Virus record (IMG/VR): IMGVR_UViG_3300034072_001149
Coordinates: 1-64,000 of that record
Direction: 5' to 3' (one strand)
Origin: a virus
DNA length: 64,000 bases
Both the position numbers and the translations under genes were made by a program. This document shows positions 1 through 64,000 of the stretch, piece by piece. How positions within the stretch are numbered: position 1 is the first letter of the stretch; each line of letters starts with the position of its first letter. The notes beneath the pieces are model-generated. The model was not told the origin of the DNA and did no database searches. It was given only the letters and a program-made list of their open reading frames with translations.

Positions 1-2101
1 CGGCCGTTGGCTCTACACGATCAAGACCCTTTTCACGCTTCCAAGCAATGCGGTCATGGGCGTTACGCCATTTTGCTACGCGATCGCCTGCACCTTTACG
101 CATAATTCCCATGCGCTCAGCCTGATTAGCGTCATAAACTAGATCATCCAGTTCACTAGCCTTCTTTTCGTGATGGTCCTTGCTGGCGAGGGCCTTGGCT
201 GCATAGCGACCCTTGAGATCACCACTTAGTTCGTTGAGGGCATCATCCGACGAGAGTTCACCCTCACCAAAATCGCCACCCATATCAAAGCCTAGCTCTG
301 CACTGGTATCTTCACCATGATCTTCATCGTGGTGGTGACCATGGTAGCCAATGCCATAATAAACACCGCGACCAAACTGTGGAGTCTTGCGCTTTGCAGC
401 CGCTTCCTCGACATAATCACGGAAGCTCTTTGGGGCAACAGACTCTTCCTGATGGCGGTTGCCATGATCATTTGCTTGCTGTTCCAGCGAAGCAATGACG
501 CGCTTGTCCAGGCGGTCAACTAGGTCTTCACCAGTCAGCTTGTTTACAACTGCGGTGATTTCTAGGCTGCTACCCATGCTTGCGATTGGCATGTGATCCA
601 AACCAGTGTCAAAATCACCAGTATCCCAATCATAATAAACGGTTACTTCGACTTCACCGGCTGGGACAGTTTCGTCCTCGATCCAGGTATCGAACTCATC
701 ACTGCCACCGGACTTGTAAGGAGCCTCGGTGACTTTCTGAGATTCGTCGATATCCTCGAAGTCCATATCGTTTAGATAAACAATGGACTGGCCGTTCTTG
801 TGCTTTACCAGCCACACACCGTGGACCACTGGATCTGGGGTTGCGGTTGCGCCCTTCATGCTGTGGCTGCTCATGAACTTCATGAAGTCGATGGCACCCT
901 GTTCAGTATCAGCAAACTGGTCTCGCTTATCATCAAATGGACCTTCCTGTAACGGATTATCACCCGAACGAGCTGGAACCCTCTTAGTAGAAGGCTGGAC
1001 AATCTTCTTGTCAGCAACACCGGCATACTCAGTTGGGTGAACGTCATGTTCAACTTGCTCGTTCTTCGAGGACTTCAACACCAGCCAACCGGAGTTAGCG
1101 GTCGAAATGTTACCATACTGACCGGTCCATTCTCCAACCTTTTCGTGGTTTTTGTTAAACGCATCTCGTGAACCGTAACCATCAGATCCAAAAGTATAGC
1201 CTGCCTTCTTCGCCGCAGCCATCCACTGGTCAGCAGAATGGAAAGACATCTTTGAACCATCATCACTAATTGATGGCACCCCATATCCGTTTGAACCAAG
1301 GTCTTTGAGTAGATCTTTAACGGTCCAATTTGGCTTCTTCTTTGGATATTCACGATAGATATCTTCGGCATAATCCTGAAATTCTACCGCATCGTAATCG
1401 TCAGGGTTACCTTCTAGGGTTGCTACTGTTTTACCACATAGAATTGCGAAATCCCAAGCTGTTGACGGCCACTTGATTTTGCTATTTAGGTCAACTGATT
1501 CGCCTAGATCAGACTCATCAACAATGGCTAGGTTCCCGTCATTGTCGATAGATGCGTCAACAGCATCGCCTGGAGCCGGATCAATCATTTGATCATCCAT
1601 TCCCACATCCATATCATCAACGCCTGCTTCTAGATCACCAAGGGCCTGGAATTCTGGTTCCAGCATGTTCATGATTGCACGCAGGTTTGGTGCCTGGACC
1701 GTTGTCGTAATGCTGTTCTGATCATCAATGTTCTCACCGGCGGTCAGAGTTGCAGGACCATTAAACATTGCGCTCTTGATACCTGCGTTCTTGAGCAGGG
1801 TCACAAGGTCCATAGTGGAAGCAGCGTTAATGGTTGTGTTGGAGTTCATTTCACCTTCCGTGTTTGACACGTTCAGGCTAACAGCTTCATCAACTTTGGT
1901 CTCCTGTACCACCGGAACCCACCTAATCTCATATCGGTCACGATCGATTGATCGCAGGAACTTCGCGCCAAGACTACTCAATTCATTGTGTTTGTTGAAC
2001 GAAAATACCCTTTCGTTAGTCCATTCACCCTGAATATTACCATAGGATCCGTCAGGCTTGGGGATGCCGCGGTGTCGAGTTTGAAGCATCTTCTTGGTCA
2101 T
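1..2101 (-). CDS. Large acidic protein, partial (C-terminus outside window)
   Basis: Open reading frame running from an ATG at 2101 to the window edge without a stop, about 700 codons visible. I do not recognise the family. The first ~50 residues (ending in RSIDRDRYEIRW) form a compact start; residues ~150-200 are Asp/Glu rich; the middle has repeated Gly/Ser/Trp-containing stretches (for example GYTFGSDGYGSRDAF). A His-rich patch (HGHHHDEDHGED) precedes a basic helical module near the visible end (SGDLKGRYAAKAL ... GDRVAKWRNAHDRI). Modules of that general shape occur in many phage proteins of unknown role. It starts 1 nt after the stop of the gene at 2103-2810 and lies in the packaging/tail gene run, so a virion or head-assembly role is plausible but unproven. 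Confidence 0.75.
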   Translation of the reverse strand, partial: MTKKMLQTRHRGIPKPDGSYGNIQGEWTNERVFSFNKHNELSSLGAKFLRSIDRDRYEIRWVPVVQETKVDEAVSLNVSNTEGEMNSNTTINAASTMDLVTLLKNAGIKSAMFNGPATLTAGENIDDQNSITTTVQAPNLRAIMNMLEPEFQALGDLEAGVDDMDVGMDDQMIDPAPGDAVDASIDNDGNLAIVDESDLGESVDLNSKIKWPSTAWDFAILCGKTVATLEGNPDDYDAVEFQDYAEDIYREYPKKKPNWTVKDLLKDLGSNGYGVPSISDDGSKMSFHSADQWMAAAKKAGYTFGSDGYGSRDAFNKNHEKVGEWTGQYGNISTANSGWLVLKSSKNEQVEHDVHPTEYAGVADKKIVQPSTKRVPARSGDNPLQEGPFDDKRDQFADTEQGAIDFMKFMSSHSMKGATATPDPVVHGVWLVKHKNGQSIVYLNDMDFEDIDESQKVTEAPYKSGGSDEFDTWIEDETVPAGEVEVTVYYDWDTGDFDTGLDHMPIASMGSSLEITAVVNKLTGEDLVDRLDKRVIASLEQQANDHGNRHQEESVAPKSFRDYVEEAAAKRKTPQFGRGVYYGIGYHGHHHDEDHGEDTSAELGFDMGGDFGEGELSSDDALNELSGDLKGRYAAKALASKDHHEKKASELDDLVYDANQAERMGIMRKGAGDRVAKWRNAHDRIAWKREKGLDRVEPTA

Positions 2102-2102
2102 G

Positions 2103-2810
2103 TTAGCCCTTCCTCTTGACGTTTTCGTCATAGTTGCCATGGTTGCCAGTTAGGTTTGGCTTTTCAGTTTTTCCACCGGCCTTCTTGGTATTGACATGGA
2201 CTGGCTTTACGGTGTCCATGTCCTTGTTGAAGTCGTCAGCGACGGTGGTATCTTTTTTGTTGAGCCAAGAGAACTTGTTGGTCTTCTTGATCTCTTCGAT
2301 CGCTTCTACCTTCTCAGCTTCAGCGTTTGACTTGATCTGAGCCAGATAGCCCAGGAACTTTTTGTTGTAGGAGTCACCGTAGGCAACTTCCTTGGGCTGG
2401 TCTTCAGCAGCATAGGTTGGATCATCAAGGATAGCCTTGTGCTCATCATCCTTGTGGATCTCTTCCAAAGCTTCTGCCTCGATCGCAACTGGCTCGTTCT
2501 CACCTCGAACAACAATCATGCTATCTGCGACCTGGAGTGCCGAACGCAATTCAACGGCCAAAACATAGCTGGATGCTGGAACGGCGGTCTTGATGTCTAG
2601 AACCCAAATTTCAGCCATATGGAAATCTTTGAAATCCAGAGGCGCCTTTTGAGCCATTAGCTTCTTTGGTGTAGAAACACTCTGGATGTCATATTTGAAA
2701 AGAGCCTTCTTTAGAGTCTCAACGAAGTGAGCGTCCATGGGAACAACCGACTTGACGCGATACCCAAAGCTCTTGGCAGATTCTGCCAAATAGTGGTAAA
2801 ATGATTTCAT
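2103..2810 (-). CDS. Conserved T4-like hypothetical protein (235 aa)
   Basis: Intact 235-residue ORF. The N-terminus (FYHYLAES..SFGYRVKSVVPMDAHFVETLKKAL) and the PLDFKDFHMAEIWVLDI segment resemble a protein of unknown function that I remember in many T4-like marine phages near structural genes; this is recollection, not a search. The second half is charged, Lys/Glu rich and probably disordered (residues ~110-235). It lies downstream of the gp16-like gene on the same strand and is preceded by a TAAATA late-type promoter at 2837-2845, so late expression and a virion-assembly role are likely. No catalytic motif is visible. Confidence 0.8.
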   Translation of the reverse strand: MKSFYHYLAESAKSFGYRVKSVVPMDAHFVETLKKALFKYDIQSVSTPKKLMAQKAPLDFKDFHMAEIWVLDIKTAVPASSYVLAVELRSALQVADSMIVVRGENEPVAIEAEALEEIHKDDEHKAILDDPTYAAEDQPKEVAYGDSYNKKFLGYLAQIKSNAEAEKVEAIEEIKKTNKFSWLNKKDTTVADDFNKDMDTVKPVHVNTKKAGGKTEKPNLTGNHGNYDENVKRKG

Positions 2811-2836
2811 GACGTCCCTCTCACTTGGAGTTTCGC

Positions 2837-2845
2837 CTATTTAGC
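2837..2845 (-). promoter_or_regulatory. Late-type promoter (GCTAAATAG)
   Basis: On the minus strand reads GCTAAATAG, 26 nt before the ATG at 2810. It belongs to a set of TAAATA sites found ahead of virion genes throughout this window, matching the T4-type late promoter core (TATAAATA) recognised with gp55. Confidence 0.55.
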
Positions 2846-2853
2846 GGAAATCT

Positions 2854-3360
2854 TTAGATCTCGCCGTTGCGGATCTTAGCCATGAGATCATTGCGATTGA
2901 CAGTGATGCTCGTGCCGTTATCTACGAACTCACCATCTTCGATGCCTTCATTCATATCACGCTTGTGCTTGTCTTGTTCCATTATCAAACGTATTTCTTC
3001 CATACGTCGTTCTGATTTGGAGCGCGAAGCTTTTAACGCAATCTCCAGAGCCTTGAGCGCCGGAGTAAAGGCATTAGGGCCAGCGTTCTTTGGTTCAATA
3101 TTGAAACCAAGATCCATGAGGTCTTTGTGGGCGCGCATAGCCACATCATAGATTTCGTCAGCTTCAGTCGTATGCTCTTTTACGCCTGCGGGGTCAGATG
3201 CCGCTGATATAGCCAATGGGCTCGCATTGGCTAGCACGTCAGCCATCTTTGATACCTCAGCATTCACAGCAGGGACTTCTTGAGATTGACTCTCTGCGGC
3301 CTCTTTTAGAGCATCTTCCAAGCGGGGGAGATTGAGTTCGTCTTCTAGGGCTTTAGTCAT
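2854..3360 (-). CDS. 16: Terminase small subunit-like (T4 gp16 type)
   Basis: 168 aa, the size of T4 gp16 (164 aa). The layout also fits gp16: an acidic N-terminal tail, a central helical hairpin (residues ~70-130, DEIYDVAMRAHKDLMDLG ... ALKALEIALKASRSKSERRM) and a short C-terminal segment (NGTSITVNRNDLMAKI) like the gp16 ending around NATVFMGSPTELMDEI. gp16 forms rings that regulate the large terminase and select DNA for packaging. The ATG overlaps the end of the upstream gene by 4 nt (ATGA), implying coupled translation. The large terminase gene is not adjacent in the visible sequence. The call rests on length, layout and context; other helical head proteins are possible. Confidence 0.6.
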   Translation of the reverse strand: MTKALEDELNLPRLEDALKEAAESQSQEVPAVNAEVSKMADVLANASPLAISAASDPAGVKEHTTEADEIYDVAMRAHKDLMDLGFNIEPKNAGPNAFTPALKALEIALKASRSKSERRMEEIRLIMEQDKHKRDMNEGIEDGEFVDNGTSITVNRNDLMAKIRNGEI

Positions 3361-3788
3361 TTGTCTTCATTCCTAGGTAGCTCAAATTCAATAATAGGAG
3401 CATTGGGCTTTAGTTTCCTGAATTGTGATGCTTCTCTGAGGCTCTGCTTGCCGCCACCTACACGAACCAACGCATCAATATATGTGAGAAACGTATCGCT
3501 TTCGTCTCCCCAATCCTTTCCAACAATGATCGTATCATCTACTGGAAAGCAAGGATAATCAGAGGCCTTGGCGCAGGCTATTCCTACGGTGGTCATTTGG
3601 CCACCTTGAGGATCAACCGCAATCTGGTAGGCAAGACTTGGTATCCCTTGATCTGTTAGACCGGATACGATGTGGGTAACCATTTTCCCACTGGAAGATT
3701 CAACATGATAGATGCCAAGGATGATGAGACGCTTTGCTTCCGCTTCGTCAAAAGTTCCTTCGCTATAACCAACAACACCAAGTTTCAT
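3357..3788 (-). CDS. Putative SLOG/Rossmann nucleotide-binding protein
   Basis: 143 aa. Begins with a beta strand and turn (MKLGVVGYSEGTFDEAEA), followed by HIVSGLTDQGIPSLAYQIA and a late glycine turn RVGGGKQSLREA. This order (strand, SG-x-GIP-x-LAY helix, GGG-x-x-x-S/T-x-x-E helix) resembles the SLOG superfamily (LOG/DprA/TIR-associated sensors) which binds nucleotides or nucleotide-derived ligands. Catalytic residues cannot be assigned. It lies between the gp4 and gp16 genes, starts just after a TAAATA motif and overlaps gene 16 by 4 nt, so it is probably made late with virion genes. A second SLOG-like protein occurs at 13708-14310. The fold call is by eye only. Confidence 0.55.
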   Translation of the reverse strand: MKLGVVGYSEGTFDEAEAKRLIILGIYHVESSSGKMVTHIVSGLTDQGIPSLAYQIAVDPQGGQMTTVGIACAKASDYPCFPVDDTIIVGKDWGDESDTFLTYIDALVRVGGGKQSLREASQFRKLKPNAPIIEFELPRNEDK

Positions 3789-3801
3789 AAATACACCTCT
3801 G

Positions 3802-3811
3802 TGTATTTACT
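3802..3811 (-). promoter_or_regulatory. Late-type promoter (AGTAAATACA)
   Basis: Minus-strand AGTAAATACA at the end of the gp4 gene, 14-23 nt before the ATG at 3788. Same TAAATA core as the other late sites. The sequence GTGTATTTA/TAAATACAC here is also a short inverted repeat. Confidence 0.45.
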
Positions 3812-4245
3812 TACCTTTGACCAGCCTGGCGATAGAGTTGCTTTTCTGTCATGATACGAAACTTTATTCCGTTGGCTTTACACCAATTGTAGGCAGCTTC
3901 CCACTTGGCTTCATTCAACGTGATAGCGTCGATATCCTTTTGGGTTCTAGCAGCTTCTGGAATGCTTTGACTCAGAGGTTTGATTTCGATGATCTCAGCA
4001 TGTTTTCCACCATCTTTATCAGTGTAGAGAATAAAGAAATCAGGAATGTAGTTTCGGATCTTTCCAGTAAATGGATCTTGATACTGGATCTTCAGAGACT
4101 CGCTTGCCCATTGCTCAACATAAGGATGTTGGTCGCAAAGGTTCATAAAGGTCAATTCCCAAGCAGATCGGTATGTAATGGGCAAAGTTCCCACATACTT
4201 TTCTGGGTTCTTGGGTTCAAAAGTCCCTTGGTTATAAAATGCCAT
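3811..4245 (-). CDS. 4: Head completion protein / nuclease-like (T4 gp4 type)
   Basis: 144 aa, close to T4 gp4 (150 aa). The segment ITYRSAWELTFMNLCDQHPYVEQWASESLKIQYQDP is split across the fold typical of the gp4/TnsA-like endonuclease family: YRSxWE, then PYVxxWxSE, then DPFTGKIRNYIPDFFI and EIIEIKP. The E (WE), D (PDF) and ExK (EIKP) residues match a PD-(D/E)xK active site. In T4, gp4 is needed to finish filled heads before tail joining. The gene lies immediately downstream of gene 54, sharing the junction at 4245, as part of a minus-strand late operon. Confidence 0.85.
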   Translation of the reverse strand: MAFYNQGTFEPKNPEKYVGTLPITYRSAWELTFMNLCDQHPYVEQWASESLKIQYQDPFTGKIRNYIPDFFILYTDKDGGKHAEIIEIKPLSQSIPEAARTQKDIDAITLNEAKWEAAYNWCKANGIKFRIMTEKQLYRQAGQR

Positions 4246-5309
4246 TAGAAAAGCTTTCCTGGTCTACCAAACAACGCGCCTTTGAGAAGTCCTTGGACAC
4301 CTTGTCTAGCTGCTCCGGTATTACCAGAGACAATGTTTTTCAAACTTGATGCGGCTGTCTTACCAATGGCGAGCCCGCGATTGGCATCATAGGATCCTGC
4401 GATTTCGCTGATGATTCGCCCAGGACTACCAAAACCCTGTCCCGTTATACCACTCAATAGATTTCGCTGTAAAGTGGCTCCGATAGTGTCATCTAGATCT
4501 CGAGTAATGGCATTTGCTGTTGTGGCCAGACCTGGAGTAATATCTAGGTTTGGTAGATCGTTTGGAACGTCCCAGAACTGACCAAAATCAAGACCAGCGT
4601 CTTCAGCAATTTCCGCTGTGATGGGCTCTGGGTCAGCATACACTATACCCTCGAACTCAATAGACATCTGGATTTCGTTTGTTACCACACCAGCACTATA
4701 GTCAAAATCGTCAGGATTGAAGCTGGAGATCTTTGGGTTAATTAGATCAAATCTCTCCATTACACCATTATAGAACTGATAGACTGATATGTGGCTAAAG
4801 AAATAGGCATAGTTTTGTTCCACCATAGGAGGTAGAAATCCCCAACGACCCAATTCAAAAGCTTCACCAGTCACGATGTCATATACAGTTGATCCACTTG
4901 AACCAGTTCCATATATCTTGCTATCACCATAGTAATATTGGTAATACTCAACGAACATATTTCGCAGATCCTGCGAAATAGTGTCGTGGAATCGAACCTG
5001 GAAAGGTTCAAAATCATGCCCCGTTTGGACAATACGCTTGCGGTTATACTGGTTCAGAGTTTCTTGACGAAACGTGATTTTGGGTCTGTCAATGTTTTTG
5101 ACAACGAGACCAATACCTCGTTCCCAACCACTGCCGCCTGCCGACTCTGGACGATAAAATTTCATCCAGAATAGGAACTTGTTCTTGGGAACATTGGCAA
5201 ATCTAGTGCCAGCCAGCCCAAAGTTATTTGAAGCGTGATGGCTGTCCCCCATCATGAGGGACAGCCCATTAGGATCAGAAGTCCTTCCGCCTCTTGAGGT
5301 TTCAGTCAC
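4245..5309 (-). CDS. 54: Baseplate tail-tube initiator (T4 gp54 type)
   Basis: 354 aa from a GTG start at 5309 with AAGG 8 nt upstream. Residues ~75-110 (RPKITFRQETLNQYNRKRIV ... FEPFQVRFHDT) resemble the tube-protein fold shared by gp19 and gp54, and the adjacent gene is the tube protein itself. T4 gp54 (320 aa) sits on the baseplate hub and nucleates tube polymerisation. The C-terminal ~120 residues after EPITAEIAEDAG are low-complexity, Gly/Ala/Thr rich and probably flexible. It lies between gene 19 and gene 4 on the same strand. Confidence 0.8.
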   Translation of the reverse strand: MTETSRGGRTSDPNGLSLMMGDSHHASNNFGLAGTRFANVPKNKFLFWMKFYRPESAGGSGWERGIGLVVKNIDRPKITFRQETLNQYNRKRIVQTGHDFEPFQVRFHDTISQDLRNMFVEYYQYYYGDSKIYGTGSSGSTVYDIVTGEAFELGRWGFLPPMVEQNYAYFFSHISVYQFYNGVMERFDLINPKISSFNPDDFDYSAGVVTNEIQMSIEFEGIVYADPEPITAEIAEDAGLDFGQFWDVPNDLPNLDITPGLATTANAITRDLDDTIGATLQRNLLSGITGQGFGSPGRIISEIAGSYDANRGLAIGKTAASSLKNIVSGNTGAARQGVQGLLKGALFGRPGKLF

Positions 5310-5319
5310 TGGCTAGACC

Positions 5320-6159
5320 TTATAGTCGGTTGCCAGGGATCTGCTCAGGTAGCGCAGTCATCAGACCGTTAGCCTGTGTTGCGTTGTCGAAACGAACAGT
5401 CAGCGTGATTGTCTGGAAACCGGATTCTGCATAATCCAGATCCATGTAATCAACGTTCTCTAGGAAGCAACCTTCAAGAGTCCATGTTTCAACCACAGTG
5501 TCGTTGCCGCCATCCATGGTTTCAATAATGGTCACAAACTTGTAGTTAATACCCGAAGCAAACGCAGTCTGTTCAAAGTGGTTCAGCTGCTTCTGAACCT
5601 GATGACCTACTAGCTTTGCCACGTTGTTGGTCAAGTCATCCTTTAGTGTAATCTGGATGCTGTCCCACTTGTGCTTACCAGCATAGTAGGCGGTTGAGTT
5701 GTAGCTGTGGACTTCGATTGGATCATGATTGATCTTTGGCTTGGTAACTGTGGCAACCTGCTGGGTGAAATCAAGACCACCAGCGATTGGACCAAAGTTG
5801 ACCACGCGAACGCGGAAGCGATACTTGTACTTGAGCTGGAGAAGACCGCCACGGCCTGCCCCGCCACCGAGTGGAACCATTAACATTCAGCCAGTGTCGT
5901 TAATACTGACCCGCCTTACGGCTGCTCATTGTTACCAATGAGATTAGACTATATCATGACCCACTTAGGGGCCCCACCCGTTTCAGCCCACTTGGGCCTA
6001 CGACCTTTCGGTCTAGTCGTTGAACGTTCCGGTTCATAACACCGGCTTCGCTGCTGATTGTCCCTGAGGGATTTCCCAGCAATTAGAGTGGTTTTTCGAC
6101 TAGGATTACTCCTAGAAGCAGCTATTCCATTAACCGAACTTGCTTAGAGTTTCTGCCAT
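5320..6159 (-). CDS. 19: Tail tube protein gp19, gene interrupted by a group I intron
   Basis: The ORF 5320-5886 encodes the body of a gp19-type tube protein (LKYKYRFRVRVVNFGP, PKINHDPIEVHSYNS, then the C-terminal SGFQTITLTVRFDN). It lacks a good start: the ATGs at 5886 and 5880 have no ribosome site. The true start is ATG at 6159, preceded by an unusually perfect AGGAGGTGAT. It encodes MAETLSKFG and then hits TAA. Joining 6159-6133 to 5883-5320 removes a 249 nt group I intron and gives a continuous 196-residue protein. The exact splice sites are inferred (exon ending in U, intron ending in G). A late-type promoter precedes it. gp19 forms the inner DNA conduit of the contractile tail. Confidence 0.85.
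5884..6132 (-). ncRNA. Group I self-splicing intron in gene 19
   Basis: On the minus strand the conserved group I elements occur in order: P (AATTGCTGGGAAA), Q (AATCAGCAGCGAAGC), R (GTTCAACGACTAGAC) and S (ATGATATAGTC). The R and S elements can form P7 (GACTA with TAGTC). A four-pair P1 is possible between exon CGGT and intron GCTG, with U:G at the 5' splice site. The intron contains no endonuclease ORF. About 249 nt, interrupting codon 9/10 of the tube gene and introducing an immediate stop in the unspliced message. A GIY-YIG nuclease gene lies outside it, 98 nt upstream of exon 1 on the other strand. Confidence 0.9.
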
Positions 6160-6177
6160 GATTTTATCACCTCCTAG

Positions 6178-6208
6178 GTAACGATCTATTTTGATTATTT
6201 ATCGTTAC
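6178..6208 (-). promoter_or_regulatory. Late-type promoter inside an inverted repeat, gene 19
   Basis: Minus strand CGATAAATAATC (6193-6204) lies inside a perfect 8-bp inverted repeat GTAACGAT...ATCGTTAC spanning 6178-6208. The promoter core sits at the 5' side of the loop. The strong Shine-Dalgarno of gene 19 follows immediately. Confidence 0.55.
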
Positions 6209-6256
6209 AGGTTGTAAATAGATGTGAGTAGAAACTTTTAGAAGATTTGGGGTCCA

Positions 6257-7057
6257 ATGTTTTATGTCTATGTTTTGTGTGATCCAAGAAGAGCTGATAA
6301 ACCCTTCTATGTTGGCAAGGGATCGCGAGACAGATGTAGGTATCATTTGAATGAGACCTACCAAAATACAAGCAATCGGCGCAAATGGTGTAAAATCGCA
6401 GCCATCAAAAAATCTGGTCTCGAAGTTACCATTAAAAAGATCAAAGAAGATTTATCAGAGACTGATGCCTATGAATTGGAAGAACTTCTAATCAAAAAAT
6501 ATGGCCGTATTGGATATGACCCAGGTGGCATACTAACTAATATCTGCGAATCTTCGCGCCCACCCTCTGCCAAAGGCAGGATTATATCAGAGAACACTCG
6601 TAAGAAGCATAGCGAGCGACAACTGGGGCCTTTGAATCATCGTTACGGAGTTAAGATGTCAGAGGAGGATAAAGAACACAGACGTCAATTCAATCTAAAA
6701 CATGGCATTAGACCGCCGGACCGAACCGGTATTCCTCACAAGGAAGAAACAAAAGCCAAGATGAGTTTAGCCAGCAAGGGAAGAAAAAAGAGTCCAGAAC
6801 ATTGTAAAGCTATTGGAGACGCACGACGAGGTAAGCCTCTAGGGCCTTGCCCTTCCGAACGAGCCAAAAAGATTGCTGAAGCTCAATATCGTCACTATGA
6901 ATTGACTAGTCCAGAAGGAAAAGTGTATCAAGTCAATACAGGACGTCTAAAGGAAATGATCAAGACGTTTGGCTGGTCATATGGCTCACTTATGGCTGCT
7001 AAGAAAGCTGGTAGAAATTACCAAGGTTGGAGTATTATAGATTTAGGTAGAGTCTAG
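6257..7057 (+). CDS. Free-standing GIY-YIG homing endonuclease with NUMOD3 repeats
   Basis: 266 aa. N-terminal GIY-YIG nuclease domain (residues 1-~95): FYVYVLCDP corresponds to the GIY strand, FYVGKG to the YIG strand, followed by the arginine helix (RDRCRYHLNE) and the glutamate position in YELEELLIKKYG. Then a DNA-binding part with NUMOD3-like motifs (SENTRKKHSERQLG, KEETKAKMSLASKGRKKSPE). The end (TSPEGKVYQVNTGRLKEMIKTFG) resembles a NUMOD1-type helix. It is encoded opposite to all flanking genes and lies 98 nt beyond the start of the intron-bearing gene 19. It is a candidate partner that mobilises that intron. Confidence 0.9.
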   Translation: MFYVYVLCDPRRADKPFYVGKGSRDRCRYHLNETYQNTSNRRKWCKIAAIKKSGLEVTIKKIKEDLSETDAYELEELLIKKYGRIGYDPGGILTNICESSRPPSAKGRIISENTRKKHSERQLGPLNHRYGVKMSEEDKEHRRQFNLKHGIRPPDRTGIPHKEETKAKMSLASKGRKKSPEHCKAIGDARRGKPLGPCPSERAKKIAEAQYRHYELTSPEGKVYQVNTGRLKEMIKTFGWSYGSLMAAKKAGRNYQGWSIIDLGRV

Positions 7058-7058
7058 A

Positions 7059-7970
7059 TCAGAACTCTTCTACAGCTAAGATTTCAGCCTTTGTAGTCAA
7101 ATACTCCCACAATGGGTCATCTGTTGGTTCCCCTGACCAGTATTTTTCGGCAGCTTGTTTGATACGAGTATCATCGTAATCCAAGCCGTCATCTACCATA
7201 GACGCGATCCTGCTAGACCAGTTCATGTCATGCTTGGATACAGAGCCAAGAGCTTTGAGTGTAAAAACATATTCAGTTGAACCGCCGGCTGAATCTAAGT
7301 CATCTTCATTACCGACCATGAATACTGCGTCTCTATGTGAAAGCTTGTTGGCAGGTCTATAGCGTTCTAGAACTTCAAAGAACGGAACATAGCCCCAGTC
7401 ACGATCGTAATCGCTTCCACGACCGGTTAGAATCGTTCCTACGTCTAACTCATTGGCGCTGGAGTGATAGAAAATATTTGATGACTCGGTCAACTCAGTA
7501 TTTTCATTGTCAGTCTGTTTCCCTTTAAAAAAGCGAAGAAAGACCCCAACTGATATATTCCAATCAGTATCATTGCCTATCAAGGTATCCAATTTGACTT
7601 CAGAGCTTGGATACCTCAGCAATAATGGATCGTCATCATCATATTCATCAAAAATCCAATCGGCAATATGATTTGTATCTATCGATCCATCACCGTCATA
7701 TATTTTTCCATCAATCGAAACAGCACAATGATATATTCTTGGCTCTGAGGCGATCAAATCAGTGATCGCCACATCTTCCATATCCTCAAAATCATTCTGA
7801 CAGAATATCAGAATATAACATGGTTGATTGATGTATTCCGCCAAGGCCAAGGCAAAGGTTCCGCAATTTCCTCCATAAAGAGAATCCTGTCCAAAATAAT
7901 CAGATGCTTTCTTGATTAAATTGAGAACATTTTTCTTTCCAGAAGATTCTATGATTTCTGACCATCTCAT
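7059..7970 (-). CDS. Two-domain protein: Cys-His hydrolase-like N-terminus, possible ADP-ribosyltransferase-like C-terminus
   Basis: 303 aa. N-terminal half: GGNCGTFALALAEYI (Cys36) followed by IYHCAVSIDGKIYDGDG (His81, Asp92), a Cys-His-Asp order as in papain-like or transglutaminase-like phage proteins. C-terminal half (from ~residue 165): IFYHSSANELDVGTILTGRG, then RPANKLSHRDAVFMVGNEDD and STEYVFTLKALGSVSKHDMNW. That strand order (YH-S-x-x-L-x-x-G, R-x-D-A-V-F, D-x-x-G-G-x-x-x-Y) looks like ADP-ribosyltransferase-like proteins seen in phages, but the catalytic Glu cannot be fixed. The gene starts 4 nt after a TAAATA late motif, so it may be leaderless. The tail half of the call is inference. 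Confidence 0.45.
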   Translation of the reverse strand: MRWSEIIESSGKKNVLNLIKKASDYFGQDSLYGGNCGTFALALAEYINQPCYILIFCQNDFEDMEDVAITDLIASEPRIYHCAVSIDGKIYDGDGSIDTNHIADWIFDEYDDDDPLLLRYPSSEVKLDTLIGNDTDWNISVGVFLRFFKGKQTDNENTELTESSNIFYHSSANELDVGTILTGRGSDYDRDWGYVPFFEVLERYRPANKLSHRDAVFMVGNEDDLDSAGGSTEYVFTLKALGSVSKHDMNWSSRIASMVDDGLDYDDTRIKQAAEKYWSGEPTDDPLWEYLTTKAEILAVEEF

Positions 7971-7972
7971 GA

Positions 7973-7983
7973 CCTATTTAGTC
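7973..7983 (-). promoter_or_regulatory. Late-type promoter (GACTAAATAGG) abutting a start codon
   Basis: Minus-strand GACTAAATAGG ends 2 nt before the ATG at 7970 and is flanked by the inverted repeat CATGAC/GTCATG. If used, the transcript would have almost no leader. Confidence 0.45.
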
Positions 7984-8026
7984 ATGGAAATGGTCCCAGT
8001 TAATACTGGGGCCATTTTCTTTATGC

Positions 8027-9760
8027 TTACTTGCTGAAGAAGTCCGACATGATCTGCGGAGCCGCAGTGTCGAAACCAACCACATCCAACATACCAGCAT
8101 CCTTGGGGTCCGCAATGGTAAAGTTGGTAGCAGTCATACCTACCACAACAGACTTAGCAGCGATGCTAGTCTTCTGTCGGTAAGTCTTCAGAGCCTGAGA
8201 AGGGGCCTGACGACCAGCGTAGGTCTCGTTGTCCGTGTAGACAGCGAAGTTCTCCACTGGCAGCTTGTTATCAAGCGCCCACTCAAAGGGTAGCGAGCAG
8301 TCCGTGTTACCAAACGGCAAGTTCGAGACCGTGTTGATCACATCATCCAGTCGCTGACGCGGACTGATCTTCAGGATCGAAACCGGGCCTGCCTTCGTGA
8401 CGTTGGGATTCATACGACCACCGGACCAACCATAGCCCGACGACCCACCGGTAAAGCCAATGAACTCATAAGAGTTCTCAACATTAGCAGTGATCAGCGC
8501 CATAGCCGCCGAAGCGTCACGAGCCGTCAGACCCGGAATATTGCCAATAGCCGCAGCACCCATGGACCCCGACACGTCAAGAGCTAGCAGCGTATTCTTG
8601 CCGGTCGGGGCCACGTTACCAAACGAAGCGTAAAACGCCTGGTCCAGCGAGTCCACGACGCCGCGAACGACGTTCCAGGACAGGTTACCCTTGAAGCCAC
8701 GACCCTGACCATAGGTCTTCATCGCAGCAAGGATTGCGATCGGGTGAACACGAGCCTTGCGGAGAGTATCACCGTCAGAAAGCTTGGCCTTGACCAACTT
8801 CTCGGCAGCAGACATCGGCGTCAGAAGTCCAACGTTCGACATCTTGCCCAGGTTGCGGATCATGGCAGTCAGCGGCATATTGGTCAGCAGAGCCTCCCAA
8901 ACCTGCGCATCATTGAGGAACTGAGTGGGAATCGCCTCACGGGGAAGGTCGTGATCCACAATCAGCTGGATGATCTCCTTGGCAGAAGTTGCCTTCTTTG
9001 CTGCCTCGAATGCTAGGATCTGAGGATGTAGATGCGAAGAGGCATCCTGGCGAGTCAGACGAACCTCTCCCTCAAGAACTGCAGAACCACGAACATAATC
9101 CTTGGCACCAACGTTCTCAAGACCACCGACCATCCAGCGCAGAACTGCGTCACGCGCAACATCGTCCGTCTTGGGGTGACCAAGACGAAGCATGTCACGA
9201 TGCGACCATCCATCGCGCTGCTGATACTTGATTGCCTGGTTGGCCAGACGGTCCAGCGGCATCTCAAGATACCAATTACCTACCGCACGACGCAGAGCTC
9301 GACCCCAGCCACGGACGCCATCCACGAAGGCAGCGAAGTGGAACAGATGGGTGCCGATACGAGCAACCTTGGGCAAAGCAGCCAGCGCCGCCTTACGAGT
9401 TGCCTCACTATCAGCAGCCGATGCCAGTGCCAGCACAAAAAGCGCAGGATCGTTCTTGGGAGCGCGACCAGCGTCGCTGATTTCAACAACGCGATTAACA
9501 ACGCGAATACCATCCTCGGCGATCAGACGCAAAACGTTCTGAGCATTGGCCTTGGTTAGCTCGCGCTCACCTACATAATAGGTTCCACCCTCGGTTCCTA
9601 GAATCAGGAACCGATCAAGCTGATCCCAAGGGGAAACCACGAAGGTAAACCCGCCTGCGCTGTTCTTGGCCATTTCGGCCTCACGACCCGGAATGGGCTG
9701 GGTCTGTGGAGTCTGCTTGGACGTGATAGCACCCATCAGGGCGTTCTTGGAATTGCTCAT
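8027..9760 (-). CDS. rsr: Ro60/Rsr-type RNA-binding protein (TROVE + vWA)
   Basis: 577 aa from ATG 9760, chosen because AAGGAGT lies 8 nt upstream; an in-frame extension to 9871 lacks a ribosome site and crosses the hairpin leader. The N-terminal ~370 residues are the helical-repeat TROVE module (for example GTHLFHFAAFVDGVRGWGRA, GWSHRDMLRLGHPK, PMTAMIRNLGKMSNVG-like helices). The C-terminal third is a von Willebrand A domain with a MIDAS motif DVSGSMG at residues 395-401 and TDNETYAG later. Ro60 orthologues form a ring that binds misfolded RNAs and Y RNAs, and in bacteria tether nucleases such as PNPase. Bacterial rsr genes usually have Y RNA genes next door, which makes the structured RNA region at 10285-11135 notable. 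Base composition is GC-richer than the flanks, suggesting acquisition. Confidence 0.92.
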   Translation of the reverse strand: MSNSKNALMGAITSKQTPQTQPIPGREAEMAKNSAGGFTFVVSPWDQLDRFLILGTEGGTYYVGERELTKANAQNVLRLIAEDGIRVVNRVVEISDAGRAPKNDPALFVLALASAADSEATRKAALAALPKVARIGTHLFHFAAFVDGVRGWGRALRRAVGNWYLEMPLDRLANQAIKYQQRDGWSHRDMLRLGHPKTDDVARDAVLRWMVGGLENVGAKDYVRGSAVLEGEVRLTRQDASSHLHPQILAFEAAKKATSAKEIIQLIVDHDLPREAIPTQFLNDAQVWEALLTNMPLTAMIRNLGKMSNVGLLTPMSAAEKLVKAKLSDGDTLRKARVHPIAILAAMKTYGQGRGFKGNLSWNVVRGVVDSLDQAFYASFGNVAPTGKNTLLALDVSGSMGAAAIGNIPGLTARDASAAMALITANVENSYEFIGFTGGSSGYGWSGGRMNPNVTKAGPVSILKISPRQRLDDVINTVSNLPFGNTDCSLPFEWALDNKLPVENFAVYTDNETYAGRQAPSQALKTYRQKTSIAAKSVVVGMTATNFTIADPKDAGMLDVVGFDTAAPQIMSDFFSK

Positions 9761-9780
9761 GATCTTTACTCCTTTTTTCG

Positions 9781-9929
9781 GCTCGTGAAACCCACGAGCA
9801 AGGTTGGCCCTGAAAACAAGGCCGGTAGTTCGATCTAAGTAGTGGTGACGACCACTCAGCTCACAGCTCACGCTGTGATTGAGAAACGGACGGTTTTCTC
9901 TAGGTCTACAAAGCGGACGGGCTTTGTAG
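9781..9929 (-). promoter_or_regulatory. Hairpin-rich 5' leader of the rsr gene
   Basis: On the minus strand six consecutive hairpins occupy the leader: 9929-9906 (9 bp, loop CCGTCC), 9900-9881 (6 bp, loop ACCGTCCG), 9878-9861 (7 bp, GTGA tetraloop), 9856-9841 (6 bp, loop CGTC), 9823-9806 (4+ bp) and 9799-9781 (7 bp, loop GGTTT). The last ends 10 nt before the Shine-Dalgarno. Loops with GTCC recur and could pair with GGAC loops in the upstream RNA region. This suggests RNA-mediated or Ro-mediated autoregulation, unproven. Confidence 0.55.
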
Positions 9930-9943
9930 TATCGCCCTTATAA

Positions 9944-10240
9944 CTAGGCTTGGTTTGCCTCGTCAAGCGTCTTTTTCAGAACTTCAAGAACTTCTTCCTT
10001 GCTTCCAAAAGTGCCGCTCAAAGAGATCGGATTTGTGATGGCAACATGGATTACCGTGGGGCTAAAGAATCTGATGATACCATAGCCCTCGAAGCGACCG
10101 TTTCCGGGCTTGCGGTTATTCCATCGCGTTCGATACTTTCCACCTACACTGTAGACGTCGTACCGATAATTATTTTCGATGCCCAGCAGATCCGAGACAT
10201 CCTGGTAGAACGATTCTACCTCACTGATTTCCTTTTCCAT
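9944..10240 (-). CDS. Hypothetical protein (98 aa)
   Basis: Small intact ORF with an acidic first helix (EKEISEVESFYQDVSDLLGI), a central beta-rich stretch (YRYDVYSVGGKYRTRWNN, GYGIIRFFSPTVIHVAIT) and a C-terminal helix (SKEEVLEVLKKTLDEANQ). No family recognised. It lies between the structured RNA candidate and rsr on the same strand. An early-type promoter ends 6 nt before its ATG, implying a leaderless transcript, which may run on into rsr. Confidence 0.6.
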   Translation of the reverse strand: MEKEISEVESFYQDVSDLLGIENNYRYDVYSVGGKYRTRWNNRKPGNGRFEGYGIIRFFSPTVIHVAITNPISLSGTFGSKEEVLEVLKKTLDEANQA

Positions 10241-10246
10241 ACTCTA

Positions 10247-10274
10247 TTTAAACATAGATATGGAAATTTGTCAA
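10247..10274 (-). promoter_or_regulatory. Early-type promoter TTGACA-16-TTTAAA
   Basis: Minus strand TTGACA (10274-10269), 16 nt spacer, TTTAAA (10252-10247), 6 nt before the ATG at 10240. The same bases also contain TTAAATAG, so an overlapping late-type site is possible. Confidence 0.5.
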
Positions 10275-10284
10275 CCTATGGGTT

Positions 10285-11135
10285 GTCGGGTAGAACGGAC
10301 TCTACCCGACGGGTTTTTCCACAACCATATAGGCTGTATCGGAATACAAGTAAAGGTCTCGTCCGTGAGACCACCTCCTGCGTCGTCAGTAACATGGCAC
10401 TTTGGACCAAATGGCCCGAAGAGCAAGTGTTGAGGTGGACCGGGCTAAACTATCAAGATAGAAATCTTGATACCAACTCCCTAGGCAGACCGAAGTCTGT
10501 TTCCACGTTACTGAGTCAGCGTGTTAGGTTACTTTATCTGTAAGATAACCCACCATCATCGGCTCTCGATCTACTTATCAGAGATTCTCCGGAGACCGTA
10601 GTCTCCGGAGAGGCAAGATAGCTAGGTATCTACCAGCGCCATCCCGCGGGGCTTGAAATCAGGACTCGGTCTGATCACACCTACAGAGACCTATGCCTTT
10701 CAGTCTCAACGCCATTAGGGAAAGTAACTCTAGACTCCCTATATATCCGATCAAGGTAGTTAAGGAGGGGCCTAATCTAGGTCTTATGACCGAAGCCTGC
10801 CTACCCTCTTTATTCGCTTCACTGACTTTGGCTTCGTCAACAAAACTACTAAACCTCACCCACGAACGCTCGAGCAAGGGAGAGGGGTGATCCTTCCCTC
10901 TACATAACTACCATGTGGGACCGAAATCCCAGATCACTAGGGACACGGCTAAGCGCCCCGTCGCATTTTACCAGGTCAATTCCTGGACTTTTGTTCTCCT
11001 CCGGTGCCGTCCGGCAGATACCTTTATGTGTCAGCACACACCCCAGTCGCCAAGAACAAAATATATGGGTTCAGGGACCGAAATCCCTCCATGCCGTTCA
11101 TTCGTTCTATATAACCAAGGATTGAATCGCAATAT
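10285..11135 (-). ncRNA. Candidate large structured RNA (~0.85 kb), no ORF
   Basis: Stretch of ~940 nt between the sheath gene and the 98-aa ORF with no credible gene. The minus strand has many perfect hairpins: 11088-11073 and 10931-10916 (both with UUCG loops), 11016-11005 (GGAC loop), 10707-10686, 10677-10656, 10610-10587 (10 bp, C-UACG-G), 10548-10534, 10499-10486 (C-UUCG-G), 10471-10452 (7 bp), 10372-10355 (6 bp, loop ACGGAC) and 10310-10285 (10 bp, loop GTCCGT). UNCG tetraloops are in the stable orientation only on the minus strand, which sets the sense. A weak promoter (TTGCGA ... TATAGA/TAGAAC, ~11135-11107) could start it. Size is comparable to GOLLD or ROOL phage RNAs. Proximity to rsr also suggests a Ro-binding Y-type RNA. 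No similarity search was done. Confidence 0.6.
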
Positions 11136-11146
11136 TTCATTCATGG

Positions 11147-11176
11147 AAATGGAGAGAGTTTTACCTCTCTCCATTT
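11147..11176 (-). terminator. Hairpin after sheath gene
   Basis: Perfect 12-bp inverted repeat AAATGGAGAGAG / CTCTCTCCATTT with a 6-nt loop, beginning 3 nt after the sheath stop codon. The T-tract on the minus strand is short (ATTTCC), so it may be a weak terminator or an mRNA-stabilising hairpin. Confidence 0.6.
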
Positions 11177-11178
11177 TC

Positions 11179-13593
11179 TTAGTTAAACAGTGCGCCTAGA
11201 TCGTCGCCGGTCGCAACGATACGAACTGGAATGTAGATGAATTCAATTGCCTGGACTGGCTGAATAGCAATATCCACCCAAAGTTCCTGACGATCAATTC
11301 TCTCCGGAGTGTTGTTGGTTTCATCGCAAACTACGATGAAGTCATACAAGCCGCGGAGACCTACGAGGTCTGCTAGAAAGCGCTCGAAGGTTGTTCGAAC
11401 AGAGTCACGTGTCTGGAAGTCGTTTGGCTCAAAGAGAAACGGCTTACTGATATTATCCAAGTTGTAGCGTAGGTAGTTGACCAAACGAGCAACGTTGATA
11501 CGATCAAGAGAAGTTTCTAGACTGTGGCGCGTTTTCTGACCATAAACAACCAGACCGCGATTTGGAATAAACGCGATTGGGTTGATCTTGTTGGAATACA
11601 GGATATCACGCTGGCCAGGGTTCAAAATAGCAGCCTTGAATTCACCTTCTTCGTCAAGGTATCCAACGCTAGAAGCGTTATTGACCAGACCACGAGTGAA
11701 ACCAGCAGGAGCCAACCAAGGATAGCTGATGCTATCGCTGTAAGCCAATGTTCTAAGAGCAATGGTCGATGGTGGAACCATGATCTCATTACCATCAACG
11801 TTGGTGCTCAAGCCCCAAGGATAATACATACCAACATATGGGTTGAAAGTGCTAACTCCATTTTCGGTATTACCGTTACCTGAATTTGTAGCAAATTCAG
11901 TGATATCTGCTCCAGTTGGCTTCAGTCTAATAGGAGTGTCACCAACAATAAACGCTACTTCCTTCATGTCCGTGTTCAAAGTAACCATCTCATCGATGAG
12001 TTCAATGTAACCAGGAGCAGCTAGGAGGTTGAAGTAAACTGTTTCAGCACGAATATCTTCATTACCCGAAATAGTAGCAGCAAGCGACTTAACGATCATC
12101 TGACGCTGAGCACGGCGACCAAAGAATGGAACACCATTGGTCTGGAAGCCTGAAACGTTTGACCACTTACCAGCCGAAGCATTATATTGCTTGACGTCGT
12201 TGGTAGACTCAGCCAAGTCGAATAGTCTCATACCTTCAGCATAGTTGAGCGGCTCAGTAGTGTCAGCTTCACCAAAAGCGATACCGTCGATTGGGTCAAT
12301 GTTGTTCTCAACATTGATAGCTTTCCAAAGACCGCCAACTCGACGATACATCTTAGGATAGTTCTCAAGATCGGAAGTATCAACCCAAAGGTCGTTTTCA
12401 ACCAGTGGAGCACCAGTAGACTGAACAGTAGGAGCCGATCCTAGAAGGATTACACCATTTGCGTCAGTTGCTGGATAAACAGTGCGATATGGACGCCATT
12501 CACCGCCTTGGTTTACCTTGACATTGACAACCAAATTCTGGTTGTTGAACCAAAGCGTGCCGTCATCAGCAGTGTTGGTTGGTTCAGAAGCGCCAGCTTC
12601 TTCACCAAGTGGCTCCCAGACGTCAGTGTTTTCGTTATAACGCAGGAATTCAAAAACAGCGCGAGTGTCTTCGTGGCTCAGGAATACTGATCCAGCAACT
12701 CTGGTTAGAGTGTTGACCTTAGACAGGCTGTAGATAGGAACAAGCGTTTCAGCCCAAACACCGGTGCCAACATTATATGTCTTCAACAGCCAAGTTGCTG
12801 CTGCGCTGATGCTAGTGATAACGTCTGGTGTGTTGAGAACCAATACGTCACCAATGTTACCAGTTGCTGGACGGAAAGTGCCATACTTTAGTTCAAGCGA
12901 TGCCGAAGAACCTTCAGCAACCTTGGCAGTTTTCCATTCAGGAGTTCCAACAACAAACCATTCATCAGCAATACGCTGGTAAAGGACCTTCTTTGAATAT
13001 AGGACCACCATGGCAAAATCACCATCAGCGGAATCAACTAGAAGAGGAACCTTCTGGCCAGCAATGATTTCTGGTGCCGCACTATCAAGGGACGATTCGT
13101 CTTCTACGATCCAAAGATCGCGTTCTGTCCATTCGCTACCGGTGTATTCATAGATACCCCATGTGTTGTTCTGGGTATCAAGCCAGTTCGTGCCATTGGT
13201 AGCTTCAGCACGTGGCTCAGAGGCCTGTGGCATTAGCTGACCGTAGTCGATCGCAGCACGAATAACAAAGGCACGGTTAGCAATACCAAGATACTGGTAA
13301 GCAGCATGAAGACCGTATTCGTTGAGTTCGTAACCATGAACGGCAGAGCCATTTCTGGTGTAGAAAATTGGGTTGCCAAACGTCTGGAGGAGTTCGCGCT
13401 GGCTCGTGATAGGGTAGAGCTTGTTCGCGTTCTCGGGCAAGGTGCCTTCGGCCACGCCGCTACCCGAAGGCAGTGACTTGAATTCGTGCGTGCCGATAAT
13501 AATCAGCGGAACAGTGCCTTCACCAGCCGTTGCGTAGTTGGATTCGTCGGTAACGGTAACAGATGTACCGGGCGACACTAGAGGATATACCAT
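11179..13593 (-). CDS. 18: Tail sheath protein (T4 gp18 type)
   Basis: 804 aa, longer than T4 gp18 (659 aa). N-terminus PLVSPGTSVTVTDESNYA followed by VPLIIIGTHEFK is typical of contractile sheath proteins. The C-terminal third carries the conserved sheath core: LAYSDSISYPWLAPAG, YSNKINPIAFIPNRGLVVYG, LDRINVARLVNYLRYNLD and WVDIAIQPVQAIEFIYIPVRI. The central part (~residues 170-440) is an enlarged domain containing three related DGTLWFNNQ / TNWLDTQNN / DLWVDTSDL segments, which look like a small repeated surface module. Start is ATG 13593 after AAAGGGG; a TAAATA late promoter lies 38-48 nt upstream. Contraction of this sheath drives the tube through the host envelope. Confidence 0.95.
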   Translation of the reverse strand: MVYPLVSPGTSVTVTDESNYATAGEGTVPLIIIGTHEFKSLPSGSGVAEGTLPENANKLYPITSQRELLQTFGNPIFYTRNGSAVHGYELNEYGLHAAYQYLGIANRAFVIRAAIDYGQLMPQASEPRAEATNGTNWLDTQNNTWGIYEYTGSEWTERDLWIVEDESSLDSAAPEIIAGQKVPLLVDSADGDFAMVVLYSKKVLYQRIADEWFVVGTPEWKTAKVAEGSSASLELKYGTFRPATGNIGDVLVLNTPDVITSISAAATWLLKTYNVGTGVWAETLVPIYSLSKVNTLTRVAGSVFLSHEDTRAVFEFLRYNENTDVWEPLGEEAGASEPTNTADDGTLWFNNQNLVVNVKVNQGGEWRPYRTVYPATDANGVILLGSAPTVQSTGAPLVENDLWVDTSDLENYPKMYRRVGGLWKAINVENNIDPIDGIAFGEADTTEPLNYAEGMRLFDLAESTNDVKQYNASAGKWSNVSGFQTNGVPFFGRRAQRQMIVKSLAATISGNEDIRAETVYFNLLAAPGYIELIDEMVTLNTDMKEVAFIVGDTPIRLKPTGADITEFATNSGNGNTENGVSTFNPYVGMYYPWGLSTNVDGNEIMVPPSTIALRTLAYSDSISYPWLAPAGFTRGLVNNASSVGYLDEEGEFKAAILNPGQRDILYSNKINPIAFIPNRGLVVYGQKTRHSLETSLDRINVARLVNYLRYNLDNISKPFLFEPNDFQTRDSVRTTFERFLADLVGLRGLYDFIVVCDETNNTPERIDRQELWVDIAIQPVQAIEFIYIPVRIVATGDDLGALFN

Positions 13594-13630
13594 AAACCAG
13601 CCCCTTTTGCAATCGGTGGATTTCGTTACC

Positions 13631-13641
13631 AGTATTTATCC
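13631..13641 (-). promoter_or_regulatory. Late-type promoter of sheath gene (GGATAAATACT)
   Basis: Minus-strand GGATAAATACT 38-48 nt upstream of the sheath ATG; one of the best matches in the window to the T4 late core. Confidence 0.65.
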
Positions 13642-13707
13642 AGCGCGCAGAAAGGTAGCGGTATTAAGTGCTAGGAGAACCTAACCTAAATTCAGACTAT
13701 AATGATA

Positions 13708-14310
13708 TTACTCTTCAAACCAACCAAATAGATTCCTGATGGCCCATTTGCCTGCATGATTGATTTTTCTAGTACCAACACCGGCCCAGAGGCCCTCTGG
13801 CTTAGGCGGGGCATCTATTGGCTTCCATCCACCAATATATTGATACCACTGTTTTTCTTCTTGGTCGAAAACAAAGGCATTTAATGCCTGGAACTGGCCA
13901 AGTTTTTTGTGTCTATCAAGAAACATTTGAACCGCCCAGCCGGTGCCGCCGTTTACAACGCCATCATTTCTAAGCGATGAAACCGCATAGATGGAATCAG
14001 ACCATCGGACTTGATACCAATTGCGTCTCAGAAGCGATTTAACGTTCTGTGAGCGCGATCCTGGCCAAGAGCGCTTCAGAGTCTTGCTGGCAATCTTGAG
14101 GTCATTGTCGGCCCTTAAAAGCTGCTCCTCAGATAAAATCACGATTTCTTGTTTGGGCGCTTGGCTTTTGTGTCCTTCATAGGACCAATGAATCACATTT
14201 TGTCCGTCACGTCCAGCATTCATGCCCCAATGGAGATCAGCACCATCGGCGCCTCCACTGAGACAGATATTGCCAGTTAGGGCCTCTAAAAGTGATTCTT
14301 CAGTAGACAT
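13708..14310 (-). CDS. SLOG-family Rossmann protein (phage DprA/LOG-like)
   Basis: 200 aa from ATG 14310, inside the end of the upstream kinase gene (25-nt overlap); a longer in-frame extension to 14385 runs through the kinase gene and is rejected. The motif NICLSGGADGADLHWGMNAGRDG (within residues 15-37) is the SGGA-x-GAD-x-x-W-G signature of phage SLOG proteins related to DprA/LOG nucleotide-binding proteins. A later NGGTGWAVQMFL helix cap supports a Rossmann-like fold. Ligand unknown; SLOG domains often bind NAD- or nucleotide-derived molecules. It lies downstream of dNMP kinase, suggesting a nucleotide-related role. The C-terminus is Trp/Gly rich. Confidence 0.7.
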   Translation of the reverse strand: MSTEESLLEALTGNICLSGGADGADLHWGMNAGRDGQNVIHWSYEGHKSQAPKQEIVILSEEQLLRADNDLKIASKTLKRSWPGSRSQNVKSLLRRNWYQVRWSDSIYAVSSLRNDGVVNGGTGWAVQMFLDRHKKLGQFQALNAFVFDQEEKQWYQYIGGWKPIDAPPKPEGLWAGVGTRKINHAGKWAIRNLFGWFEE

Positions 14311-14939
14311 TGTGTTTTGCCATATAAGTCTTGGATGGTCCCATCGTTCTCCACTAGAATGGCATCTTCCCCAAGCCACGCCCATTCAGAAACATGAACC
14401 GTGGGATAGGCCAAAGCCATCTCTGGGTTACATTCGTCATCACTTAGTGCGGTCTTACGGGCCAAGTCAAACCATTCAGGTTCAGGCCCTCTTTTGACCC
14501 GGAAGAGCAAGCCATCATATTGGCGAATCAATTTACACTCGTTGGGGAAACGGCAGTCAGTGACCACTACCCGCTCTTTTCCACGGAGGCGAGATTCCAG
14601 GCTCTTAATCCAAAGATTATTGTCAAAATGCTCGCGCATCACATCAGTGCCAATGACCTGCATAGCCACTCTAGGAGTAAAGCGTCCTAGATATTTGTAA
14701 GGGCTCTCACTCCAGTTGAGTTTATGTTCCCACCAAACGTCAGGAGTTTCACGCCACGTTCTACTATCAGTGGTGTTGCCTTCCAGCAAGGCACGATCCC
14801 ATCCAAAGACTGCGGCTAGCAAGTCCTTCAGAGGGTTGGCGAAGCTTTCTACTTCAAAACCATGCTCTCGGACTAGATATTCACCAGCGGTGTCTTTTCC
14901 CGAGCCTTTGAAGCCAAGAATTCCTACTACTTGAACCAT
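14286..14939 (-). CDS. 1: Deoxynucleoside monophosphate kinase (T4 gp1 type)
   Basis: 217 aa. P-loop GFKGSGKDT at residues 9-17, then FANPLKDLLAAVFGWDR and a lid/substrate region (TPRVAMQVIGTDVMREHF) with VVVTDCRFPNE, all characteristic of phage dNMP kinases. It phosphorylates dNMPs to dNDPs so host nucleotides released by degradation can be reused. T4 gp1 is 241 aa. The ATG at 14939 is preceded by a TAAATA motif ~52 nt upstream. It overlaps the SLOG gene downstream by 25 nt. Confidence 0.9.
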   Translation of the reverse strand: MVQVVGILGFKGSGKDTAGEYLVREHGFEVESFANPLKDLLAAVFGWDRALLEGNTTDSRTWRETPDVWWEHKLNWSESPYKYLGRFTPRVAMQVIGTDVMREHFDNNLWIKSLESRLRGKERVVVTDCRFPNECKLIRQYDGLLFRVKRGPEPEWFDLARKTALSDDECNPEMALAYPTVHVSEWAWLGEDAILVENDGTIQDLYGKTQCLLKNHF

Positions 14940-14990
14940 ACTCTCACCTATAATATTTCAGGTAGAGTAACAGGTTGAGTAGTAGGAAGT

Positions 14991-15001
14991 CAGTATTTAG
15001 G
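14991..15001 (-). promoter_or_regulatory. Late-type promoter (CCTAAATACTG)
   Basis: Minus-strand CCTAAATACTG at the stop codon of the 14997-15350 gene, ~52 nt upstream of the dNMP kinase ATG. Confidence 0.5.
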
Positions 15002-15350
15002 TGATAAACTCCTTGAGCCGAGCGATGGCTTCGCAATGGATAGGAACAATATAGCTGCGACCCATACCAAGAGGATCAGCAGGTTTCTTGAGCTCTTCGA
15101 TCAGGCTTTCAATCTGAGTCGTGTCCGGTAGCTCGCCGTCTTCCAAGCGTTGAATCATTCCGGCCGCCACGAGTTGTAGAGCCCGGCCATTATCATGAAA
15201 TTCACGAACAAAATGAGGAACACCGTCGATGATCTGTTCACCCTCTAGAGGCCCAAGACCATCATTGATGGGTATGGCATAGATCCCAGTAAGCCGACGG
15301 ATCAGCGTACTGGGATCATACCATTCAGGAGCCGCATAGGGATCAGTCAT
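14997..15350 (-). CDS. Hypothetical protein (117 aa)
   Basis: Start at ATG 15350 (MTDPYAAPEWYDPSTLIRRL), which overlaps the peptidyl-tRNA hydrolase gene by 8 nt. The longer frame to 15452 runs antiparallel to codon usage of that gene and is rejected. Features: Pro/Tyr-rich N-terminus, VREFHDNGRALQLVAAGMIQRLEDG central helix, and a C-terminal helix. No recognised family. Translational coupling with Pth2 suggests shared regulation. Confidence 0.65.
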   Translation of the reverse strand: MTDPYAAPEWYDPSTLIRRLTGIYAIPINDGLGPLEGEQIIDGVPHFVREFHDNGRALQLVAAGMIQRLEDGELPDTTQIESLIEELKKPADPLGMGRSYIVPIHCEAIARLKEFIT

Positions 15351-15831
15351 TTGGGTAAAGGCCAAAGCGAGCCAGCAGGATAGCCAGTTCAGCCTTGTCA
15401 CCAAACACATAGGCCGTGGTAACTTCATTGCGGAAGCAGACCATCGTTCCATCGGGACCGGGAACAGGAGGCAAAGTGTGAACCTCAGGGTTCATCAGCG
15501 GAACAATTTCCTTGTCCACCAAGTAGGGGTAGGAAGTGTCGACGACTACGTCTGCGACGAAGCCCATCTTCTTCGCTGCCGCGATGACCGCCTCGACCGT
15601 CCGCAGATCCAATTGGTTCTTGTCACCCAGCGCGATCGTGGTACCGAAGCCGCGAGCCATCTTGGACCACTCGACGACATCCGCGTTGGGCTCCTTGCCG
15701 TTCATCAGCGGCTCGACGACCTCCAGCCACGTCATTTGATTGCCTGCGTGCATTCCATGGGCAATGGCCTTACCAGCGCCCAGGCTAGGCAGATCAGTGC
15801 GAACCAAGCAATATCCGATTAAATCACGCAT
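15343..15831 (-). CDS. Peptidyl-tRNA hydrolase 2 (Pth2)-like
   Basis: 162 aa. YCLVRTDLPSLGAGKAIAHG corresponds to the Pth2 signature (V-R-x-D-L-x-x-G-x-G-K-x-A-A-Q-x-x-H-A), with the HA pair present in GMHAGNQM. FGTTIALGDKNQLDLRTV and MGFVADVVVDTSYP match the KI-x-L-x-V-x-D-E-x-x-L and A-x-x-V-x-D-A-G strands of the family; the usual AGRTQ is here replaced by TSYPYL. The product would free tRNA from peptidyl-tRNA released by stalled ribosomes. A phage copy may offset tRNA loss during infection. The nearest early promoter on this strand (16551-16578) is separated from it by a homing endonuclease gene on the other strand. Confidence 0.8.
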   Translation of the reverse strand: MRDLIGYCLVRTDLPSLGAGKAIAHGMHAGNQMTWLEVVEPLMNGKEPNADVVEWSKMARGFGTTIALGDKNQLDLRTVEAVIAAAKKMGFVADVVVDTSYPYLVDKEIVPLMNPEVHTLPPVPGPDGTMVCFRNEVTTAYVFGDKAELAILLARFGLYPND

Positions 15832-15879
15832 AAATAAACTTGCTCCTCTGTTTCTATTTGTTTAACACCAGGTTTCTAG

Positions 15880-16515
15880 ATGTCAAACACTTTCTACGTC
15901 TATCTTTTGCTTGATCCTAGAAGGGACTACCTTCCCTTTTATGTTGGTAAGGGAAAGGGTGATAGAGCCAATCACCACCTAAAATACGAAAGTCACGCAA
16001 AGACCAATACCTTTAAGAAGTCAGTCATTCAGAAGATTAGACGCGATGGTAAAGAACCAAAGGTGATGATCTGGTCTGATGCGTTGTCTGAGACTCAAGC
16101 CTTTGATATGGAGAAAAGTCTCATAGAACGGTTTGGTAGAAGGGATCTTAAGACTGGCATACTTACCAACCTGTCGGATGGAGGATATGGCAATGCAGGG
16201 AGAAAATTCACCGAAGAGCATAGGCGGAAACTTTCTGAAGCCGCTAAAGGCAGAAAGCATACTGACGAAGCCAAAGCTAAGATGAGCAAGAAACGTAAAG
16301 GTGTTCTAGCTTCAGAAAAGACTAAACAGAAGCTGTCCGAGGTGAAAAAGGGACGGGGAACTGGCCCAGCCAACCCAATGTATGGACGTTGCGGAAAACT
16401 ACACCCTAACTATGGAAAAGAAGGTCTTACTGGCGAGAAGAATGGAATGTTCGGTCGTAAACATTCCCCAGAGACTATCGAAAAGATTCGACAGAAAGCT
16501 CTAGCCAGGAAATAA
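15880..16515 (+). CDS. GIY-YIG homing endonuclease with NUMOD3 repeats
   Basis: 211 aa. TFYVYLLLDPRR (GIY strand) and PFYVGKGKGDRANHH (YIG strand with following Arg/His) form the GIY-YIG core; the glutamate lies in FDMEKSLIERFG. After residue ~105 come NUMOD3-type DNA-binding repeats (TEEHRRKLSEAAKGRKH, TDEAKAKMSKKRKG, GEKNGMFGRKHSPET). It resembles the nuclease at 6257-7057 over the catalytic domain, so the two are probably related copies. It is encoded against the flanking minus-strand genes and separates an early-type promoter from the Pth2 gene. Confidence 0.9.
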   Translation: MSNTFYVYLLLDPRRDYLPFYVGKGKGDRANHHLKYESHAKTNTFKKSVIQKIRRDGKEPKVMIWSDALSETQAFDMEKSLIERFGRRDLKTGILTNLSDGGYGNAGRKFTEEHRRKLSEAAKGRKHTDEAKAKMSKKRKGVLASEKTKQKLSEVKKGRGTGPANPMYGRCGKLHPNYGKEGLTGEKNGMFGRKHSPETIEKIRQKALARK

Positions 16516-16550
16516 GATCTTTCAAATGAGCCTCCTTTGTTAATAGAAAA

Positions 16551-16578
16551 GCTCTAGCACATATACTGAATCTGTCAA
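16551..16578 (-). promoter_or_regulatory. Early-type promoter TTGACA-16-TAGAGC
   Basis: Minus strand, overlapping the stop codon of the 16575-17033 gene. It points toward the Pth2 gene, 720 nt away beyond the homing endonuclease gene. Confidence 0.5.
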
Positions 16579-17033
16579 CCAGATTGGCTCAGATAATGAG
16601 CCTGTTGGGCTTGTTGGTATTTTACCGCATCTTTCTGGTTACTGAAATAGTAGTGGTTGTAGAATGAGTTATTGGAATTGATGCGACTACCAACACTGAT
16701 ACGATGTTCACCACCATCTTGGTGTTCTTGCTCACACTCAAGTATGAGGGTTAGCGAACTCAGATGATTACCGTTTACATCTATTGGTTCGAAATTTCGT
16801 ATTGTATTGATGTGACTGGTCACATTGTTGCCGGTTTTATAGCAGATGACTTGATAGATCCTACTTTGGTTCAAGCCCAAAAGCTGCTCGGGAAAGACAA
16901 TAGCAGCCCTATATGGACGCATCAACTTTTCACGATTAAGATATATTTGGGCCCACGCGTCAGGCGCTGACAGAATCCGCCAGGCTTTATAGGATTTGCT
17001 GCCTATCTTCTTAAAGTCAACGGCTTCAGACAT
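16575..17033 (-). CDS. Hypothetical protein (152 aa)
   Basis: No family recognised. N-terminal KSYKAWRILSAPDAWAQIYL suggests a small alpha/beta protein; the middle (ECEQEHQDGGEHRISVGSRI) is hydrophilic; the C-terminus is rich in Tyr, Gln and Asn (NHYYFSNQKDAVKYQQAQQAH). An early promoter lies 7 nt before the ATG, so the message is probably leaderless. Expression likely early. Confidence 0.6.
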   Translation of the reverse strand: MSEAVDFKKIGSKSYKAWRILSAPDAWAQIYLNREKLMRPYRAAIVFPEQLLGLNQSRIYQVICYKTGNNVTSHINTIRNFEPIDVNGNHLSSLTLILECEQEHQDGGEHRISVGSRINSNNSFYNHYYFSNQKDAVKYQQAQQAHYLSQSG

Positions 17034-17040
17034 ACCTAGA

Positions 17041-17068
17041 TCAATATATTACCATTGATGTTTGTCAA
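17041..17068 (-). promoter_or_regulatory. Early-type promoter TTGACA-16-TATTGA
   Basis: Minus strand TTGACA (17068-17063) and TATTGA (17046-17041), spacer 16. The -10 ends 7 nt before the ATG at 17033, so transcription should begin at or next to the start codon. Confidence 0.6.
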
Positions 17069-17127
17069 CCATAATCTACTGAAGGCTGTCGCCTGTTGAT
17101 ATACTTTGCCCACCCAGAATCTATTGA

Positions 17128-17544
17128 TTAATAGGTAATGTCCATACTTTCTTGGTAATCTATACCCCTGAGCCTGAAAATGTTACGAGCCCTGAATTTG
17201 TTATTATGCTGCCATACTGGCCTACGAATATCTTCCCAACTGTTATAGTTGTTCATGTAGGTCTTTGGTAAAAAGGTCTTATCTTCTTCGATGAAACCAT
17301 TGAAGCTGAGACAATTGAGTGGAAATTTCAGTTTGACCGCCAATACTCTATTTTGATCCATTGGTGAAAGATGGCTGAAATTAGAGTAAAGCACCTCGGC
17401 TATTTCGTTAGGAGTATAGAATTGGCCATCAATACCTATCAGACCATCGCGAAGTCGAAGCGCAAAAAGGGCGCGCCAAACATCAAAAGGATGTTGGCGA
17501 TTCATCCGGCGATAGGGATCAATCTTGCGAGCAATAGGCCTCAT
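17128..17544 (-). CDS. Hypothetical protein (138 aa)
   Basis: Unrecognised basic protein, Arg/Asn/Phe rich (MNRQHPFDVWRALFALRLRD, HNNKFRARNIFRLRGID). A helix at FYTPNEIAEVLYSNFSHLS could be a helix-turn-helix-like element, but this is weak. An early promoter ends 6 nt upstream of the ATG, again implying a leaderless transcript. Confidence 0.6.
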   Translation of the reverse strand: MRPIARKIDPYRRMNRQHPFDVWRALFALRLRDGLIGIDGQFYTPNEIAEVLYSNFSHLSPMDQNRVLAVKLKFPLNCLSFNGFIEEDKTFLPKTYMNNYNSWEDIRRPVWQHNNKFRARNIFRLRGIDYQESMDITY

Positions 17545-17550
17545 CTAGTC

Positions 17551-17578
17551 AGATTAACACAAGACTAGATAGCGTCAA
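17551..17578 (-). promoter_or_regulatory. Early-type promoter TTGACG-16-TAATCT
   Basis: Minus strand TTGACG (17578-17573) and TAATCT (17556-17551), 6 nt from the ATG at 17544. Confidence 0.5.
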
Positions 17579-17580
17579 CC

Positions 17581-18354
17581 TTAGCCGAATAAAAACCCGT
17601 ATCCAATGTTTTGTTCAACCTGGTTGCTGAGTTCTAGGAGCAAAGCATCCATCTCTTGCTGGCCTTCTGCTTTGAGCGCGGCACCATTCAAGGTCGTGCC
17701 GCCCTGTGGACCAATGAAAGTACCAAAACGATCACGAGCCTCACCTAGCATAACTTTGGCCTGAGCCGTAGTAAAGCGGACCAACCAAGGTCTAGCGTAG
17801 GTATCACTGAGGATCAGTTCGTCAGGGCGATGAGCATATACCCAAAGCATGACAGTTTCATTGGCAACTGGCTTGCGAAGGATATCTAGACGGTGACGAG
17901 TAGGATGCCAGTTGAACATAATATGGAAACCAAACATTCTACCAACTAGTTCCTGGAAACCAGTGAATAGTTCGTAGGTTACCAAGCTGGGGATACCACC
18001 CCCGTTGCCACCGAATCCACCAACGCCTGCTGAACCCAATAAAGTATGGTTGGCTACTGCGGCCGCAAATGGTTCAAAATCAGAACCAACATTTGACATC
18101 GCTCCGCCATATCCGCCTCGAAAGATTTGACGGACTTCTTGGATTTCATCGGGAAGTATATACTCTGATTGATCCGGTTGTAGTTCCAGGAACGCATAAC
18201 GTTCCTCTACTGAATTGCTGGATCGCTGACGATAAGTTGCTAGAGCAAAATCCAAAGCATCTTCAAAATGCTCAGGGGTCAATTCAATGTTGACCATGCC
18301 TCCACCAAGGCGACGAAACACCTCTTGTATCAAGATTTCGCGCTGAGTTTTCAT
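17581..18354 (-). CDS. 13: Neck protein (T4 gp13 type)
   Basis: 257 aa from ATG 18354 (GTGGAGGATC upstream); the longer frame to 18444 would overlap the divergent gene 14 and promoter region and is rejected. MVNIELTPEHFEDALDFALATYR and ERYAFLELQPDQSEYILPDEIQEVRQIFR resemble gp13-type neck/head-tail connector proteins (I-E-L-T-x-x-x-x-x-D-x-x-x-x-A, then Y-x-L-P-D-x-I). A Gly-rich loop (GVGGFGGNGGGIPS) is inserted at ~110-125. T4 gp13 (309 aa) caps filled heads and joins gp14. Divergent from gene 14, with late promoters between them. Confidence 0.75.
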   Translation of the reverse strand: MKTQREILIQEVFRRLGGGMVNIELTPEHFEDALDFALATYRQRSSNSVEERYAFLELQPDQSEYILPDEIQEVRQIFRGGYGGAMSNVGSDFEPFAAAVANHTLLGSAGVGGFGGNGGGIPSLVTYELFTGFQELVGRMFGFHIMFNWHPTRHRLDILRKPVANETVMLWVYAHRPDELILSDTYARPWLVRFTTAQAKVMLGEARDRFGTFIGPQGGTTLNGAALKAEGQQEMDALLLELSNQVEQNIGYGFLFG

Positions 18355-18378
18355 AGTCGATCCTCCACTTGGGTTCTT

Positions 18379-18390
18379 CATATTTAGTGG
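18379..18390 (-). promoter_or_regulatory. Late-type promoter of gene 13 (CCACTAAATATG)
   Basis: Minus-strand CCACTAAATATG 25-36 nt upstream of gene 13, back to back with a plus-strand GATAAGTA site at 18399-18410. Confidence 0.6.
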
Positions 18391-18398
18391 ACAGCTTC

Positions 18399-18410
18399 GG
18401 ATAAGTAATA
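18399..18410 (+). promoter_or_regulatory. Variant late-type promoter of gene 14 (GGATAAGTAATA)
   Basis: Plus-strand GGATAAGTAATA 19-30 nt upstream of gene 14. The same GATAAGTA core precedes the plus-strand gp26 gene at 46379-46390, suggesting a variant of the TAAATA late site. Confidence 0.4.
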
Positions 18411-18428
18411 AGCAACAGGAGGATCTAC

Positions 18429-19553
18429 ATGGCCAAGATGTCAATGTGGAATCGTCACAAAAATGACGATTACTACTTTATTGATAATCAAGTTCGAGAA
18501 CAATTCAACATCGGCGGTGTTGAAGTTCTTCTACACAAGTATCTTGGCATCCACGATCAGGGTGAACAGGGCGACGCTACCCAACCCAGCAAAGCCAAGA
18601 GCAAAAAGCAAGGCATTCGTCAGATACAGGATCTATTCTTCTTGGAGAACCGAGATAGAGCCTATGACCCTAACGTTTATGAGATGAGAGCATCCTATAA
18701 CGTTCAGGATACAGAGTTTGATATCAGACAATTTGGTTTATTCTTAGAAGCCGACACTTTGTATTTGGAGTTTCATATAAATGACACTCTGGAAAAGATC
18801 GGAAGAAAGCTGATGTCCGGAGACGTGCTTGAATTTCCTCATATGAGGGATGATGCTCTTTTGGATGAAGATGCTCCTGCTATCAACAAATACTATGTGG
18901 TAAACGACGTAAGTAGGGCCGCAGGCGGATGGTCTCAGGTGTGGAGACCGCATATTTTCAGAGTCAAGTGTAAGCCTTTGACTGATAGTCAGGAATACAA
19001 AGACATCCTTGATAAAGCGGCCACTGATGCCAACGGCGATGATACTGGTTTCAATATCCGTGACCTAATTAGTGATTTCAGGGATCAGATTGAAATCAGT
19101 GATGCGATTGTAGAGCAAGCCAACAATGATGTTTCGCTAAGAAATTTTGAAACCGCTCACTTCTATGTGGTTCCTGGAGATGAAATGGGTAAACAGTATC
19201 CATGGATATTCGCTGGCGATGGTAAGCCACCTAACGGTGCAGAGCTCGCCGGAGCCGGTATGAGCTTCCCAGACGAACCAAGGGATGGTGACTGGTTTCT
19301 ACACCTTGGTATGGAACCCAATGTTCTATATCAATTCGTAGGTAACCAAGAACTTGATCAGTTCGGTCAGCCCACCGGGGCGGGCGGCGGTTCTTGGCAT
19401 CGTAGAGAAGTGGATCTGCGAAAGAAATGGCAAGCCGCACACAGAATACTTCAAAGTTTCATCAACAATGATCGAACCGGCGACATCGGTGGCGACCAGG
19501 TTAAAGAAAAGGTGGCCTTGTCAAAAGCCGTCAAACCTCGCGCGGATTTCTAA
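18429..19553 (+). CDS. 14: Neck protein (T4 gp14 type)
   Basis: 374 aa, longer than T4 gp14 (256 aa). YDPNVYEMRASYNVQDTEFD followed by DIRQFGLFLEADTLYLEFHI, MSGDVLEFPHMRDD and WRPHIFRVKCKPLTDSQEY matches the gp14-type order (diagnostic: a flat beta domain with G-D-x-x-x-F-P, then W-x-x-K-C-x-x-x). The C-terminus (GDWFLHLGMEPNVLYQFVGN) is an extra beta-rich region. The ATG is preceded by AGGAGG. It starts the plus-strand run 14-lysozyme-15, a normal neck/tail-completion pairing. Confidence 0.75.
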   Translation: MAKMSMWNRHKNDDYYFIDNQVREQFNIGGVEVLLHKYLGIHDQGEQGDATQPSKAKSKKQGIRQIQDLFFLENRDRAYDPNVYEMRASYNVQDTEFDIRQFGLFLEADTLYLEFHINDTLEKIGRKLMSGDVLEFPHMRDDALLDEDAPAINKYYVVNDVSRAAGGWSQVWRPHIFRVKCKPLTDSQEYKDILDKAATDANGDDTGFNIRDLISDFRDQIEISDAIVEQANNDVSLRNFETAHFYVVPGDEMGKQYPWIFAGDGKPPNGAELAGAGMSFPDEPRDGDWFLHLGMEPNVLYQFVGNQELDQFGQPTGAGGGSWHRREVDLRKKWQAAHRILQSFINNDRTGDIGGDQVKEKVALSKAVKPRADF

Positions 19554-19563
19554 GGAGAATAGA

Positions 19564-20004
19564 ATGAAAACAGGTTCAAAAGGAATTGAGTTAATCAAAT
19601 CGTTTGAAGGGTTCAAGGCAGAAGCCTATCTCTGCCCTGCAAATGTTTGGACGATCGGATATGGTACAACCTCTGGTGTAAAGAGAGGACAAACGGTTAC
19701 TATCAAGGAAGCTGAAGATCTGCTCCAGAAAGATCTGGTCAAGTTTGAAAACACAGTCAATAGTGCCGTGAAGGTCAAGCTGACGCAGGATCAATTCGAT
19801 GCCTTGGTATCGTTTGTTTATAATGTTGGCCCAGGTAATTTCAGAAGCTCTACTCTTCTGAGCTTGTTGAATCAGGGTGATTATGCTTCGGTGCCATTCC
19901 AGATGGCACGATGGAACCGAGCAAACGGTCGAGTTCTAGCCGGTTTAACTCGTCGCCGAAAAGCTGAAGGTGACCTATTCAGAACTGGTAGATTTACCGC
20001 TTAA
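19564..20004 (+). CDS. T4-lysozyme-type endolysin (GH24)
   Basis: 146 aa from ATG 19564 after TAAGGAGAATAGA; the in-frame upstream extension lies inside gene 14 and is rejected. KGIELIKSFEGFKAEAYLCP (Glu in SFEG) and VWTIGYGTTSGVKRGQTVT (Thr in GYGTT) give the E...T active-site arrangement of GH24 muramidases; DALVSFVYNVGPGNF and GLTRRRKAEGDLF are the C-terminal lobe motifs. It cleaves the MurNAc-GlcNAc bond. There is no signal peptide or membrane anchor, so it needs a holin or acts as a virion-linked enzyme. The position between neck genes 14 and 15 is unusual for a free endolysin. Confidence 0.93.
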   Translation: MKTGSKGIELIKSFEGFKAEAYLCPANVWTIGYGTTSGVKRGQTVTIKEAEDLLQKDLVKFENTVNSAVKVKLTQDQFDALVSFVYNVGPGNFRSSTLLSLLNQGDYASVPFQMARWNRANGRVLAGLTRRRKAEGDLFRTGRFTA

Positions 20005-20013
20005 GGAGCGATA

Positions 20014-21405
20014 ATGTCATTAGACTATTGGTATGACGGGCAGTTGCGTCGCTACTGGCTTCAATTCTGTAGGATTTTTGAAGGCTTTCAATATGAAAGC
20101 GGTGTTGGTGCCAACGGCACCAAGACCCTTCGTACCTTCCCAGTTAGTCTTGGAGGGAAAAATCGTCAAGTAGGTCATATTCTAAGAAACGGTAGCGAAA
20201 ACACGATGCTATCAACTCCTAGAATAACTTGTGAGATGACAGAGATTGTGCCGTCAAGTGAACGACGTCAAACACCCAATCATGTTTCAACGGTCAACAT
20301 CTTTGAAAGGGCAATTGATCCCAATACTAACCTCTATACCAATGAACTAGGAAAAACCTATACGGTAGAAAGGTTTATGGCGATTCCCTATGATATTACC
20401 ATGAGGGTCAACGTCTGGACTTCTAATGAACAGCAAAAACATCAGTTCATGGAGCAAGTATTGGTTCTATTCAACCCTAGTATTGATATCCAAACTGGAG
20501 ATAATCCAATTGATTGGACCAGCTTGACTATTGTTGAATTGGACTCAATCACTTGGACTAACCGTGAGCTTCCAATAGGAACTGAAGACGATATTGAAAT
20601 TGCCACCTTGACATTCAAGATGCCTATTTGGTTAACGCCTCCGGCGAAAATCAAGAGACAGAACATCATTCATCAAATCATTACTAACATTGGTGAGATG
20701 AATAAGAGTTATGTTGATGAACAAGCCGGTGGCTATAACTTCTCCCCAACTGATCTTCATACTAGAGTCATTGTAACTCCTGGGAATCACCAGGCTAGAG
20801 CTGAAGTGCTTTTGGATTCTGCCGGTAGACCTTATTGTGAAATCACTCTTTTGAGTGAGGAAGGTCTGGTCACTAGGCCAAATAGCGAAGAAGTATGGGA
20901 CTGGAGAGAACTCCTCACTAGATATGGACAGTATCGAAAAGGGGTTAGTCAGTTCCGTCTCAAAACCACTAACGATTTGGATGATGAGGACTCGGACATC
21001 ATTGGAATTTTCGATTTCCATCCAACTGAGCGCAATAAGATTCTCTGGACACCAGATCCAGAAACCTTGCCGATCAACACATTACAGACCATAAACGGTA
21101 TGGTCAGCCCAAACAGAGGTCATGCGCCTGGACGTGGATTACCAGATGCTGAGACGGGTCAACGATATCTGTTAGCGGACGATCTGAATGCTGTCCCTGA
21201 ATGGACAAATCTCATAGCATCTGCCAATGATATAATTGAGTTCGATGGCAACGAATGGAAGATTTCCTTTGACGCTTCTGTTGTTACTGACGTCAAGGTT
21301 GTTTTAAACGGAAGATCAGGAAAACAACTTCGCTGGACGGGGGAAATTTGGGTCGATGCTATATCGGCCGACTATAATCCCGGATATTGGCGAATTTTCC
21401 TGTGA
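20014..21405 (+). CDS. 15: Tail sheath stabiliser/completion protein (T4 gp15 type) with C-terminal extension
   Basis: 463 aa versus 272 in T4. The first ~260 residues fit gp15: WYDGQLRRYWLQFCRIFEGF, FPVSLGGKNRQVGHILRNGS, ENTMLSTPRITCEMTEIVP, YTVERFMAIPYDITMRVNVW, VLFNPSIDIQTGDNPIDWTS and IATLTFKMPIWLTPPAKIKR. The last ~200 residues add a beta-rich domain, including a segment (RYLLADDLNAVPEWTNLIA) similar in style to the enlarged sheath region. gp15 caps the sheath and connects the tail to the neck. Start ATG 20014, SD AAGGAGCG. Confidence 0.85.
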   Translation: MSLDYWYDGQLRRYWLQFCRIFEGFQYESGVGANGTKTLRTFPVSLGGKNRQVGHILRNGSENTMLSTPRITCEMTEIVPSSERRQTPNHVSTVNIFERAIDPNTNLYTNELGKTYTVERFMAIPYDITMRVNVWTSNEQQKHQFMEQVLVLFNPSIDIQTGDNPIDWTSLTIVELDSITWTNRELPIGTEDDIEIATLTFKMPIWLTPPAKIKRQNIIHQIITNIGEMNKSYVDEQAGGYNFSPTDLHTRVIVTPGNHQARAEVLLDSAGRPYCEITLLSEEGLVTRPNSEEVWDWRELLTRYGQYRKGVSQFRLKTTNDLDDEDSDIIGIFDFHPTERNKILWTPDPETLPINTLQTINGMVSPNRGHAPGRGLPDAETGQRYLLADDLNAVPEWTNLIASANDIIEFDGNEWKISFDASVVTDVKVVLNGRSGKQLRWTGEIWVDAISADYNPGYWRIFL

Positions 21406-21465
21406 CGGCATAGAAGCCTGTGCGGCACATACCGAACACCTAGCCGGACGTAACCAGCAGACTGG

Positions 21466-21705
21466 TCAAATATCCGGTGTAACGTTCTTGCGGGCTTCTA
21501 TCTGTTCTATAAACCATTGAGTTGAATGTTCTGCAGAACAGAAATCCACTCTAAAATCTGTATAATAGCTTATGGCGGGATTTGCCCAATAGATTCCTCG
21601 CCCATATTCATCTTTTAGATAGCCGGCATCAGATAAAAGCTTACCACAAATCTGACACTTGGTAATCCGCGAATTCACCAAATCAAACATATTGACTCCA
21701 TTCAT
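21466..21705 (-). CDS. Small zinc-ribbon-like protein (79 aa)
   Basis: CQICGKLL near residue 17 and FCSAEH near residue 56 give a CxxC ... CxxxH pattern consistent with one zinc site. Remainder unremarkable (GIYWANPAISYYTDFR). Lone minus-strand gene between plus-strand genes; no recognised family. Expression unit unclear. Confidence 0.5.
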   Translation of the reverse strand: MNGVNMFDLVNSRITKCQICGKLLSDAGYLKDEYGRGIYWANPAISYYTDFRVDFCSAEHSTQWFIEQIEARKNVTPDI

Positions 21706-21744
21706 GTGACTCCGTTACTGGTGAACTGAGGAAAGGTCAAGACA

Positions 21745-22134
21745 ATGCGCGAAACAACTAAAATCAATCTCATCATAAGATATCTGGACGATGACGGTGA
21801 ATATGTCTATCTAGAGAGTTTCAATATCAACGATCGTCGTAACATAGTGGTTTATGAGTGCTATAGCCTTGAAGATGCTAAGAATCTAGAAGGTCTGGCT
21901 GAAGAGCAAATTTTAGCTGTATTCGAAGCATTTCAGAAAGAACATAAACACAAAAATTGTGAGTTTGTTACTATCACGACTACTGAAAAAGTTGATGACT
22001 TTCTTGAAGATGATGACCGACTCAAAGAGATACGAAAGATGTCTGGCATTGCCAAACTTACTGAAAGTGAGATCAAAGCCTTGGATCTGGTTAATACTGC
22101 CGTTTATATCAAAACCAAATATCACAACGCATAG
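21745..22134 (+). CDS. Hypothetical protein (129 aa)
   Basis: Acidic alpha/beta protein starting at an ATG with GAGGAAAGG upstream. Contains YLDDDGEYVYLESFNINDRR and a helix-rich second half (EEQILAVFEAFQKEHKHK, KVDDFLEDDDRLKEI). No family recognised. First gene of the plus-strand early/metabolic block. Confidence 0.65.
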   Translation: MRETTKINLIIRYLDDDGEYVYLESFNINDRRNIVVYECYSLEDAKNLEGLAEEQILAVFEAFQKEHKHKNCEFVTITTTEKVDDFLEDDDRLKEIRKMSGIAKLTESEIKALDLVNTAVYIKTKYHNA

Positions 22135-22155
22135 TCCGCATTGAAACCATAATGC

Positions 22156-22183
22156 TTGACTCCTGAGCATAGTCTGTTAGACA
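22156..22183 (+). promoter_or_regulatory. Early-type promoter TTGACT-16-TAGACA
   Basis: Plus strand TTGACT (22156-22161) and TAGACA (22178-22183), 18 nt before the ATG at 22202, with AAAGGAG as ribosome site between. Confidence 0.55.
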
Positions 22184-22201
22184 TCTGCAAAAGGAGAATC
22201 T

Positions 22202-22846
22202 ATGACGATCCGCACCGTTTATAAAGTAAAAGATTTGAACACTGGCCTTTATATGGGCAAAGGCGGACATTGGGATAAAAAAGGCAAAACCTGGGAATCC
22301 ATTGGACAGCTTAAACTCACTTTGGGCAACGCCGGATGGTGGTCCAAAAGCAATCCCAAATTGAATAATTCTGATCTTCCAGATCCTGACGTAAAGATCA
22401 TAGAGATCAAGATTACAGAGTCTGAAGATAATATGACCAATCTTCATGAGTTGGTCAGCCGCCAAAGGCGATATATCGCGCTTGAGGAAAAGTTTGGCAC
22501 ATCGTTCAGGGATCTGGTCGAACGGATTGAAGCTCAAGGTCAAGAAAACCAGTTTCAGTGGGTTATGATCGTCCAGTCAAGCTATGACTATAACAACAAA
22601 GTCCACAAAGGTGATATTGTGGAAATGCTTGACTTGATCAAGAGCATGAAGCTCAAACATAACAAAGACTTCAAGAAGGCTTCCAGCTATTTCCACGGCC
22701 AGGCGGCGATTGCCTTTGCTAGCAAAATGGTAGCCATGCAGATTCGTTTGGCAATGAAGGCCAGCGTCCAAAGTGTGGATATCAAGAATTTTATTGAAAC
22801 AAATCTTGACGACTCGGAAGAACTACTGCTAAATAGTAGCACATAA
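22202..22846 (+). CDS. Hypothetical protein, paralogue of 31517-32098 (214 aa)
   Basis: Starts TVYKVKD-type: residues 4-45 (VYKVKDLNTGLYMGKGGHWD, GKTWESIGQLKLTLG) align by eye with the protein at 31517-32098 (LYKVRDKVTGKFWNGNYRRS, GKTWKKVDKVENSIS). Both then have a P-D-x-x-x-I-x-x-x-E-(I/L) strand, and helical C-terminal halves. The conserved small domain may be a phage-specific binding module of unknown function. Early promoter upstream. Confidence 0.6.
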   Translation: MTIRTVYKVKDLNTGLYMGKGGHWDKKGKTWESIGQLKLTLGNAGWWSKSNPKLNNSDLPDPDVKIIEIKITESEDNMTNLHELVSRQRRYIALEEKFGTSFRDLVERIEAQGQENQFQWVMIVQSSYDYNNKVHKGDIVEMLDLIKSMKLKHNKDFKKASSYFHGQAAIAFASKMVAMQIRLAMKASVQSVDIKNFIETNLDDSEELLLNSST

Positions 22847-22911
22847 GACATCGTGAATCCATTCGGGGTTACACGAACTTATTCAACAGACCTATCGGAA
22901 GGTAAGGTACT

Positions 22912-23907
22912 ATGACACTGAAATCACAAATACTCGATCTGTCGCGCCAGAACAATATTGGTGCTCTCTCCCCGTTCATGGATCGTCTCCTCGACGACCA
23001 GATTGAAGCAGGACTCTTCCCAACGACCACTGAGTTAGAGGTAACCAAGGACTCTATTATTGAGTTTCTGGTCAACTACCGCGAGCAGACTGGTCGACAG
23101 ACGGTGGTTCTGGGGATGAGCGGAGGCGTTGACTCGGCCCTCACGGCAGCACTATTCAAGAGCGCCGGCTGGCGAGTCATTGGCGTCACTATGCCTATCC
23201 ATCAGAACCCTGAGGAAACTGCTCGTGGCAAGGAAGCTTGCGAGGCTCTGGGAATCGAGGCCCGTCACATCGACCTCTCTGAACTTTATGATGTAACGTT
23301 GGCGCACGAAGCTGCTCTGGATCCAGAGCTCAACGGCATCATCATGGAAACCTTCGGCAACGAAAGGCGCGTTGCTATTCGCAAGGGCAACATCCGTGCC
23401 CGACTTCGCATGATCACGCTTTACAATCTCGCAGCCAAGGAAGGCGGGCTGGTCGCTTCGACTGATAACTTCAGCGAACTCACCGCTGGTTTCTGGACCC
23501 TTCATGGAGATGTGGGTGATGTCTCGCCCATTCAGGCTTTGCTGAAGAGCTGGGAAGTCCCTTATATCTCGAGCATTGCAGGTGTCCCTGAAAGCACCTA
23601 TCGCGCAACGCCAACTGATGGCCTGGGTATTAGCAACGGTGACGAAGCCCAGCTGGGTGCCAGCTATCTCGAATGGGACATCATGGTCAACGCCATGATG
23701 CGAGTCGATCTGCATTCGCTGAAGAAGTTCATCGAAGCCAGCAAGGACGAACGCGCCATGGAAGTATACCAGGCAGTTAGCGAGCGTCTCGGAGGAAGCT
23801 GGTTCAAGCGTATGAACCCAGTCAACACCAAGCACCCGCTCTTCCCCGAGCGTTATGATCAGCTTGCTGGGCTGGATCAGGAATTTCAGCCCAAGGTTGT
23901 CCTCTAA
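22912..23907 (+). CDS. nadE: NAD+ synthetase
   Basis: 331 aa. ATP-pyrophosphatase loop SGGVDS at residues 70-75, followed by GVTMPIHQNPEE, KGNIRARLRMITLYNLAA, GGLVASTDNFSELTAGFWTL and GDVGDVSPIQALLKSWEVPY, all characteristic of ammonia-dependent NadE. There is no glutaminase domain. It amidates nicotinic acid adenine dinucleotide to NAD+ using ATP. Last step of the nicotinamide salvage route encoded across 22912-28379. GC-richer than neighbouring hypothetical genes. Confidence 0.95.
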   Translation: MTLKSQILDLSRQNNIGALSPFMDRLLDDQIEAGLFPTTTELEVTKDSIIEFLVNYREQTGRQTVVLGMSGGVDSALTAALFKSAGWRVIGVTMPIHQNPEETARGKEACEALGIEARHIDLSELYDVTLAHEAALDPELNGIIMETFGNERRVAIRKGNIRARLRMITLYNLAAKEGGLVASTDNFSELTAGFWTLHGDVGDVSPIQALLKSWEVPYISSIAGVPESTYRATPTDGLGISNGDEAQLGASYLEWDIMVNAMMRVDLHSLKKFIEASKDERAMEVYQAVSERLGGSWFKRMNPVNTKHPLFPERYDQLAGLDQEFQPKVVL

Positions 23908-23993
23908 TCACCTTTTGGTTGCGATAACACGGAGACGTGTTATCGCACCATTAGCCGTTGACAAGAAAATTCCGCTGACAAAGGAGAACAGCA

Positions 23994-25307
23994 ATGACTG
24001 ATCTCGCACTTCGCGCCCACAATAAGAACTGGCGGCTTGATCCAATTGTTCGGTCGCTGCTAGACACCGATTTCTACAAGCTGATGATGGGGCAGTTCAT
24101 CTGGGAACGCTACCCACTTCACGTTGTGACCTTTGGTCTCAAGAACCGAACAAAGACATTTGTTCTGGCCAATCACATCCATATCGATGATCTCGTCGAT
24201 CAGCTAAACTATGTTCAATCTTTGAGGTTCACTCCTCAGGAGTTGATCTGGCTACAGGGCAATACCTTTTATGGTCAAGAGAGGATCTTCAAACCCGCTT
24301 ATATTGATTTTCTCAGAACGCTGAAGCTGCCTCCCTATGAGATCAGATTCAATCAAGATGGGGACTATGCTATTACCTTCACTGGAAACTGGGCAGAAGT
24401 CACCTTTTGGGAAATTTATGCCCTCTCCATCATCAGTGAACTTAAGAGTCGAGCAGCGATGCGGTCACTCAGCAAGTTTGAACTGGATATCCTCTATTCA
24501 GGCGCCAAGTCCAAACTTTGGGGGAACCTGAAGCGGATTCGAGAGGCCGGAGTTCGAGGTCTGTCGGATATGGGAACTCGTCGCAGGCACGGTTTTCTTT
24601 TTCAGGAATGGGCGGTCCTCGCCGCAGCTGAAGCTCTAGGTGAAGGATTTTCTGGAACCAGCAATGCCTATCTGGCCATGAAACACGGCTTTGAAGCCAT
24701 TGGAACCAATGCTCATGAATTGCCTATGACGCTTGCTGCTATCAAGGCAAGCCAGGGTGGTACTGATGACGAAATACGTCAAACGCAATATGACGTTCTT
24801 CATAAATGGCAGAATCAATATTCAGGAAATGTTCTTGTTGCTCTGCCTGATACCTTTGGCACTTCGCAGTTTCTCAAGGAGGCTCCGCAGTATTTGAGTA
24901 ACTGGAGGGGTTTTCGTCCTGATAGCAAGGAGCCGGATGCTGCCACTGAAGAGCTGATTGCCTTTTGGAAGCGTATGGGAGTTGATCCTTCGAAGAAGCT
25001 GGTGCTCTACAGCGATGGTCTGGATGCCGATGAAATCATTCGCATCTGGAAGAAGTGGAATGGTATTGTGCAGGTCGGCTTTGGTTGGGGCACAAATCTC
25101 ACCAACGATTTCAAGGGTTGTCATCCTCGTGGTGAAAATACGTTGGATCCGCTATCTTTGGTTTGTAAGGTTGTGGAGGCTGATGGTCATCCGGCAGTAA
25201 AGCTCTCGGATAATTTTGCCAAAGCAACTGGGCCGGCTGACGAAGTTGACCGCTACCGTAAGATCTTTGGATCAGAAGGTATGAGTAATATTGGAGTAGT
25301 GGTCTAA
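23994..25307 (+). CDS. pncB: Nicotinate phosphoribosyltransferase
   Basis: 437 aa, the usual size for bacterial PncB. LLDTDFYKLMMGQFIWERYP, VTFGLKNRTK, LYSGAKSKLWGNLKRIREAG-type region, SDMGTRRRHGFLFQEWAVLA, GTSNAYLAMKHGFEAIGTNAHELP, DTFGTSQFL and LYSDGLDADEIIRIW are family landmarks (active-site His in the GT(A/N)AHE segment). It converts nicotinate and PRPP to nicotinate mononucleotide. The ATG has AAAGGAG upstream. It overlaps the next gene start (TAATG). Confidence 0.93.
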   Translation: MTDLALRAHNKNWRLDPIVRSLLDTDFYKLMMGQFIWERYPLHVVTFGLKNRTKTFVLANHIHIDDLVDQLNYVQSLRFTPQELIWLQGNTFYGQERIFKPAYIDFLRTLKLPPYEIRFNQDGDYAITFTGNWAEVTFWEIYALSIISELKSRAAMRSLSKFELDILYSGAKSKLWGNLKRIREAGVRGLSDMGTRRRHGFLFQEWAVLAAAEALGEGFSGTSNAYLAMKHGFEAIGTNAHELPMTLAAIKASQGGTDDEIRQTQYDVLHKWQNQYSGNVLVALPDTFGTSQFLKEAPQYLSNWRGFRPDSKEPDAATEELIAFWKRMGVDPSKKLVLYSDGLDADEIIRIWKKWNGIVQVGFGWGTNLTNDFKGCHPRGENTLDPLSLVCKVVEADGHPAVKLSDNFAKATGPADEVDRYRKIFGSEGMSNIGVVV

Positions 25308-25651
25308 TGACGAAGGCAAATCCCCGCTTTGATTGTACGACGCCAGGATGCGGTGCCAAGAACACTCGCAAACAGCTCAGGATCAATAATGGGATTTGCC
25401 TTCATTGTAAAAAGAGCATGACTCACAAAAACTGGATGGGTCAGCATACGGCTAGTGCTGCGCAGATATTGTCATTACCTAAATCAGACGAACTTGATAT
25501 CGAGAATATTGCTAGAATAGTTGGTATCTCTCAAACCGATCTGATGTCTTTGGCGATTCAGGATAAAATTAGGGTTTGGCTTTCTGATCCAAACAGTATA
25601 GAGGTTGCGGTGAAGCAAGATATGATGCTTGCCAAACTCTACAGGAGATAA
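25307..25651 (+). CDS. Small zinc-ribbon protein (114 aa)
   Basis: Two CxxC-type pairs near the N-terminus (CTTPGC and CLHCKK) make a treble-clef or ribbon zinc site. The C-terminal helices (DIENIARIVGISQTDLMSLA) look like a small helix-turn-helix-type domain. Translationally coupled to pncB upstream and 2 nt from the Nudix gene. Function unknown; it may be a regulator or adaptor. Confidence 0.6.
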   Translation: MTKANPRFDCTTPGCGAKNTRKQLRINNGICLHCKKSMTHKNWMGQHTASAAQILSLPKSDELDIENIARIVGISQTDLMSLAIQDKIRVWLSDPNSIEVAVKQDMMLAKLYRR

Positions 25652-25653
25652 AA

Positions 25654-26331
25654 ATGGCGTATTGTTATCCGTTCCGTATGGCCAGTGGCACAGCCACTAT
25701 GCTTCCCATTGATGCCAAGAGGGAACGGGTTCTACTTGGTATTCGCTCCAAGAATGCTTGGGTATATCCCAACAAGCTAAGTCTGCCCGGTGGTTTCATG
25801 GAAGCCCGGTTTACTGAAGAACAGAATCATGACCTCATGAGCCAGGCTCGACAGTTTGTGATGAGCCTGCTGGGTTGGAAGCTTGCTGCTGACGAATATT
25901 CCGAAGGCGAAACTCTTGAACAATGCGCGGTGCGCGAAGTCAGCGAAGAAATGCTGATTGAGATTGGAAGCCACCAACTCAAGTTGTTTGGAGTTCGTAG
26001 CAATGCGAGAACCGATACTCGTGCCCATGTGATCAATGCCTGTTATTATTTTGAAATGACCGATGAGCAGATCGCTTCGGCCGCAGCAGGAGATGATCTC
26101 GAGGAACTCGTCTGGCACGATATGTCAGATTTCGATCTGGAGATGCCTTTTGAGGCCATGAAAGCCAAATACGATATGGCCTTCAATCACTTTGAAGTGA
26201 TGATCCAGGGTATCGCGGCGTGGCGTGAAGACAAGAGAATTGAGGAACTCAAAGCCGAGAATGCTCGGCTTCGTGATCGACTCAGTGACGCAAGCTGGTC
26301 GCTGAACGCCGATCGGCAAGGAGGTGCTTAA
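25654..26331 (+). CDS. Nudix hydrolase
   Basis: 225 aa. LSLPGGFME at 43-50 and GETLEQCAVREVSEEMLIEI (85-104) give the REVSEE core of the Nudix box; the usual first Gly position is occupied differently because of an insertion of ~30 residues between PGG and the REUxEE helix. A coiled-coil-like tail (KRIEELKAENARLRDRL) ends the protein. In this NAD gene set a role on ADP-ribose, NADH or dinucleotide intermediates is plausible. It overlaps the next gene (adenylyltransferase) by 1 nt, like the fused NMNAT-Nudix proteins of some bacteria and phages. Confidence 0.85.
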   Translation: MAYCYPFRMASGTATMLPIDAKRERVLLGIRSKNAWVYPNKLSLPGGFMEARFTEEQNHDLMSQARQFVMSLLGWKLAADEYSEGETLEQCAVREVSEEMLIEIGSHQLKLFGVRSNARTDTRAHVINACYYFEMTDEQIASAAAGDDLEELVWHDMSDFDLEMPFEAMKAKYDMAFNHFEVMIQGIAAWREDKRIEELKAENARLRDRLSDASWSLNADRQGGA

Positions 26332-26936
26332 TGGCAAAGAGAACCGCACTGGCAGCAATGAGGACAATGCCTCTCCACAAGGGCCATACGCTGATTGCTC
26401 AGCAGATGGTCGACAATTACGACACCGTAATCATTTGTAACGGCTCGGCGGACAAACCTATCACTATTCAAAATCCGTTTCCAGTTCAGGTCCGAATAGA
26501 GATGTGGAAACGTGTCTTCGGTGATCGTATCAAGCTGGTCCCGGTATCAGATCTGGGTGCAACAAGCGATACCAACGAATGGTGTGATTATCTATTGGCC
26601 AAGATCAAAGCTCTTGGCTTGCCAGATCCAACGGATTATTGGACCGGGTCACCGGCTGATGCTATCTGGTATAGGGGCCGATTCTTCAACAAGGAATGTG
26701 GTTCACCGGCAGATGACAACCCGGACGAATTCATCCGGCGTTATATGCCCAACGGCGTTTTTCGACAGCTTCACATGGTCGAGAGGACGGGGAATTATAT
26801 CCCTAGCGCCACAGAATTGCGTCAGTTCATGGTCACTAGAGATGACGGTTGGAAACGTTGGGTTCCTGCTGTTATACATGATCTCGTCGAGGAACATTTC
26901 CCCGAAGAGTTCAAAGTAGGCCATGGAGACAGCTAA
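26331..26936 (+). CDS. Nicotinamide/nicotinate mononucleotide adenylyltransferase-like
   Basis: 201 aa nucleotidyltransferase. PLHKGHTLIA (HxGH at residues 16-19) is the ATP-binding signature; IPSATELRQFM near the C-terminus is the (I)SxTxxR-type second motif. NadM/NadR-like in length and layout, with SDLGATSDTNEWCDYL between. It would join NaMN or NMN to AMP, giving NaAD or NAD+. Coupled to the Nudix gene upstream and to the next gene (TAATGG). Confidence 0.85.
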   Translation: MAKRTALAAMRTMPLHKGHTLIAQQMVDNYDTVIICNGSADKPITIQNPFPVQVRIEMWKRVFGDRIKLVPVSDLGATSDTNEWCDYLLAKIKALGLPDPTDYWTGSPADAIWYRGRFFNKECGSPADDNPDEFIRRYMPNGVFRQLHMVERTGNYIPSATELRQFMVTRDDGWKRWVPAVIHDLVEEHFPEEFKVGHGDS

Positions 26937-27277
26937 TGGGCGATATGGGAGACCTGTTCAAGGACCTCAAAGATTTCAAGCAAATGCGGGCCCAAAAACG
27001 GGTCGCTGAGTTTGAAAGCAAACGAGCTGATATCGAGACGCTGATTAGTTCGATTGTTGATGACAGGCTGGGACAGGTCTTTTTTAATGTCGATAGAAGT
27101 GGCACCTTCAACATCCGACTGAAAAGCAATACCGGTCCAGTCAGGAAACGAGAAAGTCTAACAACGATCCAATTCTATCCTACCAAAGGCACCTGGCAGA
27201 TCAAAGGTAAAATGTTCCATGGTGGAGTAGATGCTTTCACTGCTTGGATTGAAAAAGCACTAAGGAAATTGATGTGA
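26936..27277 (+). CDS. Hypothetical protein (113 aa)
   Basis: Starts in the stop codon of the adenylyltransferase gene. N-terminal helix (LFKDLKDFKQMRAQKRVAEF) then a beta sheet (FFNVDRSGTFNIRLKS, TIQFYPTKGTWQIKGKMF) and a final helix. No family recognised; probably co-translated with the NAD genes. Confidence 0.6.
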   Translation: MGDMGDLFKDLKDFKQMRAQKRVAEFESKRADIETLISSIVDDRLGQVFFNVDRSGTFNIRLKSNTGPVRKRESLTTIQFYPTKGTWQIKGKMFHGGVDAFTAWIEKALRKLM

Positions 27278-27702
27278 GCGCAGTTATCCAAACCGTTGAA
27301 TCAGTCGAGCCTTATGGTGAAAACCTGTCAATTGTCACCACAAGTGAAGGACACAAGGTCATTGCCAATCGCAAACAAGACGGAAGCTTTCGATGGAAAG
27401 AAGGCGAAGTCGTTTGTTATGTCAGCGAAGGCTCCATCATCCCTGACGATGTGCTCAAAGAGCGTGGCTACTGGGACGAGGAAAAGGATCGCGGCCTGCT
27501 TGACGGTGGCAAGAGAAATCGCGTCAAGATGAAGAAACTTGCTGGCTTTGAATCTCGGGGTCTGCTTTTCAAAGTCATGGAAGGCGGCGCAGGTCCTCTG
27601 AACGGAGATCTTTGGGTGGTCCGAGGAGATCAGAATAGCTTGATGCTGGCTCCAGGCGATGATGTCTCGGAGTTCTTCGGCATCACCGAGTTCAAGGGAT
27701 AA
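27274..27702 (+). CDS. RNA-ligase-type N-terminal OB-fold protein (stand-alone)
   Basis: 142 aa from GTG 27274, overlapping the upstream stop. The pattern IQTVESVEPYGENLSIVTTS, FRWKEGEVVCYVSEGSIIPD, then RVKMKKLAGFESRGLLF resembles the OB-like N-terminal domain of the DRB0094/Rnl5-like RNA ligases (I-x-x-I-x-x-I-x-x-A, G-D-x-V-x-Y-x-x-x-x-x-I-P, R-I-K-x-x-K-L-R-G-x-x-S-x-G-L). The nucleotidyltransferase domain is absent here but appears as a separate gene at 28898-29557. The two may act together as a split ligase. Confidence 0.55.
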   Translation: MSAVIQTVESVEPYGENLSIVTTSEGHKVIANRKQDGSFRWKEGEVVCYVSEGSIIPDDVLKERGYWDEEKDRGLLDGGKRNRVKMKKLAGFESRGLLFKVMEGGAGPLNGDLWVVRGDQNSLMLAPGDDVSEFFGITEFKG

Positions 27703-27711
27703 CAGTTCTGG

Positions 27712-27739
27712 TTGACAAATCAGGATTAGGTTATACGAA
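27712..27739 (+). promoter_or_regulatory. Early-type promoter TTGACA-16-TACGAA
   Basis: Plus strand TTGACA (27712-27717), 16-nt spacer, TACGAA (27734-27739), 20 nt before the nicotinamidase ATG, which has TTGGAGG as ribosome site. Confidence 0.6.
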
Positions 27740-27758
27740 TAAAAGATTGGAGGACAAT

Positions 27759-28379
27759 ATGTCAAAGTTTCTAATCGTTGTGGACACCCAAAAGGATTTC
27801 ATGGATCCTAGTGGGGCTCTATACGTTCCCAATGCCAATGAAATCATTACACCGGCTCAACAGTTCCTGCGGGACCTTAACCCCCGGGAATATGCTGGTG
27901 TTCTGTTCACAATGGACACTCACACGATTGATACCTACGCAGGATCACCTGAAAGTGAACAGTTTGGCATCCACTGTGACAAAGCCACAGACGGATGGCG
28001 GAACGTCTTCAATCCTGAATATATGGCAGAAGCCTTGCCGATTTACTATCTCGAAAAAGGCGTCTTCAATATGTGGGAAGAACCTGGTCTGCAGGTTTAT
28101 CCGTCCAGTGGAGTTGAGAACTCGTATGACGAGACCCGTGGTCTCCAGGGTAACGAAGTCGGTATTGATCGTGACCAGTTCTTTGCTCAGCTACTCAGCC
28201 AGGGCATGACGATCCAAGTGATCGGGGTAGCAAGTGACTTCTGTGTGAAATGGGCTGTTGACGGTCTCATCCGTCAGGGATTCCAAGTGGAGGTCATTGA
28301 TGCTCTGACCCGAGGTATATATGACCAGACCTCGGAAGTTTTCGCAGCAGAAGGTTATGGTCTGGTAAAGGTGATCTAA
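27759..28379 (+). CDS. pncA: Nicotinamidase (isochorismatase-like hydrolase)
   Basis: 206 aa from ATG 27759, chosen because TTGGAGG ends 4-5 nt upstream. The catalytic triad is visible: Asp9 (VVDTQKDF), Lys100 (LEKGVFN) and Cys162 (ASDFCVKWAVDGL). Metal-binding residues Asp53 and His55 (MDTH) and His72 (GIHC) are in place. It deamidates nicotinamide to nicotinate, feeding pncB. Nicotinamide is the product released when defence or toxin NADases cleave NAD+. Its stop overlaps the next ATG. Confidence 0.92.
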   Translation: MSKFLIVVDTQKDFMDPSGALYVPNANEIITPAQQFLRDLNPREYAGVLFTMDTHTIDTYAGSPESEQFGIHCDKATDGWRNVFNPEYMAEALPIYYLEKGVFNMWEEPGLQVYPSSGVENSYDETRGLQGNEVGIDRDQFFAQLLSQGMTIQVIGVASDFCVKWAVDGLIRQGFQVEVIDALTRGIYDQTSEVFAAEGYGLVKVI

Positions 28380-28852
28380 TGGGTAAAATAGTCAAAAGTC
28401 CTGGTTCGCTATTACCGATCCAAAATCGCAGTATCTTCCTAGCCGGTGGGATCAGCAACTGTCCCGATTGGCAGGAGGAAGTTGCCCAGCGTATTGCTGA
28501 AAGCGTAGACGACTGTGTGGTCTATAACCCTCGGCGCGATGATTTTGATATGTCGGCCTATGAGACAATCAGCAGACAGCAGATCACCTGGGAATATCAT
28601 GCCCTCAGGATGTCTACCGCGAATCTGTTTTGGTTTCCAAGCGAGACCCTCTGTCCTATCGCACTATTCGAATATGGGAGCGCACTAGAACGTCTTTCTG
28701 TTGGTGCGGTAATGTGTGGAGCTCATCCGGACTATGAGCGACGCTTTGATCTAGTTGAGCAGACCCGTTTGCGTAATGGAATGCCAATTCTGGATAACCT
28801 TGATACCCTTGTCAAGGAAACTATCATATTGCTAAAAAGTATTCCTGCTTGA
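28379..28852 (+). CDS. Nucleoside 2-deoxyribosyltransferase-like protein
   Basis: 157 aa. SIFLAGGISNCPDWQEEVA, VVYNPRRDDFD, QQITWEYHALRMSTANLFWF and LFEYGSALERL follow the pattern of the phage/bacterial Nuc_deoxyrib_tr family (F-L-A-G-x-I, W-E, E-x-G). The conserved Glu in ALFEYGSA would be the nucleophile position. Such enzymes exchange or hydrolyse deoxyribonucleosides or, in related families, act on NAD- or cADPR-like molecules. Coupled to pncA (ATG overlaps). Confidence 0.75.
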   Translation: MGKIVKSPGSLLPIQNRSIFLAGGISNCPDWQEEVAQRIAESVDDCVVYNPRRDDFDMSAYETISRQQITWEYHALRMSTANLFWFPSETLCPIALFEYGSALERLSVGAVMCGAHPDYERRFDLVEQTRLRNGMPILDNLDTLVKETIILLKSIPA

Positions 28853-28876
28853 CAATTCTCCTTTTCTCGCTAAACA
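28849..28876 (+). promoter_or_regulatory. Early-type promoter TTGACA-16-TAAACA
   Basis: Plus strand TTGACA (28849-28854) overlapping the upstream stop, TAAACA (28871-28876), 21 nt before the GTG start at 28898 with AAAGGAG between. Confidence 0.6.
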
Positions 28877-28897
28877 GGTGAGGAAAGGAGACAAACA

Positions 28898-29557
28898 GTG
28901 ACACCGCCCAAATATCCTCGCACGTTTCACTGGCCGTGGTCCCAGCAGGTCCATAGCGATGACTCCTACCATCAAGATCCGGAGTTCTTCGTCGGCAAAG
29001 AGATCGTAATCACAGAAAAACTAGACGGTGGAAACACTGCCCTGAATGCCGGCAACGTTTATGCTCGTTCGACAGGACAGGAAGCCACACAGGGCTGGTT
29101 TGCTCATGTGAAGAAATACCATGCTTGGAAGACTACTGGGCTAGACCCTATTGTCACCATTTATGGTGAAGATCTGGCTGCTCTTCATTCTATCAAGTAT
29201 AATCTTCCAATGGACGAGACTTACAAGGTCTTTGCTGTTCGGAAGAACGATACGTTTCTGAACTGGGCAGAAGTGGTTTCCACTGCTGATGCTAATGATC
29301 TTGACGTTGTCCCCGTTATTTTTCAGGGCCAGTTCAATAGCGTCAAGGAAATTACCAAGTTCTTTGAAGCGGAAATCGTTAAGCCTAGCTTGTTTGGAAA
29401 CGAGCGCGAAGGTTTTGTGATGCGGACAATCGAAGACATTGTTGCTGATGAATTTGGCCAGCATGTCTGCAAGTATGTTCGGAAGAATCACGTTCAAACA
29501 GATGAGCACTGGACTAAAAACTGGACATGGAACGATTTGAGCCAGCCTAGTTACTAA
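28898..29557 (+). CDS. RNA ligase, nucleotidyltransferase domain (Rnl2-like)
   Basis: 219 aa from GTG 28898 (AAAGGAG upstream). ITEKLDGGN places the AMP-accepting lysine at 41 (KxDG motif). Later motifs are YGEDLAALHSI (motif III-like), EGFVMRTIED (motif IV) and HVCKYVRKNHV (motif V, K-Y-V-R). It is the size of a catalytic domain alone, without the N-terminal OB domain of the longer RNA ligases; a matching OB-like protein lies at 27274-27702. It probably repairs nicked RNA, such as tRNAs cut by host defences. Confidence 0.85.
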   Translation: MTPPKYPRTFHWPWSQQVHSDDSYHQDPEFFVGKEIVITEKLDGGNTALNAGNVYARSTGQEATQGWFAHVKKYHAWKTTGLDPIVTIYGEDLAALHSIKYNLPMDETYKVFAVRKNDTFLNWAEVVSTADANDLDVVPVIFQGQFNSVKEITKFFEAEIVKPSLFGNEREGFVMRTIEDIVADEFGQHVCKYVRKNHVQTDEHWTKNWTWNDLSQPSY

Positions 29558-29558
29558 A

Positions 29559-29604
29559 TTGACTCTTTGGGCCCTTTGAAAGCAAAGTAAGCCCAAAGAG
29601 TCAA
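29559..29604 (+). terminator. 14-bp hairpin between RNA ligase gene and next gene
   Basis: Perfect inverted repeat TTGACTCTTTGGGC / GCCCAAAGAGTCAA (14 bp, 18-nt loop) beginning 1 nt after the ligase stop. No T-tract follows, so it may stabilise or process the mRNA rather than terminate. The possible ATG at 29604 falls at its base. Confidence 0.55.
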
Positions 29605-29615
29605 TGGAGTCGTCA

Positions 29616-30113
29616 GTGTTTAAACCAGGCCAATACTATGCGATCCAAGCCGAGGACAAAAGCGGCATGGAAGTTTTCTGCGAGGTCCTTTATCAGTTCT
29701 CGACCCATGCTGATCGCCTGAGATCAATTGCCCGAAACGCGGCCAGATCCAACATAAATGACATCCATAGTTATGAAGATGATTATGAAATAACCACCAG
29801 GAATAATCCATTTGGCACAAAGCTATGGCCTATTAATTCTGATGTCACTGACATCATTCATAATATGAGAATCATACGAAAGTATGCCAGCAAATCAGAC
29901 ATTGATCCAAACAGCCTAAAAATTGTTGTCATCAATTGTTCAGTTGAGTCGTATGTTCCTGAAAGTCCTAGCGATGAAGAAACTGAACTAAGACGATTTG
30001 TTTTGGAAAAACTCAATAAAGAGGAAAAGCGTCTCTTGAAAGTAGAGCACTGGGACGTCTACAATAAACTCGCTGATCGATCCATGATCGATGACTCAGA
30101 AGATCCCGATTGA
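29616..30113 (+). CDS. Hypothetical protein (165 aa)
   Basis: GTG 29616 is preferred as start because TGGAG lies 6 nt upstream; an ATG at 29604 in the same frame would lie in the base of a strong hairpin and lacks a ribosome site. Sequence includes YYAIQAEDKSGMEVFCEVLY and LKIVVINCSVESYV strands, and an acidic helical C-terminus (DEETELRRFVLEKLNKEEKR). No family recognised. Confidence 0.6.
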   Translation: MFKPGQYYAIQAEDKSGMEVFCEVLYQFSTHADRLRSIARNAARSNINDIHSYEDDYEITTRNNPFGTKLWPINSDVTDIIHNMRIIRKYASKSDIDPNSLKIVVINCSVESYVPESPSDEETELRRFVLEKLNKEEKRLLKVEHWDVYNKLADRSMIDDSEDPD

Positions 30114-30138
30114 CAAATCAGAGTTAGTCTACTATAAC
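30110..30138 (+). promoter_or_regulatory. Early-type promoter TTGACA-17-TATAAC
   Basis: Plus strand TTGACA (30110-30115) and TATAAC (30133-30138). The -10 ends 6 nt before the ATG at 30145, so the transcript should be leaderless. Overlaps the stop codon of the upstream gene. Confidence 0.65.
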
Positions 30139-30144
30139 TCTGGT

Positions 30145-31080
30145 ATGAAAAAGCCAAAGACAAATCCATGGTCACCAGTTCAGGGTCAAACCAATAGTGC
30201 CAATCCCACTAGCTTGAAAAAGTTAGAGGACGCCTATACTGTCCTAGAAAAAACCAAGGAAGCATTTGTTCCGGCTATGCCACTTAAGCCCACAAAGCAA
30301 GTTCCCAACATTGAAAAGCGATATAAGCAAATGGGGGAAATCATGGGGATTTGCCCCTATGAGCTCAAGGCTATATTGAATAGCTCGTTTGGCGAGCATG
30401 AAACACTGGTTATCACACTTCTAAAGAAGTTTGTAACCGCAGCAAAGCTCAGCGGATCGGTAGACCTCGTTTCTATCAACAAAATGTTGAAAGAAGCTGA
30501 AGATCGACATCAAAAAGATCTGCAGGAATGGAAAGACCACAGCAGGAAAATTGCTTCCATTCAAAAGAAGCACAAGCAAGATGTTGAAGAAAAACAGAAG
30601 GCATTCAGCCTAGCTTGGGGTAATATTCTCATTGACCTAGTAACCAAGCTGAGTCGAAATGATAACCTCCATAGTTTGGGTGATATGGATCAGCTAACGG
30701 TTCTGGCTATTGCTAGAACCGGAAGCAAATACTGTAAGGTGATAAAGAACAAGGTTGAGCTTGACTTCAACGAATGTAAAAAGATGCCATCTGATTTGAT
30801 AGTCAAACTTCAGAGTGTTGCTGCTACGATCAAATCAGAGCAAGAGTATAGAATTTGGGTCAAGTGGTTGAAGACCGCTTCAATTGAAGAGCTGAAGAAC
30901 GAACTCTATAAATCAGAAATGGGATTGAAGGATCTATCCTTTGATAAGGTAAGCGATATTACCATGGCTCTTTCTGAAAAGCTAGGCATCCAGTCAGCAA
31001 TAGACGAGTATGGTAATACGGAATACTTCTATAGCAAATCAAATTATGATGATTCATGGGATCCGTGGGGCGGTTACTGA
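30145..31080 (+). CDS. Hypothetical coiled-coil protein (311 aa)
   Basis: Start set at ATG 30145 (MKKPKTNPW), which coincides with the expected transcription start of the early promoter; an in-frame extension to 30091 lies inside the upstream gene and the promoter. Contains a short N-terminal linker, a helical region with a clear charged coiled coil (residues ~130-175, EDRHQKDLQEWKDHSRKIA, KKHKQDVEEKQKAF), and an acidic/aromatic tail (SNYDDSWDPWGGY). No catalytic motif. Function unknown. Confidence 0.65.
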   Translation: MKKPKTNPWSPVQGQTNSANPTSLKKLEDAYTVLEKTKEAFVPAMPLKPTKQVPNIEKRYKQMGEIMGICPYELKAILNSSFGEHETLVITLLKKFVTAAKLSGSVDLVSINKMLKEAEDRHQKDLQEWKDHSRKIASIQKKHKQDVEEKQKAFSLAWGNILIDLVTKLSRNDNLHSLGDMDQLTVLAIARTGSKYCKVIKNKVELDFNECKKMPSDLIVKLQSVAATIKSEQEYRIWVKWLKTASIEELKNELYKSEMGLKDLSFDKVSDITMALSEKLGIQSAIDEYGNTEYFYSKSNYDDSWDPWGGY

Positions 31081-31106
31081 CCAAAAGTTTAGACGTTATG
31101 AGAATA

Positions 31107-31132
31107 TAGACAGGTGGTGATACACCTGTCTA
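31107..31132 (+). promoter_or_regulatory. Hairpin in leader of 31170 gene
   Basis: Near-perfect inverted repeat TAGACAGGTG / ACACCTGTCTA in the 89-nt gap before the 31170 gene. Neither a T-tract nor a clear promoter was seen with it; possible attenuator or mRNA stabiliser. Confidence 0.35.
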
Positions 31133-31169
31133 CCGTATCCAAGAAGGTTAAAAACCGCTTGGAGTTCAG

Positions 31170-31517
31170 ATGTCTAGTTCCCCTGAAACTGATGATCTAG
31201 TAGCAGAGCTACAGGATCGCACCTATACCACTATCGCGTATATCATCAGAAATCTAGCGCAATCATATAACGCTAAGATCAATGATGCCCTGGCCGTCAA
31301 CAATGCGATACTCAACACAGTATCGCAAATGGTCGGAGAGATGATCGCCTGCTACCCCGAAAATGAAAGGGAGGAAGTTTCTCGAAACACCATTGAGCAT
31401 ATGAATTATGCTCAGGATATGATGGTTTTAGAACTTGATCCGAAGACTACCCCACCATCCACTGCTACTGAAGATACGCTTGATCTTGCCAACATGACCC
31501 CAAAGGGGAATTGTTGA
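31170..31517 (+). CDS. Hypothetical protein (115 aa)
   Basis: Mostly helical: TYTTIAYIIRNLAQSYNAKI, NAILNTVSQMVGEMIACYP, NTIEHMNYAQDMMVLELD, then a Pro/Thr-rich end. SD TTGGAG upstream. Stop overlaps the ATG of the next gene (TGATG), implying coupling. No recognised family. Confidence 0.6.
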   Translation: MSSSPETDDLVAELQDRTYTTIAYIIRNLAQSYNAKINDALAVNNAILNTVSQMVGEMIACYPENEREEVSRNTIEHMNYAQDMMVLELDPKTTPPSTATEDTLDLANMTPKGNC

Positions 31518-32098
31518 TGACTAAGCTGTATAAAGTTCGAGACAAAGTCACTGGCAAGTTTTGGAATGGAAACTACCGTCGATCATCGTTTGATGATACC
31601 GGCAAGACTTGGAAAAAGGTGGATAAGGTAGAAAATAGCATAAGTCACTTTATCCGCTATCGTAATAGATTCAACGCCTCAACCAGCCACAGTCTTCCAG
31701 ATTCATGGGAAATTGTCACCGTTGAGCTGGTTGAGAAAGAAGTAGGCAAGGAAAGTTTAAACGACTATTTGAAATTCATCCTACTAAAGGATGAAGTCGA
31801 AAAGGTCAGCTTTCAGTTCTCTAACTTTCTAGACAGAATGCGATCCAAGAAGGTTCTTGATCAAATCGAGTTTCTAATTCTCCTGAAGCCGTCCGAGGGA
31901 CGATCCTATGTTACCATGGAAAGGATAATTGAAGCCAGAGCTCACATTCGAGGGCTTGGTATCAAGACTAGGACTTTCAAGGAGAGTTATGGCGTGTTTG
32001 GTATGATGGATCGTCAACAAGCACTGCGGGCTCGGATGACGCTAGATGTCGCGGCTGTTGTTGATCTACGTGAATTGAGAAACAAACTAGGAATTTAA
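31517..32098 (+). CDS. Hypothetical protein, paralogue of 22202-22846 (193 aa)
   Basis: ATG 31517 overlaps the upstream TGA. Residues 3-40 (LYKVRDKVTGKFWNGNYRRS, GKTWKKVDKVENSIS) match the N-terminal domain of the protein at 22202-22846. The remainder is helical with a conserved-looking strand pair (QIEFLILLKPSEGRSYVTME; GLGIKTRTFKESYG). Function unknown; the shared domain suggests duplication within the early region. Confidence 0.6.
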   Translation: MTKLYKVRDKVTGKFWNGNYRRSSFDDTGKTWKKVDKVENSISHFIRYRNRFNASTSHSLPDSWEIVTVELVEKEVGKESLNDYLKFILLKDEVEKVSFQFSNFLDRMRSKKVLDQIEFLILLKPSEGRSYVTMERIIEARAHIRGLGIKTRTFKESYGVFGMMDRQQALRARMTLDVAAVVDLRELRNKLGI

Positions 32099-32118
32099 CC
32101 TAACCTTTGCCTTTCTGG

Positions 32119-32146
32119 TTGACATCCTATCTCCTGAGTGTAGAAC
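32119..32146 (+). promoter_or_regulatory. Early-type promoter TTGACA-16-TAGAAC
   Basis: Plus strand TTGACA (32119-32124), TAGAAC (32141-32146), 34 nt before the TTG start at 32181. Confidence 0.6.
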
Positions 32147-32180
32147 CAGGATATAGGCAGTAAGGCAAAGGAGATCGAAA

Positions 32181-32552
32181 TTGGGCACTACCACACTCAA
32201 GGATTATGGCCGCCATTCGGAACGCCATGGTGACATTCCTTTTTATTATGGCTTTCCCTATCGTTTTTGGTTTGGGGAGCACCAGCTGGCTCCGGAAGAC
32301 GTCGAGACCTGGTGTCGTGAGAACTGCGTTGGCTTCTACAAGACGGTCAGCTATACCCACAAGTCGTCGGTCCGGGTCAAGGGCCAGCCCAACAAGTTCG
32401 ATACCAAGGTGGTCTATATCGACAAGATCTACCTGGCCAGTGATGCTGATGCCATGCGCGTCAAGCTTCAGTTCGACGTTCGTGACGAGGTCGTGAAGCG
32501 GCCGGAACGAATCAAGGCTCGGCGCAAGAAGCGCAGGGTAGTCAAGGCTTAA
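32181..32552 (+). CDS. Hypothetical basic protein, TTG start (123 aa)
   Basis: A TTG start is supported by CAAAGGAGATC just upstream and an early promoter; no ATG or GTG fits. The protein has an aromatic N-terminal part (PFYYGFPYRFWFGEHQL), a beta segment (VRVKGQPNKFDTKVVYIDKI) and an Arg/Lys-rich tail (ERIKARRKKRRVVK) that may bind nucleic acid. Followed by a strong terminator. Function unknown. Confidence 0.6.
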   Translation: MGTTTLKDYGRHSERHGDIPFYYGFPYRFWFGEHQLAPEDVETWCRENCVGFYKTVSYTHKSSVRVKGQPNKFDTKVVYIDKIYLASDADAMRVKLQFDVRDEVVKRPERIKARRKKRRVVKA

Positions 32553-32568
32553 CGCCTTGAAACGCAAG

Positions 32569-32607
32569 AAAAAGGTCGGGGAACCAATCTCCGACCTTTT
32601 TCTTTAT
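32569..32607 (+). terminator. Rho-independent terminator
   Basis: Hairpin AAAAAGGTCGGGGA ... TCTCCGACCTTTTT followed by CTTTATTTT. Ends the early transcript and isolates the outer-membrane gene with its own promoter. Confidence 0.85.
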
Positions 32608-32615
32608 TTTGAGTA

Positions 32616-32646
32616 TTGATCTTTTGGATCATGCTCAGTATATAAT
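32616..32646 (+). promoter_or_regulatory. Sigma70-like promoter of outer-membrane protein gene
   Basis: TTGATC (32616-32621) and TATAAT (32641-32646) separated by 19 nt (or TATATA with 17). Differs from the TTGACA-16 early sites and looks like a host-type promoter carried with the gene. Confidence 0.5.
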
Positions 32647-32680
32647 GTTCTATCCATTGAACAACAAAAGGATATCGTTC

Positions 32681-33181
32681 ATGAAGACTATCGTTCTCGC
32701 CGCCGTTGCGGCTCTGGCCGCAATGGCAACTCCTGCCGCAGCACAGGATTTCACCGGCGCTCGTGTTGGCGCAACTGTCGGCTACGACAACGTTCAGGGC
32801 GTCGAAGACGTCGCTTACAATGCCGTGGTCGGATATGACCTGGCTGTTGCTCCCAAGGTGACGCTGGGCGCTGAAGCTACCCTGGGTGACTCGGAAATTT
32901 CGACGGCCGGTGTGGCTGCTTCGCGCGACGTGGGCATCTCGCTCCGCGCTGGCTATATCGTGACTCCTCGTCTGCTGGCATTCGGCAAGGTCGGCTACGC
33001 AACGACCCGCGTCGAGACCCTGGTCGGCAACACCAACTTCGAAGGTGTTCGTTTCGGTGGCGGTCTGGAATATGCGGTGACGAAGAACGCCTATGTTTCG
33101 GCTGAATATGCTCGCACCGAGTATGAGGCCGGCATCGGTGGCCGCGACCAGGCACTGGTCGGCGTCGGCATCCGCTTCTAA
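32681..33181 (+). CDS. Secreted outer-membrane beta-barrel protein
   Basis: 166 aa from ATG 32681 (AAAGGAT upstream); the in-frame extension to 32609 contains terminator and promoter sequence. Signal peptide: MKTIVLAAVAALAAMATPAA then AQ, cleavage expected after AAA/before QD. The mature part is an 8-strand OMP_b-brl/OmpA-like barrel: alternating strands such as ARVGATVGYD, GYDLAVAPKVTLGAEATLGD, VGISLRAGYIVTPRLLAFGK, VRFGGGLEYAVTKNAYVSAE, ending in the outer-membrane signature VGVGIRF (terminal Phe). Its codons are clearly GC-richer than neighbouring genes and it has its own promoter and flanking terminators, the usual form of a moron. A role in receptor masking or superinfection exclusion is plausible. 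Confidence 0.9.
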   Translation: MKTIVLAAVAALAAMATPAAAQDFTGARVGATVGYDNVQGVEDVAYNAVVGYDLAVAPKVTLGAEATLGDSEISTAGVAASRDVGISLRAGYIVTPRLLAFGKVGYATTRVETLVGNTNFEGVRFGGGLEYAVTKNAYVSAEYARTEYEAGIGGRDQALVGVGIRF

Positions 33182-33194
33182 TACAAGCGAAATT

Positions 33195-33232
33195 GAAATG
33201 GGCGGCTGGGCGCAAGCCTGGTCGCCCATTTC
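33195..33232 (+). terminator. Terminator-like hairpin after outer-membrane gene
   Basis: Inverted repeat GAAATGGGCG / CGCCCATTTC with an inner GC-rich loop, 14 nt after the stop. Weak T-tract; also functional-looking on the other strand. Confidence 0.55.
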
Positions 33233-33275
33233 CATGAATATAGCATCTACCTACCTAATATGTTAACACCAGTTA

Positions 33276-33824
33276 ATGTTTACGTTATTCCTCCTAGCTT
33301 GTGCCCTTGCTGCTGACGGGTTCGCTGTTTCAATCTGTCGGGGAGCAGCAAGCAATCATAGCTGGAACAAGGCTATTGGAACCGGTATCATATTTGGGTT
33401 GATGCATGTTTTCATGATTGGTTTAGGCTGGTATGTTGGTGATATTATACACGACTGGAAAGACTTTGCTCCTTGGATTGCTTGTGCCATTCTCTGCCTT
33501 CTAGGCGGGAAAATGTTGATAGAAGGGCGAGAGGAGCCCGATAGCGTTGACGCAGGTCAGACTAATAGAGATATCAAGATCGCCCTCATAGGGCTTCTGA
33601 GCGCATCTGTGGCTACTAGCTTGGACGGTGCTGCTGCCGGTATTACTCTCCCTCTCATGGGGCTGAGCTTCTGGATTAACGCAATTGTAATAGGCGGAGT
33701 CACAACTGTGCTCTGTATTGCCGGATATAGAGCAGGCGCTCTTATAGGGGCTCGTTGGGGCAAATATGCGGAATCTGCGGGTGGTCTTGTGCTCATTGTG
33801 ATCGGTCTAAACCTTCTTCCTTGA
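33276..33824 (+). CDS. mntP: MntP-type manganese efflux pump
   Basis: 182 aa integral membrane protein with six hydrophobic segments in the two-repeat MntP/YebN arrangement. The conserved acidic motifs are present in both halves: ALAADGFAVSICRG in helix 1 and VATSLDGAAAGITL in helix 4. E. coli MntP is 188 aa. It would export Mn2+ from the host cytoplasm. The ATG at 33276 has only a weak ribosome site, and no Mn-riboswitch consensus was found upstream. The stop overlaps an early-type promoter. Confidence 0.85.
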   Translation: MFTLFLLACALAADGFAVSICRGAASNHSWNKAIGTGIIFGLMHVFMIGLGWYVGDIIHDWKDFAPWIACAILCLLGGKMLIEGREEPDSVDAGQTNRDIKIALIGLLSASVATSLDGAAAGITLPLMGLSFWINAIVIGGVTTVLCIAGYRAGALIGARWGKYAESAGGLVLIVIGLNLLP

Positions 33825-33847
33825 CAAACGGGCTCTAAATGTAGCAA
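33821..33847 (+). promoter_or_regulatory. Early-type promoter TTGACA-15-TAGCAA
   Basis: Plus strand TTGACA (33821-33826) at the end of mntP, TAGCAA (33842-33847), 25 nt before the ATG at 33873. Confidence 0.5.
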
Positions 33848-33872
33848 ATGCTGATAAAGCAAGGAGACGTTT

Positions 33873-34205
33873 ATGTTTGAGAAGACCCAAAAAGCTGTTA
33901 CTGAACTCAGTCAGGCAATTTCACAGGATTTGACATCCGCTGTCGCAATGGCCAAAGCTGTTGTGGTTCCAACGGTTACTGAGTATCTGAATAAGATCGC
34001 GGCGGCAGCTCAGAATACTTCACAGGGCGTTCAGGACGGTTCGCTGTTCAAGGCCACCGAGCAGGTAGTCAAGCCTGTAGCCGATCCGCTTCCCACTGAA
34101 GCACAGAACGATGCTATCAAGGTTCTACGGGCGCTCGGCAAAACTGACGAAGAGATCGCCAAGGCTGTTGGAGTCTCGGTCTTGACAGTGAAGATGGCAG
34201 TTTGA
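33873..34205 (+). CDS. Small protein with C-terminal HTH-like segment (110 aa)
   Basis: SD AAGGAGA upstream. N-terminal two-thirds Ala-rich and helical (LSQAISQDLTSAVAMAKAVV); C-terminal KVLRALGKTDEEIAKAVGVS followed by VLTVKMAV resembles a short helix-turn-helix (T-D-E-E-I-A-x-x-x-G-V-S-x-x-T-V). May be a small DNA-binding regulator. No recognised family. Confidence 0.6.
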   Translation: MFEKTQKAVTELSQAISQDLTSAVAMAKAVVVPTVTEYLNKIAAAAQNTSQGVQDGSLFKATEQVVKPVADPLPTEAQNDAIKVLRALGKTDEEIAKAVGVSVLTVKMAV

Positions 34206-34206
34206 C

Positions 34207-35040
34207 TTGATATCTGAATCACATCGTCGAGCCCTCAGTGAATCTTTGAAAAGAGGATTCGCTGAGGGTCGTTCTGCGAATAAAGGTAAGTTGGGGAAAA
34301 AGGATTCTCCTGAAACTCGGGAGAAGAAACGACTTGCTGCCTTGAATCGTAAGCCCCACAGCCAGGAAACCAAGGACAAGATAGGTAAAGCACATAAAGG
34401 TAAGATAATGCCTCGTGAAGCGGTAGAGAAGCAACAAGCTAGCTATCTTGAAGCCATAGAGAGAAATGGTGGCGGTTTTGCCACTGGTCCACGGTCACAA
34501 GAGATGCGTGATCGAATGAGTGAGATCGCGAAGAATCGTCCTGAATCTGAATGGCGGCCAAAGATGGAAGCCGCGTGGGAAGCTCGTCGAGGCGTTAAAC
34601 TCTCTCCTGAGCAATGTGAAAAACATCGCCAAGCTACTTTAAAATGGATGCAGGAAAATCCTACAAGGGTCTTCAACACCAAAGTTGAATTAGCCTTTAG
34701 ATCTGAGCTTGATTCTCGAGGAATAGCTTATGTCCAGCAGTTCAGAATAGAAAACCATCCCTACGACTTCTTTCTATCTGATTATAATACCATTGTTGAA
34801 ATAGATGGTCCACACCACTGGAAAGGTCCAATCTGGGGCGTTTCTGGCAAAACCCAAGAAGAGAAAGATCAGATCTTTGAACGCCAATTAAACAAAGATG
34901 CTCGAGAAAACATGATTGCTGGTCTTTATGGATATCGTATTGTTCGTTTGCCAGTAGGTTCTAAACTAGATAATGGACCATATGGTCCATTTTTGGAAGT
35001 TCTCAAATCTCAAGGTTTAGAACTCAAAGAAAAGGAGTGA
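34207..35040 (+). CDS. Homing endonuclease: NUMOD3 repeats + Vsr/EDxHD-like nuclease
   Basis: 277 aa from TTG 34207, 1 nt after the upstream stop; no better start exists. N-terminal ~155 residues are repeats of the NUMOD3 type (SESHRRALSESLKRGF, SQETKDKIGKAHKGKI, SQEMRDRMSEIAKNRP, SPEQCEKHRQATLKW). The C-terminal domain (NTKVELAFRSELDSRGIAYV, YDFFLSDYNTIVEIDGPHHW, ENMIAGLYGYRIVRLP) is a Vsr/DUF559-type PD-(D/E)xK nuclease with E, D, ExD and HH positions, as in EDxHD homing endonucleases. Placed directly after an early gene and converging on the capsid gene. Confidence 0.85.
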   Translation: MISESHRRALSESLKRGFAEGRSANKGKLGKKDSPETREKKRLAALNRKPHSQETKDKIGKAHKGKIMPREAVEKQQASYLEAIERNGGGFATGPRSQEMRDRMSEIAKNRPESEWRPKMEAAWEARRGVKLSPEQCEKHRQATLKWMQENPTRVFNTKVELAFRSELDSRGIAYVQQFRIENHPYDFFLSDYNTIVEIDGPHHWKGPIWGVSGKTQEEKDQIFERQLNKDARENMIAGLYGYRIVRLPVGSKLDNGPYGPFLEVLKSQGLELKEKE

Positions 35041-35065
35041 CCCTTTCGGGTCACTCCCTTTTTTT
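35034..35065. terminator. Bidirectional terminator between HEG and major capsid gene
   Basis: 10-bp stem GGAGTGACCC / GGGTCACTCC with a 4-nt loop (TTTC on plus, GAAA on minus), followed by CTTTTTTT on the plus strand and by TTTTCTTT on the minus strand. It serves both converging genes. Confidence 0.85.
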
Positions 35066-35070
35066 GAAGT

Positions 35071-35095
35071 CGTGGTGTAATAAAATTACACCACG
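35071..35095 (-). terminator. Hairpin downstream of major capsid gene
   Basis: Perfect 11-bp palindrome CGTGGTGTAAT / ATTACACCACG with a 3-nt loop, 11 nt after the gp23 stop. A partial copy (GTAATAAAATTAC) follows at 35098-35111. Likely an mRNA 3' end stabiliser working with the adjacent terminator. Confidence 0.55.
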
Positions 35096-35106
35096 TTGTA
35101 ATAAAA

Positions 35107-36330
35107 TTACAAAAACTTCAGGTTGTTGGTGTTGATACCAACCAGACCTAGGTAGTCTGCAGCGTTACCCAGCGACGATGCGCTGTTGGTGAGCTCCAGG
35201 TAACCATAACGGGTCATGAACGAAACCACTGGCTCGAAAGTCTGTGGATCGATAACAACGCCCGAAGAGGTCAGTGGGACGTATGGGCAGTAGTATGCCG
35301 CAGCGTCGATTTCACCCTGGCCTTTGTAACCAACGAGAACAGGAGTGTCGTCCTGTGCGTACTGGTCAACGTAGACGCGCAGCGAGTTGTTCAGCGTACC
35401 AACATACTTGGTGTTGGTTGGTGCTTCAAACACGCCTTCGGTGGTGCGAGCGAACGCCGAAGTAGTAGCAGACTGCAGGATGGTCAGAGCGGTTGGGCTC
35501 ACAACAATCCAGTTAGCTGCGCCACGACGGGTGCGCTGTGCGATCAGGTTAGCCTGACGGTTGATCAGAACCGAAAGAGCAGCATGTTCGTCACCGACGA
35601 ACGTTGCGGTGCCCGAAACCGAACCCTGGTCATAGATAGCAGTCGCAGCACCTGGAAGCATACGCAGCGAGTTCAGGATTTCCTGGTCGATTTCTGCGGT
35701 GATTTCCTGTGCCAGAGCAGCCATGATTTCAGCTTCAATGTCGATGCCCTGCTGAGCCTGTGCGTCCTGCTGAGCCTCAAAGGTCCAACGAGCGCTCAGA
35801 CGACGAGTCTTAGCTTCGACGGTTTCCTTCAGGATCTGGATCGACAGACGGTTGCCTGGGCGACCTTCAAGAGCTGCGGTCGAAGCAGCACGTGGGTTCT
35901 GAGCGTTGGTTTCACCGTTACCCGAATATGCCTTAGCAATATCGAATGGGCTTAGTGCTTCTGCGCCAGCGGTAACACCAGCAGCGTTGTCCGCATAGCG
36001 AACGCGCAGGGTGTGGATCTGAGCAACAGGACCAGTCATTGGCTGAACGCCGATGATTTCGTTAGCAATAACGGTTGGCATAACGCGACGCAGAACTGGA
36101 AGGATAACCTTGTTCATTGTTGCCACGTTACCAGCAGCGGTGCCACCAGCGGAAGCTGTTTCCATCAGAGGGTTACGACGCATCAGATCCTGGCGAGTGT
36201 TCTCTAGAACAGTCTCCATAACCTTCTGCTTGTTGGGGTTTGGCGAGCCATCCATGTTGACCTGCAGGTCGCGACCCTCGCAGAGAGCCTCCTTGGTAGC
36301 CTTCCAATTGCTTTCAAAAAGATTAGCCAT
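35107..36330 (-). CDS. 23: Major capsid protein (T4 gp23 type)
   Basis: 407 aa (T4 precursor 521). NPLMETASAGGTAAGN contains a prohead-protease site of the L-x-E type, predicting cleavage after Glu57. Capsid-core motifs include VLPVLRRVMPTVIANEIIGV, QPMTGPVAQIHTLRVRY, KTRRLSARWTFEAQQDAQAQ and the conserved C-terminal PYVPLTSSGVVIDPQTFEPV and SFMTRYGYLE. Flanked by scaffold gp22 and protease gp21 upstream in the T4 order. Codon use is the most biased of the minus-strand genes, as expected for the most abundant virion protein. Confidence 0.97.
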   Translation of the reverse strand: MANLFESNWKATKEALCEGRDLQVNMDGSPNPNKQKVMETVLENTRQDLMRRNPLMETASAGGTAAGNVATMNKVILPVLRRVMPTVIANEIIGVQPMTGPVAQIHTLRVRYADNAAGVTAGAEALSPFDIAKAYSGNGETNAQNPRAASTAALEGRPGNRLSIQILKETVEAKTRRLSARWTFEAQQDAQAQQGIDIEAEIMAALAQEITAEIDQEILNSLRMLPGAATAIYDQGSVSGTATFVGDEHAALSVLINRQANLIAQRTRRGAANWIVVSPTALTILQSATTSAFARTTEGVFEAPTNTKYVGTLNNSLRVYVDQYAQDDTPVLVGYKGQGEIDAAAYYCPYVPLTSSGVVIDPQTFEPVVSFMTRYGYLELTNSASSLGNAADYLGLVGINTNNLKFL

Positions 36331-36344
36331 TGTAAAGATTCTCC

Positions 36345-37754
36345 TTATTCTTCAATTCCAGCCAGTCGGCGAAGCTCTGCAATCTCGGAAGTCGACTTTG
36401 CAGGGGCATCCTCCGCGCGGGCAGATTCAGCAAGTGGGTTGACGCGGTTGCCAGTTACGGCCACCGTCTTCTTAGGTTCGGCAGCAGTCTCAGACAGCGT
36501 GCGACGACCCTGGTTTGCGCTCCTCATGCCCTCGTTGAGGACAGTTGGAAGGTACTTTTGGAAGGCTTCTTTGAGCTTATCCGTTTTCACGGTTTCAAGA
36601 AGTTCTTCCATCACGTTCCTCTTCTCCTTACTTAGTGGGGAGAGAAGTTCGTTCTTGATCTGAATACGAGCAGCGCGCTCTTCAGCTAGCTTTGCCTTGC
36701 GGGCAGCTAGCGTGATTTGTTCGTTCTTCTCGTTCAGAATCTGGTTAGCAGCTTCTAGCTGGCTCTTGCTTTCGTTGAGCTGCGCCTGCAGCTTACGAAC
36801 TTCAGAACCTTCGCTTAGGTAGCTGGTCATGAACTCGGCTTGGAAAGCTTCAAACAGTCGGCGACCGAACATATTGTTGCGGGCTTCCTGGATGTCTTCC
36901 TTCAGCTGAGTCAATTCGCTGCGGATCTGAGCGTCGATGGTTGATTCAACTAGCTTGCTTGCGCGAGCAATGAATGCCTTCTTGGTCTCATCCAACTTTG
37001 CCTTGGACTCAGCAATCAAACGAACCTTGGCTTCAACAAGAGCATTCTTGTCTTCTTCCAGTTCCTTGATTTCCTTGTTCAGGTTTTCGAGAACAAAGTT
37101 CTCGAGCTTGTTAATACGGGCAGCGGTCTGCTCGTTCATCGAAATACGGTGCTCACGAAGCTTCTTCGCATCTGCGACGCGCTGCTCAGCAAGTGCCTTT
37201 TCCTGTGCCTTAACCGAACCAATCTCTTCAGATAGCTTGGTCATGACAAACTGTTCGATGCGAGAAGTGTGTTCAGCAAGCTTGGCATCATAAGAAGCCT
37301 TGGCTTCCGAGATTTCCTTTGCTAGCTTGACACGCTGTTCCTGCATTAGAGCGTGATCTTCTGAAATGCCCTTTAGCTCTTCAGCCAACTGGGTCATAAC
37401 AAACTGCTCAAGCATCTTGGTGTGCTCAGCAATCTTAGCCTTGTAAGAAGCACGAGCTTCCTTGATGGCCACTGTTAGATTAGCGCGCTCTTCATTTAGT
37501 GCCTTAGTCGCCGCAACCGACTCAATCGCATACTGCTTAACAGCATCGGTGAGCATGTTGTCCATTGCTTCAACAAGGTTACCCTTGTCAGCTTCAAAGC
37601 GAACCGAAAACTCTTCGCGAACCTGTTCTTCAACTTCCTCACGGATAGAAGAACGGACCTCGTCTAGCTTTGCGTTCCAGGCTTCCTCGAGTGCGGTTTT
37701 TGTGTCTTCGTTTAGAAGACCCGACTCCAGGAGTGAATTTAGTCCATTATCCAT
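36345..37754 (-). CDS. 22: Prohead core scaffold protein (T4 gp22 type), repeat-expanded
   Basis: 469 aa, versus 269 in T4. Almost entirely coiled coil, Lys/Glu/Ala rich. Residues ~75-275 hold four related ~50-residue repeats (ASYKAKIAEHTKMLEQFVMT, ASYDAKLAEHTSRIEQFVMT, ISMNEQTAARINKLENFVLE, AFIARASKLVESTIDAQIRS), each followed by an acidic Leu/Glu segment. The C-terminal region keeps gp22-like landmarks (FGRRLFEAFQAEFMTSYL, SKEKRNVMEELLETV). Position between gp21 and gp23 confirms the call. It forms the assembly core later digested by gp21; the repeat expansion may set core length or head size. Confidence 0.85.
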   Translation of the reverse strand: MDNGLNSLLESGLLNEDTKTALEEAWNAKLDEVRSSIREEVEEQVREEFSVRFEADKGNLVEAMDNMLTDAVKQYAIESVAATKALNEERANLTVAIKEARASYKAKIAEHTKMLEQFVMTQLAEELKGISEDHALMQEQRVKLAKEISEAKASYDAKLAEHTSRIEQFVMTKLSEEIGSVKAQEKALAEQRVADAKKLREHRISMNEQTAARINKLENFVLENLNKEIKELEEDKNALVEAKVRLIAESKAKLDETKKAFIARASKLVESTIDAQIRSELTQLKEDIQEARNNMFGRRLFEAFQAEFMTSYLSEGSEVRKLQAQLNESKSQLEAANQILNEKNEQITLAARKAKLAEERAARIQIKNELLSPLSKEKRNVMEELLETVKTDKLKEAFQKYLPTVLNEGMRSANQGRRTLSETAAEPKKTVAVTGNRVNPLAESARAEDAPAKSTSEIAELRRLAGIEE

Positions 37755-37765
37755 GAAACTTCTCC

Positions 37766-38404
37766 TTAGGCTTTGAGGTTGTGGATCCAGTTCAAGAGCT
37801 CTTTAGCAAGATGCCCTTGTGCCTTTGGATCATGCTTCACGGCATGTGCCAGATCTTCAATGACCGCACCACGACGACGCATATTCAGCGCCTCGTAGAC
37901 TGCCTTGGGATAAGCCTCTGGTGCCGATGGACGCGCTACGATATCAACAGTAACGATTTCAAAATCTGAAACGTTACCATGTTCGTCTACGTTACCGGAA
38001 CCGCGAGAGCTAACACCAAGCTTCACACCATTCTCAAGAAGGGTGCGAACAATGTTGCCCATTGGGGTTGGGAGAATCTTCAGCTTGCCCATACCATTTG
38101 GACCATCCATATACATCTCGGTGATCATGTGTGAAACACGGTCGATGTTAATGTTCAGTTCCTCAGGGTGGTCGGCTTCGCCGAGAACACTCTCTCCCCT
38201 ACGTAGGGTGTCATTGATGCTATCAACAGCCATGCGAATTTCGCTAACTGGATAGACTCTCTGGTTATGGTTCTTGGTACCGCCCTGGACGAAAATACCG
38301 CGCATGAACAAGTCCTTGGGCTTGCCATCTACGCCACTTGCGCCCTCTTCAACGACGCACTTAGCTTCGTCAAAGTTCATTCTTTCGGTGAGAACCAATG
38401 CCAT
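37766..38404 (-). CDS. 21: Prohead core protease (T4 gp21 type)
   Basis: 212 aa, identical in length to T4 gp21. GIFVQGGTKNHNQRVYPVSE, LGEADHPEELNINI (His79) and LGVSSRGSGNV (Ser132/133) give the His-Ser herpes-assemblin-like protease signature, with VTVDIVARPSAPEA near the C-terminus. It cleaves capsid and core proteins after L/I-x-E. Located between core proteins and scaffold in T4 order. Confidence 0.93.
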   Translation of the reverse strand: MALVLTERMNFDEAKCVVEEGASGVDGKPKDLFMRGIFVQGGTKNHNQRVYPVSEIRMAVDSINDTLRRGESVLGEADHPEELNINIDRVSHMITEMYMDGPNGMGKLKILPTPMGNIVRTLLENGVKLGVSSRGSGNVDEHGNVSDFEIVTVDIVARPSAPEAYPKAVYEALNMRRRGAVIEDLAHAVKHDPKAQGHLAKELLNWIHNLKA

Positions 38405-38409
38405 GTTGC

Positions 38410-39357
38410 TTACTTCCTCTTGAAGTCGGAACCACGTAGATCAGTTGCCTGACCGATTGGGCTCTTTGGCGAATCGGAACCAAAACCATCCTTGGAATTC
38501 AGCTTAGCCGACTTGTCGCCTTCCTTGCTGACCTTGGACTGGCCATCAGTTGCCTTCTTAACCTGGTTCTTCAGTAGAGGACGAGCCTTTACTTCTGGAG
38601 CAGCTTCGCGGTCATGACCTTCGTGATGATCGCTGTGGATTTCCACGGCCTTGCCACCAACGCGGTCATCGGCATCGTGCTCTGGAAGAGGGCTCTTGTC
38701 GTTAACAGCAACCTTCGCACCGTCAGCGCCAATTTCCTTACCACCGTTGAGGTTTGGATCCTTTACAGGCTCAAGAGTCCAGGATTCTTCGAGATCAGCA
38801 AAATCGTCTTCCGACTCAGTTACTTCTTCGTCTGCTTCTGCAGATTCAAAAGCCGGGGCTTCTTCAGTCTGTTCTTCATCACCTTCCATGTCAGCTGGCT
38901 CTTCAATGTCTGCGTCCAGTTCAGGACCCATTTCTTCGCCTGCTTCATCAGCACCGGTGATTTCAGCAAATTCCGCCTTGAGGCGAGCCATTACAGCTTC
39001 TAGATCCTCAATGGTATCTGCAATAGTTTCTTCGGCTGGAAGCTCTTCGCCACCAACCATGTCTGCGTCCATATCAGCAGGCAGCTCTTCACTGTCAGCT
39101 TCTAGGTCCGCATCAGTCTCTTCGCCTTCAGCTTCGTCTTCAGCATTGTCGCCTTCAGCTTCGCTGTAGAACTCTTCAGACTCGATTGCTTCCTGGTCAT
39201 CCTCGATGTCCTGGGAAAGCGTATTGTCCTCCGACATAAGCTCTTCGTGGATCTGCTTGCTGCGCTCCACGAACCACTCGTGCAGGAGACCAGCTGCCTC
39301 GTTCTGCTCCTCATTGATGAGCATTTCGAGCACCTTGTTCAGGTCAACTGTCTTCAT
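38410..39357 (-). CDS. Acidic prohead core protein, paralogue 1
   Basis: 315 aa from ATG 39357 (AAGGAGAGCAACT upstream). N-terminus VLEMLINEEQNEAAGLLHEW and FVERSKQIHEELM matches the N-terminus of the next gene's product (39522-40976). The middle is extremely Glu/Asp rich (~residues 55-190); the C-terminus is basic (SPIGQATDLRGSDFKRK). Several I/L-x-E sites suit prohead protease processing. In T4 the corresponding position holds small core proteins 67 and 68; this is a probable functional counterpart. The acidic block shows a long Ser-rich antisense ORF that is not a gene. Confidence 0.65.
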   Translation of the reverse strand: MKTVDLNKVLEMLINEEQNEAAGLLHEWFVERSKQIHEELMSEDNTLSQDIEDDQEAIESEEFYSEAEGDNAEDEAEGEETDADLEADSEELPADMDADMVGGEELPAEETIADTIEDLEAVMARLKAEFAEITGADEAGEEMGPELDADIEEPADMEGDEEQTEEAPAFESAEADEEVTESEDDFADLEESWTLEPVKDPNLNGGKEIGADGAKVAVNDKSPLPEHDADDRVGGKAVEIHSDHHEGHDREAAPEVKARPLLKNQVKKATDGQSKVSKEGDKSAKLNSKDGFGSDSPKSPIGQATDLRGSDFKRK

Positions 39358-39402
39358 AGTTGCTCTCCTTGTTACATTGAACATCGCGTGGCTCTGTTCA
39401 CC

Positions 39403-39414
39403 AAGTATTTAACC
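39403..39414 (-). promoter_or_regulatory. Late-type promoter (GGTTAAATACTT)
   Basis: Minus-strand GGTTAAATACTT, 46-57 nt upstream of the core-protein ATG at 39357 and heading the 21-22-23 operon. Confidence 0.6.
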
Positions 39415-39485
39415 AAAGTGCTTCACAGCTAAGTGAAAAGGGTCAAAAACTTAGATTTTTGAGTTTTTGATGTTCAGATTGTTAT

Positions 39486-39510
39486 GGTGGGGAGTTTTTC
39501 ACTCCCCACC
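39486..39510 (-). terminator. Hairpin after core protein paralogue 2
   Basis: 9-bp inverted repeat GGTGGGGAG / CTCCCCACC with loop TTTTTCA, 11 nt after the stop of the 39522-40976 gene. No clear T-tract on the minus strand; probable partial terminator or processing hairpin. Confidence 0.5.
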
Positions 39511-39521
39511 AACACTGTCTC

Positions 39522-40976
39522 TTACTTTTTGAGACCTTTCGAACCCTTGCCACTAATTGGCGACTGGGTATTCACCGAACCATCCATTTTATTCAGAAGA
39601 GCCGACTTTGGTGCCGTGACCTTCTTTGGATCGTCCTTGGAATTCTGGACATGATGCTTGACTGGAGCATCCTTGACCTTTGGAGCCTTTTCAAGAGCAT
39701 GACCTTTGTGGTCTTTGCTCTTGATCTCGACGGCTTCGCCACCTACTCGCTTGTCACCCTTCTTTGAAGGAAGAGTCGACTTGGTGTTTACTGGCACTTT
39801 GCCTTCTTCACCAACTTGTGCTCCTTCAACATTCTGAAGCTTATCTGAGACGGTTTCTAGACCAGCAAAGCTCTCCTGTAGCTCAGCGATAAGAGACTCA
39901 ACGGTATTTGCCTTTGTGTCATTTCTCCAGGCGCGCTCTTCAGCATTGCTGTTACGATCAAATTCTTTGGAGAATTCTTCGTCGTCAGCTGATTCATCAA
40001 CTTCATCTTCGTCGTCGAATTCTTCATCTTCATCGTCATATTCGTATTCAGCAGCAATGCTCTTTTCAACATGATCGCTGATTGCCTGAGCCAGTGGGAT
40101 TTTGATTTCATCTGGCATCTGGGACGATGGCAAGACATTCCCCGTGCTATCATCATCAGGAAGTTCGTCACTTGCTTCGATTTCCGCCATTACACCTTTA
40201 ACGCTGTAGTCAGAATACTGTTCAGTGAAAAGAAGATTGATGAAATATCCGTTTACTATTCCAATAAAGCCGACTTGTGGTCCCGACGTTGGGTTACCAT
40301 CCTGCTCTACTTCTAGATCAGGATATCCTTCCAAGGAATACAAATCAAAATCATCATCGTCAGATTCAGTCACTTCGCCTTCATACTGAAGAGCAGCTTT
40401 TTCTTTACGTGCTTTGTTGGCAACCATATCAAGACCAACAATACGACGACCAATCTTTTCATCATCAGCATTTGGTTGATCACGATACTTGCGGGCCTTC
40501 TTTGCGTATGCCATCTGGGTGTCGCGAGATAGTTCGTTAATCTGAGATTCGTCCATGTCTTCATCACCAGACAAGGTGGCTACAACATAGGCGATAGAAA
40601 CTTCACGCTCTTCATCTGGCCAAATACCACTGTCAAAGACTTCTTGATCGTCGACATTTCGCATCAGTTCAGCCATTACATCGTCATGCCCATCATAAAC
40701 GTCGGCTTCATAAGGCACTTGTATCCAAAAAATTTGAGCGAGGTCTTCACCTAGATCGAATTCTTCCATCCCCTCAGTCTGGCCACTTTGAATCATATCA
40801 CCAATCTGATCTAGAATGTCGTAAACATCGTCTTCAGTATTTTCCATTACCGGTTGGACGATTTGCTTGTGGACCTTTTTACCTTGCTCAACAAACCACT
40901 CATGTAGAGCAGCCTGGGCGTCTTCCACGTTATCGCTGTTAAGCGATTCCATGATATCCATTAGAGTGATTTTCAT
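39522..40976 (-). CDS. Acidic prohead core protein, paralogue 2 (484 aa)
   Basis: Shares with the 38410-39357 product an N-terminal ~30-residue segment (DAQAALHEWFVEQGKKVHKQ versus EAAGLLHEWFVERSKQIHEE) and a C-terminal tail (SALLNKMDGSVNTQSPIS versus SAKLNSKDGFGSDSPKSP). The centre differs: a folded-looking region (residues ~40-260, including GFIGIVNGYFINLLFTEQYS) is followed by an acidic stretch (DDEDEEFDDEDEVDESADD). The common ends likely target both proteins to the prohead core. Heads the head-gene cluster with its own late promoter. Confidence 0.65.
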   Translation of the reverse strand: MKITLMDIMESLNSDNVEDAQAALHEWFVEQGKKVHKQIVQPVMENTEDDVYDILDQIGDMIQSGQTEGMEEFDLGEDLAQIFWIQVPYEADVYDGHDDVMAELMRNVDDQEVFDSGIWPDEEREVSIAYVVATLSGDEDMDESQINELSRDTQMAYAKKARKYRDQPNADDEKIGRRIVGLDMVANKARKEKAALQYEGEVTESDDDDFDLYSLEGYPDLEVEQDGNPTSGPQVGFIGIVNGYFINLLFTEQYSDYSVKGVMAEIEASDELPDDDSTGNVLPSSQMPDEIKIPLAQAISDHVEKSIAAEYEYDDEDEEFDDEDEVDESADDEEFSKEFDRNSNAEERAWRNDTKANTVESLIAELQESFAGLETVSDKLQNVEGAQVGEEGKVPVNTKSTLPSKKGDKRVGGEAVEIKSKDHKGHALEKAPKVKDAPVKHHVQNSKDDPKKVTAPKSALLNKMDGSVNTQSPISGKGSKGLKK

Positions 40977-41024
40977 TTTTTCTCCTTCGCGAAAGGAATC
41001 AGAGATAAAACTCTGATATTCGTT

Positions 41025-41034
41025 CGTATTTACC
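41025..41034 (-). promoter_or_regulatory. Late-type promoter (GGTAAATACG)
   Basis: Minus-strand GGTAAATACG, 49-58 nt upstream of the ATG at 40976. A hairpin (ATCAGAG / CTCTGAT) lies in the leader. Confidence 0.55.
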
Positions 41035-41058
41035 GTAAAGGCAAATCACCTTTGATGT

Positions 41059-41086
41059 TTGACAGGTGGTCTTTGTCTGCTAAGAT
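41059..41086 (+). promoter_or_regulatory. Early-type promoter TTGACA-16-TAAGAT
   Basis: Plus strand TTGACA (41059-41064), TAAGAT (41081-41086), 19 nt before the GTG at 41106. A further in-frame ATG at 41052 lies upstream of this promoter, so GTG is the likely start. Confidence 0.6.
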
Positions 41087-41105
41087 GCGGTCAAAGGAGA
41101 AAAGC

Positions 41106-41552
41106 GTGCTTCAGATTAATCCACAGCTTATTGAAGGAGTTAACTCCTTCAAGGAAAAAGCAGATCGTTCATTCCTGAACCTGTTGCGCGAAATGGACCG
41201 CAACGATATACAGGGCCAAGCAACAATTCGATATCTCATCCAGCTCAAGCACTGGCCCTTTACCCCAGATAGTGAATTCGCAGGGCTTCTAGAGCATTTC
41301 TTTGGTTCTTATGAAGGCAGAAAGTCATTATCTCCTCAAGAATACCAGAACACGACCTTTGAGATGATAAAGAGTGCCTGGGATTATGAATGCGTATTAC
41401 CAGTAGTTGAACCAAAAGAGCCGGTTGTTGAAAAGACCAAATCAAGTCATAAAGCTTCCAAACCAAAAATGGTAAGTGAAGATAGTCTTGAAGAAGGTGA
41501 AAGCGGCTCAAAGACTTTCAAATCTATCAATCAAGCAGCCTCTGAAACTTGA
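41106..41552 (+). CDS. Hypothetical early protein (148 aa)
   Basis: GTG 41106 with AAAGGAG upstream; the extension to ATG 41052 is rejected because it spans the promoter. N-terminal half helical (LIEGVNSFKEKADRSFLNLL, TIRYLIQLKHW); C-terminal third Ser/Lys/Glu rich and likely disordered. No family recognised. Divergent from the head gene cluster. Confidence 0.6.
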   Translation: MLQINPQLIEGVNSFKEKADRSFLNLLREMDRNDIQGQATIRYLIQLKHWPFTPDSEFAGLLEHFFGSYEGRKSLSPQEYQNTTFEMIKSAWDYECVLPVVEPKEPVVEKTKSSHKASKPKMVSEDSLEEGESGSKTFKSINQAASET

Positions 41553-41597
41553 TCTAGAAGACCAAAGATTCTAGAATAGGTGTAAGGAGTTTCTTGA

Positions 41598-41885
41598 ATG
41601 CAGAGCGAAAAGATCAAAACCATTGTGGCCCAAGTCAAAGCATTGTCTAGGGGCGAGGAAGAAGCTGAAAATGTAATGATGGCAATGGTAAAGGATATGG
41701 CCAGATCGCCAACTTTTGCTGTTGCTATTATTCACCGACTAAAGGATGAAGGGATAGACCTTCTCAGTCAAGACGGTGATACCGCGGAAGTTTTCAAATC
41801 CAAATTCAGACCACAGATGGAAAAACTGGGTGAGCGTGAACTCACCCAGATCAAGAAGATTTCAGGAAAGCTATTTCAGGAGTAG
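41598..41885 (+). CDS. Hypothetical protein (95 aa)
   Basis: Small helical protein (IVAQVKALSRGEEEAENVMM, FAVAIIHRLKDEGIDLLSQD, ERELTQIKKISGKLFQE). AAGGAG upstream. Ends tail to tail with the minus-strand gene starting at 42152. No recognised family. Confidence 0.6.
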   Translation: MQSEKIKTIVAQVKALSRGEEEAENVMMAMVKDMARSPTFAVAIIHRLKDEGIDLLSQDGDTAEVFKSKFRPQMEKLGERELTQIKKISGKLFQE

Positions 41886-42152
41886 TTATTCTTCACTAGC
41901 ATTGACACCATTGAGGCCATACATAATACCCAGCAGCTCTTGCTTGCGGGTCATTTCTAGGTTTTTAGTGGACCTGATCTTTTTCAAACGATTGATCATC
42001 TTCAAAGTCAGCTTTGGCTTCCTAGTAGATTCAATATCTGGTCCACTAACCTCGTCCTCTTCAGGACTATAACGGGAATTAGCAGCTTGATCCCTAGAGG
42101 ATTCTACCCTCTGGGCATCTTCATTCAAATTTGAAAATTCACGATACCTCAT
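41886..42152 (-). CDS. Small core/portal-associated protein (88 aa)
   Basis: MRYREFSNLNED start, acidic middle (SPEEDEVSGPDIES), and a basic helical C-terminus (KLTLKMINRLKKIRSTKNLE, RKQELLGIMYG). It resembles a small protein following the portal gene in other T4-like phages (recollection only), possibly the gp67-like core component. It overlaps the portal stop by 4 nt. Confidence 0.55.
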   Translation of the reverse strand: MRYREFSNLNEDAQRVESSRDQAANSRYSPEEDEVSGPDIESTRKPKLTLKMINRLKKIRSTKNLEMTRKQELLGIMYGLNGVNASEE

Positions 42153-43888
42153 GCTGCTTCCTCCCCGTCATCAGCTGATGACTCGTCTCCACTTATTGGA
42201 CTTGCTGATCCGTCATCGGCGCCATCATCAATTGTTTCGTCACCCAAGTCGTCACCCATGTCTAAATCGTCATTGGGTCGAATACCAATGCTGTCTAGAC
42301 CAGCGGGAGTAGCACCTGCAAAGCTATCATCGGCTGCGGTTCCCTTGGTAGCGTCGCGATTTTCTTCTCGCCACATGCGCTCGTTCTCGTTGATTTCTTC
42401 TTCTGACATACCCAACTTGTTGAGCATCAACCAACGCTTGGAGAAATGTTTCATCTCAGCAAGAGGCTGATAAACACTGATCGCGACAGCGTCGCGCTCT
42501 AGCTTCGCATAAACACCAAAGTTCTCTGGTGGGTTAAAGTTCAGCTCATAGAGACTAGCATCAATATTGTAACCGCGACGACGAACAAAAAGCTTGAATT
42601 CATCATCAAAAACGGGAGCCAATAGATTCTGTAGGCGTTGACAGTATTGAGCAAAACGAAACTCTTGAATATAGGCAGTTCCTACTCGACCATCGTTGAA
42701 GCTCTGCATACCATCATCAGGACCAGTTGGTAGATAACTTGAAGGAACTCTGAGACCGCGAAGAAGCTTATTGGACCAGAACCTCAAGTCGTCAATCTGC
42801 CCTAGGTTTTCACCTGCTGGTAGAGTTTCAACCCTACTACCGCGTCCTTCAGCACTCTGCGCAAAGAAGAAATCTTCCATCATGCTCATGGGATTATAGG
42901 TAGCATCACCAATACTGGCTCCACCACCAGTTCGGTTAGGGTATCGTCGCTGATGGATCTCATTCTTGACCTTTTCAAGATATCCACCGACTTTGTGAAG
43001 AGGCATGCCTCCAACGTCCACATAGAAAACTCTACGCTCAGGAGCTCTCTGGATACGATAGATGATTACCGCTTCTTCTAGAAGACCTTTTTCACGCCAT
43101 ACCTTGTAGACACTCTCTAGAATTGAAGTACCAAAAGGCCAATTGGCATCAAGTCCTTCACTCAAGCTGAGATGAACAACATGGGTTGCTTCAATAGCAG
43201 TCTGAGTTGAGTCCCTGTCAAAACGGGTATTATTTGGATGACCACGACCCCAACGCTTCAAATCCTTGCTGGGCTGTTGGACGCTCATTTGACTTGAGCC
43301 GCCTGTCAAATTCTGCCCATAAGCATCAGGAGCAGTAGCCGTGAAACTGTTTAGATTAACATCAAGGTCACTGAAAACATAGGCTTCTGGTTGCTTACCC
43401 TCAGCTTCATTGACTAGAATTTTATCAACTTTTGTGGGATCAACCCAGAACCAACGAAGAGTTTCAGGGTCACGGATAAAGAACTGGTCACCATACTTTA
43501 GAGTAGAACGAAACATTCTCCAAGTTCTACGCTTGAAGTCGTTGATCTTACTCCACTGCATCAAACAGTTTTTTAAAATCTCCACTTCAGTATCGCTTGC
43601 TTCTTTGCGATAGTTGATTTCAAAGACTTCATCTGTTTTTGTGTCCTTTTGAACACAAAAATCTGCAATTGTATCCAAAGCAGCATTTACTTCTGAATCG
43701 TTATCCATGTCATCATATTGACCATATCGGTCAATACGCATTGGTGAACCTTCATAAACTTCTGGTAAGATGCTAGCATAGTTGGCGCTACTCCCACCGG
43801 TGGTTGGATCATAGTCGCGAGAACGAGCCAGCTGGTTTTTCAACCTCTGGTTCATTGGTACGACCTGCATATGCTTTTTATAGGACAT
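42149..43888 (-). CDS. 20: Portal vertex protein (T4 gp20 type)
   Basis: 579 aa (T4 524). MRIDRYGQYDDMDNDSEVNA, LDTIADFCVQKDTKTDEVFE, WRMFRSTLKYGDQFFIRDPE, EATHVVHLSLSEGLDANWPF, GTSILESVYKVWREKGLLEE, YRIQRAPERRVFYVDVGGMP and RVPSSYLPTGPDDGMQSFND are gp20 landmarks. The last ~70 residues are acidic (DDLDMGDDLGDETIDDGADD). Twelve copies form the packaging and tail-attachment ring and nucleate the prohead. A late promoter lies 27-36 nt upstream. Confidence 0.95.
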   Translation of the reverse strand: MSYKKHMQVVPMNQRLKNQLARSRDYDPTTGGSSANYASILPEVYEGSPMRIDRYGQYDDMDNDSEVNAALDTIADFCVQKDTKTDEVFEINYRKEASDTEVEILKNCLMQWSKINDFKRRTWRMFRSTLKYGDQFFIRDPETLRWFWVDPTKVDKILVNEAEGKQPEAYVFSDLDVNLNSFTATAPDAYGQNLTGGSSQMSVQQPSKDLKRWGRGHPNNTRFDRDSTQTAIEATHVVHLSLSEGLDANWPFGTSILESVYKVWREKGLLEEAVIIYRIQRAPERRVFYVDVGGMPLHKVGGYLEKVKNEIHQRRYPNRTGGGASIGDATYNPMSMMEDFFFAQSAEGRGSRVETLPAGENLGQIDDLRFWSNKLLRGLRVPSSYLPTGPDDGMQSFNDGRVGTAYIQEFRFAQYCQRLQNLLAPVFDDEFKLFVRRRGYNIDASLYELNFNPPENFGVYAKLERDAVAISVYQPLAEMKHFSKRWLMLNKLGMSEEEINENERMWREENRDATKGTAADDSFAGATPAGLDSIGIRPNDDLDMGDDLGDETIDDGADDGSASPISGDESSADDGEEAA

Positions 43889-43914
43889 CTGGCGCCTTTG
43901 CGGGTAAAACTCCA

Positions 43915-43924
43915 GATATTTAGC
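43915..43924 (-). promoter_or_regulatory. Late-type promoter of portal gene (GCTAAATATC)
   Basis: Minus-strand GCTAAATATC in the short gap between the tape-measure and portal genes. Confidence 0.6.
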
Positions 43925-46321
43925 TTAGAAGGAATGCTCGGCTATAGACTTTGTATTCTTGTTGCCTTCCTGTAGCAGACGATCCATTCTATCACTCATA
44001 TTGCGTATCACAGCGATTTCTTCACGAACCGCTTCTAGATGTCGATCGCTGTTGTCTTTGATCTGCTTTAGGATTCCTGTAGAGCGTTCTGTTGCTTCCA
44101 TTATTCTATTTGTCATTTGATCAACAGTCAGAGAAGTCCTAGAACGCTGCCCTGTAGCATCAGCTGGAGCGGCAACGTTGCGTGGTTTAGACTGCGGCAC
44201 GTTAGACCCTGCACGGGCACTCATAGGGCTTTGAGAAGCATCACTGCCCGTTAAGTTGTCCCAGTCGTTGTAGATTGCTCCTCCAAGACCAGTAAGACCA
44301 CCTAGGACAGCACCTGGAATCGCACCAACACCGGCAAAGGCTGAACCAGCTAACGCACCACTACCGGCTCCGCTTAAAATACTAGTTAGATAGCTAGTGC
44401 TTCGTGATCCAAAGAAGCCTTTTTCATTGGCCCCAGTTCCAGTAAAACTTTCACCTCGACGACTCTGGATTTGTTCACCGGATAGATACATGCCACCAAC
44501 ACCGGCAGCGACACCGCCTGCGATCCCAAGAGCAGGAGCAGCAACCCTAGCCAAACCAGCCAGTCGACCTGCGCCACCAGCAAGTCGCCCTGCGCCTCCA
44601 ACTGCGCCTCCAGCCCCTCGGGCACCAGAACCCAAAAACGAGCCGATGCCTCGAAAAACTTTCAAACCACCTGCTGCTGCCGTCAATGCTCCGGAGAAAA
44701 TAGCCAGACCACCAGCTACACCAATTGCTGCCACCCCAATAGAGCCCATTGTATTAGTCTGAAGGGAAGCGCTCATAGCAAGTTCTTGAAGCTTTACGTT
44801 GAAAGCATCCATATTAGGTAGAATGTCGTCCCTGAGCTTAGGACCCATCATATCAACCATAGGATTGAATACAGCAGTAACACCCGAATCAATAGTTACC
44901 ATTGCCTTGTTGAATGATTCAGCAAGCTGTAGGGCACCTACACCAGCGCGCTGTTCGTCATTCTGATTTTGATCAGAAGCACGGTTGAAATCATAATCTG
45001 TATTATTGCTCTGAGACACAAAGCGATTTTGAAGAACTGATTTCAAAGCACCGCTTAATGGATTATTGTCAAGACCTGCTTGTTGGGCAAATTGTAGCTG
45101 AAGATCTTTGTTCTTAGCTAGATTGGCCCCATTTTCCTTTAGAGCTCTAGCCACCTCTATCTGAACTTGGTCGGAGGATGCTCCGCGACTCAACATACTT
45201 TCAGCAAGAGACAATGCTTTCTGTAAATCAGGATTGACAGCAGCAAGTTCAGCAGCAGGTTTGTTGACTACCTGCCCATAAGTTAGCTGATCCGTAATGG
45301 CCTGAACACCAACATCGCCAAAGTTGTTTTTAAAGATATCTCGAACCGCATTGGCAGTTTGGGCATCAAATCCCTTGGAATCTGCCACAGCATTAAACTG
45401 ATAATCAGCGGCTGCTAGTTTCTGTGCTTCCAGGGCCTCTTCTCGGGTTTTACCTAGAATATGAGCTGTGGTTTCACTGGTCTTTACCAAGTTTAGGATA
45501 CCAGCAGCCATTTGCTCACTTGAACGATTCTGACCGGCACCCTGAAGTCTTAGAATCTCAGCATAAGTGGAAGTGACTTCAGTGATTTGATCAGGCAACA
45601 TTCCCATATAACCAGACGCACGAGTCATCTCTACTAGGGATTTTCTAACGTCGCCGAATTTGATAGCACCTAGCTGACGAGCACCCTGGGTTCCGTTGCT
45701 CATTGCTTCAACAAACTGCTTTACAGTCATACCAGCTGCTGATGCTTGGCGGCCCATATCCTGCATGGACATGACTGAGCCTTCACCAGTAGCCATGAGC
45801 TGTCTATAGAAGTCTATTCTTTCAGCACCAACTGAAAAGCTTTTTGCTACGAATGCAGATGCCGATGATGCCACTGCTCCAAAAGAGCTATTGGCCGCAG
45901 CCAGTCTTTCACCAAAGGTTTTGGTGTTTTTTCCCGCTGTATCAACAGCGTCGGAAAACTCATTGGCTTCAGAACCGGCTTTTCGCAGGATCTGATCCAA
46001 AATGGTATTACCATCGCGATCACCCTGACGACGAGTCTTTTCTTCAGTTATTATGGTATTGCGTTTGGTAGTTGGAGACTGAACCGGATTAGGTCCTGGA
46101 CGAGGGGCGCCCTTGCGCATCTCTTTGACCAATTCACTTATGATAGTTTTTCTATCTTGTGTGGATGAGTCACCCTTACCAATAGATCCACTCATTTTAT
46201 TGAGGATCATTCTAATGCGGTAAAGCTCGTCGCGAGACAGCTGGTCACCCTTGGTTCTCTCTAGGCGGTCACCAAGATTTTCAATGATCGTCTTGAGTTG
46301 TTCAAGGTCAAAATCAGCCAT
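43925..46321 (-). CDS. Probable tail tape-measure protein
   Basis: 798 aa from ATG 46321 (GGGGAGACCT upstream); an extension to 46378 spans the late promoter and is rejected. A long helical N-terminal half (residues 1-490, with many Ala/Gln heptads) is followed by hydrophobic Gly/Ala-rich segments (MGSIGVAAIGVAGGLAIFSG, AAPALGIAGGVAAGVGGMYL, GAGSGALAGSAFAGVGAIPG), then a coiled-coil end (KQIKDNSDRHLEAVREEIAV). This is the usual make-up of tape-measure proteins. It diverges from the gp26-type chaperone gene, a common partner. T4's own tape measure gp29 is shorter (590 aa), so a virion-interior role cannot be excluded. Confidence 0.65.
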   Translation of the reverse strand: MADFDLEQLKTIIENLGDRLERTKGDQLSRDELYRIRMILNKMSGSIGKGDSSTQDRKTIISELVKEMRKGAPRPGPNPVQSPTTKRNTIITEEKTRRQGDRDGNTILDQILRKAGSEANEFSDAVDTAGKNTKTFGERLAAANSSFGAVASSASAFVAKSFSVGAERIDFYRQLMATGEGSVMSMQDMGRQASAAGMTVKQFVEAMSNGTQGARQLGAIKFGDVRKSLVEMTRASGYMGMLPDQITEVTSTYAEILRLQGAGQNRSSEQMAAGILNLVKTSETTAHILGKTREEALEAQKLAAADYQFNAVADSKGFDAQTANAVRDIFKNNFGDVGVQAITDQLTYGQVVNKPAAELAAVNPDLQKALSLAESMLSRGASSDQVQIEVARALKENGANLAKNKDLQLQFAQQAGLDNNPLSGALKSVLQNRFVSQSNNTDYDFNRASDQNQNDEQRAGVGALQLAESFNKAMVTIDSGVTAVFNPMVDMMGPKLRDDILPNMDAFNVKLQELAMSASLQTNTMGSIGVAAIGVAGGLAIFSGALTAAAGGLKVFRGIGSFLGSGARGAGGAVGGAGRLAGGAGRLAGLARVAAPALGIAGGVAAGVGGMYLSGEQIQSRRGESFTGTGANEKGFFGSRSTSYLTSILSGAGSGALAGSAFAGVGAIPGAVLGGLTGLGGAIYNDWDNLTGSDASQSPMSARAGSNVPQSKPRNVAAPADATGQRSRTSLTVDQMTNRIMEATERSTGILKQIKDNSDRHLEAVREEIAVIRNMSDRMDRLLQEGNKNTKSIAEHSF

Positions 46322-46341
46322 AGGTCTCCCCGATCTTACAT

Positions 46342-46356
46342 CATTATTTAGTGACC
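46342..46356 (-). promoter_or_regulatory. Late-type promoter of tape-measure gene (CACTAAATAATG)
   Basis: Minus-strand GGTCACTAAATAATG, 21-35 nt before the ATG at 46321, back to back with a plus-strand variant site at 46379. Confidence 0.6.
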
Positions 46357-46378
46357 TATTAACCGCGCGGTTTATCAA

Positions 46379-46390
46379 CCGATAAGTAGA
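46379..46390 (+). promoter_or_regulatory. Variant late-type promoter of gp26 gene (CCGATAAGTAGA)
   Basis: Plus-strand CCGATAAGTAGA, 22-33 nt upstream of ATG 46412. Same GATAAGTA core as ahead of gene 14. Confidence 0.4.
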
Positions 46391-46411
46391 CGTATGAAAG
46401 AGGAGACAAAG

Positions 46412-47272
46412 ATGTCCAACAATCCATTAGCCGCTTATTTCCGTGGGGCAGACGTTCACCAAATGCTACCCACACAGGGTCAGTTTTTTGAAGAAGGTGA
46501 AATTGACCTAGCCATTAACGGGGAAGTCGCCATTCTACCAATGACCGCCGCTGATGAGATTATTTTGAAGAACCCAGACGCTTTGCTGAATGGCGATGCT
46601 CTGGAGCGTCTTTTCAAAAGTTGTGTTCCGGCAATCAAGTCTCCCCGTAAAATCAGCGTTCCTGACATGGACGTTTTGCTACTGGCTATAAAATTGGCCA
46701 GTTATGGAGACACGCTTGAAATCTCCACTACTTGCCCCAAGTGTAAGACAGAATCTTCTTTTGAAACAAGCATAAGGGGAATCCTGGCTAGTATCACTCT
46801 GGTCAAAGATGAAGATACGCTAGTTCGAATTGACGATGACATGGTAGTGTATCTGAAGCCTTATGATTTCGAAAGTAAAACCAAGTTGGATCTGGCAGCA
46901 TTTGAAGAGGCCAAGCTTCTTCAACACCTATTGAGCATGGATGCCGATGACGAGGAAAAGGCCAAACTTTTCAATGAATCGTTTGAAAAAATTGCAGAAC
47001 TCAATCTGGATTTGCTCAGTCATTGTATAAGACATATTCAGATTCCTGACCGGGCTTCTAATGGTGAAACCATAATGGTTTCAGACCAAACCCATATCAG
47101 AGAGTTTGTCCGCAACGCTGACAAGAATAAGATCAAGAAGATCAACGAAAAGCTTGCTCATCTAAGTCAGAGTGGTGTCAATCGTGATATTGATGTTCAG
47201 TGCGCAAATGAAGAATGTAAGCATGAATGGAAAACCCAAATGACTTTTGATGCTGCCCATTTTTTCGCCTAA
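46412..47272 (+). CDS. 26: Baseplate hub assembly protein (T4 gp26 type), likely tail-assembly chaperone
   Basis: 286 aa from ATG 46412 (AGAGGAGACAAAG upstream) rather than ATG 46394. HQMLPTQGQFFEEGEIDLAI, NGEVAILPMTAADEIILKNP, DALLNGDALERLFKSCVPAI and MDVLLLAIKLASYGDTLEIS match the T4 gp26-type baseplate family. It has two zinc-binding pairs (CPKCKT near residue 105; CANEECKHEW near the end). Just before the stop is a T TTT TTC slippery heptamer; a -1 shift there joins the frame of the next ORF. Adjacent, divergent to the tape measure, as expected for an assembly chaperone pair. Confidence 0.85.
   Translation: MSNNPLAAYFRGADVHQMLPTQGQFFEEGEIDLAINGEVAILPMTAADEIILKNPDALLNGDALERLFKSCVPAIKSPRKISVPDMDVLLLAIKLASYGDTLEISTTCPKCKTESSFETSIRGILASITLVKDEDTLVRIDDDMVVYLKPYDFESKTKLDLAAFEEAKLLQHLLSMDADDEEKAKLFNESFEKIAELNLDLLSHCIRHIQIPDRASNGETIMVSDQTHIREFVRNADKNKIKKINEKLAHLSQSGVNRDIDVQCANEECKHEWKTQMTFDAAHFFA
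47260..47266 (+). promoter_or_regulatory. Candidate -1 ribosomal frameshift site (T TTT TTC)
   Basis: Canonical X XXY YYZ heptamer in the correct phase, with codons CAT TTT TTC GCC TAA. A -1 slip reads TTT TTT CGC CTA AGG CTC TTG and enters the 47278-47496 ORF with no stop in between. Confidence 0.65.
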
Positions 47273-47496
47273 GGCTCTTGGGGACTCCACCTGAAGATGT
47301 GCCGCTGATTCTTCAGGAATATGTGGACGAAGCAAGAGCCCTTGAATCACAATTGATACAGATAGCTTTTTATATGCGAGGAGGTTGTCCACTGGATCAA
47401 GCTTACAAGCTAACAAATAACCAGAGGAAGAGCACCCTAAAGTTCATTGAAGAGAATATCGAGAGAACCAACAAAACTGGCATTATGATGCACTAA
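47266..47496 (+). CDS. Downstream chaperone segment, expressed probably by -1 frameshift from gp26
   Basis: The open frame runs from the slippery site to 47496 and encodes ~72-76 residues (TPPEDVPLILQEYVDEARAL, YMRGGCPLDQAYKLTNNQRK, FIEENIERTNKTG). The only independent start is TTG 47278 without a ribosome site, so a gp26 fusion is the likely product (total ~360 aa). The segment resembles a small conserved protein next to gp26 in other T4-like phages. The arrangement parallels lambda G/G-T, where a frameshifted tail chaperone binds the tape measure. Confidence 0.7.
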   Translation, partial: RLRLLGTPPEDVPLILQEYVDEARALESQLIQIAFYMRGGCPLDQAYKLTNNQRKSTLKFIEENIERTNKTGIMMH

Positions 47497-47909
47497 AGGG
47501 AGCCAGTTTCCAGAAAAATACCTGCTAGATTGGAGTTGCGACTTACATGGCAAAACTCAAGATCAAGACCCTGAGAGACCTCCTTGAACTTCTTGAACAG
47601 GTCGATAAGCAATTGGTTATTGATCTTCCAAAGACCGGAAGCCTGATTGATAACCAGCTGACTGTCACCAAAAATGACAGCCTTTTGAACGCCATTGTCT
47701 TTGGCCCAAATAACAGCCCAGATCAACGCTGACCATTCCGCCACATTATTAGTTCCCTGCCCGAGATCTTTCATTGTGAGTGCTTGAGGTTTTTCATTAT
47801 CCCTGCAGATGACGATACATGAACTCATTCGTCCTGGGTTGGGTGAACAGCCGCCGTCGAAGTAGATCTTTATTTCAGGGCCATAACGGGCAAAATCAGA
47901 ATTATCCAT
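47493..47909 (-). CDS. RNase HI-like protein, last catalytic Asp apparently absent
   Basis: 138 aa. IYFDGGCSPNPG (first Asp), NNVAEWSALIWAVIWA (Glu) and FGDSQLVINQ (Asp) are canonical RNase HI motifs. The final motif, usually V-x-R-x-x-N-x-x-A-D, reads HVSRNSNLAG, with Gly in place of Asp. It could remove RNA primers or RNA-DNA hybrids if still active. Ends 4 nt inside the gp26 extension ORF, tail to tail. Located directly after the second structured RNA region on the same strand. Confidence 0.8.
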   Translation of the reverse strand: MDNSDFARYGPEIKIYFDGGCSPNPGRMSSCIVICRDNEKPQALTMKDLGQGTNNVAEWSALIWAVIWAKDNGVQKAVIFGDSQLVINQASGLWKINNQLLIDLFKKFKEVSQGLDLEFCHVSRNSNLAGIFLETGSL

Positions 47910-48803
47910 TCCTAATACTAATCAATCAGTCATGGAATCGTCAATCTCTTCATGGGCTCTAGCCCATTGGCTTCACCTTCAGCTTGCTTTGCTGCGCTGA
48001 AGGACAAACGTGATTACACTCGCTGTTACTCGTGAATCACGTTTGTATTAGGTTTGAAGTAGAGTTCTGGATTGTTGAGTAAAAAGCAGAATTACGATCT
48101 ATATTCTCCTCGAACATTATCATTGGAATTGGTTACTCAGGACGAACTAATGATTAACAAAGCACTGAGCTTTCTGGCATTGCCAGAATAGCGAAGTAGG
48201 ACTTTGCGAGTGTGAGCTTGCGAGCGCGAGTAAAGGCCTCTTGACCTTTGGAACTTTGGCTGAACTCTGTATCCAATCGTTCAGTCACACTGACTTCCCC
48301 CGTTTCCGGGAGAAGTTCAAAAATGAATAGAATCTATAGATTTAAGGGATTCACACAATATGACTGGCGTGGACAGTTCAGAGGATCCTAGGTCTGCCAT
48401 TATATCCTGCACCTTTTCAGTGCTCACTGCCGCTTCTGTGTAATCGGTCTCCAGCTGGAGTACCTTTCCACACAGGACGGTCGGTAGTTCGTTACGCTAC
48501 CACTCAACATCTCCATTGCTCACGCCAGCGGCTCCGGAGACTTGCTCGTTTCTTTTCAAAACGAGTCTAGTCTTTGACTAGGGCGTCCCACTCTTTGGAG
48601 AGCGAGGGACCTGCCTAGATTTCCAGGACGTTGCCGAAGCCATCTCCAGATCCATTCGAGATCCGTTGAAGTTCCTCTGGGGTTTAGCACGTAGCCACTT
48701 TCCCAGCCCATGGTCGCCGCCCAATACAGCGCTCTCCGGGGGTTCGAGGGCATGATCTGCGCCTCCACTGCCTTATCTTTCTCATACTTCAGTTTCCAAA
48801 CAC

Positions 48804-48818
48804 TGATAAATAAGTATG
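48804..48818 (+). promoter_or_regulatory. Late-type promoter for short plus-strand RNA (TGATAAATAAGTATG)
   Basis: Plus-strand TGATAAATAAGTATG, the closest match in the window to the T4 late consensus, in a region with no plus-strand ORF downstream before a terminator. Confidence 0.5.
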
Positions 48819-48820
48819 TA

Positions 48821-48970
48821 AAGGACGGGTATATTATTGGGTGGTAGTATATTATTGGGTGTTTTTAGGCGTTTAAGTGTTTAGGTGATCGCCTGGTGGC
48901 TCAAATCGTTCTTAGTGTATGGGCCCCGGTTGGAACTTCCAGTTCCTCCGGGGCTCTTTGTTTTTGTTTT
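48821..48970 (+). ncRNA. Candidate ~145-nt small RNA ending at a strong terminator
   Basis: Between the plus-strand late-type promoter and the terminator at 48923-48970. Contains a direct repeat of GTATATTATTGGGTG (48830-48861) and a stem AGGCG/CGCCT. There is no ORF with a ribosome site. It lies opposite the 5' part of the larger minus-strand RNA candidate, so it may act antisense to it. Confidence 0.4.
48923..48970 (+). terminator. Rho-independent terminator (plus)
   Basis: GCCCCGG ... GGAAC/GTTCC ... CCGGGGC hairpin followed by TCTTTGTTTTTGTTTT on the plus strand. The T-rich tract is only on this strand. Confidence 0.8.
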
Positions 48971-49015
48971 GTGTCTAGGGGCTATAAAGTAGAATCTGTA
49001 ACAATCCTCTTGTGG

Positions 49016-49027
49016 GATATTTAGTAC
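49016..49027 (-). promoter_or_regulatory. Late-type promoter (GTACTAAATATC)
   Basis: Minus-strand GTACTAAATATC between the 49104-49913 gene and the structured region, pointing into the latter. Confidence 0.5.
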
Positions 49028-49103
49028 ACAGATTAGACCAATTTAGTGGTCTCGATTCAGCTACATCTGATTATCGATCTGGGTGACAACCAAAATCACC
49101 CTT

Positions 49104-49913
49104 TTAGAAGTTTTCTTCTTTCATCGAAACAAGAATACACCCACTTCTGGGGCTCTTTACTCTTTGATCCTTTATCCAGTATGGTACCTTACTGTGCTTG
49201 ATGTCAACAAACCAGGTTTCTTTTTCTGTATTCTCCGTGCCAAAAACATAACGTAGAAAGATCAGATTCCAGCGATGATCTGATTCCAAATCATAACCCT
49301 TGATTACAATTGGATTCTTGGAGTATGAGGTATAAAGGTAAGTTAGATCGGATTCTTTTACATACTCCACCTTTGTCAAAGTCTTCCTAGGAATTTGAAG
49401 ACATTGTCTGTTGGTATCGTATTTGCTTAATAGTTTGATCGGTCCAGAGTAGACATCTTTCCTCAACGCTTTGGCTGCTTGAAGCTTATAAAAATCCAAA
49501 AGGACTCGGGCCATGCTCTTTTTTACCTGGGGGTCAATCCTAGCTGGTTTGGCTGGTAGATCCAACAGATACAAAAGCTTTTCACTTAGAAAGCGATTGC
49601 CCTGAGAATTTTTACCAAGGATCATCCTACGATGTGGTTGAAGATGATTTGGCAATACCGGTTCAGAGGAATCGTTAAAGTATGGCTTTAGTGACATCCC
49701 AGACTCTGCTAGCGTTTCCCAAAGACTAACCCAATCTTTATGAAGAGAAACCAAAAGTTCAGGACAAGACCGGACCCTAGAATTCAATCCTTCTACCAGA
49801 GAATTATAATAGCCTATCTCTTGCTTTATAAACCCTTTGTAAAGAGCAGCATCGGTAGAAGCTAGATCAATCATAATACTCAAATCACGAAATTTAGCTT
49901 TCACAATCAACAC
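49104..49913 (-). CDS. Unrecognised protein upstream of structured RNA region (269 aa)
   Basis: Non-ATG start: GTG 49913, TTG 49910 or GTG 49904; the last has the best spacing from AAAGG. N-terminal strand (KAKFRDLSIMIDLA) then helices (YYNSLVEGLNSRVR, SLHKDWVSLWETLAESG), a basic middle (ARIDPQVKKSMARVLLDFYK) and a beta-rich end (YDLESDHRWNLIFLRYVFG, WFVDIKHSKVPYWIKDQRVK). Highly basic overall, so nucleic-acid binding is plausible. The strand-helix-helix start superficially recalls TnpB-type proteins, but no RuvC motif is present. It is followed on the same strand by ~1 kb of structured, non-coding sequence. Confidence 0.6.
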   Translation of the reverse strand: MLIVKAKFRDLSIMIDLASTDAALYKGFIKQEIGYYNSLVEGLNSRVRSCPELLVSLHKDWVSLWETLAESGMSLKPYFNDSSEPVLPNHLQPHRRMILGKNSQGNRFLSEKLLYLLDLPAKPARIDPQVKKSMARVLLDFYKLQAAKALRKDVYSGPIKLLSKYDTNRQCLQIPRKTLTKVEYVKESDLTYLYTSYSKNPIVIKGYDLESDHRWNLIFLRYVFGTENTEKETWFVDIKHSKVPYWIKDQRVKSPRSGCILVSMKEENF

Positions 49914-49968
49914 CTTTCTTAGATCACATCATGCGATAGGAATGCCTCCTTTGTCTATATTCTGGTGG

Positions 49969-49980
49969 GAATAAATACCC
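49969..49980 (+). promoter_or_regulatory. Late-type promoter (GAATAAATACCC)
   Basis: Plus-strand GAATAAATACCC, 22-33 nt before ATG 50003, flanked by the short repeat GGG/CCC. Confidence 0.55.
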
Positions 49981-50002
49981 ATATAATTGGAAAAGGATGT
50001 TT

Positions 50003-50542
50003 ATGACTAGCCGACAAAAATCCAAAGGTAATGCCTGGGAAAACGAGATCTGTAAGTTTTTTGGAGAGACTCTAGGAGGCAACTTCCAGCGAGTCCCCAA
50101 TTCAGGCGCATATATCGGCGGGAAGAACGTCTTCAGAAAGGACCATCTATCTGAAGGGCAGGCTCGAGCAGCCAAGGGAGATATCATTCCTCCTGATGAT
50201 CTACCAAAGTTGAATATTGAAGCCAAGAACTATGGCGACATTGCCTTTCATCAGATCATTGATGGGAGTTGTAAGCAACTTGATACTTGGATTGATCAGA
50301 CAGAGGAACCAGCCGACCAAGGCGACTTTTCAATGACCATCTTCAAAATTACTCGCAGGGGAAGTTGGGTTGCGTTCAAGGCTGAAAATCTAGAGAAGTT
50401 TGATATGACTGGACTCTCATATGTTACCTATCGAAAAGGGTTCGGTTCTGAAAATGCTTGCGACTATATTGTAGTCAGTCATGTGCCGTTTTTCATCCAA
50501 AACAAATCGGCAGTAAGGAAACTAGGTGGCGCTGAAAATTGA
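50003..50542 (+). CDS. PD-(D/E)xK nuclease-like (Holliday-junction-resolvase-type)
   Basis: 179 aa from ATG 50003 (AAAAGG upstream; ATG 49997 is too close to it). KSKGNAWENEICKFFGETLG (Glu), KGDIIPPDD (Asp) and LNIEAKNYGDIAF (E-A-K) follow the E...GD...ExK order of resolvase-like restriction-fold nucleases, with a polar GQ-rich linker between. Might process branched DNA before packaging. T4's own resolvase is endonuclease VII (gp49, a different fold), so this could be a replacement. Followed by a strong bidirectional terminator. Confidence 0.65.
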   Translation: MTSRQKSKGNAWENEICKFFGETLGGNFQRVPNSGAYIGGKNVFRKDHLSEGQARAAKGDIIPPDDLPKLNIEAKNYGDIAFHQIIDGSCKQLDTWIDQTEEPADQGDFSMTIFKITRRGSWVAFKAENLEKFDMTGLSYVTYRKGFGSENACDYIVVSHVPFFIQNKSAVRKLGGAEN

Positions 50543-50565
50543 CCTTTTGGTGTCATCTATAGCAT

Positions 50566-50600
50566 AAAGAAAGCCGGAGTTGTTTCCGGCTTTCTTTTTG
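50566..50600 (+). terminator. Rho-independent terminator
   Basis: 13-bp stem AAAGAAAGCCGGA / TCCGGCTTTCTTT with a 6-nt loop, followed by TT; A-rich side also lets it act on the minus strand. Confidence 0.85.
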
Positions 50601-50608
50601 GAGTTCAT

Positions 50609-50959
50609 ATGGGTAAGCTAAGTTTAAGACAGGTTGAACGTAAGAACTACCCGTATGGAAAGTTCAAGTATATTGTCCTTCTCAACCGAGAATCTCGTAG
50701 GATCTGGCGTTGTCCCAGCAACGCGTCTATGGTTGAGCAGATCCGTGGCCTGCTCAAAACTACCATAAATGGATCTTATAAGCTTGTCCATGACTACAAC
50801 TATCGTAGTCGTAGGGTTTATACTCATCTGTATCTAACAGAACCAATGGACCTTGCTATGCTCAAATTGGTTCACGGTGACAAGCTTTTTAAGATTTACA
50901 AGGTAAAGCTAGTTCAGCCTCACGAATCACCTTCAAGTGATGATCAAACTGAATCCTAA
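50609..50959 (+). CDS. Hypothetical protein (116 aa)
   Basis: Basic beta-rich protein (FKYIVLLNRESRRIWRCP, YKLVHDYNYRSRRVYTHLYL) with a polar C-terminus. TTGGAG upstream. Its 3' 71 nt overlap the antiparallel gene at 50889-51143, tail to tail. The layout K-(F/W)-(K/R)-Y ... DH/DY ... R-(V/I) also occurs in that neighbour, suggesting related folds on opposite strands. Confidence 0.55.
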   Translation: MGKLSLRQVERKNYPYGKFKYIVLLNRESRRIWRCPSNASMVEQIRGLLKTTINGSYKLVHDYNYRSRRVYTHLYLTEPMDLAMLKLVHGDKLFKIYKVKLVQPHESPSSDDQTES

Positions 50960-51143
50960 CAGCAAAGACATCCTGAAGTTCATTGGTGTAAAATGAATCA
51001 CCTATGATTTCATGATCGCCAACAAATCTACCGGCAAACCAGTCATCGACTTGCTTGGCTTTATCTTTATGGACGAATTGCGCTTGGTAACGCCACTTGT
51101 TGAAAAACTTATTCTTCGTCGTTTGAAATCTCATCAGGATCAT
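50889..51143 (-). CDS. Hypothetical protein (84 aa)
   Basis: Start could be ATG 51143 or 51134 (MRFQTTKNKFFNKWRYQAQF). Contains FVGDHEIIGDSFYTNELQDV and RIQFDHHLKVI. It overlaps the upstream minus-strand gene (51109-51462) by 35 nt and the plus-strand gene at its 3' end. Last gene of the minus-strand operon from 55. No recognised family. Confidence 0.5.
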   Translation of the reverse strand: MILMRFQTTKNKFFNKWRYQAQFVHKDKAKQVDDWFAGRFVGDHEIIGDSFYTNELQDVFAVRIQFDHHLKVIREAELALPCKS

Positions 51144-51462
51144 CCGTATGCTGCTCTACCCGGTCGAACAGCGTCTTAAAAGCTTCATGATCCTGTAGTT
51201 TCCACATCAGCAGAATTCCAGAATTCTGCAGATAGAGTTCAACTTCATTGGTGGAAGGATGGTTCTGGAGTTTCCAGTCAACACCATCTTCCCCAACTTC
51301 CCGCCGGAGTCGCTTTTCAAGTCGGCTCTTTTGGGAAATGGCAGTGATCACATCATTCGTTTTGGCGAGAACAGCCCGGATTTTGAAACCAGTGAAAATC
51401 GTTGAAGGATCCCAATCCGCGTCGTAGCGATTGACCTTGCGAATTTCAAGTTTGCTGCTCAT
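51109..51462 (-). CDS. Hypothetical protein (117 aa)
   Basis: N-terminal beta segment (SKLEIRKVNRYDADWD), a helix (ISQKSRLEKRLRREVGEDGV), then NEVELYLQNSGILLMWKLQD and an acidic tail. Early promoter at 51491-51518 with a 28-nt leader and GGAGTG ribosome site. Similar in size and Trp/Asp-ending style to the two small proteins upstream. Function unknown. Confidence 0.55.
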   Translation of the reverse strand: MSSKLEIRKVNRYDADWDPSTIFTGFKIRAVLAKTNDVITAISQKSRLEKRLRREVGEDGVDWKLQNHPSTNEVELYLQNSGILLMWKLQDHEAFKTLFDRVEQHTDDPDEISNDEE

Positions 51463-51490
51463 CGTTCACTCCATATTTAACCTTGTAGGC

Positions 51491-51518
51491 TTTCTAGCAC
51501 AGGAAGGCTAGACGTCAA
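51491..51518 (-). promoter_or_regulatory. Early-type promoter TTGACG-16-TAGAAA
   Basis: Minus strand TTGACG (51518-51513), TAGAAA (51496-51491), upstream of the 51462 start. Confidence 0.55.
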
Positions 51519-51522
51519 CCAA

Positions 51523-51831
51523 TTAGGCCCAAGATAGTTTGAATAGAATCGCATGGTCTGGATTCTTGAAGAATATCCGCATTTGTGTTTGACGGTTTGA
51601 ATGGGATGAAGAGACGCAAGGATCTATTGGTCCATAGGGACACCATGCCCAATTATTTCTGTCATGGGTCAAGGCGGTATGGACTTCATCTTCAGTCCAC
51701 CATAACATCCAATCACCTTTTCCAGCGATTCGTTCTAGAGTTTCAACTAACTTCTCACTGGCGTGCGCCCGAGACCGTACATTACCGTTTTTGGAAAGAC
51801 AGTCCAATGGTATGATAACGCTTGCGGTCAT
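51523..51831 (-). CDS. Small Trp-rich hypothetical protein A (102 aa)
   Basis: Contains GKGDWMLWWTEDEVHTALTH and NNWAWCPYGPIDP, ending MRIFFKNPDHAILFKLSWA. The ending is shared with the product of 51828-52055 ([18 protein letters not shown]), so the two are related small proteins. The ATG overlaps the upstream stop by 4 nt. Function unknown; co-translated after the RlmN-like gene. Confidence 0.55.
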   Translation of the reverse strand: MTASVIIPLDCLSKNGNVRSRAHASEKLVETLERIAGKGDWMLWWTEDEVHTALTHDRNNWAWCPYGPIDPCVSSSHSNRQTQMRIFFKNPDHAILFKLSWA

Positions 51832-52055
51832 AGCCAGGTCAGCTTGAATTTTAGGGCATCCGTTAGGTTGAAAAAGTAAATGGCTACTTCTCGCTCTTCA
51901 CGAAAATGATCCCAATACCAGTCTTCACCTTTGACATTCTGGTATAACCATGACAGGCAATCTGAAGATAGGAATACGTCACCCCAGATATCTGCTCTGA
52001 CTATTCCCTTTTTACGCCATTCTTCAATAGTGGCATCAAAGCTGATGGGGATCAT
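51828..52055 (-). CDS. Small Trp-rich hypothetical protein B (75 aa)
   Basis: [40 protein letters not shown] and a FKLTWL end shared with protein A. Start ATG 52055 lies 20 nt inside the RlmN-like gene. Very short but in a tight overlapping operon, which supports it being real. Confidence 0.5.
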
Positions 52056-52914
52056 TTATGAACATTCCACATGAGGCGGCAACATCAAAACCAACCCTTG
52101 GAACGATTCGACTGTTTTCGTTTCCAAAAGCCTCAGACAAGATATCAAAGTTTCTTTGTATGATATCTTCACTGGGTTCTTGTCCCTGTGCTGGGCTATA
52201 AGGGTTGTAACGAACCAGATTGAACTTTACATCAAGGCTACGAACCAAGATAGCCATAATGATTTCTTCCAAAACTTCAAGGCTATCGTTTTCATTTTCG
52301 ATAAAAGACCAATGGAGAGTTACCAGTTGCCCAGTGCGCTGCTGCCATTCCACTAGCTTCCAAAGAGCATCATGAGGATTCATGGATTTGGGAAGCCATC
52401 GTTTGCGAAAGTCATCTCGCATGGAATAAAGGGAATAATAGATTTGTGCTCCAGTGTCACCAAAGATGTCATAGAGGCTGCGATCTGAAACTTCTAAAGG
52501 CATGATTGTGCTAATGTTATACTTGGCAATCAGAGCATGTTGTTCTGCTAGGCTCTGTAAGGGCCTAGAGACGTCATCCCATTTTGTTAGCACTGTGGGA
52601 TTAGACAACGGCTCTCCACGCGCCATGAAGTTAAAATTGACCCTCTGGGCATCGTCAAATTGACGATAGTGGCGAAACACCTGCAAGGCTTGGTTTTCAT
52701 AGTCCCAAGCACTTGCAGGTGTCATCATGGTTTGACGTGTCTGCGTCAAATGGCAAAACCTACATGCTTTGTTACAACCAGTATGGCTGCTCAAATAGGT
52801 AATGAAATAATCCTCTTGGCGCCGAACATACCTTGCTTCAAATGCTCCTTTGTCATCCTGTGGTATAACAAAGTTTACACTGGCATCTTCGGCGCTGTAG
52901 AGGATTCTAGTCAT
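52036..52914 (-). CDS. RlmN/Cfr-like radical SAM methyltransferase
   Basis: 292 aa. [14 protein letters not shown] gives the CxxxCxxC iron-sulfur motif (Cys47, 51, 54). [13 protein letters not shown] parallels the RlmN G-x-G-E-P-L-x-N segment, [12 protein letters not shown] parallels the Y-x-L-I-x-G-V-N-D region, and DVAASCGMF near the end supplies the second catalytic cysteine (about Cys282), as in A-A-C-G-Q-L of RlmN. It lacks the N-terminal accessory domain of bacterial RlmN (~380 aa). RlmN makes 2-methyladenosine in 23S rRNA and some tRNAs; Cfr methylates C8 of A2503. Overlaps gene 46 by 8 nt. Confidence 0.85.
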
Positions 52915-54691
52915 TTGCTTCAGTATCCGTTACAAAGGTGGTGAAGTTGTTTTCCTTCTGAACCAGCAATATCCGTGGCACACGACTGACCAAACTGTCA
53001 TTATGTGAAATTAGGAAAATGTTCTTGCCGCGGTCACGAGTCATTTTCTTGAGAATCTCAAGGGCCAAATCCATACCTGCTGGGTCCATGCCAGAATCCA
53101 CCAATTCGTCAATCATCAGTAGGTTCAAGGGCTTGTTCATAGTTTCCCAAACATCACGGAACGACCACGCCAAAGACAGAACCAGGCGGTTAGCTTCACC
53201 ATTTGAAAGCTGGGCAAAATCATATTCTTTACCAAGCAGCATGATTTCAACTGACAGATCACTCTGGAAGCTGACCTCATGTGGAAGCTGAACTTTGTCC
53301 AAATAGCTATTGAGGCGAACGTTCAAATAACTAAGATTCTGGTCAATGATCTTCTTGCGAATAAAGGAGTTCTTATCGGTCAGAAGCTTGACCAGAAAGT
53401 TCTGGTGTTCTTGTAAGCGAGTCAACTCATTGAGGTATTCATATGAAATATCCTGTAGACCAGACGTGCTCAAGGTGGCAATTTGATCCAGGTAGGGTGA
53501 TTCAACCGCTGCCTCTCTGGTGATATCGCTGATCAGCTTATCCAGAGTATGACGATGATTGAGAGCCTGCTCCATGTTGTCGTAGTTGACAACAGGTGCT
53601 TCCCCCAATTGACTCAATTCACCTATAGCTTTTTCAAGGTCAGACGCCGCGGCATAGAGTTCAGCTTCGGCGGCTTCTCGCTCAGCGACCAACTTTGCCT
53701 TGCGCTCCTGTAGATCAGCTAGGATCTCAGCATGTTTTTCACTGTGAACTTCCTGACCACAAGTGTGACATAGGTTTTCGTTAGCCATTTCAAGCTGGCT
53801 ATCAATTCGGGAAATACTCGACTCAACTGCGATATAGGACTTTTCTATCCTAGAAGCATCACGTTCAAAACGTGCGACTTCCTGGCTGAGTCGATTAAAC
53901 TCAACCAAAGTCCTCTGATTATTGATTTCGGTCTCAATATCAATTTCATTGAGGTTATCAATAGCCTTTTCCAACTTGAGCAGCTTGGCGGTATGCTCTT
54001 TGTCCCACATCTTGCTCTTGAAGTTGAGTTCATTGATAGTCTTTTGGATCTTTTCGTTAGAGTCCTTGACCGTCTTTATGCGAATTTCCTCGCTTTTGAT
54101 TTCATCTTTGATTTGCTTGACTAGTTCTTTTAGCTGATCGGCTTTGCTTGACAACTGAGTGATTCCAAGCAGTTCTTCAATGACATCTCTTTGGTCTTTG
54201 GCTGACATATCCAAGAATGGAACGGTCTTGCTGTGGAGGGCAACAATATGCTTGAATAGAAGATGCGAACATCCAATAGTCTTTTCGATTTCTGCCTGTG
54301 TTACCTTGCTTTCACCGTGGGCTTCGTCTGTGCCGTCCGCATTCACCAATCCATCATTGACATAAAAACGGAGGAAGTTTGGCTTGCGACCGCGCTCAAT
54401 TCGATAGTTCTTGTTGCCAATATCAAAATCCAGACTCACACTCATCTGCTTTTGATTGGTTTTGTTGACAAGGTTATCGCGCTTGATGGCTGTGAGCGGC
54501 AGTCCATAGATCGCATAGCAGATCGCTTGGATCAAAGTGGTCTTACCTACACCATTGCGACTGCCCCCTGAACCCAGGTCAACATTCTCACCCAATATCA
54601 AAGTCAGACCATGCTCGTCAAGATTAACTGCCTGAGTGGTGTTACCTACACTAAGAAAATTCTTCATAGTTACGGTTCGAATTTTTATCAT
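52907..54691 (-). CDS. 46: Recombination endonuclease subunit, Rad50/SbcC-like (T4 gp46)
   Basis: 594 aa (T4 560). Walker A in [20 protein letters not shown] (residues 34-53, with a short insertion), coiled-coil arms either side of a zinc hook CHTCGQ at about residue 310, and C-terminal signature and Walker B elements ([41 protein letters not shown]). With gp47 it resects DNA ends for recombination-dependent replication and helps degrade host DNA. In an operon 55-47-x-46-RlmN-like, with 4-8 nt overlaps. Confidence 0.95.
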
Positions 54692-55032
54692 TCTTTGTTC
54701 TTTCGACCCAAATGGTTGTTTACCTGAGCTAGTAGCGATGTCGCATTGCTAACCTGTCCTTCAAAATTGATACCGGTAGACAGTTTGACTAATACCGAAT
54801 TCAATTCCAAAGCCTTCTCGGTGAATACGATGAAACCGTTCATGAGCACCAAGATACCATACTCTACATTCTGGCCGTTCAGAATGTCAGTTATGGCATT
54901 GGTTGTGTTTTGAAACTCAACCAAGCTCATGATCTGGTTTTTCTTTACAAACTCGTAGACATATTCAAATTGCCTAGGACTTTCAGGCTTTCTAGTAGCA
55001 ATCAGATCAATTTGCCAGGGCTCTAATATCAT
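54688..55032 (-). CDS. Hypothetical protein between genes 47 and 46 (114 aa)
   Basis: Overlaps both neighbours by 4 nt, so strongly coupled. Alternating helix and strand ([54 protein letters not shown]). T4 also has small ORFs between 46 and 47; equivalence is not established. May be an accessory subunit of the complex. Confidence 0.7.
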   Translation of the reverse strand: MILEPWQIDLIATRKPESPRQFEYVYEFVKKNQIMSLVEFQNTTNAITDILNGQNVEYGILVLMNGFIVFTEKALELNSVLVKLSTGINFEGQVSNATSLLAQVNNHLGRKNKE

Positions 55033-56057
55033 GAAAGCCCTCGATAAATTTCAATCAGAAGATTCTTATCGACCGTCAGGCTATCAATACCTTTGAGGCC
55101 TTCAATCACAATCTGATCAACTGACTGGAAGATCACATCCTCACCAAACGATTGTTCCTCGTTTTCCTTGGTTCCCGGCATGATGTCAATCTTACGCGGG
55201 CTAAATTGAGCCGCGAACGTTTCTTTGATAAACTGAGCTTCATCGTGGTTAACCGGTATGTCACAGGTAATACGAGCATAGGTCTTTTCATCAATGAAAC
55301 TAGTGGGTGATTCAAGAATCTCGGTTAGCTTCAAAGTCCGGTATTTTGGAGCATCAGGCCAAGCAATGAACTCGGGTTCTTGACCCCATTCCAAAAACAT
55401 CATCCCACGTTCGTCATCCCACGCATCAGCGAAGTTATGAGGAAACGGGTTACCCAGATAACAAATTTTGTTCTTGGCCTGGCGCTTGTGGAAATGTCCT
55501 GAAAACGCCCAATACTTGACATCATCAAATGCGCTGGCATTGAGGCCACCATGATCTGGCATCTCGACCATGGCATTCATCATAAAATGGGGAAGTTCAA
55601 AATGACCAAACATATAATCTGACTTCTTTGCCAGTTTGCTGATCTTCTTGCTGTCATCCCCAACCAACCAAGGGCAGAACGTGACGCCACCCACAGTCAA
55701 GAAGTCGTTGATGATGGTGACGTTCTTGAGATTTCTACCAATTGCCACGCTGCTGATTTCACGTTTTTCTTTGTAATAAAGATCGTGATTACCAGGAATG
55801 AAATAAAAGTGATCAAACGCATCAGCTAGCCTTTCCATATTAGAAAGGCTGTAGTTCAGAGTTGAAACATGGATTGCGTGTCGGTTGTCATGCCAATCAC
55901 CAGAGAAGATGATGGTATCTACATCTCTGGCTTTGGCTTGCTCAATAAACCATTTTACGAAATTTTCGCAATCCTGATTGTGCTGTCGGTCATTGTTCTT
56001 TTTTCCAAAATGGATGTCTGTGAACACTGCCGCTCTCTTGAAGAGCTTTTCGCTCAT
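55029..56057 (-). CDS. 47: Recombination endonuclease subunit, Mre11/SbcD-like (T4 gp47)
   Basis: 342 aa (T4 339). Metallophosphoesterase motifs in order: FTDIHFGKKNND, IIFSGDWHDNRHAI, FIPGNHDLYY, FGHFELPHF-type and AFSGHFHKRQ. Bimetal nuclease acting with gp46. ATG 56057 after GAGGTTTCC; upstream gene is the sigma factor. Confidence 0.94.
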   Translation of the reverse strand: MSEKLFKRAAVFTDIHFGKKNNDRQHNQDCENFVKWFIEQAKARDVDTIIFSGDWHDNRHAIHVSTLNYSLSNMERLADAFDHFYFIPGNHDLYYKEKREISSVAIGRNLKNVTIINDFLTVGGVTFCPWLVGDDSKKISKLAKKSDYMFGHFELPHFMMNAMVEMPDHGGLNASAFDDVKYWAFSGHFHKRQAKNKICYLGNPFPHNFADAWDDERGMMFLEWGQEPEFIAWPDAPKYRTLKLTEILESPTSFIDEKTYARITCDIPVNHDEAQFIKETFAAQFSPRKIDIMPGTKENEEQSFGEDVIFQSVDQIVIEGLKGIDSLTVDKNLLIEIYRGLS

Positions 56058-56113
56058 GGAAACCTCGCTATCTTATTTGCTCCAGTTGTAAGGCCCTTGA
56101 CCCCTAAAAGTCA

Positions 56114-57082
56114 TTATTGGTCTGGTAACTGGTTCTTAGCTAGATAGGCAGCAACACGAGCTTTGCGGGCTTCTTCCTCTTCTGGAGTTAGCTCTACCTT
56201 CTCAATTTTCACATTACTGGGCGAAGTCTTGCGGACCAGCTTCTTGGCCTCTGGTGCTTCACCATTGGCAATGGCTCTCTGACTCAGAGAATTATCAACC
56301 TGTCGTGTCATTGAAGGAGTTACACCGTGCATGACCAGCATGTCATCCCTGATGTTTTGGTTGCGCTTCTCCAAATTCAGAACGCGAGTAAATGCGTTGC
56401 TGACGGTAACGGTGTAGTAGGCAAATGGATTATCTGAACGCGCTTCATTGAACTGAAGACCAACTAGGCTCAACTGTAGAAGGGCTTGGCTGCGCATTTC
56501 ATCAACATATGTGTAGCCTCTCCAGTTGCCACGCTGTGAATATCGTTCAACCAGTTTCATAAACATATTGGCAAGGCGATTGGTAATTTTGCCATGCGTC
56601 TGTGAAAACTCTCCGTTTTCAAGAGCATCTTTCCAATGGGACCTGCCTACTTCCTTGGCGCCTTCATCCTCGGTAATGATGTAATGTTTGAATGGTGGAA
56701 AGTTCAAACGAACATGGTTATCGGCAACACTCTTGGGATTCTTTACCCTACCATCTTCCAGAGGAATATGCTCGTGAGTCATGACACGCCATACGATGCT
56801 ATCCACTGGAATTGACAAAGGATCGATTTCTTCGATTTTGATCTGATGATTCTTAAGACCCTTTTCCTTTTGGATCAGCTTTTCAGCCTGCATCATCTTC
56901 TTTGCTTTGTTTTCACGAACAGATTGGATCAAAGCAGGATTGATTTCATCAAGTGATCCAACAATACAGTCATATGTTGAATACTTGGGATCTACATAAT
57001 AGGAAAAGGTATTCTTGGACTTGTGAATCTCACTCAGGAGTTCTTTGTTGGTTAGATAATTGACCTTAGGTGTAATAGCCAT
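56114..57082 (-). CDS. 55: Late-transcription sigma factor (T4 gp55 type)
   Basis: 322 aa, longer than T4 gp55 (185 aa). The sigma region-2-like core is at ~165-245: TNRLANMFMKLVERYSQRGN, YTYVDEMRSQALLQLSLVGL, NPFAYYTVTVSNAFTRVLNL and KRNQNIRDDMLV, matching the Y-x-D-E-M ... N-x-F-A-Y-x-T/Q pattern of gp55 proteins. N-terminal ~150 residues form an added domain. It would direct RNA polymerase to the TAAATA late sites found across the window. Upstream of 47-46, as in T4. SD AAGGAGCG. Confidence 0.88.
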   Translation of the reverse strand: MAITPKVNYLTNKELLSEIHKSKNTFSYYVDPKYSTYDCIVGSLDEINPALIQSVRENKAKKMMQAEKLIQKEKGLKNHQIKIEEIDPLSIPVDSIVWRVMTHEHIPLEDGRVKNPKSVADNHVRLNFPPFKHYIITEDEGAKEVGRSHWKDALENGEFSQTHGKITNRLANMFMKLVERYSQRGNWRGYTYVDEMRSQALLQLSLVGLQFNEARSDNPFAYYTVTVSNAFTRVLNLEKRNQNIRDDMLVMHGVTPSMTRQVDNSLSQRAIANGEAPEAKKLVRKTSPSNVKIEKVELTPEEEEARKARVAAYLAKNQLPDQ

Positions 57083-57320
57083 GTGTGGCGCCGCTCCTTA
57101 TGTTTTTGTTATTAGCGGTTGATGTAAAAAGCAGTCTCTGGGTCTTAGCCAGCGCATCGCTTCGTATTCTTTTTATAGACTAAAACGCACCAGAAATCTA
57201 TAACTTCGTTATCATCCATAGCCTTGACTGATTGAAAAATATAAGAATAATGACAGCAAATCTCTTTTGCTTTAGACAAAAGACTGGTTTATTAAAACTG
57301 AGGTTTATAGGTCGGTAAAT

Positions 57321-57893
57321 ATGAATAGAGGCAGTAACAAAGTGGTCTTTGGGGTTGGGCGTTTGAATCCTCCCACCCGAGGTCATAGTGTTCTGGTTCA
57401 ACAGGTAAAGGAAACGGCTGAACGTCTTGGCGCCCGCGCAATGCTCTATATTGTGGACGGTGAAAAATCGGGACAAGACAAAAGCAAAAATCCTCTAACT
57501 GGTGAACAGCGAGTTGAGATTGCCCGCCGGCTCTTTCCAGGAGTCACTATTGATGTCGTGGGCTCTGCCTATGAAGTCCTGGAAGTGTTAGAACTACAAT
57601 ACCTCGAACCGAGGGTGTGGGTTGCGGGATCTGACCGTGCTGCCAAATACCGCAAGCTTCTATCCAGTGAACTACTGGATTGTGAAGTTCTTGAGGTGGA
57701 CCGTAGCGCAGGTGAGGCCGATGGTGTAAGTGCCACTGCCGCACGCAAAGCAGCCATTGAAGGCAACATGGAAGAGTTTGCTCACCATATGCCTTCAAAC
57801 CTCGACTCAAAGGAACTTGCGGAAATAGCAGATATGATTCGCGAGGTATCCCAGTGTCAGAACCCAACAAGAGTAACACATCAACAGGACTAG
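57321..57893 (+). CDS. Nucleotidyltransferase (NMNAT/cytidylyltransferase-like), second copy
   Basis: 190 aa. GRLNPPTRGHSVLV holds the (T/H)xGH motif and VSATAARKAA the S-x-T-x-x-R-like second motif; VWVAGSDRAAKYRKLL lies between. It belongs to the same superfamily as the adenylyltransferase at 26331-26936 but is not closely similar. Similar proteins occur beside tail genes in T4-like phages (recollection). Substrate uncertain; no Shine-Dalgarno is evident, and a TAAATA sequence overlaps the ATG. Its 3' end overlaps gene 48 by 40 nt. Confidence 0.8.
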   Translation: MNRGSNKVVFGVGRLNPPTRGHSVLVQQVKETAERLGARAMLYIVDGEKSGQDKSKNPLTGEQRVEIARRLFPGVTIDVVGSAYEVLEVLELQYLEPRVWVAGSDRAAKYRKLLSSELLDCEVLEVDRSAGEADGVSATAARKAAIEGNMEEFAHHMPSNLDSKELAEIADMIREVSQCQNPTRVTHQQD

Positions 57894-58990
57894 TATCCAG
57901 CGGAAGTGGACAAAGTGTAAACGCCAAGGCAATCAGCGCGGGCGATTTCGCTTATGGTGCTTTGGGTAACGGAACGGCAGGTGGTCTTGGTAATGCGGCT
58001 CTTTTGAGCACCACTACTATCCTACCAAACACTCGCCGAACAAAAATCAGCAGAACTCAATTGGAAGCGGCGGACAAAGAATACACCCGCCAGATGAATA
58101 TCCTGAGCCAGTTTTGGTCTGTCAAGGATACCAGTAGCCCTGCGTATGCTGCTCAAAAGCAGAACGCAATGATGGCTCAATACCAGTGGGAACTTGCCCG
58201 CAACAATCTTGAAGAGGTAGTTTCCTCTGAGCTGTCTAGGCGCGAAGAACCAATTGAAGTTCTTCCTGGTGAAATTGTAACTTCTCCTACTATTATTGGT
58301 GATCTTGAAGGCATCGTTCCGCAAGTAGATGCCGCACCTGTAGAAGATGAGATCGTGGTAATCGGACGACCACGTGACAACAGAATTCGCATTTCTCCCA
58401 AAGAAGGCCAACGTGATGAGATTTTTGGAGATGAGAATTCTATTCTCTATATGTTGAGAGAAACTGATGGTGTATTCTTTCCCTATACACCAACTATAGA
58501 CTTTAGTCACCGTGCTGAATATTCATCTATGGCACCCACACATGCGAATACCAGCTACTATACCTACACACATACTCCAGCTATTCAGATTACCATACAG
58601 GGTCAATTCAGCGCACAGAACCTAGCAGAGGCCAAATACACTCTAGCATCCATGCACTTTTTCAGAACAGTAACCAAGATGCATTTTGGCTTCCAAGAAG
58701 CTGAAGAAGGTACAGCCGGATTACCACCTCCGGTTCTCAATCTAAACGGGTATGGCGAGTATATGTTTGATAATCTTTCGATCATCATTCAGGAATTCAA
58801 AATGGATATGCCCAACAATGTGGACTATATAGAAGTAGAGCATGTTGGCGGTCTTGCTTGGGTGCCCACACTCACAACCTTTACAATATCTTGCGTCGTT
58901 CAGAATACTCCAAAGCAGCAAAGAGATGAGTTCAATTTCAAGGAATTTGCTAGCGGAGAACTGATGCGAGATGGGAATGGATGGATCTAA
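57854..58990 (+). CDS. 48: Baseplate tail-tube cap (T4 gp48 type)
   Basis: 378 aa (T4 364) from GTG 57854 with GCGAGG upstream, inside the end of the upstream gene. IDFSHRAEYSSMAPTHANTS, PAIQITIQGQFSAQNLAEAK, YTLASMHFFRTVTKMHFGFQ, PPPVLNLNGYGEYMFDNLSI and IIQEFKMDMPNNVDYI are gp48 landmarks. Caps the hub and starts the tube together with gp54. Start of the plus-strand baseplate run 48-53-hub-5. Confidence 0.9.
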   Translation: MSEPNKSNTSTGLVSSGSGQSVNAKAISAGDFAYGALGNGTAGGLGNAALLSTTTILPNTRRTKISRTQLEAADKEYTRQMNILSQFWSVKDTSSPAYAAQKQNAMMAQYQWELARNNLEEVVSSELSRREEPIEVLPGEIVTSPTIIGDLEGIVPQVDAAPVEDEIVVIGRPRDNRIRISPKEGQRDEIFGDENSILYMLRETDGVFFPYTPTIDFSHRAEYSSMAPTHANTSYYTYTHTPAIQITIQGQFSAQNLAEAKYTLASMHFFRTVTKMHFGFQEAEEGTAGLPPPVLNLNGYGEYMFDNLSIIIQEFKMDMPNNVDYIEVEHVGGLAWVPTLTTFTISCVVQNTPKQQRDEFNFKEFASGELMRDGNGWI

Positions 58991-59295
58991 TGAGTAAAGT
59001 TGAATACAAAAGATCAAGCCCATACGCTGACACTCCCCAAACCACTTGGTATCTAAGTAACTATGAACCACGAGTTATAAATCGTGACGGGACTGATATA
59101 CGCAAAATCCTAGAAACCAAGTATGAAAACAGACCAGATCTGCTTTCGTATGATCTTTATGGGACGCCGAACCTTTGGTGGATATTCATGGTGTTGAATC
59201 CTGATGCTATAAAGGATCCCATCTATGATTTCAAAGCAGGCCTTGTGATTTATGTTCCTACGGCCACTCGTATCTCAAATACATTGGGAATCTAA
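58990..59295 (+). CDS. 53: Baseplate wedge protein (T4 gp53 type)
   Basis: 101 aa from ATG 58990, which overlaps the gp48 stop. TTWYLSNYEPRVINRDGTDI, TKYENRPDLLSYDLYGTPNL, WWIFMVLNPDAIKDPIYDFK and AGLVIYVP match gp53: a short arm plus a LysM-like fold. T4 gp53 is 196 aa, so this is a compact form. It joins wedges around the hub. Confidence 0.88.
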   Translation: MSKVEYKRSSPYADTPQTTWYLSNYEPRVINRDGTDIRKILETKYENRPDLLSYDLYGTPNLWWIFMVLNPDAIKDPIYDFKAGLVIYVPTATRISNTLGI

Positions 59296-62165
59296 TGACC
59301 AGAGCAAGACAACTTTTGAATTCTGAAACCAGAACCAATCAATCTCAGAACGCTTCTGGTGATCAAACAGGTTCTGGTAACACGACTCCGACGAACACAA
59401 ATTTCAACGGTCAGTCTCCTGATAGAGCTGATATTGAAAATGGAGGAACACCAGGAGGCTTTCTCAAGCATTTGAATTTTATTCCTGAGCCCAATCCAAT
59501 GGGGGATTTGTTCCAGCCAACCTATCACTTTTCCTTTTATCTGGATACTGATGTGGAGGCAGAGCAAGGAACTGGTAAGGAGTTCGTAATTGCTGAAACC
59601 GGTCTCACTGGTATGAACATCCAAAGTGTTGAAATTGACAGCTTTGTGGGACCTAATATTCGAACTCGTAATGCTACCGCGACTAGCATTACGATGAAGA
59701 TTTATGAACCATTTGGTGCTCAATTTCCTGATCTTCTATTCAATGCGGCTGTAAGGATGAACATCCGCAACTACCTAAAGGCTCCTTGGTTCCTAAGACT
59801 GAAGCTTCATGGTTATGATGAAGATGGAGTCAAGGTAGAAGTAGGCCAGGGTTGGAAATGGAAAATGGTTTTGATTGATGTTCAAAGTAACATCAGTGAA
59901 AACGGATCTCTTCACACTGTAACCGCAATGCCTATGGCAGAAGTTGCTCTTAACAACCAGTATTGTATGCTGCCATCCTTGGTTAATACAAGTGGAACAA
60001 CGGTTGGTGAGGTATTGAAAAATATCATTACCAGTATGAACGAAAATGTAAAAACCAAATATGGTGACACCAATCCACCAGTTTTGGAGTTTGCTATCGA
60101 GGATAGGGAATATCCCTATGATACTAAGATAGGCGTCAGCCGCCCATTTGATCACAGAATCGTTTCTGATTCTCCCCAAGATAGCAACACTAGAACTTCA
60201 GAGAACTTTGGTACACAGGATACGCATTTTAGTCCTGGAACTGATATTCCAGCAGTTGTTGATATGTTGATGGCTCGAACTGATACTGCGATTCAAGCAG
60301 CTCGTATCAGTCGTGAAAAGCCAAAAGTGGATGGTCCTGATCTAGAAACAGATGTGAGAGATCCTGCCTCACTCATGCACCGAATTGACACCAAGGTAGA
60401 ATACCTATCATATAATGCGGTGATTGGTGATTACTGTAAAAAGATCACCTTTATCGTGAAACCATATCAAAGCCTTCGCCTATTGACATCAATGGGAAGA
60501 GCAATGTCTTTTGACAAAGAAAAGATACTGAATCGTCTAAAAGCCAAACATGCTGTAGATCAGGTTTTGATGCGAAAGCAGTATGATTATGTTTTCACTG
60601 GTCTCAACACCGAGGTGGAGAAATTTGATATCAATGTGAATTTCAGGTGGGCAGTTAGTGTTCCAGTTATACAAGGTTGGAATACAAATACAGGAACCAC
60701 TGCTCGAGTTGATATCGCACAATCTGCTCAAGACCATTCGTTGAAGCTGAATGCCAATAGCCAGGAACTTGAAGCTACCCGCCTTGAGATTTTTAATCTT
60801 GATAGGGAAATCGAGGAGGCAGGAACATCAGTCAGCCCAGAGCAAACTCGTAGGCGTGAAGAACTTGAAGCTCGTCGTCGTAGATTGGACGAAGAAAATC
60901 GACAGTTGAGAACTATTACTGGTTTTGAAGTCGACGAACTAAACCGTATCGAAAATGAACGTTCAGAAAAGCGTCGTAGGGCCAATCCTATTACTGGTAG
61001 AACCATTGATGGTGAAGATGATATCTACTATAACGCACAGAGTGAAGCCGATGGTAGTGCCAGAGAAGGGTTCGGTGGTTCAGGATCTGATGATTTAAGC
61101 TATCTACCTATTACTATTGTCCAAGATGCTGATTCACCTAGTGCTAGTGTGTATACTGGAACTTCCACGGATAATAATTCCAACAAGGGAGTTTATGGTG
61201 CTCTCTTGAACCAGTTATATGGAAGTTTTGATGGTAACCTTCAAAGTCTAGAGTTGGATATTAGAGGTGACCCCTACTGGTTAGGCCCCGGCTCAACTGG
61301 TGAGGAATACTCTGAGCCTTCAACTGCTGAGGTGCCCAATTTCAGTAACGGTGAGCATATGTTTGTTTTCCGTTTTAAGCTACCACAAGGTTACGACCAG
61401 AATACTGGAACTGTCAGTGTGGCTGCTGATGATAGAAAGGGAGGTAGTAGAGGAGAAGGTGAAAACCAAAAGCCAGCAAGCGGTGGCAATAGTAATATCT
61501 TCACTGGATTCTATGCGGTTACTCAAGTTATCAATCGTTTCAACAATGGATACTTCTCGCAGACTTTGAATGCCCAGAGGATTCAGGGATGGACTTATGA
61601 GAATATCATCGAAGGCCGAGAAGTCACAGTTGATGATAACACCAATATCACAGATTCAGATGTGCCTCTTATCTCGAATCCAAGAGCCAATGAATCAACT
61701 GCTATTGCAAACGGTAATCGTGGGTCTGGTGCTAGATTGCCATCTAGAACAACTCTCAGTGAGCGAGAGTTGCTGGCTATCACTTTGGTTGGTGAAGCCG
61801 GTGGTGAAGGAGACCAGGGTATGTTGGCAGTTGGAAACGTGATTGTCAATCGTGCCAAAAAGAACTTCACAGGAAGAACTGTAAGCGACGTGATTATGAG
61901 CCCCAGGCAGTTTTCAGTCTGGAATAATCAACGACCTGAAACCCTCTATAATGCCCGTAAGGATACTGATGTATATCGTAGAGCAGACAGAATCGCCGGT
62001 GAATTGTTGTCCGGTCGAGCATCTGATGTGACTGGTGGTGCTGATCACTATCTCAATGAGGTCGTGACTAGACAAGGTAGATCCGATGGTAGTTTGCCGT
62101 CTTGGTATCGAAAAGGCAAGATTACCAGAAAAATCGGCAAACACACTTTCCTGAAAATCCTATAA
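59295..62165 (+). CDS. Baseplate hub protein with C-terminal SleB-type cell-wall hydrolase
   Basis: 956 aa. N-terminal ~450 residues form a beta-rich hub-like region (FQPTYHFSFYLDTDVEAEQG, ATSITMKIYEPFGAQFPDLL, NYLKAPWFLRLKLHGYDEDG, FDINVNFRWAVSVPVIQGWN). A charged coiled coil occupies ~475-560 (ARRRRLDEENRQLRTITG). A second beta region with a tail-fibre-like end (FRFKLPQGY, GFYAVTQVINRFNNGYFSQT) follows. Residues ~822-956 are a Hydrolase_2/SleB domain: LSERELLAITLVGEAGGEGD, GMLAVGNVIVNRAK, SPRQFSVWN, GGADHYLN. The Glu of GEAGGE is the expected catalytic residue. This likely occupies the gp27 position and digests peptidoglycan during injection. Confidence 0.85.
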   Translation: MTRARQLLNSETRTNQSQNASGDQTGSGNTTPTNTNFNGQSPDRADIENGGTPGGFLKHLNFIPEPNPMGDLFQPTYHFSFYLDTDVEAEQGTGKEFVIAETGLTGMNIQSVEIDSFVGPNIRTRNATATSITMKIYEPFGAQFPDLLFNAAVRMNIRNYLKAPWFLRLKLHGYDEDGVKVEVGQGWKWKMVLIDVQSNISENGSLHTVTAMPMAEVALNNQYCMLPSLVNTSGTTVGEVLKNIITSMNENVKTKYGDTNPPVLEFAIEDREYPYDTKIGVSRPFDHRIVSDSPQDSNTRTSENFGTQDTHFSPGTDIPAVVDMLMARTDTAIQAARISREKPKVDGPDLETDVRDPASLMHRIDTKVEYLSYNAVIGDYCKKITFIVKPYQSLRLLTSMGRAMSFDKEKILNRLKAKHAVDQVLMRKQYDYVFTGLNTEVEKFDINVNFRWAVSVPVIQGWNTNTGTTARVDIAQSAQDHSLKLNANSQELEATRLEIFNLDREIEEAGTSVSPEQTRRREELEARRRRLDEENRQLRTITGFEVDELNRIENERSEKRRRANPITGRTIDGEDDIYYNAQSEADGSAREGFGGSGSDDLSYLPITIVQDADSPSASVYTGTSTDNNSNKGVYGALLNQLYGSFDGNLQSLELDIRGDPYWLGPGSTGEEYSEPSTAEVPNFSNGEHMFVFRFKLPQGYDQNTGTVSVAADDRKGGSRGEGENQKPASGGNSNIFTGFYAVTQVINRFNNGYFSQTLNAQRIQGWTYENIIEGREVTVDDNTNITDSDVPLISNPRANESTAIANGNRGSGARLPSRTTLSERELLAITLVGEAGGEGDQGMLAVGNVIVNRAKKNFTGRTVSDVIMSPRQFSVWNNQRPETLYNARKDTDVYRRADRIAGELLSGRASDVTGGADHYLNEVVTRQGRSDGSLPSWYRKGKITRKIGKHTFLKIL

Positions 62166-62175
62166 GGAGTTCAAA

Positions 62176-64000
62176 ATGGCTAACCAAGGATTCCGTAGAT
62201 CATTCAGAACACCTCCGGGGTATTTGAATCAAGAAGCCAACGCTAGAGTGGGCTTATTCAACCAAGTATATCTTGGATTTGTGAAAAACAATGAGGATGC
62301 TTTTAAAAATGGTCGTCTTCAAGTTTGGATTCCTGAATTTTCTACATCACCTGACAATGAGAGTCAGTGGGTAACGGTTCAATATTGTTCTCCTATGGCC
62401 GGTGCGACTCCGGTCAAAGACAATGTCAAAGAAGGCCGAACGCTATCTGATACCCAACAGTCGTATGGTTGGTGGTCCGTGCCGCCTGATGTTGATAATG
62501 AAGTTATCGTAATGTTCATTAACGGTGATCCCAATAGGGGCATTTATATTGGCGGTCTCTATCAGCCGTTTATGAACCACATGGTTCCTGGAATACCTAG
62601 TGCCACCTCTTATCAAGAGGGAGTAGAAGGTCAAGACCCGCCAGTAGCAGAATACAATCGTTGGGATCCAGGTGTGACTGATTCTGACAATCACACTAGA
62701 GCTCGATTTGATCCCCTACACGAGGGTCTAAGAAACCAGGGTCTCTACACCGACCCACAACGCGGTCCAAGCGATGCAGGAGCTCGTAGAGCTCCTGTGA
62801 GCAAAGTATATGGCTTTAAGAGTCCCAAGGGCTCTCATATGGTTTTTGACGATGCTGATGAGAATTCATACATTCGTTTTAGGACCGCATCAGGAGCTCA
62901 AATCCTAATCAATGACTCAGCAGGTTACGTCTATATCATCAGCGCAAACGGTAATAGCTGGTTTGAAATCAGCGACGAAGGAATTGATGGTTATTCGGCT
63001 AATTCTATCAGCTTGCGATCTCAACAAGATATAAACCTTCATGCTGACGGATCCATTAACCAGTATGCCAAGAGACAATGGAATGCTTACGCGGGCGGTG
63101 GTCTCACTATGCAGGGTAAGAGCGTTGATATTTTGAGTGCGTCAACCGCCAATATCAGTGCCAATGGTGATTTGAATCTATTGAGCAATGCCAATGTGAA
63201 TTCAAGCGCAGGTGGTAATTGGAGTGCCCGAGCAGGCGGCACCGCCGCTTTAAATTCTGGTGGAGCCCTTGGCGTAAGTTCAGGGGGTACTCTATTCCTA
63301 CGAGGATCTCAGATCCAACAGAATAGTGGTAGTGGACCTCGAGCTACTGCTGCCAAAGAAGGGTCTGGACCCAGACCTGAGGAACTTGAAGACCGTGAAC
63401 TCAACGTGGAAACAAATTATGAAGAGATTTCTACTAAGACCATTGTCAGTAGAATGCCCACTCATGAACCGTGGTCAGGTCACCCCAATAGTGGATCAGG
63501 ATCTGTCCGTCGTAGGGTTGACTTGAGTGTGAGTACCCGCGTGCAGGTTGACGGTGACGGCAACGTAGCTAGTAATCCAGATGATATCCAGCCCGGTACC
63601 GAGGAAAGTGTTCCAGCAGACAATGCTGAATTTGTGGCTCCATGTTCAGGGGTCGCAGGAAGTCAGTTTGGTCCCAGAACTCCTCCCAAAGCCGGCGCAT
63701 CTTCAATTCACGCCGGATTGGATGTAAGATGTCCAATCGGAACTACTCTTGTAGCAATGCGCGATGGCACCGTTACATTTACAGGTAGAAGAGGCGGATA
63801 CGGTCTTTTCTTAGAAGTCAGACACGATAACGGATACACCACTAGATTTGGTCATTTGAGTTCTATTTCAGCTAAAGTTGGTCAAAAAGTCAAAGCAGGT
63901 CAAGTGGTTGGTAAAACTGGTAATACTGGCAACAGTACTGGTCCACATTTACACTTTGAGATTCGAAAGAATGGAAAACCTATAAATCCAGCAACTAAGT
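62176..64000 (+). CDS. 5: Central spike (gp5/VgrG-type) with C-terminal M23 endopeptidase, partial
   Basis: ATG 62176 (AAGGAG upstream), open to the window end, 608 codons seen. An OB-fold start (GRLQVWIPEFSTSPDNESQW, VPPDVDNEVIVMFINGDPNR, GIYIGGLYQPF) precedes the gp5-like region KVYGFKSPKGSHMVFDDAD and a beta-helix with repeated short strands (GLTMQGKSVDILSASTANIS, SGGALGVSSGGTLFLRG). The end (from ~residue 485) is a LytM/M23 domain: HAGLDVRCPIGT (His, Asp), GGYGLFLEVRH, TGNTGNSTGPHLHFEI (HxH). T4 gp5 instead has an internal lysozyme. Completes the cell-puncturing device with the SleB hub. Confidence 0.9.
   Translation, partial: MANQGFRRSFRTPPGYLNQEANARVGLFNQVYLGFVKNNEDAFKNGRLQVWIPEFSTSPDNESQWVTVQYCSPMAGATPVKDNVKEGRTLSDTQQSYGWWSVPPDVDNEVIVMFINGDPNRGIYIGGLYQPFMNHMVPGIPSATSYQEGVEGQDPPVAEYNRWDPGVTDSDNHTRARFDPLHEGLRNQGLYTDPQRGPSDAGARRAPVSKVYGFKSPKGSHMVFDDADENSYIRFRTASGAQILINDSAGYVYIISANGNSWFEISDEGIDGYSANSISLRSQQDINLHADGSINQYAKRQWNAYAGGGLTMQGKSVDILSASTANISANGDLNLLSNANVNSSAGGNWSARAGGTAALNSGGALGVSSGGTLFLRGSQIQQNSGSGPRATAAKEGSGPRPEELEDRELNVETNYEEISTKTIVSRMPTHEPWSGHPNSGSGSVRRRVDLSVSTRVQVDGDGNVASNPDDIQPGTEESVPADNAEFVAPCSGVAGSQFGPRTPPKAGASSIHAGLDVRCPIGTTLVAMRDGTVTFTGRRGGYGLFLEVRHDNGYTTRFGHLSSISAKVGQKVKAGQVVGKTGNTGNSTGPHLHFEIRKNGKPINPATK

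What the first reader, a model, noticed from the sequence alone, without database searches (positions are those of the whole stretch)
5884..6132. Group I intron in the tail-tube gene, only nine codons after the start
P, Q, R and S elements occur in order and the gp19 ORF lacks a proper start unless exon 1 (6159-6133, behind a perfect Shine-Dalgarno) is joined. Phage group I introns mostly sit in DNA metabolism genes; one in a major tail structural gene, this close to the start codon, is unusual. It places an immediate stop in unspliced mRNA, so splicing is essential for virion production.
Basis: partly seen in the sequence, partly recalled or inferred. Interest (0 to 1): 0.75.

Follow-up and report, generated by a model that had tools for sequence, protein, structure and literature searches.

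The report
Mobile intron–endonuclease cassette in tail-tube gene
A self-splicing intron really does interrupt this giant phage's tail-tube gene nine codons in, and comparisons with related phages show that it travels as one recently mobile block with a neighbouring stand-alone DNA-cutting gene, a known but rarely seen partnership.

Summary
The intron is real. Rfam finds one group I intron (89.1 bits, E 2e-21), and its helices covary strongly. P10 pairing agrees.

Structural-gene introns have precedents (Twort tail tube; cluster J mycobacteriophage capsid and tail), so the host gene is not the surprise. The larger finding is next door. The intron has no ORF. A free-standing GIY-YIG homing endonuclease gene starts 97 bp upstream of gp19, divergently. 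Three results link the two. (1) Against a diverged phage, a 2,139-bp block (ORF303, endonuclease gene, exon 1, intron, 23 bp of exon 2) is 100% identical, while gp19 exon 2 has dS about 1.1. (2) Two phages 99.6% identical from exon 2 onward differ by presence or absence of intron and endonuclease. (3) A third, distant phage has a different group I intron at the same codon boundary, again beside such a gene. By gp19 cluster, 4/4 intron-bearing and 4/39 intron-less have the endonuclease gene.

Best reading: collaborative homing. It is a new member of a known kind. Splicing and cleavage are untested.

The parts
6133..6159 (-). gp19 exon 1, 9 codons, MAETLSKFG
   Evidence: ATG behind AGGAGGTGA; conserved contiguous with exon 2 in intron-less homologues
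5878..6132 (-). ORF-less group I intron, 255 nt, inserted in phase 0 between GGT and GTT (KFG|VP)
   Evidence: Rfam RF00028 89.1 bits; insertion site fixed by intron-less homologues; covariation
5320..5877 (-). gp19 exon 2 (tail tube protein) with stop codon
   Evidence: PHROG 4542 tail tube E 7e-58; 73% identity to Phosso tail tube over 194 aa of the spliced product
6119..6136 (-). P1: exon CGGU|UA paired with UAGCUG, U.G wobble at the 5' splice site
5873..5877 (-). 3' exon half of P10 (GUUCC), pairs with GGAAU at 6128-6124
   Evidence: L181 has guide GGGA with its exon GUCCC
5947..6018 (-). P7 (6018-6014 with 5951-5947), crossing P3 (6091-6086 with 5979-5974): catalytic core; P7.1 and P7.2 hairpins between
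6167..6175 (-). Shine-Dalgarno AGGAGGTGA of gp19
   Evidence: sequence
6195..6202 (-). T4-type late-promoter-like ATAAATAA upstream of gp19
   Evidence: TAAATA upstream of gp19 in 71 of 71 loci, 7.5% of random 105-nt stretches
6257..7057 (+). free-standing GIY-YIG/NUMOD3 homing endonuclease gene (266 aa), divergent from gp19
   Evidence: Pfam PF22945 and PF07460 above cut-off; PHROG 314 homing endonuclease E 3e-21; pN 0.12 vs pS 0.83 against L004
7059..7970 (-). ORF303, passenger gene of unknown function inside the transferred block
   Evidence: 100% identical in L006, 64.6% nt in L004 at the same place
5855..7993 (.). 2,139-bp block 100% identical to IMGVR_UViG_3300016675_000147, flanks 57-89% per 100 columns apart from a short near-identical stretch on the left

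Best explanation
[quoted passage not shown] subgroup IA-like) that self-splices from the late gp19 mRNA and joins MAETLSKFG to VPLGG. It does not move alone. A free-standing GIY-YIG endonuclease gene beside it most likely cuts intron-less gp19 alleles at or near the KFG|VP boundary. Repair from the donor copies endonuclease gene, intervening sequence, exon 1 and intron together; the intron then splits the target and protects the donor. This is collaborative homing. Shown here by sequence: the intron, its exact borders, the endonuclease gene, horizontal transfer of the block, and presence/absence polymorphism. Inferred: splicing activity, cleavage of gp19, and protection by the intron.
For: Intron identity and fold. 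Exact borders from intron-less alleles; second-generation search. The window and L006 share 2,139 identical bp covering ORF303, HEG, exon 1, intron and 23 bp of exon 2, while exon 2 has pS 0.586, dS about 1.14 and the gene after it 69% nt identity. L004 and L005 are 99.6% identical over 4,555 bp starting at the first base of exon 2, yet L005 has no intron and no HEG and differs at 6 of 27 exon-1 bases. A 261-nt intron at the same codon boundary with an adjacent divergent GIY-YIG gene occurs in L181, whose gp19 is only 65% identical. HEG identity is highest between intron-bearing phages (53% over 205 aa; 30-49% to the other gp19-side HEGs compared). 4/4 intron-bearing gp19 clusters have the HEG against 4/39 intron-less (Fisher p 6e-4, clusters not fully independent). 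The HEG is under purifying selection and keeps invariant Y18, G20, R26, H30, E75, N95.
Against: No splicing or cleavage data exist. Four intron-less phages (L011, L020, L105/L204, L234) also carry a GIY-YIG gene beside gp19, so the intron is not the only way to live with it. The HEG trees do not show that intron-associated HEGs are one clade. Transfer of a 2-kb block can occur by ordinary recombination. The intron-bearing sample is small: the window and three other contigs.
Confidence: 0.8

Rival explanations
1. The intron is an immobile (or reverse-splicing) passenger and the endonuclease gene only uses the gp19 flank as an independent landing site; the two are neighbours by coincidence and travel together only by linkage.
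For: GIY-YIG genes of several lineages sit beside intron-less gp19, so the flank is a hot spot by itself; a remnant lies there in Atu_ph07.
Against: Every intron-bearing lineage has the gene (4/4 against 4/39). In both comparisons the right-hand boundary falls within 23 bp of the intron/exon 2 junction, which is where a cut at the insertion site would put it.
Confidence: 0.15
2. The intron once carried its own endonuclease; that gene was lost and a new free-standing one was acquired (HEG turnover, the alternative raised for ICP1 in PMC10448857).
For: Many phage group I introns carry such ORFs; the ORF-less state may be secondary. The HEGs beside gp19 are diverse.
Against: No endonuclease remnant is visible in the 255-nt or 261-nt introns, and free-standing HEGs beside gp19 without any intron exist.
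Confidence: 0.2
3. No splicing: gp19 starts at ATG 5886 or 5880 and the upstream part is a degenerate relic.
For: In-frame ATGs exist at 5886 and 5880.
Against: No Shine-Dalgarno precedes them, whereas exon 1 has a perfect one. Exon 1 and the KFG|VP junction are conserved in nearly all homologues. The ribozyme core is intact and two-sided changes preserve its helices.
Confidence: 0.02
4. The identical 2.1-kb block is a metagenome assembly chimera.
For: The L006 contig is short (9,728 bp) and both sequences are metagenomic.
Against: A chimera would need two joins on either side of a block missing from one phage. Both flanks of L006 have the same nearest relatives at similar distances. L004/L005 and L181 support mobility without L006.
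Confidence: 0.05

Closest known systems
Collaborative homing of cyanophage S-PM2: F-CphI beside the intron-containing psbA gene (PMC6083498; Zeng et al. 2009)
   Same: Group I intron in a conserved gene with a free-standing endonuclease gene next to it; intron site as presumed target.
   Different: Here the gene is the tail tube, the nuclease is GIY-YIG/NUMOD3, divergently oriented; cleavage is not shown.
ICP1 terminase intron with adjacent T5orf172 (GIY-YIG subfamily) HEG (PMC10448857)
   Same: GIY-YIG-type gene beside the N-terminal exon, outside the intron; spliced phage gene.
   Different: Different gene and phage; there splicing was shown by RNA-seq and RT-PCR, here not.
Twort orf142 (tail tube) group I introns (PMC11878797)
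   Same: Group I intron in a tail tube gene.
   Different: Phage of another family; gene known for exon skipping. Homology of the insertion sites was not tested.
Cluster J mycobacteriophage capsid and tail gene introns (PMC3706429)
   Same: Group I introns in late virion genes, a 265-bp tail-gene insertion among them.
   Different: Different phages and tail gene; the capsid intron carries its own putative endonuclease ORF.
Phage RNR, terminase and RNA polymerase introns (phiNIT1, SPR, RudolfGeigy, 201phi2-1)
   Same: Same ribozyme family: 70-76% DNA identity over most of the intron and the same helices.
   Different: They sit in nucleotide metabolism, packaging or transcription genes.

Membership tests
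Group I catalytic intron (Rfam RF00028) | Covariance-model match above the gathering score over the whole model | tested here: met
   89.1 bits vs 50, model 1-253 of 253
Group I catalytic intron (Rfam RF00028) | P3-P9 core with crossing P3/P7, supported by covariation | tested here: met
   P3 6/6 pairs with two-sided changes, P7 invariant and paired in all, 94.2% of cells paired
Group I catalytic intron (Rfam RF00028) | U.G pair at the 5' splice site, terminal G, P10 with the 3' exon | tested here: met
   P1 U.G at 6133, last base G at 5878, P10 GGAAU/GUUCC; L181 IGS GGGA vs exon GUCCC
Group I catalytic intron (Rfam RF00028) | Self-splicing in vitro or spliced mRNA in vivo | not testable with these tools
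   No RNA data
GIY-YIG homing endonuclease | GIY-YIG domain with catalytic Y/Y/R/E/N positions and NUMOD region | tested here: met
   PF22945 37.3 bits, PF07460 26 bits; PHROG 314; conserved residues
Collaborative homing pair | ORF-less intron with a free-standing HEG gene beside the same gene | tested here: met
   HEG 6257-7057, gp19 ATG at 6159, intron from 6132
Collaborative homing pair | Intron and HEG gained together | tested here: met
   2,139-bp identical block; presence/absence in L004 vs L005
Collaborative homing pair | HEG cuts the intron-less allele at the insertion site and not the intron-containing one | not testable with these tools
   Only indirect: right transfer edges within 23 bp of the site

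The most novel reading that the evidence does not exclude
The pair is a competition weapon among co-infecting giant phages. The endonuclease cuts the essential tail-tube gene of intron-less relatives and blocks their virion assembly, the intron makes the carrier immune, and this keeps the cassette jumping among lineages, with a different intron recruited to the same codon boundary in a distant phage.
Probability: 0.3. Interest if true: 0.7.

Novelty: new member of a known kind. Interest (0 to 1): 0.5.

Why it matters
Collaborative homing rests on a handful of cases, in T7-like phages, a cyanophage psbA gene and the ICP1 terminase gene (PMC10448857). Here the tail-tube locus of a widespread giant-phage group shows several states side by side: no element, endonuclease only, endonuclease remnant, and endonuclease plus intron (two diverged introns at one site). 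It also gives a natural transfer with mapped edges. That makes the order of events (endonuclease first or intron first) and the protective role of the intron directly testable. For annotation, gp19 of such phages must be called as a spliced gene; the mechanical ORF call starts at an in-frame ATG inside the intron.

Tried and rejected
Translation start at 5880/5886: rejected. Intron-associated HEGs as one clade: not supported by the trees (short domain, poor support; the gp19-side label needs 3 changes). A broad pattern search for more introns at this site found only the three contigs already known; an intron-core pattern also found introns in other genes (L075-L077). Bonocora and Shub 2009 (PMC2856452) is not held. 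L235 could not be resolved by motif and has no Rfam hit. One script ran into the time limit after printing the tree; its counting part was redone.

Full report
What was checked. The window is part of a 159,200-base virus record. Its proteins resemble those of the giant phages Sinorhizobium phage Phosso and Agrobacterium phage Atu_ph07. A scan of the whole window against Rfam gives one match only: RF00028, group I intron, 5925-6142 on the minus strand, 89.1 bits, E 2e-21, covering the full model. No other intron was found in the record.

Exact borders. Exon 1 is ATG GCA GAA ACT CTA AGC AAG TTC GGT (6159-6133), behind AGGAGGTGA; the next codon is TAA. Of 71 gp19 homologues fetched from IMG/VR, 69 read KFG directly followed by VP. 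The two exceptions, L004 and L006, have a group I intron at that point. A further search brought the set to 151 loci including the window. After a relaxed motif, the only additional interrupted locus is L181; L235 stayed unresolved but has no Rfam match. The intron is therefore 6132..5878, 255 nt, and the protein joins as MAETLSKFG|VPLGG. P1 (CGGU|UA with UAGCUG, U.G at the splice site) and P10 (GGAAU with exon GUUCC) agree with this border.

Structure. Ten related phage introns were aligned. The drawn structure, including the P3/P7 crossing and P7.1/P7.2 hairpins, pairs in 94.2% of cells against 75.0% in shuffles and 36-47% when slid. There are 128 two-sided changes against 39.7 in shuffles. 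P7.1 and P7.2 point to subgroup IA (from general knowledge, not tested). BLAST relatives sit in ribonucleotide reductase, terminase and RNA polymerase genes.

The neighbour. The intron has no ORF. On the opposite strand, 97 bp from the gp19 start codon, is a 266-aa GIY-YIG/NUMOD3 gene. Against its L004 homologue it shows pN 0.12 and pS 0.83, so it is kept functional. Between the two genes lies ATAAATAA, a T4-type late promoter motif; TAAATA is found upstream of gp19 in 71 of 71 testable loci and in 7.5% of random stretches.

Evidence of joint mobility. First, window against L006 (IMGVR_UViG_3300016675_000147): 2,139 identical bases, window 7993-5855, covering ORF303, endonuclease gene, exon 1, intron and 23 bases of exon 2. 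Near-identity continues about 150 bases further left, into the 3' end of the Ro60-like gene, and beyond that identity drops to 57-89% per 100 columns. gp19 exon 2 of the same two phages has dS about 1.14. Both flanks of L006 have the same set of nearest relatives, which argues against a chimera. Second, L004 against L005: 99.6% identity over 4,555 bases beginning with the first base of exon 2, but L005 lacks intron and endonuclease gene and differs in 6 of 27 bases of exon 1. Third, L181, a 543-kb contig whose gp19 exon 2 is 65% identical, has a 261-nt group I intron at the same codon boundary and a divergent GIY-YIG gene next to it, 53% identical to the window's over 205 aa. Its guide sequence (GGGA) matches its own exon 2 (GUCCC), as the window's (GGAA) matches GUUCC.

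Association. Clustered at 92% gp19 identity, 4 of 4 intron-bearing clusters have the endonuclease gene, and 4 of 39 intron-less clusters do (Fisher p 6e-4; clusters are related, so this is a guide and not a strict probability; L004 shares its cluster with intron-less L005). Intron-less phages with the gene are L011, L020, L105/L204 and L234, and Atu_ph07 keeps an 82-aa remnant. The trees of the endonuclease domain are poorly resolved and do not show a single gp19-specific clade.

Mechanism. These facts fit collaborative homing as defined for cyanophage psbA (PMC6083498) and reviewed in PMC3984707 and PMC2988022: a free-standing endonuclease cuts the intron-less gene, repair brings in endonuclease gene and intron, and the intron protects the carrier. 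The closest arrangement is ICP1's terminase intron with a T5orf172 (GIY-YIG subfamily) gene beside the first exon (PMC10448857). Splicing, cleavage and protection are inferred here.

Novelty. Introns in virion genes are known: Twort orf142, a tail tube gene (PMC11878797), and capsid and tail genes of cluster J mycobacteriophages (PMC3706429). The finding is a new member of a known kind. Its value lies in the side-by-side states of one locus and the mapped natural transfer.

Noticed in passing
window 8027-9871 (-): A Ro60/TROVE RNA-binding protein gene (PF25045, PF05731) lies between tail sheath and tail tube genes and is kept there in many relatives.
   Followed up: no
window 7059-7970 (-): ORF303, unknown function, travels inside the identical block; only a weak PHROG 5663 match.
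   Followed up: partly
window 15892-16248 (+): A second GIY-YIG homing-endonuclease-like gene; a third lies at 122037-122387 of the parent record.
   Followed up: no
L234:400-485: Match to the suhB/mmgR small RNA family (42.8 bits, cut-off 41), usually a bacterial host RNA, in a 608-kb phage contig.
   Followed up: no
L077:5037-5236 and 5866-6098; L075:7759-7971: Group I introns in what look like capsid genes of environmental phages, two of them close together in L077.
   Followed up: partly
L165 (record of L019): Group I intron (82.9 bits) near what reads as a family B DNA polymerase gene in another giant-phage contig.
   Followed up: partly
L163/L166 (Atu_ph07 112959-113220): Sub-threshold group I intron match (48.9 bits, cut-off 50) in a stretch of hypothetical genes of a published phage; not annotated.
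   Followed up: no
L004:618-1511 (-): A 297-aa ORF further upstream in L004 (CDYGCGR...) resembles a 236-aa ORF in L012 near gp19; possibly another homing-nuclease family at the same hot spot.
   Followed up: no
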